From: Pararhodobacter sp. SW119
GTDB lineage: Bacteria; Pseudomonadota; Alphaproteobacteria; Rhodobacterales; Rhodobacteraceae
Assembly: GCF_017811755.1 (NCBI RefSeq)
Contig: NZ_JADDJF010000028.1
Coordinates: 1-40,848 of the forward strand
Direction: 5' to 3'
DNA length: 40,848 nucleotides
The notes under the pieces were generated by a model. The model had not been told where the DNA came from and did not search any database. It saw nothing but the letters and a program-made list of their open reading frames with translations. A program made the position numbers and the translations under genes. Positions 1 through 40,848 of the stretch are shown in pieces (the stretch's first letter is position 1; each line of letters starts with the position of its first letter).

Positions 1-19
1 GCCGGTCCAGCCGCCGGAA

Positions 20-1282
20 TCAAAGCGCGCGCCAACCGATGTCGCGGCGGCAGAACCCCTCGGGCCAGTCGATCGCATCGACCATCGCATAGGCCGCATC
101 GCGCGCCTCGGCCAGGCTGTCGCCGCGGGCCGTCACGTTCAGCACCCGCCCGCCGCTGGCCACCAGCCGCCCGTCCGCCCGCGCCGTCCCGGCGTGAAAG
201 ACCATGCGCCGCGAATCCACCGGCAGCGCCTCCAGCCCCCGGATCTCGGACCCCTTTTCGTACGTGCCCGGATAGCCTTGCGCGGCTAGCACGACCGTGA
301 TCGCGTGATCGTCGGCCCAGTTGACCGCGCAGTCGTCCAGCCGCCCCTGCGCGCAGGCCAGCATCAAATCGAGCGCCTGCGCCCCCAGCCGCATCATCAG
401 CACCTGGGCCTCGGGGTCGCCGAAGCGGACGTTGTATTCGACCAGCCGCGCCTGCCCGCCGTCGATCATCAACCCGGCATAGAGCACGCCGCGAAACGGG
501 CAGCCCCGCCGCGCCATCTCGGCCACGGTCGGCCGGATGATCTGCGCCAGCACCTGCTCCTGCAAGTCGGGCGTCATGACCGGGGCGGGGGAATAGGCGC
601 CCATGCCGCCGGTGTTGGGGCCGGTGTCGCCTTCGCCCACGCGCTTGTGGTCCTGCGCGGTGCCGATAGGCAGCACGTTCTCGCCATCGACCAGCACGAA
701 GAACGACGCCTCCTCGCCCGCCATGAACTCCTCGATCACGACCGAGGCGCCGGCCGCGCCGAACTCGCCGGCGAACATCGCCTCCACGGCCTCCAGCGCC
801 TCATCGACGGTTTGGGCCACGATCACGCCCTTGCCCGCGGCCAGCCCGTCCGCCTTGATCACGATCGGCGCCCCGTTGGCGCGGACATGCGCCTTGGCGG
901 GGGTCGGGTCGGTGAATCGCGCCCAGGCCGCGGTCGGCGCGCCGCAGGCGTCGCAGACCTCCTTGGTGAAGGCTTTCGACGATTCCAGCCGCGCGGCGGC
1001 GGCCGAGGGGCCGAAGGCGGCGATCCCGGCGTCTTCGAGCGCGTCGGCAACGCCGGCGGCCAGCGGCGCCTCGGGGCCGATGATGACGAAATCGACCGCG
1101 TTTTCCTCGCAGAAACGCACGACCAACGCGGGTTTTCCCGCATCGAGCGTCGCGCATTCGGCGATCGCGGCGATGCCCGCATTCCCCGGCGCGACGATCA
1201 GCCGGTCGCATTTCGGGTTCTGCTTGACCGCCCAGGCCAGCGAGTGTTCGCGCCCGCCGCCGCCGAGAACCAGAATGTTCAT
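20..1282 (-). CDS. purD: Phosphoribosylamine--glycine ligase (GARS)
   Basis: This 420-residue protein should catalyse the ATP-dependent joining of glycine to 5-phosphoribosylamine, the second step of de novo purine synthesis in the cytoplasm. The N-terminus has the typical nucleotide-fold start MNILVLGGGGREHSLAW. The ATP-grasp core is visible: KADGLAAGKGV near residue 143, EEFMAGEEASF near 185, the HKRVGEGDTGPNTGGMGAYS stretch near 213, and EYNVRFGDPEAQ near 281. Length fits the family (about 420-430). The ATG at 1280-1282 begins at the conserved N-terminus and nothing upstream looks coding. It is divergent from xseA across 68 bases that must hold both promoters. The stop lies 20 bases from the window edge, so the downstream context is unseen. 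Confidence 0.97.
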   Translation of the reverse strand: MNILVLGGGGREHSLAWAVKQNPKCDRLIVAPGNAGIAAIAECATLDAGKPALVVRFCEENAVDFVIIGPEAPLAAGVADALEDAGIAAFGPSAAAARLESSKAFTKEVCDACGAPTAAWARFTDPTPAKAHVRANGAPIVIKADGLAAGKGVIVAQTVDEALEAVEAMFAGEFGAAGASVVIEEFMAGEEASFFVLVDGENVLPIGTAQDHKRVGEGDTGPNTGGMGAYSPAPVMTPDLQEQVLAQIIRPTVAEMARRGCPFRGVLYAGLMIDGGQARLVEYNVRFGDPEAQVLMMRLGAQALDLMLACAQGRLDDCAVNWADDHAITVVLAAQGYPGTYEKGSEIRGLEALPVDSRRMVFHAGTARADGRLVASGGRVLNVTARGDSLAEARDAAYAMVDAIDWPEGFCRRDIGWRAL

Positions 1283-1350
1283 ATGTGCCCCCTTGGCCGC
1301 TCTGGCCCCGCGTTCTAAGGTCGGGGGCCCGGCAACACAAGCGAGCCTGC

Positions 1351-2901
1351 ATGGACCTTCTGGAAGATCCCGCCCCGTCGAACGCGCATGATTTCACCGT
1401 CTCGGAGCTTTCGGGCGCCGTCAAGCGCGTGATCGAGGGCGAGTTCGGTCGCGTCCGCGTGCGCGGCGAGGTCGGGCGCGTGGTGATCGCGCGCACCGGG
1501 CACATGTATTTCGACCTGAAGGACGACCGCGCGGTGATCGCCTGCGTCAGCTGGAAGGGGCAGGTCGCCCGCATGACCGTCCGCCCGGAGGAGGGGATGG
1601 AAGTCATCGCCACCGGCCGCGTGACGACCTTCGCGCCGCAGTCCAAGTACCAGCTGCAGGTCGAGAACATCGAGCCCGCCGGGGCCGGGGCGCTGATGGC
1701 GATGCTGGAGGCGCGCAAGAAGGCGCTCGCCGCCGAGGGGCTGTTCGACCCGGCCCGCAAACGGCCGATCCCGTATCTGCCGGGGGTGATCGGCGTCATC
1801 TCCTCGCCCACGGGCGCGGTGATCCGCGACATCCTGCACCGGCTGGCGGACCGCTTTCCGCGCCATGTGATCCTGTGGCCGGTCGCGGTGCAGGGCGAGC
1901 GCTGCCCGGCCGACGTTGTGCGCGCGATCCGGGGCTTCAACGCGCTGGGTCCGGATGGGCCGGTGCTGCGGCCGGACGTGCTGATCGTCGCGCGCGGTGG
2001 CGGCTCGATCGAGGATCTGTGGGGCTTCAACGACGAGGCGGTGGTGCGCGCCGCGGCCGAAAGCGCGATCCCGCTGATTTCGGCCGTGGGGCACGAGACT
2101 GACACGACGCTGATCGATTTTGCCGCCGACCGCCGCGCGCCGACGCCGACCGCCGCGGCCGAAATGGCGGTGCCGGTGCGCGCCGAGCTGCTGGCGCAGG
2201 TGGCCGCGCTGGGGGCGCGGCTGGACCGTGGCGGCAAGGCGGCGGTGCAGAACCGCGGCCAGCGGCTGCGGGACGTCGCGCGCGCGCTGCCCCGCCCTGA
2301 GGCGCTGCTGTCGACCGCGAACCAGCGATTCGACCTGGCGGCGGGACGCTTTGCCGGGTCGCTGCGGGCGCTGGCCGATCGCAAGCGGCTGGACCTGAGC
2401 CGGGCGGCCTCGGGTCTGCGCCCCGGCACGCTGACCGCCGGGCTGCGCGCCGCCACCGAAGCCCTGCGCAGGTCGGCGGCGCGGCTGGTGCCGGGCTTGC
2501 AGCGCGGTGTCGAGCAGCGGGCGCGCGAACTGGCCGCGCTGCGGCTCAGCCCGGCGCGACTGCGGGTCGAGATCGCGCGCGTGCGCCCGGCGCTGGACAC
2601 GCTGACCCGGCGCGGCGACACGGCGATGGCGCTGCGTTTCAGCCGGGCCGGTGACCGGCTGGAGGCGCTGGACCGGATGCGGCAGACGCTGGGCTACCGT
2701 GAGACGCTGGCGCGGGGCTTTGCGATCCTGCGCGACGGGGACGGCGCACCGGTAACCAGCGCCGCGGTCGCGCGCGTCCTGCCGCAGTTCACTGTCGAAC
2801 TGGGCGACGGGGCGTTCGATGCCGCGGCGCTTGCCCCCAGCGGTGCGCCGAAGCGAGGGCCGAAGCCGGCGAAGCCGCCCGAGCAGGGGTCGTTATTCTG
2901 A
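1351..2901 (+). CDS. xseA: Exodeoxyribonuclease VII large subunit
   Basis: This is the large subunit of exonuclease VII, which with the small subunit XseB degrades single-stranded DNA. The N-terminal OB-fold domain runs over about residues 10-110 (FTVSELSGAVKRVIEGEF, then GHMYFDLKDD). The catalytic domain follows with IGVISSPTGAVIRDILHR near 149, the ARGGGSIEDLWGFNDE block near 213, and SAVGHETDTTLIDFAADRRA near 244. The rest is a long Arg/Ala/Leu-rich helical region, as expected for the coiled-coil part. A longer reading frame opens at 1285, but the ATG at 1351 (MDLLEDP) sits directly before the conserved domain and clears the purD promoter region, so it is preferred. 516 residues is slightly longer than the E. 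coli protein. xseB is not next to it. Confidence 0.95.
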   Translation: MDLLEDPAPSNAHDFTVSELSGAVKRVIEGEFGRVRVRGEVGRVVIARTGHMYFDLKDDRAVIACVSWKGQVARMTVRPEEGMEVIATGRVTTFAPQSKYQLQVENIEPAGAGALMAMLEARKKALAAEGLFDPARKRPIPYLPGVIGVISSPTGAVIRDILHRLADRFPRHVILWPVAVQGERCPADVVRAIRGFNALGPDGPVLRPDVLIVARGGGSIEDLWGFNDEAVVRAAAESAIPLISAVGHETDTTLIDFAADRRAPTPTAAAEMAVPVRAELLAQVAALGARLDRGGKAAVQNRGQRLRDVARALPRPEALLSTANQRFDLAAGRFAGSLRALADRKRLDLSRAASGLRPGTLTAGLRAATEALRRSAARLVPGLQRGVEQRARELAALRLSPARLRVEIARVRPALDTLTRRGDTAMALRFSRAGDRLEALDRMRQTLGYRETLARGFAILRDGDGAPVTSAAVARVLPQFTVELGDGAFDAAALAPSGAPKRGPKPAKPPEQGSLF

Positions 2902-2943
2902 GAAGGGTTCCGGGGCGGTCCTTTTTCTGACCGCGGGCCGATG

Positions 2944-3000
2944 CGGACAGTGCCCGCGAAACGGCCCACCCGCCCGCCCCCGTTTCGCGGGCACTGCCCG
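2944..3000. terminator. Long inverted repeat between convergent xseA and pth
   Basis: A perfect 17-base inverted repeat has its arms at 2948-2964 and 2980-2996 around a 15-base loop. After one mismatch it continues for three more pairs (2944-2946 with 2998-3000). It lies between the converging ends of xseA and pth, the normal place for a bidirectional terminator. Neither side has a clear T tract, so a dispersed palindromic repeat is an alternative. Confidence 0.55.
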
Positions 3001-3032
3001 CTTCATCGCACCGGAGAGCGCGTTCGGTCGGG

Positions 3033-3740
3033 TCAGCGGAAGCGGTCGATCAGCTTTTGCAGGGCGCTGCGGGTGTCCGGGGCGGTCTCGGTCTTCGGCG
3101 TCGGTTCGGGGCGAGGGGCGGGATCCGCCTGCGGCGCAGGATCTTTCCGTTGCGTCTGCGCGGCATTTCGGGAGGGCGCGGCGCGCGCGGCGACGGCGTT
3201 GAGAAAGCGGGCGCTGTCGCCCTTGGCCAGGTGCGGCGCGCCGTCGCTGATCCCGCGCATCAGGTCGTCCAGCCAGTCGGCATCGGCCTTGGCGAAATCG
3301 TGCAGCACATAGGCCGAGACCCGGTCCTTGTGCCCGGGATGCCCGATCCCCAGCCGGACGCGCTGAAAATGGGCGCCCGCATGCGCCATGATCGAGCGCA
3401 GTCCGTTGTGGCCGGCGTGGCCGCCGCCCTGCTTGACGCGGCACTTGCCCGGCGCAAGGTCCAGTTCGTCATGGAAGACGGTCACCTCGACCGGATCGAG
3501 CTTGTGAAACTGCGCCGCCGCGCCGACCGCGTCGCCCGAGAGGTTCATGAAGGTCTGCGGCTTGAGCAGCAGGATCCTCTCACCCGCCAGCGTCCCCTCG
3601 GCCAGCAGTCCCTTGAACTTCGCGCGCCAGGGCGAGAAGCCGTGGTCGGCGGCGATACGGTCGACCGCCATGAAGCCGATGTTGTGCCGGTTGCCGGCGT
3701 ATTTCGTGCCCGGATTGCCCAGGCCCACCCAGAGTTTCAT
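3033..3740 (-). CDS. pth: Peptidyl-tRNA hydrolase
   Basis: This enzyme cleaves the ester bond of peptidyl-tRNAs that drop off the ribosome and so recycles tRNA in the cytoplasm. The start MKLWVGLGNPGTKYAGNRHN carries the conserved Asn and catalytic His (residues 9 and 19). The HDELDLAPGK motif near 90 holds the catalytic Asp, and GGGHAGHNGLRSI near 106 completes the active site. The ATG at 3738-3740 matches the family N-terminus; a GTG two codons upstream is possible but unneeded. At 235 residues it is longer than the usual 190-200, because of a Pro/Ala/Arg-rich tail (about 183-225) of low complexity. rplY lies upstream on the same strand, the usual rplY-pth pairing, but with a terminator-like hairpin and a repeat element in the gap. 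Confidence 0.96.
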   Translation of the reverse strand: MKLWVGLGNPGTKYAGNRHNIGFMAVDRIAADHGFSPWRAKFKGLLAEGTLAGERILLLKPQTFMNLSGDAVGAAAQFHKLDPVEVTVFHDELDLAPGKCRVKQGGGHAGHNGLRSIMAHAGAHFQRVRLGIGHPGHKDRVSAYVLHDFAKADADWLDDLMRGISDGAPHLAKGDSARFLNAVAARAAPSRNAAQTQRKDPAPQADPAPRPEPTPKTETAPDTRSALQKLIDRFR

Positions 3741-3790
3741 CCGCACCCCCGATCATTGGTCCTTCCCTGCCGTCCCGCGCCCGGAAATGC

Positions 3791-3816
3791 AAGAACCCCG
3801 CCCGGAGGGGGCGGGG
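3791..3816 (-). terminator. Hairpin terminator after rplY
   Basis: Read on the minus strand, an 8-base perfect GC stem (CCCCGCCC pairing with GGGCGGGG, positions 3796-3803 and 3809-3816, loop of 5) is followed by TTCTT. This fits a Rho-independent terminator between rplY and pth. It may only partly terminate, since pth follows on the same strand. Confidence 0.5.
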
Positions 3817-3824
3817 CTGGCGCA

Positions 3825-3901
3825 GTGTCCACGCGTGGACACCTTGGCAAGGTCTTGATTTCAGGGAAGGAAAAGCCCGCGTTAACCGCAATGAAACTTT
3901 C
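3825..3901 (-). repeat. Composite repeat element, copy A (22-base box, 37-base spacer, 18-base palindrome)
   Basis: On the minus strand a 22-base box (3901 down to 3880, containing TTTCATTGCGGTTAACG) is followed after exactly 37 bases by the perfect 18-base palindrome GTGTCCACGCGTGGACAC (3842-3825). The identical box, the same spacer length and a covarying palindrome recur at 8855-8931 on the other strand. The element lies in the rplY-pth gap. I do not recognise it as a named family; its function is unknown. Confidence 0.6.
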
Positions 3902-3947
3902 CGCGCAGCCGCCCTGGGGCATCCGCGCGAAGGTCACGGTGCGGAAC

Positions 3948-4571
3948 TCAGATTTCTTCTTCCTCTTCCTCGACCTCTTCGTCCTCGTCGCCGGCCTGCA
4001 GGCCCTTCGGCGCGGCGAGGTTGGCGATCACGAAGTTCCGCGTGACGGTCGGCTTTGCGCCTTCCGGCAGGGCGATGTCGCTGATGTGGATGACGTCGCC
4101 GATCTGCTTGCCGGTCAGGTCCACAACGAGCTTTTCGGGGATGTCGCCGGCGATCACGCTCAGTTCCACCTCGGGGCGGACCACGGTCAGCGTGCCGCCC
4201 TTCTTCAGCCCCGGCGCCAGGCCGTGGTTGATGAATTCGACATGAATGAACAGCTTGATCCGCGTCGTGCGGCGCAGGCGCATCAGGTCGACATGCGTCG
4301 GCAGGTCCTTGATCACGTCGCGCTGGACGCTGCGGCAGATGACGCGCACGTCATCGTGGCCTTCGACCTTCAGGTTCCACAGCTTCGAGAGGAAGCGCCC
4401 CTCCTTCAGCCGTTTCACGAGGTAGTTGTAGTCCATGTCGATGGCGATCGGGTCGTTGCCGCCACCATAGACGACGCCAGGTACCTTGCCTTCACGGCGG
4501 GATTGACGGGCGGCCCCCTTGCCTGTCCCCGTGCGTACCTTGGCGATCAGATCGGGGATCTCACCAGCCAT
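3948..4571 (-). CDS. rplY: 50S ribosomal protein L25/general stress protein Ctc
   Basis: This is the long (CTC-type) form of ribosomal protein L25, which binds 5S rRNA in the large subunit. The N-terminal L25 domain covers about residues 5-95 ([20 protein letters not shown], then the HVDLMRL block). A C-terminal beta domain follows to about 190. The end is a very acidic tail of nearly uninterrupted Glu and Asp. The start at 4571 (MAGEIPDL) has a GGAG ribosome-binding site about 9 bases upstream; the frame stays open further upstream, but that sequence is not L25-like. 207 residues fits alphaproteobacterial L25. It is divergent from the short ORF at 4745 across 173 bases. Confidence 0.96.
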
Positions 4572-4744
4572 TGTCGTTGCTCCAGTTTGCTTGTGGTACG
4601 CGCCCCTCCAAGGGTGGATGCGCGCATCGCGTGCGCATAGACGGTTTCGCCGCGCTTGAAAAGCCCCCGGGGACGCCGGAAAGGCTGAAACTGGCGCCCG
4701 CGGCGGCCATTGGCGCGGCACTGGCGCGCGGATAGGGTGGGACC

Positions 4745-5380
4745 ATGGACCGTCAGTTTGCCGCCGAACTCAACGAGCGGCTGTTTACGCATTTCGTCGC
4801 CGGCGCCTGGCGCGCGCCGCTGTCGGACCGGCACCTGCCGGTGACCGGCCCCGATGGAGCGCCGCTGGGACGCATCGTTTGTGCGGGGCCTTCCGACATC
4901 GCCCGCGCGTGCGGCGGGGTGGCGGCGCAGCTGCGCGCGGCGGCGGAGGCGGCGGATCCCGCCGTCCTCTGGCAGGCGCTTCGCGATGAGGGCGCGCTTC
5001 TGGCGGCGCTGCGGGCGGGCGAGGGGGTCGAGGAGATGCTGCGCGCGCCCGAACCCGTGGACCTGCCGGGCAAGGGGCCGCTGGTCCTGCTGACGGCGGC
5101 GGCGGTGCCGGTGGATCGGATCGCGGGGTTGCTGATCGCCGGGGCGCGGCGCGGGATGATCTGGAAGCCGGCGCCGGCGGCGGCGACCTCGGCGCATCTG
5201 ATGATGCGCATCCTCGGGCCGCGGGCCGGGGGGCGGCTGGCGATGGTGCAGGGCGATCACGCGACCGGCGCGCTGCTGGCCGGGCGCGGCGGGCTGGTCT
5301 GGGCCGGGCAGGGGCCGGCGCCCGCCGACCTGCCCGCGCCGCTGCTCAGCCTTTCGGCCAGACCTCGGGCCCGCCGATGA
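4745..5380 (+). CDS. Short aldehyde-dehydrogenase-like protein, probably non-catalytic
   Basis: The first 60 residues resemble the start of aldehyde dehydrogenases: [20 protein letters not shown] followed by [19 protein letters not shown] matches the usual 'yidGeWv...npatGe.ig.v..a...di..A' pattern. The middle has a weak match to the cofactor-fold region ([19 protein letters not shown], then [18 protein letters not shown] near 137). At 211 residues it is less than half of a full enzyme (about 480) and has no catalytic-Cys region. Codon use is fully typical of the neighbours, so it is either a conserved truncated paralogue or an old remnant. The 3' end overlaps the convergent ppk2 by 35 bases. 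A role cannot be assigned. Confidence 0.6.
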
Positions 5381-6230
5381 TCTGCGGGTCGGGGGCGCCC
5401 AGGGCGTCGGGGTCCTTCCGGTCATAGTCGAACGCGGAAAGGATGCGCTGGAAGGCAGCGATGCGGGCGCGGTACTTGTCGTCGCTGCGGATCACCGTCC
5501 AGGGCGCGAAGTCGAAATGGCTGCGGGCGAACATTTCGGCGATGGCCTGAGTATAGGCATCCCATTTCGCCAGCCCCTCGACATCGATGGACGAGAGTTT
5601 CCACTGCTTCAGGGGATGGCCTTCGCGCGCCAGCATCCGGCGCAGCTGTTCGGCGCGGCTGACATTGAACCAGAGCTTGATCAGGTGGATGCCGTCCTGG
5701 GTAATGGTGCGCTCGACCTCGGGGAGTTGGGCGAAAAAGCGCGCGCGCTCAGCCTCGGTGCAGAAGCCGAAGACCGGCTCGATAACCGCGCGGTTGTACC
5801 AGCTGCGGTCCATCAGCACCATCTCGCCCGCCGCCGGAAGGTGCTCGATATAGCGCTGAAAGAACCATTGGCTGCGTTCGCGGTCATCGGGTTTTCCCAG
5901 CGCCATGATGCGGGCGGTGCGGGGGTTCAGGTTCTCAGTCACGCGGCGGATCGCGCCGGATTTTCCGGCGGTGTCGCGGCCTTCGAAGATGAGGACAAGC
6001 CGGGTGCCGGTGGCGTCGATCCAGGTCTTCAGCTTCACCATCTCGATCTGAAGTTCGCGCATCCGGGCGTAGTAGTCGTCGCGCTTCATCCAGCGGTCGT
6101 AGGGAAAATCCGGGGTGATGATGTCGCGCTTGCGCCCCTCCTCGATCGCGGTGCGGATCTCGGCCGGGGCTTCGTCGGCCAGGTAGCGGCTGATCGCGCC
6201 GTCGAAGGGCAGGGGGGCGGCATCGGTCAT
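5346..6230 (-). CDS. ppk2: Polyphosphate kinase 2
   Basis: PPK2 enzymes transfer phosphate between polyphosphate and nucleotides, usually favouring polyphosphate-driven nucleotide phosphorylation, in the cytoplasm. The protein has one PPK2 domain. Walker A is FEGRDTAGKSGAI (about 82-94), and Walker B with the lid start is MVLMDRSWYNRA (about 137-148). A block with the family pattern FGFCTEAERARFFAQLPEVE follows near 154. The 294-residue length and the N-terminal extension before the first domain strand fit class I PPK2. The ATG at 6230 precedes MTDAAPLPF. It is convergent with the ALDH-like ORF and divergent from the TfoX-C gene. Whether the substrate is ADP, GDP or AMP cannot be read here. 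Confidence 0.93.
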   Translation of the reverse strand: MTDAAPLPFDGAISRYLADEAPAEIRTAIEEGRKRDIITPDFPYDRWMKRDDYYARMRELQIEMVKLKTWIDATGTRLVLIFEGRDTAGKSGAIRRVTENLNPRTARIMALGKPDDRERSQWFFQRYIEHLPAAGEMVLMDRSWYNRAVIEPVFGFCTEAERARFFAQLPEVERTITQDGIHLIKLWFNVSRAEQLRRMLAREGHPLKQWKLSSIDVEGLAKWDAYTQAIAEMFARSHFDFAPWTVIRSDDKYRARIAAFQRILSAFDYDRKDPDALGAPDPQIIGGPEVWPKG

Positions 6231-6323
6231 CGGGCACCAGGGTTGCGCGGTGGTTTGCGGGGCGGAAGGCTAGGCTGCGCCCGCCCTCTTGCCAAGCCGG
6301 TTCGCGCGCGGCATCTCAAGGCG

Positions 6324-6674
6324 ATGTCGACGCCCATCTCCTCGATCCGCAACCTCGGCCCCGCGATGGAGGCCGCCTTCGCCCGCGCCGGGATCGGCAG
6401 TGCCGAGGAATTGCGCGAACTGGGGCCGGACGTGGCCTATGCGCGGCTTCTGCAGACCGGGCACCGGGCGCATTTCATCGCCTATTACGTTCTGGTCATG
6501 GGCTTGCAGGGGCGGCCGTGGAACGACTGCAAGGGCGCCGAGAAGGCGGAATTGCGGGCGCGGTTCGATGCGCTGAAATCCGCTCATGTTTCCAAGGGGG
6601 GACTTGCCGGACTGGAGGCGGTGCTGGATGAAATCGGGGTGGTGCCGCCCCGACCCGGAACGAGGCGCGGCTGA
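6324..6674 (+). CDS. TfoX/Sxy C-terminal-domain family protein
   Basis: A small 116-residue protein made almost wholly of a TfoX C-terminal-like domain. The hallmark is ISSIRNLGPAMEAAFARAGI, followed by ELGPDVAYARLLQTGHR and a LQGRPWNDC stretch. The domain has a helix-hairpin-helix character. In E. coli the full-length Sxy/TfoX protein works with CRP to induce competence genes, but solitary C-terminal proteins are common in alphaproteobacteria and their role is not established. The start at 6324 (MSTPISS) was chosen because the frame upstream is antisense to ppk2. The transglycosylase gene follows 18 bases later and may be co-transcribed. Confidence 0.75.
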   Translation: MSTPISSIRNLGPAMEAAFARAGIGSAEELRELGPDVAYARLLQTGHRAHFIAYYVLVMGLQGRPWNDCKGAEKAELRARFDALKSAHVSKGGLAGLEAVLDEIGVVPPRPGTRRG

Positions 6675-6692
6675 ACCCCGAGGGACCGAACC

Positions 6693-7181
6693 ATGCGCCT
6701 GAAATTCCTGGCCCTGCCGCTTGCGCTGCTGATGGCCGCCTGCGGCAGCGCCCCCGAAGTGGCCAGCCGTGGCGACACGGGGATCGACCGCTACGCGACC
6801 GCGACGCCCGAACTGGTCGCCCGCATCGACCGCGCCGCCGACGCGCATCGCATTCCGCGGGCGCTGATGCACCGCGTCGTTCAGCGCGAAAGCGGCTATC
6901 GGCCGGGGGCGCGCAACGGGCCCTACTGGGGGCTGATGCAGATCCTGCCGCAGACCGCGCGGACGATGGGCTTTGGCGGCGCGCCGCAGGACCTGCTGGA
7001 TCCCGAAGTGAACCTGCGCTACGCGGGCCGCTACCTGCGCGGCGCCTGGCTGGTCGCGGATGGCGATATCGACCGGGCGGTGCAATGGTATGCGCGCGGC
7101 TACTACTACGAGGCGCGCGACCGCTGCATGCTGGTACAGACCGGGCTTGCCGCGCGCGAGGTCAATCGCCGCTGCGGCTGA
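6693..7181 (+). CDS. Lytic transglycosylase (SLT domain) lipoprotein
   Basis: A 162-residue putative peptidoglycan lytic transglycosylase. The N-terminus is a lipoprotein signal with lipobox LMAAC (Cys17), so it should be lipidated and held at the outer or inner membrane facing the periplasm. The SLT fold follows: ALMHRVVQRESGYRPGA holds the catalytic Glu (residue 66), then GLMQILPQTARTMGF near 80 and LRYAGRYLRG near 109, which are the standard SLT motifs. It is short for the family and has no extra domains. Two Cys near the C-terminus (in DRCMLVQ and RRCG) could form a disulphide. The 213 bases to chrA contain small GC-rich hairpins around 7290-7322 but no other gene that I can see. Confidence 0.88.
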   Translation: MRLKFLALPLALLMAACGSAPEVASRGDTGIDRYATATPELVARIDRAADAHRIPRALMHRVVQRESGYRPGARNGPYWGLMQILPQTARTMGFGGAPQDLLDPEVNLRYAGRYLRGAWLVADGDIDRAVQWYARGYYYEARDRCMLVQTGLAAREVNRRCG

Positions 7182-7394
7182 ACCGATTCGCATTGCGGAA
7201 GGCGCCGTCGCCGCCGCGTCGCCCCTGACCGGCATCGCACGCGTCGGAAAGACCTCACCCCAGGTCCCGGAAGGCAGGCTGCCCCCCCGAAGCGCGGGCT
7301 TCGCTTCCGGCGCCCGCCGGTGTAGGAGGGGGTGTCAGCTGAGAACGCCGGAGGGGCAGGCCCGCCGGACCTTGCGCAGAACCGGACGCCCGCC

Positions 7395-8762
7395 ATGTCG
7401 GATCGCTCCTACCCGACGCTTGCCGAAGCGACCCGCATCTGGGCGCGGATCGGGCTGCTCAGCTTTGGCGGGCCGGCTGGGCAGATCGCGCTCATGCACC
7501 GCATCCTGGTCGAGGAGAACCGCTGGCTGGGCGAGCGGCGTTTCCTGCACGCGCTCAACTACTGCATGCTGCTGCCGGGGCCCGAGGCGATGCAACTGGC
7601 CGTCTACATCGGCTGGCTGATGCACCGCACGCTCGGCGGGATCATCGCGGGCCTGCTGTTCGTGGCGCCCGGCGTCGTGGCGATCATGGCGTTGAGCTGG
7701 ATCTACGCGCTTTACGGAAATGTCGGCGCGGTCGAGGCGCTGTTCTTCGGATTGAAGGCGGCGGTTCTGGCCATTGTCGTGCAGGCGGTGATCCGGATCG
7801 GCACGCGGGCGCTGGGCAATGGCGCGATGCTGGCCATCGCGGCGGCGTCGTTCGTGGCGATCTTCGGATTCGGCGTGCCGTTCCCGCTGATCATCCTGAC
7901 CGCCGGGCTGATCGGCTTCTTCGGCGCCAGGGCGGATCTGCCGGCCTTTCGCGGCGGCGGCGGGCATGGCGCGGTGGGCAAGTCGCAGGTCGACGACGAC
8001 GACACGCTTCTGGGCGCGGAATCGCCCGGCCACACCGCCGTCAATCGCGCCCATGCTTTGCGCATCTCGGCGGTGTTCCTGCTGCTGTGGCTGGCGCCGG
8101 TGGCGGTGCTCTTCGCGCTTCTCGGTCCGGCAAACGTCTTTGCGCAGATCGCCGGCTTCTTCAGCGTCATGGCGGTGGTGACCTTCGGCGGCGCCTATGC
8201 GGTGCTGGCCTATGTCGCGCAGGAGGCGGTGCAGAACTATGGCTGGCTCGCCCCGGGCGAGATGCTGGACGGGCTGGGCATGGCCGAGACGACGCCCGGG
8301 CCGCTGATCATGGTCACGCAGTTCGTGGGCTTCATGGGCGCGCTGCGCGACGCGGGCGGGCTGTCGCCGCTGATGGCGGGGACACTGGGCGGGCTCTTGA
8401 CCACATGGGTCACGTTCACGCCCTGCTTCCTCTGGATCTTCCTCGGCGCACCCTTCATCGAGCGGTTGCGCGACAACCGGCTGCTGGCGGCGGCGCTGAG
8501 CGCGATCACCGGCGCGGTCGTCGGCGTGATCCTCAACCTCGCGGTCTGGTTCGGCCTGCACGTGGTGTTCGATCAGGTCCGAACGGTCACCGCCTACGGG
8601 CTCGACATCGACCTGCCGGTCTGGACGTCGCTCGATCCGGCGGCTGCGGTGCTGGTGCTGGCTGCGCTGGTCGCCGTCTTCCGCTTCCGCCTCGGCCCGG
8701 TGACGGTGCTGCTGGGCTGCGCGGCGGCTGGACTGGCGCTGGGTCTGGCGGGGATTCGATGA
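7395..8762 (+). CDS. chrA: Chromate efflux transporter (CHR family)
   Basis: A long-chain two-domain CHR-family inner-membrane transporter of 455 residues, predicted to export chromate; relatives may carry other anions. The repeat signature is seen twice. The N-terminal half has ARIGLLSFGGPAGQIALMHR and LPGPEAMQLAVYIGW. The C-terminal half has VVTFGGAYAVLAYV near 281 and AETTPGPLIMVTQFVGF near 313. About ten hydrophobic segments are evident. A charged loop (about 190-220) joins the halves. The ATG at 7395 (MSDRSYPTLAEA) fits homologues; a GTG at 7332 is in frame but lies only two bases after an AGGAGG, too close to use that site. Next downstream is a GC-only hairpin, then the repeat element copy B. 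Confidence 0.92.
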   Translation: MSDRSYPTLAEATRIWARIGLLSFGGPAGQIALMHRILVEENRWLGERRFLHALNYCMLLPGPEAMQLAVYIGWLMHRTLGGIIAGLLFVAPGVVAIMALSWIYALYGNVGAVEALFFGLKAAVLAIVVQAVIRIGTRALGNGAMLAIAAASFVAIFGFGVPFPLIILTAGLIGFFGARADLPAFRGGGGHGAVGKSQVDDDDTLLGAESPGHTAVNRAHALRISAVFLLLWLAPVAVLFALLGPANVFAQIAGFFSVMAVVTFGGAYAVLAYVAQEAVQNYGWLAPGEMLDGLGMAETTPGPLIMVTQFVGFMGALRDAGGLSPLMAGTLGGLLTTWVTFTPCFLWIFLGAPFIERLRDNRLLAAALSAITGAVVGVILNLAVWFGLHVVFDQVRTVTAYGLDIDLPVWTSLDPAAAVLVLAALVAVFRFRLGPVTVLLGCAAAGLALGLAGIR

Positions 8763-8812
8763 AGGCCCGTTTGACCCGTGGTTGCGGGCTGTCTTGAGCC
8801 ATCGTGGATTGC

Positions 8813-8840
8813 CGGGCCGGGCAAGGGCTGGCCCGGCCCG
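8813..8840 (+). terminator. GC-rich hairpin after chrA
   Basis: A 10-base perfect stem (CGGGCCGGGC at 8813-8822 with its complement at 8831-8840, loop of 8) lies 50 bases after the chrA stop. There is no T tract, so it may be a weak terminator or an mRNA end-stabilising hairpin. Confidence 0.4.
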
Positions 8841-8854
8841 CGTGGGGCCGGGCA

Positions 8855-8931
8855 GAAAGTTTCATTGCGGTTAACGGCGCAAAATTCGCCTCTGATCTCA
8901 ATGGTTTGACAAAGGGTCCGCATGCGGACCC
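8855..8931 (+). repeat. Composite repeat element, copy B
   Basis: On the plus strand, the 22-base box at 8855-8876 is identical to 3880-3901 on the minus strand. A 37-base spacer follows, then the 18-base palindrome GGGTCCGCATGCGGACCC (8914-8931). Spacer bases shared with copy A cluster near the palindrome (CTGA, TCAA, TTG and CAA at matching positions). It lies between the converging ends of chrA and ndk. Confidence 0.6.
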
Positions 8932-8932
8932 T
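8913..8932 (-). terminator. Palindromic hairpin downstream of ndk
   Basis: Read on the minus strand, AGGGTCCGCATGCGGACCCT can fold into an 8-base stem with a CATG loop and is followed by TTTGTC, about 60 bases after the ndk stop. It could act as the ndk terminator, but it is also the palindrome of repeat copy B, so the two readings compete. Confidence 0.4.
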
Positions 8933-8991
8933 CCGGCCCGAGACGCCTGCCCAAGCCTTTAGCCAGAAATCGGGGCGCCTGCCGCTTGGCC

Positions 8992-9414
8992 TCAGCCGAC
9001 GATTTCGAGGGCCGAGAAGAAGAAGGCAATCTCTTCGGCAGCGGTGTCGGGCGCGTCCGAGCCGTGGACCGAATTCTCGCCCTTCGACAGCGCGAAGTCC
9101 TTGCGGATCGTGCCTTCGGCGGCTTCCGCGGGGTCGGTCGCGCCCATCACTTCGCGGTTCTTCGCGATCGCGCCGTCGCCTTCCAGCACCTGCACAACGA
9201 CCGGGGCCGAGGCCATGAATTCGCACAGCTCGTCATAGAACGGCCGCTCGCGGTGCACGGCGTAGAATTCCCCGGCTTCTTCCTTGCTCAGGTGAATGCG
9301 CTTCTGTGCGATGATGCGCAGCCCGGCGTCCTCGAACTTGGCGTTGATCTTGCCGGTCAGGTTGCGGCGGGTGGCGTCGGGCTTGAGGATGGAAAGCGTG
9401 CGTTCGATGGCCAT
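8992..9414 (-). CDS. ndk: Nucleoside diphosphate kinase
   Basis: Ndk transfers the gamma phosphate of ATP to nucleoside diphosphates through a phospho-histidine and so balances nucleotide pools. The 140-residue length matches the family exactly. [21 protein letters not shown] opens the protein. The active site is the [20 protein letters not shown] block (about 114-133) with the catalytic His117. The start at 9414 begins the conserved N-terminus; a 14-codon upstream extension is open but is not family-like. The divergent ABC-F gene starts 172 bases away and the promoters must share that gap. Confidence 0.97.
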
Positions 9415-9586
9415 TCGGCGTGCCTCATGTCTGCTTGGGGGGATGGCCGTTGCCACCCCATTGAATCCGCTGGCCCGTTAGCACTTGCCGCGTCGGATGG
9501 AAAGGGGCCGCGCGCGGGATGCCCGGCGCGATCACCGGCGCATCCCCCGATTGACGCTGGCGGCGCAATCGGGCAAGGCGCGGGTC

Positions 9587-11440
9587 ATGCTCGTGATCGA
9601 AGACCTGCATTTCTCCATCGAGGGGCGGCCGCTGTTTGCGGGTGCCAGTGCGCGCATTCCGGCCGGTCACAAGGTCGGCCTTGTCGGGCGCAACGGGTCG
9701 GGCAAGACCACGCTCTTTCGCCTGATCCGGGGCGAACTGGCCGTCGAGGGCGGCGCAATCCGCCTGCCCAACCGCGCCCGCATCGGCGGCGTCGCGCAGG
9801 AGGCGCCGGCGGGCGCGACCTCGCTTTTGGACACGGTGCTGGCCGCCGATACCGAGCGCGCCAGCCTGATGGCCGAGGCGGAGACCGCGACCGACGCGGC
9901 GCGGATTGCGGCGGTGCAGGCGCGTCTGACCGATATCGACGCCTGGTCGGCCGAGGGGCGGGCGAGTTCGATCCTGAAGGGCTTGGGCTTTACCGAGGAC
10001 GAGATGCGCCAGCCCTGCTCGGACTTCTCGGGCGGATGGCGGATGCGGGTGGCGCTGGCCGGGGTGCTGTTTGCGCAGCCTGACCTGCTACTGCTCGATG
10101 AGCCGACGAACTACCTGGACCTGGAAGGGGCGCTGTGGCTGGAAAGCTATCTGGCGCGCTATCCGCACACGGTCATCATCATCAGCCACGACCGCGGGCT
10201 GCTGAACCGCGCGGTCGGCGCGATCCTGCATCTGGAGGATGGGCGGCTGACCCTCTACCAGGGCGGCTACGACACCTTTGCGCGGACCCGTGCCGAACAG
10301 CGCGCGGTGCTGGTCGCCGAGGCCAAGAAGCAGGAGTTGCGGCGCGCGCATCTGCAAAGCTTCGTCGACCGCTTCCGCGCCAAGGCATCGAAAGCGCGTC
10401 AGGCGCAAAGCCGCGTCAAGATGCTGGAAAAGATGACGCCCATCACCCCGCCCGCCGAGGCGGCGCGGCATGTCTTCACCTTTCCCGCGCCCGAAGAGTT
10501 GTCCCCGCCCATCGTCGCGCTGGAGGGCGTCAAGGTGGGCTATGACGACGTGCCGGTGCTGCAGCGCCTGAACCTGCGCGTCGATCAGGACGACCGGATC
10601 GCGCTTCTGGGCCGCAACGGCGAGGGCAAGTCGACGCTGTCCAAGCTTCTGGCCGGCAAGATGGAGCCGATGGGCGGGCAGATCACGCGGGCGGCGAAAC
10701 TGCGCGTTGGCTATTTCGCCCAGCATCAGGTGGATGAGTTGCATCTGGACGAGACGCCGCTTCAGCATATCCAGCGCCAGCGCCCGACCGAGGGACAGCC
10801 GAGGTTGCGCGCGCGGCTGGCGGGGTTCGGGCTTTTCGCGGATCAGGCCGAGACCGAGGTCGAACGGCTTTCGGGCGGGCAGAAGGCACGGCTCAGCCTG
10901 CTGCTGGCCACGATCGACGCGCCGCATCTGCTGATCCTGGACGAACCGACCAACCACCTGGACATCGAAAGCCGCGAGGCGCTGGTCGAGGCGCTGACCG
11001 CCTATTCCGGCGCGGTGGTTCTGGTCAGCCATGACATGCATCTGCTGAACCTTGTGGCCGACCGTTTGTGGCTGGTGTCGAACGGGGCGGTGACGCCCTG
11101 GGAGGACGATCTTGAATCCTATCGCCGCTTCCTGCTGACCTCCGACGCGCCCGAACGCGAGGCGCGGCCGAAAGCACCGAAAACCGCGAAACCCGTCGCG
11201 AAGGCGGATCTTGTGCTACTGAGGTCCGAGGTGCGGAAATGCGAGCAGCGCGTCGAGAAGCTGAGCGAGATGCGCGACAAGCTGGCGCGGAAGCTGGCCG
11301 ACCCCGCGCTCTACGATGACGCGCGGCGCGACGAACTGGAAGTCTGGAACCGGAAGTATGCGGAAGTGATGGACGGGATCGAGCGCGCCGAGGCATTGTG
11401 GATGAAAGCCGCCGAAGCGTTGGAGAGCGCCCGGGCCTGA
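9587..11440 (+). CDS. ABC-F family ATPase (YheS-like)
   Basis: A soluble 617-residue protein with two ABC ATPase domains and no membrane segments, typical of ABC-F proteins, which act on the ribosome. Domain 1 has Walker A GRNGSGKTT (about 30), signature FSGGWRMRVALAG and Walker B LLLLDEPTNYLDLEG. Domain 2 has GRNGEGKST, signature LSGGQKARLSLLL and LLILDEPTNHLDIES. The charged linker between them (RAHLQSFVDRFRAKASKARQ) is the ABC-F signature. A C-terminal basic coiled coil (about 530-610) resembles the YheS/Uup arrangement. The ATG at 9587 (MLVIEDLHF) precedes domain 1 directly. The exact subfamily is uncertain. marC follows after 19 bases, so they may share a transcript. Confidence 0.93.
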   Translation: MLVIEDLHFSIEGRPLFAGASARIPAGHKVGLVGRNGSGKTTLFRLIRGELAVEGGAIRLPNRARIGGVAQEAPAGATSLLDTVLAADTERASLMAEAETATDAARIAAVQARLTDIDAWSAEGRASSILKGLGFTEDEMRQPCSDFSGGWRMRVALAGVLFAQPDLLLLDEPTNYLDLEGALWLESYLARYPHTVIIISHDRGLLNRAVGAILHLEDGRLTLYQGGYDTFARTRAEQRAVLVAEAKKQELRRAHLQSFVDRFRAKASKARQAQSRVKMLEKMTPITPPAEAARHVFTFPAPEELSPPIVALEGVKVGYDDVPVLQRLNLRVDQDDRIALLGRNGEGKSTLSKLLAGKMEPMGGQITRAAKLRVGYFAQHQVDELHLDETPLQHIQRQRPTEGQPRLRARLAGFGLFADQAETEVERLSGGQKARLSLLLATIDAPHLLILDEPTNHLDIESREALVEALTAYSGAVVLVSHDMHLLNLVADRLWLVSNGAVTPWEDDLESYRRFLLTSDAPEREARPKAPKTAKPVAKADLVLLRSEVRKCEQRVEKLSEMRDKLARKLADPALYDDARRDELEVWNRKYAEVMDGIERAEALWMKAAEALESARA

Positions 11441-11459
11441 GGTCGAAAGGACCAAGCCG

Positions 11460-12074
11460 ATGCCGGAACCCGCCTTCCTGATCACCGTCTTCGTCACGCT
11501 TTTCGTGGTGATCGACCCGATCGGACTGGCGCCGCTGTTTCTTGCGCTGACGCAGGGGATGGACCGGGCGCAGCGGGTGGCCGTGGGGCTGCGCGCCTGC
11601 GTCATCTCGGTCGTCCTGCTGATGATCTTCGGGTTGGCGGGCGAGGCGATCCTGGGTGCGATCGGGATCACCATGCCGGCCTTCCAGATCGCGGGCGGGA
11701 TCCTGCTGTTCCTGATCGCGCTCGACATGGTGTTCGAGCGGCGCAGCAAGCGCCGGGAGGGGCATGCGACGTCCGAGGATGACCCGTCGGTGTTCCCGCT
11801 GGCGATGCCGCTGATCGCGGGCCCGGGGGCGATGGCGGCGATGATCCTGCTGGTGGGCGAGACCGACTGGCAATGGACCGGGGTGGCGGCGGTGCATTTG
11901 GCGATGGTGGCGGTGATCGCGCTGGCGTTCATTCTGTTCCTGCTGGCGATCCCGCTGGAGCGCGCGCTGGGCAAGACCGGGACGATGGTGATCACGCGGC
12001 TGCTGGGCATACTGCTGGCGGCGCTGTCCGTGCAGTTCGTACTGAACGGGTTGCGTGGGGCGGGACTGGTCTGA
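11460..12074 (+). CDS. MarC-family integral membrane protein
   Basis: A 204-residue MarC/UPF0056-family inner-membrane protein with six hydrophobic segments. The N-terminal FVVIDPIGLAPLFLALTQGM and the central PLAMPLIAGPGAMAAMILL are the two conserved family blocks; the paired Pro/Gly-rich segments point to an internal repeat. Family function is not settled: MarC itself is no longer thought to be a drug pump. An AAAGGA ribosome-binding site lies 7 bases before the ATG. The preceding ABC-F gene ends 19 bases upstream. A small GGGAC/GTCCC hairpin at 12081-12092 directly follows the stop. Confidence 0.88.
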   Translation: MPEPAFLITVFVTLFVVIDPIGLAPLFLALTQGMDRAQRVAVGLRACVISVVLLMIFGLAGEAILGAIGITMPAFQIAGGILLFLIALDMVFERRSKRREGHATSEDDPSVFPLAMPLIAGPGAMAAMILLVGETDWQWTGVAAVHLAMVAVIALAFILFLLAIPLERALGKTGTMVITRLLGILLAALSVQFVLNGLRGAGLV

Positions 12075-12433
12075 GAGGGCGGGACGTGTCCCGGTTGGCG
12101 CGGCGAGGCGAGGGTGTGTCCAAGCTTGGACAATCGCGTAACCAACAGATATCATGTCATAAAGTTTTTTCTGTTAACCTGTTGGCAACCCGGTTTACAG
12201 GGGTCGCCGTGCCGGGGAAGACCCTGCGGCGCGCTCGGATGCGGCCGGACGTGTGCAGGTCGATGGCCGGAAATCGGCGCCGGCAGGTCACCGGGGGATC
12301 GGTTCACAGCCTTGTGCCGCCGGCCTGCGCCCTCTTCCAGCGCGGAACGCGGCCCCTATATTGAGCGAATGACCAGTCAGACTCACCCGCGCCGCCTGTT
12401 CCACAGCGTCCGACTCAACCGGGCGCGTCCGGC
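12075..12433. other. 359-base intergenic region with palindrome and AT-rich core
   Basis: Only a possible tiny ORF (listed separately) is seen here. The stretch holds a perfect 16-base palindrome, TGTCCAAGCTTGGACA (12117-12132), with the same TGTCCA/TGGACA arms as repeat copy A. About 40 bases further is GGTTAAC on the minus strand, also a motif of that repeat. An AT-rich tract (12141-12180), flanked by ACCAACAG and CTGTTGG, looks like a promoter or operator region. No T-rich terminator is clear. Confidence 0.45.
12117..12132. promoter_or_regulatory. 16-base palindrome, candidate protein-binding site
   Basis: TGTCCAAGCTTGGACA is a perfect palindrome whose outer six bases on each side equal those of the palindrome at 3826-3841. 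The factor that might bind it is unknown. Confidence 0.35.
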
Positions 12434-12437
12434 ATGA
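12369..12437 (+). CDS. Possible 22-codon upstream ORF overlapping the protease start
   Basis: An ATG at 12369 opens a 22-codon frame (MTSQTHPRRLFHSVRLNRAR and two more residues) whose TGA overlaps the ATG of the aspartic protease gene in an ATGA junction. The placement suggests translational coupling. The ribosome-binding site is poor and the peptide matches nothing I know. It may be chance in GC-rich DNA. Confidence 0.2.
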   Translation: MTSQTHPRRLFHSVRLNRARPA

Positions 12438-13030
12438 GTGGCGATCCGCAGATCGAACGGCTGGTCTATCTGAGCATCCTGGGCACCGTGCTGATCGGGT
12501 ATTTCCTGCTCAGCGGGCGCGCGGGGATCGGTACGATGCTGCGGCATCTGATCCTCTGGGCGCTGATCATCACCGGGGTCGCCGCAGCCTATGGGCTGGT
12601 CACCCAGACCGGCACCTTTGCGACGCATATGCAGCAAAGCACCGGCGAGGCGGTCGAGTTGCAGCGCGGGCGCGACGGACATTTCCATCTGACCGCCGAG
12701 GTGACCGGGCCGCCCGGCGCAGCACCGCAGCAGATCCGGTTCATCGTCGATACCGGTGCGACCGAGTTGGTCCTGTCTAAGGCCGATGCCGAGCGGCTGG
12801 GATTCCGCGACGAGGATCTGGCCTTCCTGGGAACGGCGCGGACGGCCAACGGGGTCGTGCGGACGGCGATGGTGCTGCTTGACAGCGTCCAGCTTGGCGA
12901 ACGCGAGGATCGTCGCGTGCGCGCTTTGGTCAACGAGGGGCAACTGGACGTGTCGCTTCTGGGGATGGGCTATCTGAACCGGTTCGCCCGGATCGAGATG
13001 ACGCGCGACCGACTGCGGCTCGAATACTGA
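12434..13030 (+). CDS. Membrane-anchored retropepsin-like aspartic protease (clan AA)
   Basis: A 198-residue protein with two N-terminal membrane segments (about 10-27 and 36-56) followed by a single retropepsin-like domain. The catalytic motif is IRFIVDTGATELVLS, with Asp106 in DTGAT. A second family block, LNRFARIEMTRDRLRL, closes the domain. This layout fits the TIGR02281-type family of alphaproteobacterial aspartic proteases, which should act as dimers with the domain on the periplasmic side. Substrates are unknown. The gene ends 10 bases from the convergent nsrR-like gene. Confidence 0.85.
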   Translation: MSGDPQIERLVYLSILGTVLIGYFLLSGRAGIGTMLRHLILWALIITGVAAAYGLVTQTGTFATHMQQSTGEAVELQRGRDGHFHLTAEVTGPPGAAPQQIRFIVDTGATELVLSKADAERLGFRDEDLAFLGTARTANGVVRTAMVLLDSVQLGEREDRRVRALVNEGQLDVSLLGMGYLNRFARIEMTRDRLRLEY

Positions 13031-13040
13031 GCGGCGCGGT

Positions 13041-13529
13041 TCAGGCGCGGGAAAGGGCCACGCGTTTGCAGCCAAGGCGGGCTGCGGTGCGCGTGCCCTC
13101 GGCCAGCGACAGGATCGCGGTGAGCCCTTCGTTGCAATCGACCAGATCGTGCAGCGTCAGCGGGTCGAGCGTGGCGTAGAACGCCTCGACCGCGCGCGCC
13201 AGGTGCAGGTCGATCCGGCAGACGCCCTTGAGCGGGCAGGCCGTGTCGTCTGTGAAGCATTCCATGAACGGAACGTCGGATTCGAACCGGCGAAAGACCT
13301 CGCCCAGGCTGATCTCGGTCGCGGGGCGGGCGAGGACGAAGCCGCCGTTGCGCCCGCGCAAGGTCTGGATCAGGCCGATCTGGCCCAGCTGGTTCACGAC
13401 CTGCGCCAGGTGATTTTCGGATGCGTTGATGAGCGCCGCGACATCCGATTTCCGGACGACCCGGTCGGGATTGACCGCGCAGACCATGAGCGCCCGCATG
13501 GCAAGCGCGGTGCGTGTCGTCAGGCGCAT
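13041..13529 (-). CDS. nsrR: NsrR-like Rrf2-family [Fe-S] transcriptional regulator
   Basis: A 162-residue Rrf2-family winged-helix regulator. The start MRLTTRTALAMRALM, the ENHLAQVVNQLGQIGLIQT recognition region and LRGRNGGFVLARP are close to known NsrR sequences. Three cysteines at 91, 98 and 104 (spacing C-x6-C-x5-C) match the cluster ligands of NsrR in Neisseria. NsrR proteins sense nitric oxide through the cluster and repress stress genes. The ATG at 13529 fits homologues and has a GGGGGGAGA ribosome-binding site. It is divergent from the SQR-like gene, with an FNR box 61 bases before its start codon. Another Fe-S or redox-sensing Rrf2 subtype is possible; NsrR is the best match. Confidence 0.8.
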   Translation of the reverse strand: MRLTTRTALAMRALMVCAVNPDRVVRKSDVAALINASENHLAQVVNQLGQIGLIQTLRGRNGGFVLARPATEISLGEVFRRFESDVPFMECFTDDTACPLKGVCRIDLHLARAVEAFYATLDPLTLHDLVDCNEGLTAILSLAEGTRTAARLGCKRVALSRA

Positions 13530-13589
13530 TTCGGATATCTCCCCCCATCCGGCGTTTGGAGGAGTGTGGGCAATTCGCCGGCAATTGCC

Positions 13590-13603
13590 TTGATTTCGAT
13601 CAA
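13590..13603. promoter_or_regulatory. FNR/FnrL box for the nsrR-like gene
   Basis: TTGATTTCGATCAA is a perfect TTGAT-N4-ATCAA site, centred 67 bases upstream of the nsrR-like start codon. It suggests oxygen control by an FnrL-type regulator. A CRP-like paralogue such as DnrD or NnrR recognises similar sites and cannot be excluded. Confidence 0.7.
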
Positions 13604-13682
13604 GCTTTCGCGGAGGGCGGGGGGGCCTTTTCCCGGCCCTTCCGATCGGCGGGGATGCGACGATTGCGCGCAGCGCGGTGCC

Positions 13683-13696
13683 TTGATGCAGATCAA
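13683..13696. promoter_or_regulatory. FNR/FnrL box for the SQR-like operon
   Basis: TTGATGCAGATCAA is a second perfect TTGAT-N4-ATCAA site, centred about 73 bases before the SQR-like ATG. If it acts from position -41.5, transcription would start near 13731, which leaves room for a -10 element around 13715-13720 (GTTTAA). Confidence 0.7.
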
Positions 13697-13762
13697 AGAA
13701 ATGAATACCAGAATGTTTAAGGGGGAAGGGCACGGCGCGGTTGCGCCCGAGAGGAGGACTGC

Positions 13763-15079
13763 ATGACCGGATCATTGGGTTTCTCGGCCACCCGGCGCGG
13801 GTTTCTGGGCCTGGCCGCCGGCGGCGTTGCGCTGACCGCACTGCCCGAGGCGACGCGCGCCCAGCCGGTGCGCACGTCGGCGCGTATCGTGATCCTGGGC
13901 GCGGGTGCGGGCGGGGCAAGCATGGCCAACTGGCTGGCCGCGCGGCTGGAGGGTGCGCAGATCACGGTCGTCGATGGTCGCATGCAGCACTGGTATCAGC
14001 CGGGCTTCACGCTGGTCGCGGCGGGGCTGAAGCCTGCCGGCTACGCGACCAGTGCGACCGGCGACTGGCTGCCTGCGGGCGTGCGCTGGGTGCAGGACTT
14101 CGCGGCCGAAATCGACCCCGAGGCGAATCGCGTCACCACGCTGGGCGGAGAACGGCTGGACTATGACTACCTGATCGTGGCGACGGGGCTGACGCTCGAC
14201 TGGGATGCCATCGAGGGGTTTTCACTGGACATGGTGGGCGAGAACGGGATCAGCGCGCATTACGCCGGGCCCGATCACGCCGAACGCAGCTGCCGCGCGC
14301 TGGACCGGTTCATCGACGAAGGCGGGGTGGGCCTGTTCGGCCGCCCGGAGACCGAGATGAAATGCGCGGGCGCGCCCCTGAAGATCACCATGCTGACCGA
14401 AGACATGGCGACGCGCCGGGGCAGCCGGGACAGGGTCAGCCTGATCTACAACGCGCACAACCCGACGCTTTTCGGCGTGCCCATCGTCGACCACCGCGTG
14501 CGGCAGATCTTCCGCGAGCGGGACATCCCCGTGCGGTTCGGCCATGTGCTGAAGGCGATCGATCCCGCCCGCAAGGTGGCCACCTATGCAACGCCTGAGG
14601 GCGACGTCGAGACCGGCTATGACTTCATCAACGTCATCCCGCCGCAGCGGGCGCCGCAGGTGGTGCGCGAGTCGGGGCTGAGTTGGGCGGACCGCTGGAC
14701 CGACCAGGGATGGATCGAGGTCGACATGGGGACGCTGCGCCACGCGCGGTATCCCAACGTTTTCGGCATCGGCGACATCAACGGCGTGCCCAAGGGCAAG
14801 ACAGCGGCCAGCGTCAAATGGCACCTGCCGGTGGTCGAGGATCATCTGATCAGCGAGATGCAGGGCCGTGAGGGGACGCGGCGGTTCAACGGCTATACCT
14901 CGTGCCCGATGATCACGCGGGTCGGGCGGGCGATGCTGATCGAGTTCGACTACAACGACAATCTGGTCCCGTCCTTCCCCGGCGTCGTTGCCCCGCTGGA
15001 GGAGCTGTGGGTCGCCTGGCTGATGAAGGAAGTTGCGCTGAAACCCACCTATATCGCCATGCTGCGCGGCCTCGCCTGA
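13763..15079 (+). CDS. Tat-exported sulfide:quinone oxidoreductase-like flavoprotein
   Basis: A 438-residue FAD-dependent disulphide reductase of the SQR/flavocytochrome-c type. The N-terminus has a twin-arginine signal (ATRRGFLGLAAGG, residues 9-21, with a cleavage region near ATRAQP), so it should work in the periplasm. FAD is bound by ILGAGAGGASMANWL (about 44) and GIGDINGVPKGKTAA near 335. Three Cys at 177, 201 (KCAGAP) and 381 (YTSCP) match the SQR redox cysteines. SQRs oxidise sulfide to polysulfur and pass electrons to quinone. The start at 13763 gives the full Tat signal; GAGGA lies about 5 bases upstream. A DUF5368 gene follows 11 bases later. The FNR box and divergent NsrR-like gene suggest low-oxygen or NO-linked expression. 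The true substrate is uncertain. Confidence 0.82.
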   Translation: MTGSLGFSATRRGFLGLAAGGVALTALPEATRAQPVRTSARIVILGAGAGGASMANWLAARLEGAQITVVDGRMQHWYQPGFTLVAAGLKPAGYATSATGDWLPAGVRWVQDFAAEIDPEANRVTTLGGERLDYDYLIVATGLTLDWDAIEGFSLDMVGENGISAHYAGPDHAERSCRALDRFIDEGGVGLFGRPETEMKCAGAPLKITMLTEDMATRRGSRDRVSLIYNAHNPTLFGVPIVDHRVRQIFRERDIPVRFGHVLKAIDPARKVATYATPEGDVETGYDFINVIPPQRAPQVVRESGLSWADRWTDQGWIEVDMGTLRHARYPNVFGIGDINGVPKGKTAASVKWHLPVVEDHLISEMQGREGTRRFNGYTSCPMITRVGRAMLIEFDYNDNLVPSFPGVVAPLEELWVAWLMKEVALKPTYIAMLRGLA

Positions 15080-15090
15080 GGAGAGACGAG

Positions 15091-15450
15091 ATGGAAGAAT
15101 TCAGCCTGCGCACTTTTCTGGCCGTGTTCGAGGAGATCTTCGGCGCGGGGCTTTTCTGGGTACTTGTGGCCGTCGCCGCTGTGTTCACCGTGGCCTGGAT
15201 CTACGTGCTGGTGCGGGATCGGGAACTGTCGATGCGCAAGTATCTGGTCGCGCAGATCTCGATGCCGGTCGGGGCGATTGCGGCGGTCGCCTTCGTGCTG
15301 TGGGTCACGAATTCGCAGCTTCGCGATATCGGCGGGCCGATCGACGGTCTGATACTGCTGGGCGTCGCGGTCCTGGGCGCGGTGGGGCTGTCTATCGTCG
15401 TCTATGTGCTGCAGTCGCTGGGGCGCCGGGCGCCGCCGCCGCAGTCCTGA
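15091..15450 (+). CDS. DUF5368 three-helix membrane protein
   Basis: A 119-residue protein with three clear membrane helices (about 18-42, 52-73 and 84-108) and a short Pro-rich tail. The sequence MEEFSLRTFLAVFEEIFGAG matches the DUF5368 family of Rhodobacterales. Function is not known. It follows the SQR-like gene by 11 bases with a GAGGAGAG ribosome-binding site, so both are almost surely one transcript. A membrane partner for the exported flavoprotein, for example on the quinone side, is a reasonable inference but is not shown by the sequence. Confidence 0.78.
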   Translation: MEEFSLRTFLAVFEEIFGAGLFWVLVAVAAVFTVAWIYVLVRDRELSMRKYLVAQISMPVGAIAAVAFVLWVTNSQLRDIGGPIDGLILLGVAVLGAVGLSIVVYVLQSLGRRAPPPQS

Positions 15451-15507
15451 CCCGTACCGGGTTTCGCGGCCGGCGCTTTCGGGGGCCGGTTTCGCGCTTT
15501 ACATAGC

Positions 15508-15522
15508 TGAGTGTTTCTGTCA
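15508..15522. promoter_or_regulatory. Candidate iron-responsive IRO-type box before bfd-bfr
   Basis: TGAGTGTTTCTGTCA fits the TGA-N9-TCA pattern described for Rhodobacterales iron genes, and the flanking C and G extend the symmetry to CTGA/TCAG. It lies 55 bases before bfd and just after a possible -10 element (TACATA, 15500-15505), so a bound repressor would cover the start of transcription. Confidence 0.5.
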
Positions 15523-15576
15523 GAAAAGCGCTGGGTCCGGGGAATGGCGGGCCGGGACGTAGGCTAAAGGTGCGGC

Positions 15577-15882
15577 ATGATCGTCTGCCACTGCATGAAC
15601 ATCGCCGATCAGGACATCCACGCCGCGGTGGACTGGATGCGCGCTGCCGACCCCGACACGATCATCACCCCGCGCAAGGTCTATCGCGCGCTGGGCAAGA
15701 CCGCCGATTGCGGTGGATGCCTTCCACTCTTCCTTGACACGATGCGCAGATGTGAGAGTTTTCCGGTATCCGCAGCCGGGCGGGCCGACACCGCGGTGCC
15801 GATCCTGCGCAACGTGAAAGGACAGGGACATGAAGGGCGATCCGAAGGTCATCGAGTATCTCAACGCGGCACTTCGGTCTGA
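15577..15882 (+). CDS. bfd: Bacterioferritin-associated ferredoxin ([2Fe-2S])
   Basis: A 101-residue Bfd-type [2Fe-2S] protein. The start [18 protein letters not shown] and the TADCGGCLP block give the four ligands Cys4, Cys6, Cys45 and Cys48, in the usual C-x-C...C-x2-C order. Bfd reduces the heme of bacterioferritin to release stored iron. The next gene is bfr, which starts inside the last 53 bases of bfd in another frame, so the final 17 residues are antecedent-free overlap sequence and not part of the fold. E. coli Bfd is 64 residues, so the tail after about residue 60 is extra. An iron-type box lies upstream. Confidence 0.9.
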
Positions 15883-16315
15883 ACTGACCGCGGTCAGCCA
15901 GTACTGGCTACATTTCCGGCTGCAGGAAGACTGGGGATACGGGCGGCTGGCCGCGAAAAGCCGCGCCGAGTCGATCGAGGAAATGCACCACGCGGACAAG
16001 CTGATCGACCGCATCATCTTCCTTGAGGGCCACCCGAATCTGCAGAAGCTCGACCCGTTGCGCATCGGGCAGAACCCGCGCGAGACGCTGGAATGCGACT
16101 TGGCCGGCGAGCATGACGCGCGCAACCTCTATATCGAGGCGCGCCAGCATTGCGAGAAGGTGGCGGACTTCGTCAGCAAGGACCTTTTCGAGGCGCTGAT
16201 CGCCGACGAGGAAGGGCATATCGACTTCCTCGAGACGCAGCTGGAACTGATGGACAAGCTGGGCGAGGAAAAATACGGCCTGCTCAACGCGTCGCCGGCG
16301 GACTCGGCCGAGTAG
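15830..16315 (+). CDS. bfr: Bacterioferritin
   Basis: A heme-containing ferritin of 161 residues that forms 24-subunit shells for iron storage in the cytoplasm. All ferroxidase ligands are at the standard numbers: Glu18, Glu51, His54, Glu94, Glu127 and His130. The heme ligand Met52 is also present. Start [15 protein letters not shown] is the canonical N-terminus, preceded by AAGGACAGGGAC. It overlaps bfd upstream by 53 bases and the convergent MmcQ/YjbR gene downstream by 32 bases. The bfd-bfr pair is a common arrangement and is probably one iron-regulated operon. Confidence 0.97.
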
Positions 16316-16664
16316 GGGCGGGCGCCAATGCTGCCTGGACCTTCTTGGGCAGCTTGTCGCGGATGACCTGGTAGGAGCCGACGATGCGGTCGCGCAGTTC
16401 CGCATCGTCGACCCGATCCCACGGCAAGTGTACCCAGGATCGGTGAAAATAGGGCGCGCGTTCGGCCCGGCCGAGGTCGATCAGCAGTTCGGCGCTGTCG
16501 ATATCGGCGCATTTCACCGCGACGCACGTGTCCATCGTGCCGATCACGGCGAAGAGCTTTCCGCCGACCTTCCACGCATCGTGTCCGCCGCCCCAGGGGT
16601 CGCTGACCTCGGTCCCCGGCAAGGCGCGGCAGATCGCGCGCACGGTTTCGCGACTCTGACCCAT
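16284..16664 (-). CDS. MmcQ/YjbR-family DNA-binding-fold protein
   Basis: A 126-residue protein of the MmcQ/YjbR (CyaY-like fold) family. The motifs are [21 protein letters not shown] near the start, a [15 protein letters not shown] strand region, and the conserved [10 protein letters not shown] and [15 protein letters not shown] blocks. The family is annotated as DNA-binding by fold, but no biological role is settled. The C-terminal tail is Pro/Ala-rich. The stop overlaps the end of bfr by 32 bases on the opposite strand; the start is divergent from the EamA gene across 96 bases. Confidence 0.8.
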
Positions 16665-16760
16665 GCCGCATCGTTACCGGCGGCGCACGGACGGTCAAGC
16701 GTGCTGGTCTTTCACCTGTGAAGCGCCTAGGCTTGGCTGAAACTCCGGTTGAGGTTCTGA

Positions 16761-17657
16761 ATGCCCTCTCCTGCCGCGCAGGCAGCCGTCGCGATGACGG
16801 CGGCCACGTGCTTTTTTGCCGGCACCACGCTGCTGGCCAAGGCGCTGGGGTCGGGTGTGCTGGGCACGCCGATCCATGCGCTTCAGATCGGGCAGGCGCG
16901 GTTCGTGGTCGGCTTCCTGGTGGTCGTGGCGTTTCTTTGCCTGATGCCACGGCGGTTGCCGGAACTGGCGGTCAAGCCGCCCAGGCCGGCCTGGGGCCTG
17001 CACCTTTTCCGCACCGTTCTGGGCTGGCTCAGCGGCGTGCTGATCTTTGCGGCGGTGGCGCGCATCCCGCTGACCGATGCCAATGCGCTGAGCTTTCTCA
17101 GCCCGATCGCGACGATGCTTCTGGCCGTGCCAATCCTGGGCGAAAGGGTCGGGCCGTGGCGCTGGGGGGCGGCGATCCTGGCGCTGCTGGGCGCGCTGGT
17201 GCTGCTGCGGCCGGGTGACGGCGTGATCCACCCCGCAGCGCTGCTGGCGCTGGGGGCGGCGTTCTGCATGGGGCTGGAAGGCGTGGTGATGAAGCGCCTG
17301 ACCCGGCGCGAGCCGCTGCGGCAGATCATGCCGATCAACAACGCCATGGGCGCGCTGATCGCCAGCGCCGCGGCGATCCCCTTCTTCCACTGGCCCGAGG
17401 GGGCGGCGCAATGGGGGGCGCTGGTCGGGGTCGGGTTGCTGATGGTTTCGGGGCAGATGCTGCTGCTCCTGTCGTTCTCGCGGTCCGACGCAAGCTATGT
17501 GACCCCGTTTCTCTATCTCACGCTGGTCTGGGCGGCCATTTTCGACACGCTGGTCTTCGGCATCCTGCCCGATGCGGCCAGCCTGACCGGCGCGGGGATC
17601 ATCATGGCGGGCGGGTTGCTCATGGCCTGGCGGGAGGCGCGCCTGCGGCGCCGTTGA
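16761..17657 (+). CDS. EamA-family (DMT superfamily) permease
   Basis: A 298-residue inner-membrane protein of the drug/metabolite transporter superfamily with about ten hydrophobic helices in two EamA repeats. Repeat one covers residues 6-140 (ending with AILALLGALVLLRPG) and repeat two covers 152-290 (ending with LTGAGIIMAGGLLMAWREARL). The RIPLTDANALSFLSPIATML stretch is typical of EamA helices 3-4. Substrate cannot be told from sequence; relatives export amino acids or other metabolites. A GAGGTT site lies 6 bases before the ATG. It is divergent from the MmcQ/YjbR gene and stands 182 bases before cysS. Confidence 0.85.
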   Translation: MPSPAAQAAVAMTAATCFFAGTTLLAKALGSGVLGTPIHALQIGQARFVVGFLVVVAFLCLMPRRLPELAVKPPRPAWGLHLFRTVLGWLSGVLIFAAVARIPLTDANALSFLSPIATMLLAVPILGERVGPWRWGAAILALLGALVLLRPGDGVIHPAALLALGAAFCMGLEGVVMKRLTRREPLRQIMPINNAMGALIASAAAIPFFHWPEGAAQWGALVGVGLLMVSGQMLLLLSFSRSDASYVTPFLYLTLVWAAIFDTLVFGILPDAASLTGAGIIMAGGLLMAWREARLRRR

Positions 17658-17703
17658 GTTTCGCCGCTTGCGCGGGCGCGCGCCGGATGCTAGGCGATCA
17701 GCC

Positions 17704-17748
17704 ATGAACCGCATGCGCATCACGTCCCGCCGCTGCATTACCCGCTGA
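17704..17748 (+). CDS. Possible 14-codon leader ORF before cysS
   Basis: A short frame, [14 protein letters not shown], lies 91 bases before cysS and has consecutive Arg-Arg-Cys codons near its end. The following 90 bases can pair CGCGGG near 17760 with CCCGCG near 17800. This is the layout of a translational attenuator leader, but it holds a single Cys codon and a weak ribosome-binding site, so the call is tentative. Confidence 0.2.
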
Positions 17749-17839
17749 CCGACCGGTCGCGCGGGGCGCCTCTCTTCCCTTGGAAAGAAAAGCCCGATCC
17801 CGCGCAGGGGGTGCTGCCTGGGGCTATCGGAGGCTTCCA

Positions 17840-19306
17840 ATGGTCACGATCCGGCTGCAGAACTCGTTGACCCGCCGCAAGGAGGTCTTCGAGCCGCTCG
17901 ATCCCGGCAACGTCCGCATGTATGTCTGCGGGCCCACCGTCTATGACCGCGCGCATCTGGGCAACGCCCGGCCGGTGGTGGTGTTCGACGTGCTGTATCG
18001 GCTGCTGCGCCATGTCTATGGCGAGGGCGCGGTCACCTATGTGCGCAATTTCACCGACGTCGACGACAAGATCAACACCCGCGCGCGCGAGATGCAGGTG
18101 GCGGGCGACAGCCGCGATCTGAACGCGATCATCCGCACGCTGACCGACGAGACGATCGGCTGGTATCACGCCGACATGGACGCGCTGGGGGCCCTGCGCC
18201 CCGCGCACGAGCCGCGCGCGACCGAATACATCGGCCAGATGATCGCCATGATCGCGGCGCTGATCGAGAAGGGCTGCGCCTATGCGGCCGAGGGGCATGT
18301 ACTCTTTGACGTGCGCGCCTATCCGGACTATGGGCGCCTGTCGGGCCGGTCGGTCGACGACATGATCGCCGGCGCCCGGGTCGAGGTCGCGCCCTACAAG
18401 CGCGACCCGATGGATTTTGTCCTCTGGAAGCCGTCCTCCGACGACGAGCCGGGTTGGAACAGCCCCTGGGGCCGCGGCCGGCCGGGCTGGCACATCGAAT
18501 GCTCGGCCATGGCGCAGGACCTGCTGGGGCCGGCCTTCGATATCCACGGGGGCGGTCTGGACCTGCAATTTCCACATCACGAGAACGAGATCGCGCAAAG
18601 CTGCTGCGCCCACCCCGACGCCGGCTTCGCGCGGGTCTGGATGCACAACGAGATGGTGCAGGTCGAGGGCAAGAAGATGTCCAAGAGCCTGGGCAATTTT
18701 TTCACGGTGCGCAACCTGCTGGACCAGGGCTGGCCGGGCGAGGTGATCCGTTTCGTGATGCTGCAGACGCACTACCGCAAGCCGATGGATTGGACGGAAT
18801 CCCGCGCGCGAACCGCTGAGAAGACGCTCAAGCGCTGGATAAGCGAGTATGTCCATTCGCCATTCGGTCAAGGGGTCGCTGACAGCGTCTCAGTCGTATC
18901 TGGTTTTCTTGACGCTTTGGCGGACGATCTCAACACGCCCAAGGCGCTTACAATCCTCAGGGAGTTCGAAAAAGAAAGGCTGCGTGGTGTGAACATTTCA
19001 GCCGATGATGTCGCGGTTTTCGTGCGGACGCTTCGGCTTCTTGGACTAGATGGCGTTCGCCAAAACGCGGCATCCTTACCACGTGACGTTAAGCGCCATT
19101 TCGAAGAGTTGAATCTCACCCGGCGGATCGCGGACATGATCGATGCTGCGCGTTCTGAGCGAAACTTCGCGAAGTCGGACCGAATTCGCGACGCCGCCAT
19201 CACGGCGGGATTTGAGGTGAAGATTGAAAAGGCTGGCGCGTCTGTCTTTTCCACGCGAGAGGCTGATTATGAGAAGTTGAAGCGATTGGAAAGGGAAGCG
19301 CCGTGA
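17840..19306 (+). CDS. cysS: Cysteinyl-tRNA synthetase, composition-mosaic gene
   Basis: This class I synthetase charges tRNA-Cys. The N-terminal catalytic domain has [19 protein letters not shown], with zinc ligand Cys30 and the HIGH-type HLGN (39-42). The middle has [14 protein letters not shown] and HHENEIAQS, and the KMSKS motif lies near 279. The anticodon-binding C-terminal part (about 325-488) contains [13 protein letters not shown] and ends with [14 protein letters not shown]. The start at 17840 is preceded by GGAGG. From about 18830 on, GC content falls from near 70% to roughly 50-60% and third positions change, while the reading frame continues; this suggests that the C-terminal third came in by recombination. 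The stop overlaps the cimA start (GTGA). Confidence 0.95.
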
Positions 19307-20925
19307 AGGAACGCCTTTTCCTCTACGACACCACCCTGCGCGATGGGCAGCAGACGCAGGGGGTGCAGTTCTCGACCGCCGACAAGCTGGCGATTGCCCG
19401 CGCGCTGGACGAATTGGGGGTCGACCATATCGAGGGCGGCTGGCCCGGCGCGAACCCGACCGACAGCGAGTTCTTCGCGGCGGCGCCGCAGACGCGGGCG
19501 GTGCTGACCGCCTTCGGGATGACCAAGCGGGCCGGGCGCTCGGCCGCCAATGACGAGGTGCTGGCGGCGGTGATCAATGCCGGCACGGCCTCGATCTGTC
19601 TGGTCGGCAAGACGCATGACTATCATGTGACGACCGCGCTGGGGATCACGCTGCCCGAGAACCTGGAGAATATCCGCGCCTCGGTCGCTCATCTGGTCGG
19701 GATGGGGCGCGAGGCGCTGTTCGATGCGGAGCATTTCTTCGACGGCTACCGCGCCAACCCGGAGTATGCGCTGGACTGCCTGCGCGCGGCGCTGGAGGCC
19801 GGCGCGCGCTGGATCGTGCTGTGCGACACCAACGGCGGCACCTTGCCCGCCGAGGTTGGACGGATCACCGCCGAGGTGATCGCCGCGGGCATCCCGGGCG
19901 CGCGGCTGGGCATTCATTGCCACGACGACACCGGGAACGCGGTCGCGGGTTCGCTGGCCGCGGTCGACGCCGGGGCGCGTCAGATCCAAGGCACGCTCAA
20001 CGGTCTGGGCGAGCGGTGCGGCAATGCCAATCTGGTGTCGCTGATCCCGACGCTGCTGCTGAAGGAGCCCTATGCCGGCCGGTTCGAGACCGGCGTCACG
20101 CCGCAGGCGCTGACGGCACTGGTGCGGGTCTCGCGTCAGGTCGATGACATCCTGAACCGCGTGCCGCTGCGGTCCGCGCCCTATGTCGGCGCCTCGGCCT
20201 TTGCACACAAGGCCGGGCTGCATGCCAGCGCCATCCTGAAGGACCCTGCAACCTACGAGCACATCGACCCCGCGCGTGTCGGCAATGCGCGGATCATCCC
20301 GATGTCGAACCAGGCCGGGCAGTCGAACCTGCGCGCTCGTCTGAAATCGGCGGGAATCACGGTTGAGCCGGGGGATCCGCGCCTGGCGCGGATCCTGGAG
20401 ATCGTGAAGGAGCGTGAGGAACAGGGCTATGCCTACGACGGCGCCCAGGCCAGTTTCGAGTTGCTGGCGCGCGCCGAACTGGGATTGCTGCCCGACTTCT
20501 TCGAGGTCAAGCGCTACCGCGTCACGGTCGAACGCCGGAAGAACAAGTACAACCACATGGTCAGCCTGTCCGAGGCGGTGGTGGTCGTGAAGGTCGGCGG
20601 ACAGAAGATGCTGTCGGTGTCGGAAAGCATGGATCCGGCGGGATCGGACCGCGGGCCGGTCAACGCGCTGGCCAAGGCGCTGGCCAAGGATCTCGGCCCC
20701 TATCAGGCGGCGATCGACGACATGAAGCTGGTCGATTTCAAGGTCCGCATCACGCAGGGCGGCACCGAGGCCGTGACCCGCGTGATCATCGACAGCGAGG
20801 ATGGTGCGGGGCTGCGCTGGTCGACGGTGGGGGTCTCTCCGAACATCGTCGATGCGTCGTTCGAGGCGCTGCGCGAGGCGATGGTCTGGAAACTGCTGCG
20901 CGATGACGTCAGGCCGGTGGGATGA
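19303..20925 (+). CDS. cimA: (R)-citramalate synthase
   Basis: A 540-residue member of the DRE-TIM metallolyase family. It should condense pyruvate and acetyl-CoA into citramalate, the entry to the threonine-independent isoleucine pathway. The catalytic start is [18 protein letters not shown] (about 8-25). The metal and substrate site is seen in [22 protein letters not shown] near 206 and [12 protein letters not shown] near 236. The C-terminal LeuA-type regulatory domain (about 390-535) should sense isoleucine. The length and the [12 protein letters not shown] block (about 305) separate it from 2-isopropylmalate synthase only partly, but overall pattern favours CimA. It starts with GTG, overlapping the cysS stop by 4 bases, so translation is probably coupled. 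Confidence 0.9.
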
Positions 20926-21000
20926 GTTGCGACCGCGCGCCGCGATGAATTCAGCATCGCGCACTGGCGGCGCCGGGATTGGCGGACTATCTGCCCGCCC

Positions 21001-21762
21001 ATGACGCCGGATGCTCATGTCGATGCCTGCGCAGAACTCGTGCGCCGGGGGGATCCCGACCGTTTTCTGGCGGTGATGGCCGTTCGGCCCGAGTTGCGCG
21101 CGGGCCTCATGGTGCTCTATGCGTTCAACCTGGAACTTGCGCGTGCCGCCTGGATCACCGCGGAGCCACTGATCGCCGGGATGCGTCTGCAGTTCTGGCG
21201 CGATGTCGTGGCCGAGGCGGGCAACGCAACCCCGCGCGCGCATGAGGTCGCCGGACCGCTTGCTTCGCTGATCGTCGAAAGATCCCTGCCGGCGTCGGTT
21301 TTCCAGTCGATCATTGACGCGCGCACAACCGATTCCGAGCGCGTGCCGTTTGACGAAGAGGCCGCGCTGTGGCGGTATCTGGAGGCCAGCTCAGGCGACC
21401 TCATGGCGCTGGCCGTGCGGACGGTCAGCGATGCGCACGACGATCTGGCCCGTGCCCATGGGACAGCGCAGGGGCTTGCCAACTATCTGCTCGCGGTCCC
21501 GGCGCTGGAGGCGGCGGGGCGGGTTCCCTTGCCGGACGGACGGCCGCAGGCTGTTGCGGCGCTGGCGCGAGACGGGCTGACACGGCTGGATGATGCCGGG
21601 CCCGTGCCATCCGCGGCGCGCCCGGCGCTGTTGGCGGCGTGGCGTTCCCGGGCGATCCTGAAACAGGCGGCGCGAAACCCTGCGAAGGTTGGCGAAGGGA
21701 CCCTTGGCCAGTCGGAGTTTCAACGGCGCGGGAGCCTGCTTTGGCGAAGTCTGCTGGGCTGA
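21001..21762 (+). CDS. Squalene/phytoene-synthase-like protein without the first Asp motif
   Basis: A 253-residue protein with the squalene/phytoene synthase fold pattern: FLAVMAVRPELRAGLMVLYAFNLELARAA near 22, MRLQFWRDVVAEA near 61 and DDLARAHGTAQGLANYLLAVP near 147. Active synthases have a DDxxD motif directly after the 'YAFCR' block; here it reads YAFNLELARAAWI, with no Asp. The second Asp-rich motif is also degenerate. This matches the NDUFAF6-like branch, whose members help assemble respiratory complex I, more than a terpene synthase. It follows cimA by 75 bases and converges on the DUF1217 gene, ending 12 bases away. Confidence 0.78.
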   Translation: MTPDAHVDACAELVRRGDPDRFLAVMAVRPELRAGLMVLYAFNLELARAAWITAEPLIAGMRLQFWRDVVAEAGNATPRAHEVAGPLASLIVERSLPASVFQSIIDARTTDSERVPFDEEAALWRYLEASSGDLMALAVRTVSDAHDDLARAHGTAQGLANYLLAVPALEAAGRVPLPDGRPQAVAALARDGLTRLDDAGPVPSAARPALLAAWRSRAILKQAARNPAKVGEGTLGQSEFQRRGSLLWRSLLG

Positions 21763-21774
21763 CTGGCGATACGC

Positions 21775-22596
21775 TCAGCCCTGGCGGAACCGCGCGAACG
21801 AAGCCTGCCCATCCATGAGCAACGTCAGCGCTGCCGAGGGGCCGGTCTGCGACTGGATCTCGCGCAGCTGTTCGCCGACGAAATATCGACGCGTCAGCGC
21901 GGCCATCTTGTCCGGGTCCGCGAACTGTGCGAGGCCGCCCTCGCCGAACAGGCGCTGGGTGCGGTCGCTGAGGATGCTCACCTGCCTGTCGAGGTCGATC
22001 TTGCCGAATTCCTTCGGCAGTTGGAACGCCGATTCGAACACCATGCGCAGGTTGGGCGTGCCGAGCACGCGCAGCCACTTCGCCTCGTCGCTGCGATCGC
22101 TGGTCGCCAGTTCGGCGAGCTCGCGCTGGAGTGCGAGCGCGAGGCGCATGGTCTGGTCCTGCTCGCCCACCGCGAGTTCGAACCGGCGGTCGTGGAAATC
22201 AGCGATTATCTTGTCGGCAAAACCCGGTTTCGCGGTCTTCGGCCCGTCCGCGGCGGCAAAGCCGAACGCCTTGGCGAGTTCGGCGTAGCGCTTGTCGGAC
22301 AGACGGTTTGCAAAGCTGCGCGGTTCGTCCAGCGAGCTTTCGAGCACGCGCTGGATATAGGCGTGATTGGGCAGATCGTCGGCCAGGCCGAAGGCGGTCA
22401 GCGCGACCTGCAGCAGGCGTCGGTCCGCGACAAGGTCGGCCGCAGAGTCGATCTTGCCGATGTTGTCGCGAAAATACGCCTCGTCGCGCTGCGCGACCGG
22501 CGTACTGGCGTGCTGCGCGGCCTGATTGTCGATGGTGCGCTGAAGAAAGCGCCAGCCCGTGTAACCGGTCATGGGTATGACGGGCTGGAAGCTCAT
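21775..22596 (-). CDS. DUF1217 flagellar-cluster protein
   Basis: A 273-residue soluble, mostly helical protein of the DUF1217 family, which is almost always found in alphaproteobacterial flagellar loci. Typical stretches are GYTGWRFLQRTIDNQAAQHA at the start, DRRLLQVALTAFGLADDL near 60 and YFVGEQLREIQSQTG near the end. No signal peptide or membrane segment is seen. Its ATG overlaps the flbT stop by 4 bases, so it is translationally coupled to flaF-flbT. A role in flagellin expression or filament assembly is inferred from position only. Confidence 0.85.
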   Translation of the reverse strand: MSFQPVIPMTGYTGWRFLQRTIDNQAAQHASTPVAQRDEAYFRDNIGKIDSAADLVADRRLLQVALTAFGLADDLPNHAYIQRVLESSLDEPRSFANRLSDKRYAELAKAFGFAAADGPKTAKPGFADKIIADFHDRRFELAVGEQDQTMRLALALQRELAELATSDRSDEAKWLRVLGTPNLRMVFESAFQLPKEFGKIDLDRQVSILSDRTQRLFGEGGLAQFADPDKMAALTRRYFVGEQLREIQSQTGPSAALTLLMDGQASFARFRQG

Positions 22597-22997
22597 TGAC
22601 GTGTCGCCGCCATCAGCCGCTCTTCGCGCGGGAGCAGGGCACGGAGGGCGCGCAAGGCCTGGTAGTGATCTTCCGACAAGACGGCCTCGGTCGCGCGTGA
22701 TAGGAGCGCGCGGCTGTCATGATCGGTGAAGACCTGGCTGAGCTGTTCGATCCCACGCAGAAGCTGCTGGCGCGCGCCGTCGGCCTCGGCATCGCCCGAA
22801 AGCACGAGCTGGGCGATATAGCAGACGCGCCGGACGGGGGTGGTGGCCTGTTCGGGATGGATCGCGTCGCGCAGGCGCAGGATGTTCGCGCCCGGCGTGA
22901 TGATCGAGAAACGGCTGCGCTTGTCGCCGTTCTCGATGACCGCCCCGTTGATCAGCACGCGCTCATGTGGCGCGAGTTTCAGGATGAGTCCGGTCAT
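22593..22997 (-). CDS. flbT: Flagellin-synthesis regulator FlbT
   Basis: A 134-residue FlbT protein. In Caulobacter, FlbT binds the 5' leader of flagellin mRNA and limits translation until the hook is complete. The family pattern is clear: LKLAPHERVLINGAVIENGD, then FSIITPGANILRLRDAI and a helical second half with LLRGIEQLSQVF. It overlaps flaF upstream and DUF1217 downstream by 4 bases each. The flagellin gene lies just upstream in the same direction, with a hairpin in its own leader (24335-24352) that is a possible FlbT target. Confidence 0.93.
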   Translation of the reverse strand: MTGLILKLAPHERVLINGAVIENGDKRSRFSIITPGANILRLRDAIHPEQATTPVRRVCYIAQLVLSGDAEADGARQQLLRGIEQLSQVFTDHDSRALLSRATEAVLSEDHYQALRALRALLPREERLMAATRQ

Positions 22998-23374
22998 GCG
23001 ACGCTCCTCGGTCCACGCAGCCCACGCATCACGGCCATGTTCAACTCGACCAGCGCGTCGGCTTTCGCGGTGCCGTTGAGCACCTTGCGGGTATGCTGCA
23101 TCACGAATTCGGCGAGGTAGAAGAGCCGCGCGCGCAGGTCCTTCGGGAACTGGTTGTTGGGATCGGCGAGATCGACGGCGAAGGTGGACCAGAGCTGTTG
23201 GTTCTCGACCATCGCGGCGGCCAGGGCGGGAAAGCCGGTGTAGCTGGTGTCGGCGATGGCGGTCTGTAGCTGCCCGGTGATCCGGGCCAGGACGTCATAT
23301 TCAATGTCGCGCGGCGTCTTGACGGTACGCGCGTTGGCCCCATAGGCATTCTGCGCGAAGGCGTGGGCGTTCAT
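22994..23374 (-). CDS. flaF: Flagellar biosynthesis regulator FlaF
   Basis: A 126-residue FlaF protein. In Caulobacter FlaF acts with FlbT, as an activator or a secretion chaperone for flagellin. The motifs are the start AQNAYGANARTVKTPRDIEYD, then LARITGQLQTA, NQQLWSTFAVDLADPNN and LRARLFYLAEFVMQHTRKVL. Three genes flaF, flbT and DUF1217 overlap end to end. It starts 74 bases after the flagellin stop, and a strong hairpin (23414-23442) sits between them. Confidence 0.93.
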   Translation of the reverse strand: MNAHAFAQNAYGANARTVKTPRDIEYDVLARITGQLQTAIADTSYTGFPALAAAMVENQQLWSTFAVDLADPNNQFPKDLRARLFYLAEFVMQHTRKVLNGTAKADALVELNMAVMRGLRGPRSVA

Positions 23375-23413
23375 GGAAATCCCCTTGGTGCGAGGTCAGG
23401 GAGCTGAAGGGAG

Positions 23414-23442
23414 GGACGGGGCTCCGTCGCAGAGCCCCGTCC
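23414..23442 (-). terminator. Hairpin between fliC and flaF
   Basis: GGACGGGGCTC (23414-23424) and its complement (23432-23442) form an 11-base perfect stem with a 7-base loop, directly after the flagellin stop. No T tract follows on the minus strand. It may end or stabilise the abundant flagellin mRNA while letting some read-through reach flaF. Confidence 0.5.
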
Positions 23443-23448
23443 GGAGTG

Positions 23449-24291
23449 TCAGCGGAACAGCGCGAGGATGTTCTGCGGCTGCTGGTTGGCAATCGACAAC
23501 GACTGCGTTGCCAACTGCTGCTGCACCTGCAGCGCCTGCAGACGGGCCGATGCCTCCTCCATGTCGGCATCGACAAGCGCTCCCATGCCCGCCTTGAGCG
23601 AGTCCGACAGCTTGCCGATGAATTCGGCCTGATCCGAAATCCGCTTGCCCGCTGAACCGAGGTTCGCAGCGCCGACAATTGCAATGTCCACAAGGGCTTC
23701 GATTGTGCCGATTGCTGTTAGCGCTGTCGCACGGTCCGTGATTGCGGCGACGCTTGTGAGGTCCAAGCCGCCTTCAAAGTTGGCGGAAGCCACCGTAATG
23801 TTGCCGGGTGCCGTTGCGACCGTGCCGTTCGTACGATCGAGCGAACCGAGGACGTTGTATGACGTTTCACCCGCGACGGGGTTCGTTTTCAGAAGGTTGA
23901 CGCCATTAAGTTGAGATGCGTTGATGATCGATGTGATTTGCGCTTTTTTTGCCAGAATATCGGTCTCAATCTTGACATGATCGGCGGCGTCGTTGGCGCC
24001 ACCGATTGCCAATTCCTTCATCTCTTTCAGGATGTTGGTGATCTGCTCAGCACCATTGCGAGCGACCGAGACGGTCGCATCGGCGACATTGAGGTTCGAC
24101 TGGATGGTCTTGAACGCCGTTTGGTCGGTTTCCATGACCTTCGCGATGGCCCAGACCGCCGCGTTGTCCTTAGCAGTGGCGACCTTCATCCCGGTCGAAA
24201 TCTGGCTCTGAACCTGGCCCATGTTCTTGTTGATCTGCTTCATGGTCTGCAGGGCGACCATGGCGCTGTTGTTCGTCAGAATCGAGGACAT
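23449..24291 (-). CDS. fliC: Flagellin
   Basis: The filament subunit, 280 residues, exported by the flagellar type III system. The conserved N-terminal D0/D1 part is MSSILTNNSAMVALQTMKQIN followed by ISTGMKVATAKDNAAVWAIA. The C-terminal D1/D0 part is ISDQAEFIGKLSDSLKAGMGALVDADMEEASARL and ends QPQNILALFR. The middle (about 140-215) is short and variable, so there is little surface domain. The start at 24291 has AGGA 6 bases upstream. The central region drops to about 45-53% GC against about 62% at the ends, and includes a run of seven A. flaF and flbT follow on the same strand. Confidence 0.96.
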   Translation of the reverse strand: MSSILTNNSAMVALQTMKQINKNMGQVQSQISTGMKVATAKDNAAVWAIAKVMETDQTAFKTIQSNLNVADATVSVARNGAEQITNILKEMKELAIGGANDAADHVKIETDILAKKAQITSIINASQLNGVNLLKTNPVAGETSYNVLGSLDRTNGTVATAPGNITVASANFEGGLDLTSVAAITDRATALTAIGTIEALVDIAIVGAANLGSAGKRISDQAEFIGKLSDSLKAGMGALVDADMEEASARLQALQVQQQLATQSLSIANQQPQNILALFR

Positions 24292-24334
24292 GTTTATTCC
24301 TACATGCTGGGCGCGTTTGCGCCGGTTTGAGAGG

Positions 24335-24352
24335 CCGTTCGCTTTCGAACGG
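24335..24352 (-). promoter_or_regulatory. Hairpin in the flagellin leader
   Basis: On the minus strand CCGTTCG, a 4-base AAAG loop and CGAACGG form a 7-base perfect stem about 43 bases before the flagellin start codon. In Caulobacter FlbT acts on a structured flagellin leader, so this is a possible binding or control site; that use is inferred. Confidence 0.45.
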
Positions 24353-24438
24353 ATCAAGCCCTTTCTGGACCTGCAGCCTTCCGATTGCCGGAGAGCGCGC
24401 CACCTTGGTGGGTGCCCGGCCAGACTGGTCGCGAATCG

Positions 24439-24454
24439 CTAACGGCGGTTTAAC
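24439..24454. promoter_or_regulatory. CtrA-like box upstream of fliC
   Basis: CTAA-CGGCGGT-TTAAC matches the CtrA pattern TTAA-N7-TTAAC with one mismatch, about 150 bases before the flagellin start codon. CtrA drives flagellar genes in Rhodobacterales, so a real site is plausible. Confidence 0.45.
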
Positions 24455-24540
24455 TCGCGGCGGCGGCGATCCGGCTGAATCGCTCAAAATCGATGAAATT
24501 TCAGGCAAGTTTTCGGCCGCTTTGGGGCCGGAAATGAAGA

Positions 24541-24569
24541 AAGGCGCAATGCCCGGGGCGCTGCGCCTT
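24541..24569 (-). terminator. Terminator of the FlgN-like/rod-binding operon
   Basis: On the minus strand AAGGCGCA (24569-24562) and its complement TGCGCCTT (24548-24541) close a GC-rich loop and are followed by TTTCTTCATTTCC. It lies about 35 bases after the stop of the FlgN-like gene. Confidence 0.6.
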
Positions 24570-24602
24570 CGTGATCGTCCGGGCGTTAGGCGGTTTGTCC
24601 GG

Positions 24603-24965
24603 TCAGGCGCGTCCGTCCAGCCGTCCGGCCGTCTGGCCTAGCGCCGCGCGCCGGCCGTCGCGGCCATAGGTGGAATGCTGAACCGGGTTGCGCGCCCGGT
24701 CGAGAAGGGCCTGCACCTCGCGCAGTCCGGCCATCGCGGCCTCGATCAGCCGGGCGTTGCGCCCCGCCAATCGACGCACGGCGGATAGTTCCTGCATCTC
24801 GTCGTCCGAGGCGGGCACATCGGCTTCGTCCTCGATCTGCTCGAGGAGTTGCGCCTTGCGCGGCGCAAGCCGATCCAGTCGCGCAAGATCGGTCTCGCGC
24901 AGGGCCGCGCGTTCCTCCTCCAGAAGGCTGACCAGGCGGCGAAGGTCCTTGAGGCGTGAGGTCAT
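24603..24965 (-). CDS. FlgN-like flagellar export chaperone
   Basis: A 120-residue all-helical protein. The start MTSRLKDLRRLVSLLEEERAAL followed by LARLDRLAPRKAQLLEQI resembles the FlgN family, which chaperones the hook-filament junction proteins FlgK and FlgL. The helix pair (about 1-90) has coiled-coil-like heptads and no signal peptide. Similarity is low by eye, so the name rests partly on position. Its start overlaps the stop of the rod-binding gene by 4 bases (ATGA). A terminator-like hairpin follows the stop. Confidence 0.65.
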   Translation of the reverse strand: MTSRLKDLRRLVSLLEEERAALRETDLARLDRLAPRKAQLLEQIEDEADVPASDDEMQELSAVRRLAGRNARLIEAAMAGLREVQALLDRARNPVQHSTYGRDGRRAALGQTAGRLDGRA

Positions 24966-25270
24966 GGCGTGTCCTTGCGGTTGCGGGCGACGAGCGCGGC
25001 CTCGATATGGTCGGCAAGCCCGATGCCACCGCGGGCGACCAGGGCGCGGGCGTGGATGTCCGCGAAGAACGAGGCGAAGGTGTCCTCTCCGGCGCCGCCC
25101 GTGCCGAAGCCTTCCTGCGGCTTTCCGATCCCCGCGGACTTGAGCATCTCGGCCAGGAAGGCCGTCTCGAAGGCCTCGGCGCTGGCGCGCAGGGCGCGGG
25201 CGTCGGTCGAGGTCGATGCCTGTGCGGTGGATGCCGGTGACAGGGCCGGCAGGGCAGGGGGCTGGATCAT
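24962..25270 (-). CDS. Rod-binding protein (FlgJ N-terminal-like)
   Basis: A 102-residue protein with only the rod-binding domain seen at the N-terminus of FlgJ, as is common in alphaproteobacteria. Motifs are LRASAEAFETAFLAEMLKSAG (about 26-46), then DTFASFFADIHARALVARGG and IGLADHIEAALV. There is no muramidase domain. The ATG at 25270 (MIQPPALPA) has GGAG 8 bases upstream and is preferred to a GTG eleven codons earlier. It overlaps the FlgN-like gene and is divergent from fliK across 113 bases. Confidence 0.8.
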   Translation of the reverse strand: MIQPPALPALSPASTAQASTSTDARALRASAEAFETAFLAEMLKSAGIGKPQEGFGTGGAGEDTFASFFADIHARALVARGGIGLADHIEAALVARNRKDTP

Positions 25271-25319
25271 CGGTTTCTCCGTCACCAGGGCGCGTGTTTT
25301 CACAGACTCTCCGCTTTCG

Positions 25320-25335
25320 GTAAAGAAGCGGTAAC
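25320..25335. promoter_or_regulatory. Weak CtrA-like half-site pair between flgJ-like gene and fliK
   Basis: GTAA-AGAAGCG-GTAAC keeps the TTAA-N7-TTAAC spacing but has one mismatch in each half. It lies in the divergent flagellar promoter region. Low confidence. Confidence 0.25.
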
Positions 25336-25383
25336 CCGGCGCGTGCTAGGACCACGAAGACAGCAACGTCCAGAAGGCCCGCC

Positions 25384-26727
25384 ATGCTGATCGACTTCGC
25401 ACCAGATCCTGGCCCCGGCGCGCGTAGTGCCAAGGGCGCAAATCCGGCAGCTACCGGCGTGCTGGGCGACGAAGCCGGTTCATTCCGCTCCGTTCTGGCG
25501 CAGGCCGAGGGGGCGATGCACCGCGGGCGTGATGCCGAGACGACAGCGGATTGGCCACCGCCTGAAGAAGCGGGCTCTGTGGCGACCGAACCCGAGAAAG
25601 AGCTGCCGCTTCCCGGCGAGACGCGGGACGAGACCGCCGCTTGGCCCGTTGCGGCAAAGACGCCGCCAGATGATCAGGACGTGTCTTCGGTCCGCGTGAT
25701 TAATCCGCCGGGCAAGGAGAGCCCACCTGCCACGGCTGCGCCTGCCGTAGCCAATGAGGTCACGCCAGCCCTGGCAAGCAGGGTGGCGACTACTTCTGCC
25801 TCAGCGGGACTGCCCATCGAGGGGCAGCGGGGTTTCCCATCTCAGGCTGCGGTCGACCCGACCCCACTCCGGGCCGCCCATCCGGATGTCGCCGGGACAC
25901 GATCCGGCGCAGCGGGACTGATCGGGGCGGAGCCGTCGGTCAAGTCGCCCACTCCTGTCGATCCGGCGACTGTGCGTCAGGCTGCGGACGCCAAGGCTCA
26001 GGTCGACTCGCCAGGCAAGGAACTGACGCAAAGAATGTCTGCGGACCGACCCGTCCCCGCGGTGACAGACGCGCAGGCAGCCGCACCTTTATCGGTCGGG
26101 CAGAAGGCACCGCCTGCCGGCGCGCCTGTTCCTGCGGCAACCGTTGCGCTTTTTCAGGCGCGGCTTTCGGAAGCGCAGCTTTCCGGAAGGAAGCTGCCCG
26201 ATGGGTCTTCCTTCCGCACCTTCGAGGGCTTAGCCTCTGGGTTCTCGACCGAGGGTTTGACACCTTCGATGATGACCGAAGCATCGGCCGACCGGTTGCT
26301 GCGCCCCGCGGCGCCCGCCGCGGCGGAACTGCCGCGCGAGGTTGCTCAGCAGATCGGCGCGCGGATCACGCCCCTCGCGCGCGGCCAGTTCGAACTGGCG
26401 CTCTCGCCAGCCGAGTTGGGCCGACTCGAGATCACCCTGCGCGAAATCGACGGCGTCATGACCTTGAGCGTAAATGCCGAACGCCCCGAAACGCTGGACC
26501 TGATCCGCCGGCACATCGATCTTTTGGCGCAGGAACTGCGCCAGATCGCGCAGCGCGAACTGACGCTGCAACTGGGCGCGGGTGGCCTGGGTGCGGGCAA
26601 CCGGGACGGCAAGAACGACCTTTCCGGCAGCGGGACACAGCCTGCCGGCGATGCCCTTGCCGACACCGCAACTGGCGCCACCATTTCAACGGCGGTCGGG
26701 CGCGACCACCTGGATCTACGCCTCTGA
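25384..26727 (+). CDS. fliK: Flagellar hook-length control protein FliK
   Basis: A 447-residue FliK. The first 300 residues are low-complexity, rich in Pro, Ala and Glu, as expected for the unfolded ruler part. The C-terminal Flg_hook domain (about 310-400) carries the family core ARGQFELALSPAELGRLEITLR, then MTLSVNAERPETLDLIRRHID and ELTLQLGAG. FliK measures hook length and switches the export gate to late substrates. The ruler part has slightly lower GC than its neighbours, normal for this gene. flgD follows after 13 bases, and the two are probably co-transcribed. Confidence 0.9.
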   Translation: MLIDFAPDPGPGARSAKGANPAATGVLGDEAGSFRSVLAQAEGAMHRGRDAETTADWPPPEEAGSVATEPEKELPLPGETRDETAAWPVAAKTPPDDQDVSSVRVINPPGKESPPATAAPAVANEVTPALASRVATTSASAGLPIEGQRGFPSQAAVDPTPLRAAHPDVAGTRSGAAGLIGAEPSVKSPTPVDPATVRQAADAKAQVDSPGKELTQRMSADRPVPAVTDAQAAAPLSVGQKAPPAGAPVPAATVALFQARLSEAQLSGRKLPDGSSFRTFEGLASGFSTEGLTPSMMTEASADRLLRPAAPAAAELPREVAQQIGARITPLARGQFELALSPAELGRLEITLREIDGVMTLSVNAERPETLDLIRRHIDLLAQELRQIAQRELTLQLGAGGLGAGNRDGKNDLSGSGTQPAGDALADTATGATISTAVGRDHLDLRL

Positions 26728-26740
26728 ACGGAGACTGGAC

Positions 26741-27403
26741 ATGGACATCACCTCGGCCACGCAGGCGAACGGCGCGCGCGGCGGCGCCAGTCAGGGCGCA
26801 GCGGCCAACAACTTCGCGCAGTCGGACTACATGACCTTTCTGCGTATGCTGACCGTGCAGATGCAGAACCAGGACCCGCTGAATCCGATGTCTTCGAGCG
26901 ATTTCGCGGTCCAGCTGGCGACCTTTTCGGGCGTCGAACAGCAGACGCAGACTAACCAACTGTTGCAGACGCTAATGGGCCGGATGGGGTTGGCCGATCT
27001 GGGCGGTTGGGTCGGTATGGAGGTCCGCAGCGATGCCGGCGCCTGGTTCGAGGAGGCGCCCGTGGACCTCGATCCGGTGCTTCCGGCCGGGGCGGAACGC
27101 GGGATCGTGCTGGTCCGGGACGAGCGCGACTCGATCGTTGCCACGCTGGAGGTGGCGCCGGGTACGCGCGGGATGACCTGGGACGGCCTGACGCTGGAAG
27201 GTGTGAGGGCGGCACCTGGCGTCTATCGCTTCACGCTGGAATCCTACCGCGGCGACGAATTGATCGATGCGGTTCCGGTGGCCGCCTACCAGACCGTCGT
27301 CGAAGCGCGGCGGGAAGGCGAGAGGATCGAGTTGGTCGTCGGCAACGGTGCGTTACTGGACAGCGCCTCGGTCAGCGGCCTGCGCCGTCCGCGCGAAGGT
27401 TGA
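26741..27403 (+). CDS. flgD: Flagellar hook-capping protein FlgD
   Basis: A 220-residue hook-cap scaffold. The N-terminal motif FAQSDYMTFLRMLTVQMQNQDPLNPMSSSDF is decisive for FlgD and is followed by QLATFSGVEQQTQTNQLL. The remainder is the beta-rich FlgD Ig-like domain, including the APGVYRFTLESYRGDELID stretch near 161. No signal peptide is present, as FlgD is exported by the flagellar type III system. ATG at 26741 is preceded by GGAG. The stop lies 21 bases from the convergent ubiB gene. Confidence 0.94.
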   Translation: MDITSATQANGARGGASQGAAANNFAQSDYMTFLRMLTVQMQNQDPLNPMSSSDFAVQLATFSGVEQQTQTNQLLQTLMGRMGLADLGGWVGMEVRSDAGAWFEEAPVDLDPVLPAGAERGIVLVRDERDSIVATLEVAPGTRGMTWDGLTLEGVRAAPGVYRFTLESYRGDELIDAVPVAAYQTVVEARREGERIELVVGNGALLDSASVSGLRRPREG

Positions 27404-27424
27404 GCCGCGCGACGTCGGTTCACT

Positions 27425-28960
27425 TCAGTTCAGGGCGGCAAGGACGGCGGCCAGTGCCGCTGTGGTCGCGGCGCCCGTCAGAAACCATAGGGCGCGCGTA
27501 TCCCTGCCGGAAGGTTGCCGTTGGTCGCGGTGTTCGTCGCGGGCGCGCAGAAGCGCAGCCTCGACCGTGGCGGGAAGGTGCGGGCCGAAGCGGGCCAGCA
27601 CCTGCGCGGTTCGCGCCAGATCGCGCGCCAACGCGGTGGGACCCAGGTTGCGGCGAATGTAGTCTTCGACCACCGGCCGCGCGACCTTCCAGATATTGAT
27701 CTGCGGATTGAGAGAGCGCGACACGCCCTCGACCACGACCATCGTGCGTTGCAACAGAATCAACTCCGTCCGCGTCTCCATGCCGAAGCGCTCCGTCACC
27801 TCGAAAAGGTAGTTGAGGAGTTTCGCCATCGATATGCGGGTGGCGTCCATGCCGAAGATCGGCTCCCCAACCGACCGCAGCGCCCGGGCGAATTCATCGA
27901 TGTCGCGGTCGGCGGGGACATAGCCGGCTTCGAAGTGGACTTCGGCCACGCGGCGGTAGTCCTTGCGGATGAAGCCCATCAGGATCTCGGCATAGACGCG
28001 TCGCGAGTACTCGTCGATCTGGCCCATTATCCCGAAGTCATAGGCGATCAGGTCCCCGTTCGGCGCGACCTTCAGGTTGCCCTGGTGCATGTCGGCGTGG
28101 AAGTAGCCGTCGCGCAGCGCGTGGCTGAGAAAGAGCCGGAGTACGCGTTCGCCTAGTTCCTTCCGGTCGACCCCCAGCGCATCGATTGCCGCGTTGTCGC
28201 CCAAGGGAACGCCTTCCGCCCATCCCAGCGTCATCACCGACTTGGCCGACAGATGCCAGATCGGCCGCGGCACGCTGAAACCGGCGTCGGATTCGGTGTT
28301 CGCGGCGAACTCGGCCGCGGCGGCGGTTTCCAGACGCAGATCCAGCTCGCCCAGCACGACGCTTTCGAAATGCGTGATCACGTCGCTCGGGCGCAGGCGT
28401 CGGGTCTTGGGCAGTAGCCACTCGATCATGCCGGCGGCGAAGTAGAAGGCGTCGATGTCGCGGCGAAACGCGCGCTCGATCCCCGGGCGCAGGACCTTGA
28501 CGGCGACGTCCTGACCGCTGTCGGCGATCCGTGCGCGGTGCACCTGCGCGATCGAGGCGGCGGCAACGGGGTCGGAGAATTCCGAGAAGAGGGTCGCGAC
28601 CGGCTGGCCCAATTCGTCAGCGACCATCGCGCGCGCCTCGGTCAGGCTGAACGGCGGCAGCTTGTCCTGAAGGTAGCGCAATTGCTCGGCAAGTTCCGCG
28701 CCCACGATATCCGGCCGGGTCGAGAGAAGCTGGCCGAACTTGATATAGGCCGGACCCAGCGCGGTCAGCGCGCGCGTTACCGGCGGCAACGCCGGATCGC
28801 CCCTCAGCCCCAGCCAGGCAAAGGGCCAGCCGAGGATCCGCGCCAGCATCCGCAGACGGGGCGGGGCGTTCATCGCCACCAGTACCACGCGCATGGCGCC
28901 GGTACGCTCGAACGTGGCGCCGGTGCGAATCAGACGCCAGAGGTTGTGCGGCCCCCGCAT
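27425..28960 (-). CDS. ubiB: Ubiquinone biosynthesis accessory kinase-like protein UbiB
   Basis: A 511-residue ABC1/ADCK-family protein required for ubiquinone synthesis. The KxGQ motif appears as AYIKFGQLLSTRPDIVG near 78, followed by the AAASIAQVHRAR region. Catalytic-loop and DFG-like parts are HADMHQGNLKVAPNGDLIAYDFG near 285-310. Hydrophobic segments at the very C-terminus (LWFLTGAATTAALAAVLAAL) anchor it to the membrane. The ATG at 28960 (MRGPHNLWRL) fits homologues; 13 upstream codons are ignored. ubiE lies 4 bases upstream, the usual ubiE-ubiB pair. Confidence 0.94.
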   Translation of the reverse strand: MRGPHNLWRLIRTGATFERTGAMRVVLVAMNAPPRLRMLARILGWPFAWLGLRGDPALPPVTRALTALGPAYIKFGQLLSTRPDIVGAELAEQLRYLQDKLPPFSLTEARAMVADELGQPVATLFSEFSDPVAAASIAQVHRARIADSGQDVAVKVLRPGIERAFRRDIDAFYFAAGMIEWLLPKTRRLRPSDVITHFESVVLGELDLRLETAAAAEFAANTESDAGFSVPRPIWHLSAKSVMTLGWAEGVPLGDNAAIDALGVDRKELGERVLRLFLSHALRDGYFHADMHQGNLKVAPNGDLIAYDFGIMGQIDEYSRRVYAEILMGFIRKDYRRVAEVHFEAGYVPADRDIDEFARALRSVGEPIFGMDATRISMAKLLNYLFEVTERFGMETRTELILLQRTMVVVEGVSRSLNPQINIWKVARPVVEDYIRRNLGPTALARDLARTAQVLARFGPHLPATVEAALLRARDEHRDQRQPSGRDTRALWFLTGAATTAALAAVLAALN

Positions 28961-28964
28961 ACGA

Positions 28965-29720
28965 TCAGATCTTCCAGCCGGAATGCAGCGCGGCGACACC
29001 CATCGACAGGTTGCGGTACTTCACCTGATCAAAACCGGCTTCGCGGATCATGGCGGCAAAGCTTTCCTGATCGGGGAAACGGCGGATCGATTCGACCAGA
29101 TACTGATAGCTGTCGCGATCACCCGCCACCGCCTGACCCATCCTTGGGATCACGTTGAAGGAATAAAGGTCGTAGAGGCTTTGCAGCGGCGCGCTGGTCA
29201 CGTGGCTGAACTCCAGCACCATCAGCCGCCCGCCGGAACGCAGGACCCGGTACGCCTCGGACAGCGCGGCGTCGATGCGCGTGACATTCCGGATGCCGAA
29301 GCTGATCGTGTAGACATCGAAACTTGCATCCGGAAAGGGCAGGGACATCGCATCGCCGGCGATCCACTCCAGCCGGTCGGCCAGCGCCTCGGCCTCGGCT
29401 CGGCGTCGGCCTTCCTCCAGCATCGATTCGGTCAGGTCCAGGACCACCGCCGTCGCGCCCAGTCCCGCCCGCCGCAGGAACCGGAACGCGATGTCGCCGG
29501 TGCCGCCCGCGACGTCCAGCAGGCGCTGCCCCGGCCGCGGTGCCAGCCAGTCCATCATCGCGTCCTTCCACAGCCGATGGATGCCCGCGCTCATCAGGTC
29601 GTTCATCAGGTCGTAGCGCGCGGCGACCCGCGTGAAGACGTCGTGGACCATACCGGCCTTCTGCGCCTCTTCGACCGTCTGAAAGCCGAAATGCGTCGCT
29701 CGCTCGTCTTCGGTCGTCAT
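28965..29720 (-). CDS. ubiE: Bifunctional ubiquinone/menaquinone C-methyltransferase UbiE
   Basis: A 251-residue SAM-dependent methyltransferase that C-methylates the ring in ubiquinone (and menaquinone) synthesis. Motif I is [16 protein letters not shown] near 66. Other family signatures are [20 protein letters not shown] at the start, [18 protein letters not shown], and [22 protein letters not shown] near 146. The ATG at 29720 ([13 protein letters not shown]) is the family start; a longer frame upstream is not conserved. It is divergent from mutM across 83 bases, which must hold both promoters. Confidence 0.97.
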
Positions 29721-29803
29721 CGGCGCTCCTGTCGGACCTTGCGTCTGGCCCTTCCTTACAGGATGCTGCGCCCCCTGCACAATGCGACGCCGAGGCCCCG
29801 CCC

Positions 29804-30667
29804 GTGCCCGAACTGCCCGAGGTCGAAACCGTCCGCCGTGGCCTTGTGCCCGCTATGGAAGGCGTGCGCATCGCGCGTGCCGACGTGCGCCGCGAGGGGC
29901 TGCGCTGGCCGTTTCCGCCGCAGTTGGCCGAGCGGCTGACCGGCGCCCGCGTCCTGCGCCTGCGGCGGCGGTCGAAATACATTCTCGGCGATCTGGATAC
30001 GGGCGAAACGGTGCTGCTGCATCTCGGCATGTCGGGGCGCATCATCGTTTCCGGTCTCGGCACGCCACAGATGCCGGGACAGTTCCACCATGCGCATCCC
30101 GCGCCTGCGCGCCACGATCACGTCGTTCTCGACATGGAGTCCGGTGCGCGGGTCACGCTCAACGATGCCCGCCGCTTCGGCGCGCTCGATCTGCTTGCGA
30201 CCGAGAGCGCAGAGTCGCATCCATTGCTGGTCGCGCTGGGACCCGAACCCTTGGGCAACGGTTTTCACGCCCATCATCTGCGCAGGCTCTTCCGCGCCCG
30301 CTCGGCCCCGGTCAAGGCGCTGCTGATGGACCAGCGAATCGTCGCGGGGTTGGGTAATATCTACGTCTGCGAGGCGCTTTTTCGCGCGGGCATCCATCCT
30401 GCTCGGCCGGCGGGGCGGATCAGTGCGGCGCGGCTGGAGCGCCTGGCGGCAGCGGTGCGCGATGTGCTGGTCGAGGCGATCGAGGCCGGCGGATCGAGCC
30501 TGCGCGACTATCGCCAGGCCGATGGCGAACTGGGCTATTTCCAGCACGCCTTCCGTGTCTACGATCGCGCGGGCCTGCCCTGCGTGACGCCCGGCTGCAC
30601 GGGCACCGTGCGGAGAATCGTCCAGTCCGGGCGCTCCTCTCACTACTGTCCGCGCTGCCAGAGATAG
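29804..30667 (+). CDS. mutM: Formamidopyrimidine-DNA glycosylase
   Basis: A 287-residue Fpg that removes 8-oxoguanine and other oxidised purines from DNA. Translation starts at GTG so that Pro2 becomes the catalytic N-terminus of [25 protein letters not shown] near 56 holds the conserved Lys, and [20 protein letters not shown] near 179 is the helix-two-turn-helix region. The C-terminal zinc finger is complete: Cys260, Cys265, Cys282 and Cys285. The order mutM-enoyl-CoA hydratase-rpsT-dnaA beside ubiE/ubiB is typical of Rhodobacterales. Confidence 0.97.
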
Positions 30668-30726
30668 CTTGATCCCCGAATTCATCCTGCTAGACACGGC
30701 TCGACATCGCCCTGACGGAGGCTCCC

Positions 30727-31503
30727 ATGGCCTACGAAACCATCATCGTCGAGATTTCGCAGCACGTCGCGCTGATCCGGCTCGACCGCCCCGAAGCGCT
30801 GAATGCGCTCAATGCGCAACTCCTGGCCGAACTGGCCGAGGCGCTGAAGGCGGCCGATCGCAACGAGAAGGTGCGCTGCATCGTCATCACCGGATCGGAA
30901 AAGGCCTTTGCCGCCGGCGCCGACATCTCCGAGATGTCGCAAAAGGGTTTCGTCGATGTCTTCGACGAGGACCTCTTCACCGCGCCGACCGAAGCGATCC
31001 TGTCGGTCCGCAAGCCGATCATCGCCGCCGTTTCCGGATATGCGCTGGGGGGCGGTTGCGAACTGGCCATGATGTGCGATTTCATCATCGCCGGCGACAA
31101 CGCCAAGTTCGGTCAGCCCGAGATCAACCTGGGCGTCGTGGCCGGGATCGGCGGGACGCAGCGCCTGACGCGATTCGTCGGCAAGTCCAAGGCGATGGAC
31201 ATGCATCTGACCGGCCGCTTCATGGATGCCGAGGAGGCCGAGCGCTCGGGCCTGGTCAGCCGCGTCGTGCCCGCGAAGAAACTCATGGACGAGGTGATGG
31301 CCGCCGCCCAGAAGATCGCCGACAAGTCGCTGATCGCGACCCGGGTGGTGAAAGAGGCGGTCAACCGTAGCTACGAAACAACCCTGCGCGAGGGTGTGCT
31401 GTTCGAACGGCGGGTCTTTCATGCGGTCTTCAGCACCGAAGATCAGAAGGAAGGCATGAACGCCTTTCTGGAAAAGCGCGAGCCGCAGTTCCGCGACAGG
31501 TAG
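30727..31503 (+). CDS. Enoyl-CoA hydratase
   Basis: A 258-residue crotonase-family enzyme that hydrates enoyl-CoA in fatty-acid beta-oxidation. The two catalytic glutamates are both present with the right spacing: Glu112 in [11 protein letters not shown] and Glu132 in [19 protein letters not shown]. The oxyanion-hole sequence is [14 protein letters not shown] near 57. The C-terminal half ends [12 protein letters not shown], as in true hydratases. GGAGG lies 5 bases before the ATG. It stands between mutM and rpsT; its placement beside replication genes is conserved in relatives, but the reason is not known. Confidence 0.93.
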
Positions 31504-31677
31504 GGTTGCCGGTGCGTTTGGGTGGGATTCCCTCTTTCCTTCCTGTCCACCTTGCCGTATAGGCTGCCGCCACATGCGCGTGGGCCCGCTTAGGCAAGAA
31601 TCTATCCGGTCATCGTGATCGGGGCTTGGGTCATATGCGCAGACGAAACGCAACAGACCCGAAAGTTTCAAAAGCCC

Positions 31678-31944
31678 ATGGCCAACACGTCCCAGTCCAA
31701 GAAACGCGCCCGTCAGTCCGAAAAGCGATTCGACGTCAACAAGGCGCGCCGCTCGCGTATCCGTACCTTCCTGCGCAAGGTCGAAGAGGCGCTCGCCGCC
31801 GGCAATTCCGACGCCGCGAAAGAAGCGCTTCGCGCCGCCCAGCCCGAGCTCGCCCGCGGCGTCACCAAGGGCGTGCTGCACAAGAACACCGCCGCCCGCA
31901 AGATGTCGCGCCTGTCCGCGCGCCTCAAGACGCTGGCGAACTGA
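31678..31944 (+). CDS. rpsT: 30S ribosomal protein S20
   Basis: The 88-residue S20 protein, which binds 16S rRNA in the small subunit. [17 protein letters not shown] opens it and [26 protein letters not shown] closes it, both diagnostic. The start at 31678 is the family start; an earlier in-frame ATG at 31615 is not conserved. A strong terminator follows 36 bases after the stop, separating it from dnaA. Confidence 0.98.
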
Positions 31945-31979
31945 CGGCTTCTGCCCAGCAAACACTGCTTGAACTTGAT

Positions 31980-32010
31980 GAAGGCGCACCGTCGCGGTGC
32001 GCCTTTCGCT
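31980..32010 (+). terminator. Rho-independent terminator of rpsT
   Basis: AAGGCGCACCG (31981-31991) pairs perfectly with CGGTGCGCCTT (31995-32005) around a 3-base loop, and is followed by TCGCTT. The position just after rpsT and before the dnaA upstream region supports it. Confidence 0.85.
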
Positions 32011-32450
32011 TGTGCGGTCCGGCAATTATCACAACCTTAAGATGTGGCAAGAAGCCCACGCCGCCGCCGATTCTTTCGATTTGATGACGAGTCAAGCGAC
32101 ATGTTCAGTTGCCGAGCATGCACCGGACTTGCTAGCGTCAGCCTGCGATTCACATGGTCCTGGGGGGGATGAATGTGACGCATGAGTCCCGTAAGGCGCA
32201 ATTGGGCCATATTGGTCCGATCGCTTTTGGGTTGTGCGTGCCTTGACAGGCTGGGTGTCTTTTCGGCGCCTACATTCGACCGCCCGTATCCAAATGCCGC
32301 GTGCCGAACGCGCGACAGGGGTTTGTCCGGCAATGCCCGGCAGCACCTCTCAGGAATCCTGTGTCTCGCACCCGGCGCCTTGGGGCGCCGGCAATCGAGA
32401 CGGGCAGAAAGCCCGCCCGCATCGAACGGGCGGCGATGGGGTCGAACAGG
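32011..32450. other. 440-base dnaA upstream region, no gene seen
   Basis: Between the rpsT terminator and dnaA I find no supported coding sequence and no clear match to the DnaA box TTATCCACA. The closest is TTATCACAA near 32025, which lacks one base. The stretch is AT-richer at 32060-32110. TTGACA occurs at 32243-32248, but no -10 element stands at a normal distance. It may hold the dnaA promoter and perhaps origin parts, but this cannot be confirmed. Confidence 0.4.
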
Positions 32451-33818
32451 ATGACAGACGCGGCGTGGAGTACGGTACGCAACTCGCTCAAGGGTGTGAT
32501 CGGGGACAACAACTACGTCACATGGATCGCTCCACTGAAACTCAACGGGGCGCGTGATGGCGTCGTGCGTCTCTCCGCTCCGACAAACTTCGTCGCGAAC
32601 TGGGTGAACCGGCATTACGCCGACCAGATCCTCCGCTGCATCCTCGCCGCCGGCGAATCGGTCAGCCGGGTCGAGATCAGCGTCGACGGCGCGGCCGCGC
32701 GCCCGAACGACAAGGTCCAGCGCACCCTTGCCGCGGTCCCGCTGGTCAACGCCGGGCGCGTCGCCGAGGAAGTGGAACAACCGACCGCGGGACTGGACAG
32801 GCGCTTCACCTTCGACAACTTCGTCGTCGGCAAGCCGAACGCGCTGGCCCATGCCGCGGCCCGGCGCGTGGCCGAGGGCGTCTCGGTCACCTTCAACCCG
32901 CTTTTTCTTTACGGCGGGGTGGGGCTCGGCAAGACGCATCTGATGCATGCGATCGCCTGGGAACTCAACGCCCGCAACCCCGAGTTGCGCGTGCTCTATC
33001 TCTCGGCCGAGCAGTTCATGTACCGCTTCGTCACCGCCCTGCGCGAACGCAACGTGATGGACTTCAAGAACCTCTTCCGCTCGGTCGACGTGCTGATGGT
33101 CGACGATGTCCAGTTCATCGCCGGCAAGGAAAGCACGCAAGAAGAATTCTTCCATACCTTCAACGCGCTGGTCGACCATCACAAGCAGATCGTGATTTCC
33201 GCCGACCGCGCCCCCGGAGAGATCAAGGATCTCGAGGATCGGATCAAGTCGCGCCTGCAAAGCGGCTTGGTCGTCGACCTGCATCCGACCGACTACGAAT
33301 TGCGCCTCGGCATCCTGCAGCAGAAGGTCGCCTTGTCCAGGGCCAGCTATGGCGATGTGCCGATCGGCGACGGCGTGCTCGAATTCCTCGCCCACCGGAT
33401 CACCACCAATGTCCGCGTGCTTGAGGGCGCACTGACCCGGCTCTTCGCGCTCGCCAGCCTCGTCGGGCGCGAGATCACGCTCGACCTCGCGCAGGACACG
33501 CTCGCCGACATCCTGCGCACCTCCGAACGAAAGGTCACGGTCGAGGAGATCCAGCGCAAGGTGGCCGAGCATTACAACATTCGACTGTCCGACATGATCG
33601 GGCCAAAGCGCCAGCGCACCATCGCGCGGCCGCGGCAGATCGCGATGTATCTGGCCAAGAGCCTGACCACCCGGTCGCTGCCCGATATCGGCCGGCGTTT
33701 CGGCGGGCGCGACCACACCACGATCATGCACGGCGTGCGCAAGGTCGAGGAATTGCGCACCACCGACAGCCAGCTGGCCGAGGACCTGGAGCTGCTGCGC
33801 CGGCTTCTGCAAAGCTGA
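32451..33818 (+). CDS. dnaA: Chromosomal replication initiator protein DnaA
   Basis: A 455-residue DnaA that opens the replication origin. Domain I is seen in AWSTVRNSLKGVIGDNNYVTWIAPL. The AAA+ domain III has FDNFVVGKPNALAHAAA, Walker A GGVGLGKTH near 155 and Walker B VLMVDDVQFIAGK near 215. Domain IV has the DNA-binding GRRFGGRDHTTIMHGVRKVEEL near 415. The start at 32451 (MTDAAW) fits related DnaA; an ATG five codons earlier (32436) is an alternative. The next gene, dnaN, starts 115 bases on. Confidence 0.97.
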   Translation: MTDAAWSTVRNSLKGVIGDNNYVTWIAPLKLNGARDGVVRLSAPTNFVANWVNRHYADQILRCILAAGESVSRVEISVDGAAARPNDKVQRTLAAVPLVNAGRVAEEVEQPTAGLDRRFTFDNFVVGKPNALAHAAARRVAEGVSVTFNPLFLYGGVGLGKTHLMHAIAWELNARNPELRVLYLSAEQFMYRFVTALRERNVMDFKNLFRSVDVLMVDDVQFIAGKESTQEEFFHTFNALVDHHKQIVISADRAPGEIKDLEDRIKSRLQSGLVVDLHPTDYELRLGILQQKVALSRASYGDVPIGDGVLEFLAHRITTNVRVLEGALTRLFALASLVGREITLDLAQDTLADILRTSERKVTVEEIQRKVAEHYNIRLSDMIGPKRQRTIARPRQIAMYLAKSLTTRSLPDIGRRFGGRDHTTIMHGVRKVEELRTTDSQLAEDLELLRRLLQS

Positions 33819-33933
33819 ACTTGACGCCGGGCACAAAGGGCCGCAAACAGTGAACAAAAGCGGACAGGCCGGGCTGGCGCGGGCCAGCGCCGGCCTGTCG
33901 CACCGATGGACGGACGCCAGGGGACGGGACGGG

Positions 33934-35052
33934 ATGAAACTCAGCATCGAACGGGCGGCGCTTCTAAAGGCCGCGGGCCAGGCGCAATCGGTGGTGGAGC
34001 GGCGCAACACCATCCCGATCCTCGCCAATGTCCTGATCGAGGCCGAAGGCGACACCGTCAACTTCCGCGCCACCGACCTGGACATCGAGGTGATCGACCG
34101 CGCACCCGCCAAGGTTGAACGCGCCGGCGCCACCACCGTCTCGGCGGTCATGCTGCACGAGATCGTGCGCAAGCTGCCCGATGGCGCCCTGGTCAGCCTT
34201 GCCGACGATCCCCGCACCGGCCGCCTGACGGTCGAGGCTGGGCGCTCCTCCTTCGCGCTCGCCACGCTCCCGCGCGAGGATTTTCCGGTCATGGCCTCGA
34301 CCGAATACATGTCCAACTTCTCGGCCCCCGCCGCCGATCTGAGGCGGCTTTTCGAAAAGTCGAAATTCGCTATCTCGACTGAGGAAACCCGCTACTACCT
34401 CAACGGCGTCTATCTTCACGTCGCCGAGGGCGAGGAAGGCCGCGCACTGCGCTGCGTGGCGACCGACGGGCACCGGCTGGCAAGAATCGACGCGCCCCTG
34501 CCCGAGGGCGCGGCGGACATGCCCGGCGTGATCGTGCCGCGCAAGACGGTGAACGAGTTGCGCAAGCTGCTGGAAGATGACGACGCCCGCATCGCGGTCT
34601 CGGTGTCCGAGACCAAGATCCGCTTCGCCACGCCCGAGATTTCGCTCACCTCCAAGGTCATCGACGGCACCTTCCCCGACTACACGCGCGTGATCCCCGT
34701 CGGCAACACCCGCCGGCTGGAGGTCGACGCCGACGACTTCGCCCGCGCCGTCGACCGCGTCGCCACGGTCTCGTCCGAGCGCTCGCGCGCGGTCAAACTG
34801 GTGCTGGAAAGTGACGCCCTGACGCTGTCGGTCAACGCCCCCGACAGCGGCGCCGCGACCGAGGAACTGGTCGTCGCCTATGGCGACGAGCGGCTCGAGA
34901 TCGGCTTCAACGCCAAGTACCTGGTCGAGATCGCCAGCCAGATCGACCGCGAAAACGCCGTATTCCTCTTCAACTCCGCCGGCGACCCCGCCCTCGTGCG
35001 CGAGGGCGGCGACACCAGCGCCGTCTATGTCGTGATGCCGATGCGGGTCTGA
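33934..35052 (+). CDS. dnaN: DNA polymerase III beta subunit (sliding clamp)
   Basis: The 372-residue sliding clamp, which tethers polymerase III to DNA as a dimeric ring. The three clamp subdomains are visible: MKLSIERAALLKAAGQAQSVVERRNTIPILAN in the first, YLNGVYLHVAEGEEGRALRCVATDGHRLA near 155, and EIGFNAKYLVEIASQI with the final VYVVMPMRV. The start at 33934 (MKLSIER) fits the family; an upstream frame from 33850 is not conserved. Genes upstream and downstream are dnaA and recF, as in most relatives. A hairpin with a short T tract follows. Confidence 0.98.
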   Translation: MKLSIERAALLKAAGQAQSVVERRNTIPILANVLIEAEGDTVNFRATDLDIEVIDRAPAKVERAGATTVSAVMLHEIVRKLPDGALVSLADDPRTGRLTVEAGRSSFALATLPREDFPVMASTEYMSNFSAPAADLRRLFEKSKFAISTEETRYYLNGVYLHVAEGEEGRALRCVATDGHRLARIDAPLPEGAADMPGVIVPRKTVNELRKLLEDDDARIAVSVSETKIRFATPEISLTSKVIDGTFPDYTRVIPVGNTRRLEVDADDFARAVDRVATVSSERSRAVKLVLESDALTLSVNAPDSGAATEELVVAYGDERLEIGFNAKYLVEIASQIDRENAVFLFNSAGDPALVREGGDTSAVYVVMPMRV

Positions 35053-35109
35053 CCGCCGCGCCCCTTCATCTGTCCGGAAATATCCCGGGGGGTGAACTGG
35101 CGCAGCCAG

Positions 35110-35134
35110 GAGGGGGGCAGCGCCCCCCTTTCTT
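35110..35134 (+). terminator. Terminator hairpin between dnaN and recF
   Basis: GGGGGGC (35112-35118) pairs perfectly with GCCCCCC (35122-35128) around AGC, followed by TTTCTTC. It lies 60 bases after the dnaN stop and just before the recF start. The nearby TGTCCGGAAATATCCCGG (35071-35088) resembles a tract at 40699-40715. Confidence 0.65.
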
Positions 35135-35149
35135 CGGGAATGCTGCACC

Positions 35150-36247
35150 ATGGCGCTGCACCTGACCACGCTTTCACTGTCGCACTTCCGCTCGCATCGG
35201 CGCGCGGTGCTGGACTTCGACGGCCGCCCGGTCGCCTTCGCCGGGGCCAACGGCGCCGGCAAGACCAACCTGCTCGAGGCGATCTCGCTTCTCTCGCCCG
35301 GTCGCGGCCTCCGTCGTGCCGCGCCTGAAGACCTCATCCGCCGGCCCGAGGCGATCGGCTGGCGGCTTGCCGCCACGATCATCCGGCAGGACACGCTGCA
35401 CGAGGTCGAGACCGGCGCCGACCCGGACGCGCCCCGCTTCCTGCGCATCGATGGCAAGGCCGCGCCGCAGGCCGCGCTGGGGCGGATCGCGCCGATGCTC
35501 TGGTTGACCCCGGCAATGGACCGGCTCTGGACCGAGGCGCCCGACGGGCGTCGGCGCTTCCTCGACCGGATGGCTATGGCCTTCTTCCCCGATCATGCCG
35601 AGGCGGCGCTCGCCTATGAAAAGGCCATGCGCCAGCGCAACCGGCTCTTGCGCGACCAGGCGCGCGACGGCGCCTGGTACGGCGCACTCGAGGCGCAAAT
35701 GGCCCAATCTGGTGCGCAGATCAGCGCCAACCGTCGCGCCACGCTCGCCCGCCTTGCGGCGGCGGCGGGGCAGGGCGGCGATTTCCCGGTGGCCGACCTG
35801 ACGCTGGACGATCCCTCCCCGGGGGACGAGGCCGCGCTCGCTGCGGCGCTGGCCGAGGGGCGCCGCGCCGACATGGCCGCCGGCCGCAGCCTCACTGGCC
35901 CGCACCGCGCCGATCTGGCGGCGCTCTGGGCGGAAAAGGCGATGCCCGCTGCGCAATGCTCCACCGGCGAGCAGAAGGCGCTGCTCATCTCCACCGTGCT
36001 CACCCATGCCCGCGCGCTGGCCGTGACGACCGGCGCGCCGCCAATCCTGCTTCTGGACGAAGTCTCGGCCCATCTTGACGCCACGCGCCGCGCCGCGCTC
36101 TATGACGCGCTCTGCGATCTGGGCGCGCAGGCGTTCCTGACCGGCACCGAACCCGACCTTTTCGCGCCCCTCGGCGCGCGCGCACAGCACTTCGCCCTGT
36201 CCGACACCGGCGGGCTGTCCCTTCTCCAACCGTCGGAGCCGTCATGA
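35150..36247 (+). CDS. recF: DNA replication and repair protein RecF
   Basis: A 365-residue SMC-like ATPase that helps load RecA at single-strand gaps. Walker A is FAGANGAGKTNLLEAISLL near 27. The signature is QCSTGEQKALLIST near 267 and Walker B PPILLLDEVSAHLDATRR near 299. The stop TGA overlaps the next ATG by 4 bases, so it is coupled to the VOC gene. The transcript probably comes from the region after the dnaN terminator or reads through from dnaN. Confidence 0.95.
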   Translation: MALHLTTLSLSHFRSHRRAVLDFDGRPVAFAGANGAGKTNLLEAISLLSPGRGLRRAAPEDLIRRPEAIGWRLAATIIRQDTLHEVETGADPDAPRFLRIDGKAAPQAALGRIAPMLWLTPAMDRLWTEAPDGRRRFLDRMAMAFFPDHAEAALAYEKAMRQRNRLLRDQARDGAWYGALEAQMAQSGAQISANRRATLARLAAAAGQGGDFPVADLTLDDPSPGDEAALAAALAEGRRADMAAGRSLTGPHRADLAALWAEKAMPAAQCSTGEQKALLISTVLTHARALAVTTGAPPILLLDEVSAHLDATRRAALYDALCDLGAQAFLTGTEPDLFAPLGARAQHFALSDTGGLSLLQPSEPS

Positions 36248-36681
36248 CCCCGCAACGCCTCACGCTCATCACCCTCGGCACCGCCGATCTGGATCGCGCG
36301 CTCGCCTTCTACGCCGCCCTCGGCTGGCACCCGAGCGAGCGTGCCGAGGGCGTCGCCTTCTTCGATTTGGGCGGCATGAAGCTGGCGCTGTTCGGGCTGG
36401 CCGACCTTGCCGCCGATCAGGGCCGTCCGGGCGCCGCGCTCGGCACCGGCGCGATCACGCTGGCGCAGAACTTCTCCGACCGTGCCGCCGTGGACGCCGC
36501 CTTCGCCTGCGCCCTCGCGGCCGGCGCCACCCCGCTGAAGGCGCCCGAGGCGGTCTTCTGGGGCGGCTATTCCGGCTACTACGCCGACCCCGACGGCCAT
36601 GTCTGGGAACTGGCGCACAACCCCTTCTGGCCGCTCGATGCCAACGGTCGCCTGGCCCCACCCGAAGACACTGCGCCATGA
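36244..36681 (+). CDS. VOC-family (glyoxalase-like) protein
   Basis: A 145-residue protein of the vicinal oxygen chelate family. Two beta-alpha-beta-beta-beta units are suggested by ITLGTADLDRALAFYAALGWH at the start and SGYYADPDGHVWELAHNPFWPL near the end. The latter is the usual metal-site motif with DPDGHVWE. The substrate is unknown; relatives act in glyoxal detoxification or resistance, and others lack activity. It overlaps recF upstream and the LysE-type gene downstream by 4 bases each, so the three are one translational unit. Confidence 0.85.
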   Translation: MTPQRLTLITLGTADLDRALAFYAALGWHPSERAEGVAFFDLGGMKLALFGLADLAADQGRPGAALGTGAITLAQNFSDRAAVDAAFACALAAGATPLKAPEAVFWGGYSGYYADPDGHVWELAHNPFWPLDANGRLAPPEDTAP

Positions 36682-37298
36682 CCGTCACGCTCTGGCAACT
36701 CACCCTCTACGCGGGCGCGATCTTCCTGCTGTTCATGACGCCTGGCCCGGTCTGGGTGGCGCTGACTGCGCGGGCGCTGACCGGCGGCTTCGCCTCGGCC
36801 GCGCCGCTGGCGGTCGGCGTGGCGATCGGTGACATCGTCTGGCCGCTGGCGGCGATCTTCGGGCTGGCCTGGATCATCTCGGTCTATGCCGGCTTCATGG
36901 AGGTTCTGCGCTGGGTCGCGGTGGGGATGTTCCTGGTCATGGGCCTGCAACTCATCCGCCACGCCTGGCGCCGCATCTCGACCGACAGCCAGCTCACCCG
37001 GCCGGGGCACTGGTCGGGGTTTCTCGCCGGAGTCGCCGCGATCCTCGCCAATCCCAAGGCGATCCTTTTCTACATGGGCATGCTGCCGGGCTTCTTCGAT
37101 CTCTCGCGCATCACCTTGCCCGACATCGCCGCGATCCTCGCCATCTCGGTGCTGATCCCGATGGCCGGCAACCTGATCCTGGCGGGCATGATCGGGCGCG
37201 TCCGCGCGCTCCTGCGCTCGCCCGCCGCGCTGGCGCGCACGAACCGCGTCGCCGGGGTTCTGATGATCGGCGTCGCGGCGGCCATCGCGCTGGCCTGA
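36678..37298 (+). CDS. LysE-family translocator
   Basis: A 206-residue inner-membrane protein of the LysE/RhtB amino-acid exporter family with about six hydrophobic segments. The conserved FLLFMTPGPVWVALTARALTGG block near 14 is the main family motif. The second part, with FLAGVAAILANPKAILFYMGMLPGFF (about 115-140), is also typical. The exported compound cannot be told. It begins inside the VOC stop codon (ATGA overlap). gyrB has its own promoter about 25 bases after this stop, so the unit probably ends here. Confidence 0.88.
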   Translation: MTVTLWQLTLYAGAIFLLFMTPGPVWVALTARALTGGFASAAPLAVGVAIGDIVWPLAAIFGLAWIISVYAGFMEVLRWVAVGMFLVMGLQLIRHAWRRISTDSQLTRPGHWSGFLAGVAAILANPKAILFYMGMLPGFFDLSRITLPDIAAILAISVLIPMAGNLILAGMIGRVRALLRSPAALARTNRVAGVLMIGVAAAIALA

Positions 37299-39797
<2,499 letters not shown>

Positions 39798-39822
39798 CGC
39801 TTCTGGCGCAAGCGTGTTTCGC

Positions 39823-39858
39823 GCAGGGGTTGACTTCCGCGGTCAACCCCCTGCTTTT
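39823..39858 (+). terminator. Rho-independent terminator of gyrB
   Basis: GCAGGGGTTGAC (39823-39834) pairs with GTCAACCCCCTGC (39842-39854) with one bulged C, and is followed by TTTTGT. It lies 26 bases after the gyrB stop. Confidence 0.85.
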
Positions 39859-39897
39859 GTCGCCCGGTAGCCGCAGCAGGGAACGGAGCCGTCGCGC

Positions 39898-40512
39898 ATG
39901 GATCTGGAAGCCGTCAAATCCTCCTACCGCCGCTGGGCGCCGGTCTACGACCGCACCTTCGGACGGATCACCCGCATGGGCCGCGAGCGCGCGGTAGCGG
40001 TGATCAATCGCAGCCAGGGCCGGGTGCTGGAGGTCGGCGTCGGAACCGGGCTGTCGCTCTCGAACTATGCGCCGCATCTCGACGTGACCGGCATCGATTA
40101 TTCCGAGGACATGCTCGACCGCGCCCGCAAGCGGGTCGCGGCCGAGGGGCTGACCCAAGTCCGTGCGCTGCGGCAGATGGACGCGCGGCATCTCGACTTT
40201 CCCGACGGCCATTTCGATACCGTGGTGGCGATGTACCTCGTCTCGGTCGTGCCCGAACCCGAGCGGGTGATGGCCGAGATCGCGCGCGTCTGCAAACCCG
40301 GCGGGCAGGTGATCATCGTCAACCACTTCGCCCGCGACGAGGGCTGGCTGGCCTGGCTGGAACTTCGCTTCGCCCCGCTCGCCGACCGGCTGGGCTGGCA
40401 CCCGGACTTCGCCCGCGCGCGGATCATGGGCGAGCCCTCCCTGCAGGTGACCGAAGAACGCCGCTTGGCGCCGCTGGGCCTATTTACCTTCCTGCGACTC
40501 GAAAAAGCCTGA
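39898..40512 (+). CDS. pmtA: Phosphatidylethanolamine N-methyltransferase (PmtA-like)
   Basis: A 204-residue SAM-dependent methyltransferase. VLEVGVGTGLSLSNYAPH near 43 is motif I; GIDYSEDMLDRARKR near 65, ALRQMDARHLDFPDGHFDTVVAM near 90 and VVPEPERVMAEIARVCKPGG near 118 complete the Methyltransf_11 pattern. Length and sequence agree closely, from memory, with Rhodobacter PmtA, which makes phosphatidylcholine by three methylations of phosphatidylethanolamine. No membrane segment is seen, as expected for the soluble bacterial enzyme. It stands alone after the gyrB terminator. Confidence 0.82.
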   Translation: MDLEAVKSSYRRWAPVYDRTFGRITRMGRERAVAVINRSQGRVLEVGVGTGLSLSNYAPHLDVTGIDYSEDMLDRARKRVAAEGLTQVRALRQMDARHLDFPDGHFDTVVAMYLVSVVPEPERVMAEIARVCKPGGQVIIVNHFARDEGWLAWLELRFAPLADRLGWHPDFARARIMGEPSLQVTEERRLAPLGLFTFLRLEKA

Positions 40513-40848
40513 ACGGCGCCGCCCCCGCACAAATACTCGCCCGGCAGACCGGGGCAACGGAGGTTCTCCCGCCGCTCGTCAAGCTGTGCGCTTTGCGCAC
40601 AACCGTCCTCGCGTTGGGCCGGGCGCCGCGCCTGCAGCGCGGCGAAAAGAGGCTTCGACGCCAAGGCCGCGCTTTCCCGATCCGCCCCATACTTTTCCTG
40701 TCCGAAAATATCCGGCCTTATATAGCAAACGCACCAAAGCTTGGTCTGCAAGGAGATGACTAAGGTCTCAGCTTGCCTCGTCATCTGCTTGGGGCATCTT
40801 TTGGCATGCGGCATGAGCGTCGCAGGAGTTGAGCGAGGTCATCCAAGT
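40513..40848. other. 336-base region after pmtA, mostly without a gene
   Basis: No confident gene lies here. There are GC-rich stretches, TGTCCGAAAATATCCGG (40699-40715), which resembles the tract upstream of recF, and an AT-rich block TTATATAGCAAA near 40718 that could hold a promoter. A possible lipoprotein start at 40756 is listed separately. Confidence 0.4.
40756..40848 (+). CDS. Possible start of a lipoprotein gene, cut by the window end
   Basis: An ATG at 40756 opens a frame that runs off the window after 31 codons. It reads like a lipoprotein signal: MTKVSACLVICLGHLLACGM has a short basic start, a hydrophobic core and the lipobox LLAC (Cys18). AAGGAG stands directly before the ATG, which is too close for an ideal ribosome-binding site. 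The rest of the gene is unseen, so this is only a candidate. Confidence 0.3.
   Translation, partial: MTKVSACLVICLGHLLACGMSVAGVERGHPS

Follow-up and report, generated by a model that had tools for sequence, protein, structure and literature searches.

The RIB/RIP (BIME-1) repeats of E. coli, reportedly described by Boccard and Prentki in 1993, are said to consist of two close REPs with an IHF-binding inter-REP sequence. According to passages of PMC2817692, IHF-binding repeats lie at 3′ ends in E. coli, and BIMEs bind gyrase. REP/RAYT systems carry tags of the GTAG/CGTC type, as stated in part of PMC3733652. For the datA-type site of E. coli, an excerpt of PMC10950094 places an IHF site past the end of a transcription unit and has IHF interrupting transcription there.

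Here, we describe a repeated element that joins a conserved box to a variable palindrome through a spacer of nearly fixed length. Two copies lie in the 40,848-nt stretch of DNA that was analysed (the window). On the basis of sequence, we read the element as a putative IHF-bent nucleoprotein site bounding transcription units, which we judge plausible, if slightly short of probable. Full-text literature searches returned no recognised description of a box-IHF-palindrome element.

Two copies in the window

The 22-base box at 3880-3901 (minus strand) is identical to that at 8855-8876 (plus strand), and in both copies an 18-base perfect palindrome starts exactly 37 bases past the box, at 3825-3842 (GTGTCCACGCGTGGACAC) and at 8914-8931 (GGGTCCGCATGCGGACCC). 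The palindromes differ at six positions, which form three compensated pairs (2/17, 7/12 and 9/10). A sequence-only reading of this DNA had proposed this arrangement, including the compensation, and it is borne out at both copies. These are the only box matches in the window at up to three mismatches, and 100 shuffles gave none. The 20-base core of the box, inside the 22-base identity, occupies 3881-3900 (minus) and 8856-8875 (plus). Predicted IHF cores can be read in the sequence at 3848-3860 (minus; AATCAAGACCTTG, no mismatches to the consensus WATCAANNNNTTR) and at 8896-8908 (plus; TCTCAATGGTTTG, one mismatch), following the family-wide consensus test given below.

Copy 1 is flanked on the box side by rplY (3948-4571, minus), named as in the sequence-only reading, and on the palindrome side by a gene at 3033-3740 (minus) that we take, from its protein sequence, to be pth. 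Since both neighbours run against the element, and since a GC hairpin with a T-rich tail, much like an ordinary terminator of rplY, can be read just past it (3791-3816, minus), copy 1 is not the rplY terminator. A similar hairpin is found in the sister species G008 and G014, both of which lack copy 1; between rplY and pth they differ by about 104 bp from the genome of the window (G000), which has the element, and past mobility of this copy is therefore possible. Copy 2 is flanked on the box side by chrA (7395-8762, plus; name from the same source) and on the palindrome side by a gene at 8992-9414 (minus), presumably ndk from its protein sequence, whose end is 60 nt from the palindrome.

Other identifications were also considered. 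Rfam gave no matches in the window at the gathering score. A plasmid-borne element was not supported, as blastn of copy 2 against plasmids found none, and neither was a viral one, a 16-mer having 15 viral-contig matches that we guess to be near chance level. A sigma70-like promoter, judged on consensus alone, was not supported. Resemblances to attC, cos, P1 parS and CRISPR leaders were considered as well, at the level of analogy.

Architecture of the family

In its own genome, the 20-base core has 106 matches at up to three mismatches, compared with none for the reversed pattern, and the 4.5 Mb hold at least 148 element copies. Up to 150 copies were scored in each genome, and up to 20 or 31 in the wide searches, so that copy numbers are lower bounds. 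As the window pair are two of these, the earlier suggestion that they bound a 5-kb rplY-chrA segment is not meaningful and comes down to coincidence. Together with 15 from two congeners, the fetched loci contain 121 box matches, of which four were dropped for too little sequence. Among the remaining 117, picked by the box alone, 103 have all six core pairs of the palindrome intact at an offset of 37-39 (93 at 38 and 10 at 39); at least five of the six pairs are present in 114 and fewer in 3, while 2 of 117 shuffled flanks hold an intact core at any place. The box is not confined to the window pair, and its palindrome nearly always accompanies it.

The alignment A1 and the model R1 are based on the 89 of the 106 own matches with enough sequence and at least six of nine pairs. 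For the IHF and hairpin tests, a set of 181 copies was used, each with at least six of eight pairs no more than 2 bp away from where they should lie. A further model, R2, drew some of its sequences from G106, G159, G075, G105 and G081, so that their own matches arise partly by construction; E-values of R1 and R2 are rough.

The spacer resembles an IHF site and is predicted to be bound by IHF. Compared with the IHF consensus WATCAANNNNTTR plus an A/T tract, 96 of 181 copies have at most one mismatch (about 3 in shuffles). The core is perfect in 28 and has one mismatch in 68, against 0.1 and 2.6 in shuffles, and on the opposite strand the figures are 0 and 7 of 181. The match falls at one fixed position in 149 of the 181 copies, and the AT content rises from 34% over the first 8 bp of the spacer to 68% over the 14 bp at its A-tract end. 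Between 2 and 5 HU/IHF-family matches were found in each of the 21 genomes tested. An extra HU/IHF paralogue in the carriers was considered and rejected, G000, G014 and G008 having three matches each, like most congeners. The IHF-like spacer, the at least 148 copies and the gene-end placement described next go beyond the sequence-only reading.

Gene ends, relatives and palindrome symmetry

Genes were called with our own codon-usage caller, trained on the window genes and retrained on its calls. Gene context was assigned for 119 copies (104 own and 15 congener; two of the 121 matches were too short). None lies inside a called gene; one shares 14 nt with the end of a gene. The context is convergent for 74, tandem for 31 and divergent for 2, both neighbours being called for these 107, and one side is unknown for 12. 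In 101 of 112 cases the palindrome-side neighbour is on the opposite strand and ends towards the element, at a median distance of 34 nt (101 copies). The own-genome gaps that hold an element are 58 convergent, 28 tandem and 1 divergent (87 in total), compared with 26, 68 and 54 among the 148 intergenic gaps of at least 90 nt in the box-less congener G017 (Fisher p ~4e-14, convergent against the rest). At seven own loci, copies stand back to back with both palindromes pointing at the two convergent genes; in 9 of 104 own copies both neighbours share a strand with the element opposite, as at rplY-pth. In 29 of 40 loci from other genera, the nearby gene has its end at the palindrome.

With a simple detector applied to gene ends with gaps of at least 60, canonical terminators were found at 18 of 157 ends in G017 and, in the own genome, at 6 of 68 with a same-orientation element and 10 of 123 without one, many of these 123 having an element in the other orientation. 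A stricter detector gives the same picture. Canonical terminators being similarly rare with and without the element, a general replacement of terminators is unsupported.

In the reading that we tentatively favour, each copy would be a site of two parts in the DNA that IHF folds. At 38 bp, the spacer would correspond to about one IHF footprint, and the bend would bring the 20-bp box beside the palindrome. A putative box factor and a palindrome factor, or an extruded palindrome, would then form a single compact nucleoprotein complex, another protein, as we infer, reading box and palindrome. Just past stop codons and mostly between convergent genes, such complexes may stop or dampen transcription and insulate adjacent units. 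Read-through transcription lowers IHF binding, according to part of PMC10950094, so that IHF would not necessarily prevail over the polymerase.

A rather unlikely alternative is a chromosome-architecture site, in which the IHF-bent palindrome at convergent ends would anchor supercoil domains, gyrase or a condensin-like factor and would not itself act to stop RNA polymerase. The density of copies in 4.5 Mb, the convergent-gap enrichment, the mostly absent T-rich tail past the palindrome and the analogy with IHF-binding repeats and gyrase-binding BIMEs (in passages of PMC2817692) are consistent with it. Architecture alone, however, leaves the gene-end orientation (101/112) and the conserved 20-bp box unexplained.

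The box is present in three congeners, and 3 of 18 congeners are rich in copies. Across the Rhodobacteraceae the distribution is patchy, with a match in 35 of 295 genomes, and the palindrome and IHF site, with other palindromes, recur in scattered genera. Copies are retained at orthologous loci, where the palindromes vary with their symmetry mostly kept. The spacer identity of orthologous pairs is 0.553, versus 0.475 for unrelated copies, i.e. nearly saturated, while that of the box is 0.884 versus 0.879; the spacer comparison dropped 19 of 181 copies with a shifted spacer. The most similar of the 89 own spacers reach 0.763, a level also attained after permuting the columns (maxima of 0.711-0.789), and there is thus no sign of recent copying.

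These data bear on an old REP- or MITE-like mobile repeat, inserted beside gene ends, whose conservation would reflect past transposition competence. The rplY-pth difference, the patchy distribution and the high copy number point in this direction. Against it stand the lack of any sign of recent copying among the 89 spacers and a box conserved despite the nearly saturated spacer. In addition, no terminal inverted repeats are seen in A1, and the Y1/RAYT transposase (PF01797) was not found in seven of nine carriers (G014, G008, G106, G159, G021, G324 and G284; three 82-92% complete), with partial matches in G000 and G105. Such an origin appears improbable to us. For another gene-end motif, CATCTTGCCYYAAATACNC, the three carriers within the genus have counts of 0, 0 and 3; among the 15 other congeners, ten have 16-91 copies and five have 0-6. 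It is possible, although we would not call it likely, that the Rhodobacteraceae possess a new class of gene-end boundaries, made of palindrome-IHF-box modules with a lineage-specific palindrome alphabet and box and a putative fast-evolving reader, and that genomes switch between this class and CATCTTGCCYYAAATACNC.

The covariation score of the palindrome is 0.673 versus 0.244 when shuffled (89 copies, preselected for at least six of nine pairs), and two of five covariation measures (pairs with two-sided change and further pair types) are not above shuffles. This score, and a box kept where spacers are nearly saturated, support the initial view that the element is functional, being either structured or bound by a dimer, and not a set of repeats in decay. 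Dimer binding alone does not account for the symmetry at variable positions. In core pairs 3-8 of 179 of the 181 copies, the broken cells among 1074 are 4 G-U, 3 A-C and 12 others; G-U being as rare as A-C, there is no strand bias. The GCCC/GGGC stem, expected 29 times, occurs in none of the 165 copies with symmetric pairs 3-7, and positions 4-5 have a restricted alphabet (CC 0, TT 1 and TA 0 of 165). No clear association was seen between stem and centre type in these 165 copies (p=0.10).

A structured RNA had also been suggested, in which case the palindrome would be an mRNA 3′-end hairpin acting as a weak intrinsic terminator or exonuclease barrier. The distance to the gene end, the strong covariation and a surplus of G-U relative to A-C in both outermost pairs (35 and 22) fit this idea. 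It is not favoured, and seems quite improbable, given the unbiased core breaks, at least five T in the next 8 nt in only 4 of 181 copies, and weak predicted hairpins (medians of -9.2 to -9.7 kcal/mol, -6.9 for the G159 form, and -2.3 and -4.3 for palindromes of two other genera). The missing GCCC/GGGC stem would, moreover, be very stable. Quasipalindrome correction, i.e. template-switching in hairpins, would couple arm changes and could, on a loosely specific dimer-binding site, give paired changes and few intermediates with no selection for pairing, but it leaves the restricted alphabet at positions 4-5 unexplained and is very improbable.

Comparison with known systems

If the IHF-bent boundary site is the correct reading, an IHF-folded DNA complex would end or insulate genes at well over a hundred loci. 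To our knowledge, the sole precedent for a genome-scale role of IHF at gene ends is that of the E. coli RIBs. The variable, nearly always symmetric palindromes would then be a natural mutational scan of site requirements, and, since some related species have the system and others lack it, its function is open to direct test.

Like the datA-type site, the element has its IHF-like site downstream of a transcription unit, but datA is a single E. coli locus with DnaA-binding sequences, and no palindrome or box module is described for it in the excerpt of PMC10950094. With intrinsic terminators the element shares hairpin potential right after gene ends; it differs in mostly lacking the T-rich tail, in its weak stem and in the conserved IHF-like site and box that lie on the opposite side. 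Short extragenic palindromes in more than 100 copies are reminiscent of REPs and REPINs. However, the 89 copies examined include no near-identical ones, a long non-palindromic box stands at a fixed distance, and the column profile has no conserved GTAG/CGTC-type flank beside the palindrome. The label REP-like, as first proposed, fails by the REP/RAYT definition and is apt as an analogy with the IHF-binding RIBs.

The closest analogue is RIB/BIME-1 of E. coli. There, two inverted REPs surround an IHF site, whereas here a single palindrome is paired with an unrelated 20-bp box, the palindromes vary with compensated changes, and the bacterial family is a different one. Common to both is the position at 3′ ends of transcription units (with our own gene caller, 0/119 copies inside genes and 101/112 facing a 3′ end). 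The IHF site of the present element is a predicted one, with a strong match to the consensus (at most one mismatch in 96/181 versus 2.7 shuffled).

The composite element and its copies in the genome

The window holds two copies of an element in which a 22-base box is followed, 37 bases on, by a perfect 18-base palindrome. In copy 1, between rplY and pth, the box lies at 3880-3901 on the minus strand and the palindrome at 3825-3842. In copy 2, between chrA and ndk, an identical box lies at 8855-8876 on the plus strand and the palindrome at 8914-8931. The arrangement described in the sequence-only reading is thus borne out in its coordinates. Beyond these two copies the window has no further match to the element, and 100 shuffles gave none.

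Across the own genome (192 contigs, 4.51 Mb), 106 matches to the 20-base core of the box were found when three mismatches were allowed; the reversed-pattern control gave none. With 15 from congeners, the fetched loci contain 121 box matches, 117 of them with enough sequence. A perfect six-pair palindrome core is present at an offset of 37-39 in 103 of the 117 (exactly 38 in 93), compared with 2/117 shuffled flanks; at least five core pairs are found in 114 and fewer in 3. The genome-wide search that had been suggested from the sequence has thereby been made, and the box comes with its palindrome at a near-fixed offset. A covariance model built from 89 preselected own copies gives at least 150 matches in the own genome, the weakest among the matches listed having an E-value of 0.083, and a model of palindrome and spacer gives at least 148 (148 of the best 150).

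Read towards the palindrome, the box is AAAGTTTC(A/G)TTGCGGTTAA(C/T), followed by a 38 bp spacer and an 18 bp palindrome with the core GYNC-N6-GNRC (the column profile was made in the other orientation). The spacer contains WATCAANNNNTTR and, towards the box, an A/T-rich tract; together we take these to be an IHF site resembling lambda H'. Among 181 copies of the three carrier species, the own genome and its sister species G014 and G008, the IHF consensus is matched perfectly in 28 and with one mismatch in 68, compared with 0.1 and 2.6 per shuffle set, and the predicted core lies exactly 5 bp from the palindrome in 149. The match is perfect in window copy 1 and has one mismatch in copy 2. HU/IHF-family proteins were matched in all 21 genomes checked, with 2-5 matches in each.

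Palindrome symmetry and inheritance

In 89 aligned copies, 95.6% of the pairing cells are paired, compared with 72.3% in shuffles, and the covariation score is 0.673, compared with 0.244 in shuffles and at most 0.143 in slid registers. No excess was seen in these copies for pairs with two-sided changes (6 vs 5.8 in shuffles) or for further pair types (15 vs 15.5). Over 179 copies, core pairs 3-8 are broken in 19 of 1074 cells (4 G-U, 3 A-C, 12 other), so that G-U is tolerated no better than A-C and there is no sign that the transcript strand counts; the two outermost pairs have 35 G-U and 22 A-C. Positions 4-5 of the palindrome (165 copies) read TC in 70, CG in 30, CT in 29, TG in 25, CA in 10 and TT in 1, with CC and TA absent, while 29.3 CC, 17.5 TT and 5.8 TA are expected. 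This restricted alphabet argues for recognition of sequence beyond symmetry.

The unshifted copies in the fetched loci, a sample of 89 own, 49 G014 and 24 G008 copies, include 19 element pairs beside orthologous genes. The palindrome cores differ in 17 of these pairs, and in 10 of the 17 both keep perfect six-pair symmetry. Orthologous copies have a spacer identity of 0.553 and unrelated copies one of 0.475, with box identities of 0.884 and 0.879; this indicates inheritance with neutral positions near saturation and a retained box. There is no sign of recent copying, since the spacers of own copies are no more similar than column-permuted ones. That the element is kept at such nearly saturated loci suggests selection at individual loci. 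At the ndk locus, inspected by eye, the element is present in all three carriers, its palindrome differing in each. Of 14 box-less congeners with ndk, inspected likewise, 8 show a GC hairpin with TTT or more behind it, 1 a GC hairpin lacking a T run and 4 a different motif with a G/C-rich inverted repeat; 1 was cut off.

The rplY-pth spacer is 207 nt with the element in the own genome and 103 nt without it in G008 and G014, which also have a terminator-like hairpin there. Window copy 1 is therefore most simply a gain in the own species, loss in both sisters being possible. It is oriented opposite to both neighbours. Within 3791-3900 it sits between the rplY stop and the terminator-like hairpin of rplY, and the sisters' spacer is 104 bp shorter.

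Distribution and related forms

A 16-base box core was found in 3 of 60 genomes, all of the genus (86 own matches, 62 in G014, 29 in G008). An exact 20-mer scan of genome contigs, in which the own record was possibly not included, returned 17 stretches, all from Rhodobacteraceae MAGs (12 from CSSed165cm_500, 5 from CSSed165cm_288). Within the genus, the model of palindrome and IHF site gives at least 148 matches in the own genome, 137 in G014, 79 in G008, 1-3 in four congeners and 0 in eleven; within the family, 35 of 295 genomes match at E<=0.003, ten having at least five matches among the best 20; class-wide, 3 of 190 match at E<=0.001, namely the own genome and two outside the family with one weak match each.

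The palindromes of other genera are TTGTGCACATGTGCACAA in G159, TGTCCCCATGGGGACA in G105 and mostly GCGTCCACNYGTGGACGC in G106, and G021 has variable stems with a common centre. These genera also carry CAANNNNTTG, a part of the IHF consensus, and several have TTAAC or CTAAC farther along (in G106, TTAAC at +52 in 6/9 copies). At L233-L249 an extra half-site like the palindrome's own arm begins exactly at +35 after the palindrome, GTGGAC in 5/9 G106 copies and GTGCAC in 8/8 of G159. At L258-L262 the G021 stems surround AAGGTT (4/5) or AAGCTT, and inspection by eye suggests that the stem half is repeated farther downstream.

A second motif, CATCTTGCCYYAAATACNC, was first noticed after ndk and rplY of box-less congeners. 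With up to one mismatch it has 16-91 copies in 10 of the 15 box-less congeners (G001-G005, G007, G011-G013, G017). The remaining five have 0-6 copies, and the carriers 0, 0 and 3; reversed controls gave 0. None of the 9 occurrences in the loci at hand is inside a called gene, all 9 have a same-strand gene upstream, and 7 are at most 61 nt from its end. Judged by these counts, the presence of one system seems nearly to exclude the other, and the two may substitute for each other.

Gene ends and a proposed boundary function

No called gene contains any of 119 copies (104 from the own genome, 15 from congeners); one copy runs 14 nt over a gene end. Their neighbours are convergent in 74, tandem in 31 and divergent in 2, with one side unknown in 12. 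In 101 of 112 the gene on the palindrome side is on the opposite strand with its end facing the element, at a median distance of 34 nt. Own gaps with the element (n=87) are convergent in 58, tandem in 28 and divergent in 1; gaps of at least 90 nt in the box-less congener G017 (n=148) are convergent in 26, tandem in 68 and divergent in 54. Since each own locus has an element at its centre, gaps farther out give a fairer measure of occupancy; among these, a looser box (six mismatches) is found in 5/9 convergent, 5/49 tandem and 2/36 divergent gaps of the three carriers. One of the two convergent window gaps of at least 90 nt has the element (chrA/ndk), and the other, 2902-3032, does not. In 29 of 40 loci of other genera, the near gene has its end at the palindrome; of the remaining 11, 8 have a far gene ending towards the element and 3 have no called far gene. 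At L005, L028 and L047, short TTGCCATAC-type direct repeats stand beside the box-side gene end.

The placement at gene ends and the rarity in divergent regions point to a role in transcription or topology. IHF-folded complexes typically have two dissimilar sites at a fixed distance, flanking one IHF footprint. The predicted footprint between box and palindrome would allow such a complex to form, and the element could then act as a boundary at gene ends, which is the function we favour. A report on E. coli datA describes IHF bound downstream of an operon as mostly interrupting transcription (PMC10950094).

A small mobile or REP-like repeat was among the roles proposed in the sequence-only reading. 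Past mobility of the element is possible given its presence or absence at rplY-pth, but its conservation at nearly saturated loci suggests selection there; no Y1 transposase was found in 7 of the 9 carriers searched, which counts against a REP/RAYT link. Against a simple RNA terminator speak a T-rich tail in just 4/181 copies and weak stems (down to -2.3 kcal/mol in another genus).

Full-text literature searches listed no description of the element, though one may exist in journals beyond those covered. In its working the element would resemble E. coli RIB/BIME-1 elements, but it is not one of them, having a single palindrome and an extra box.
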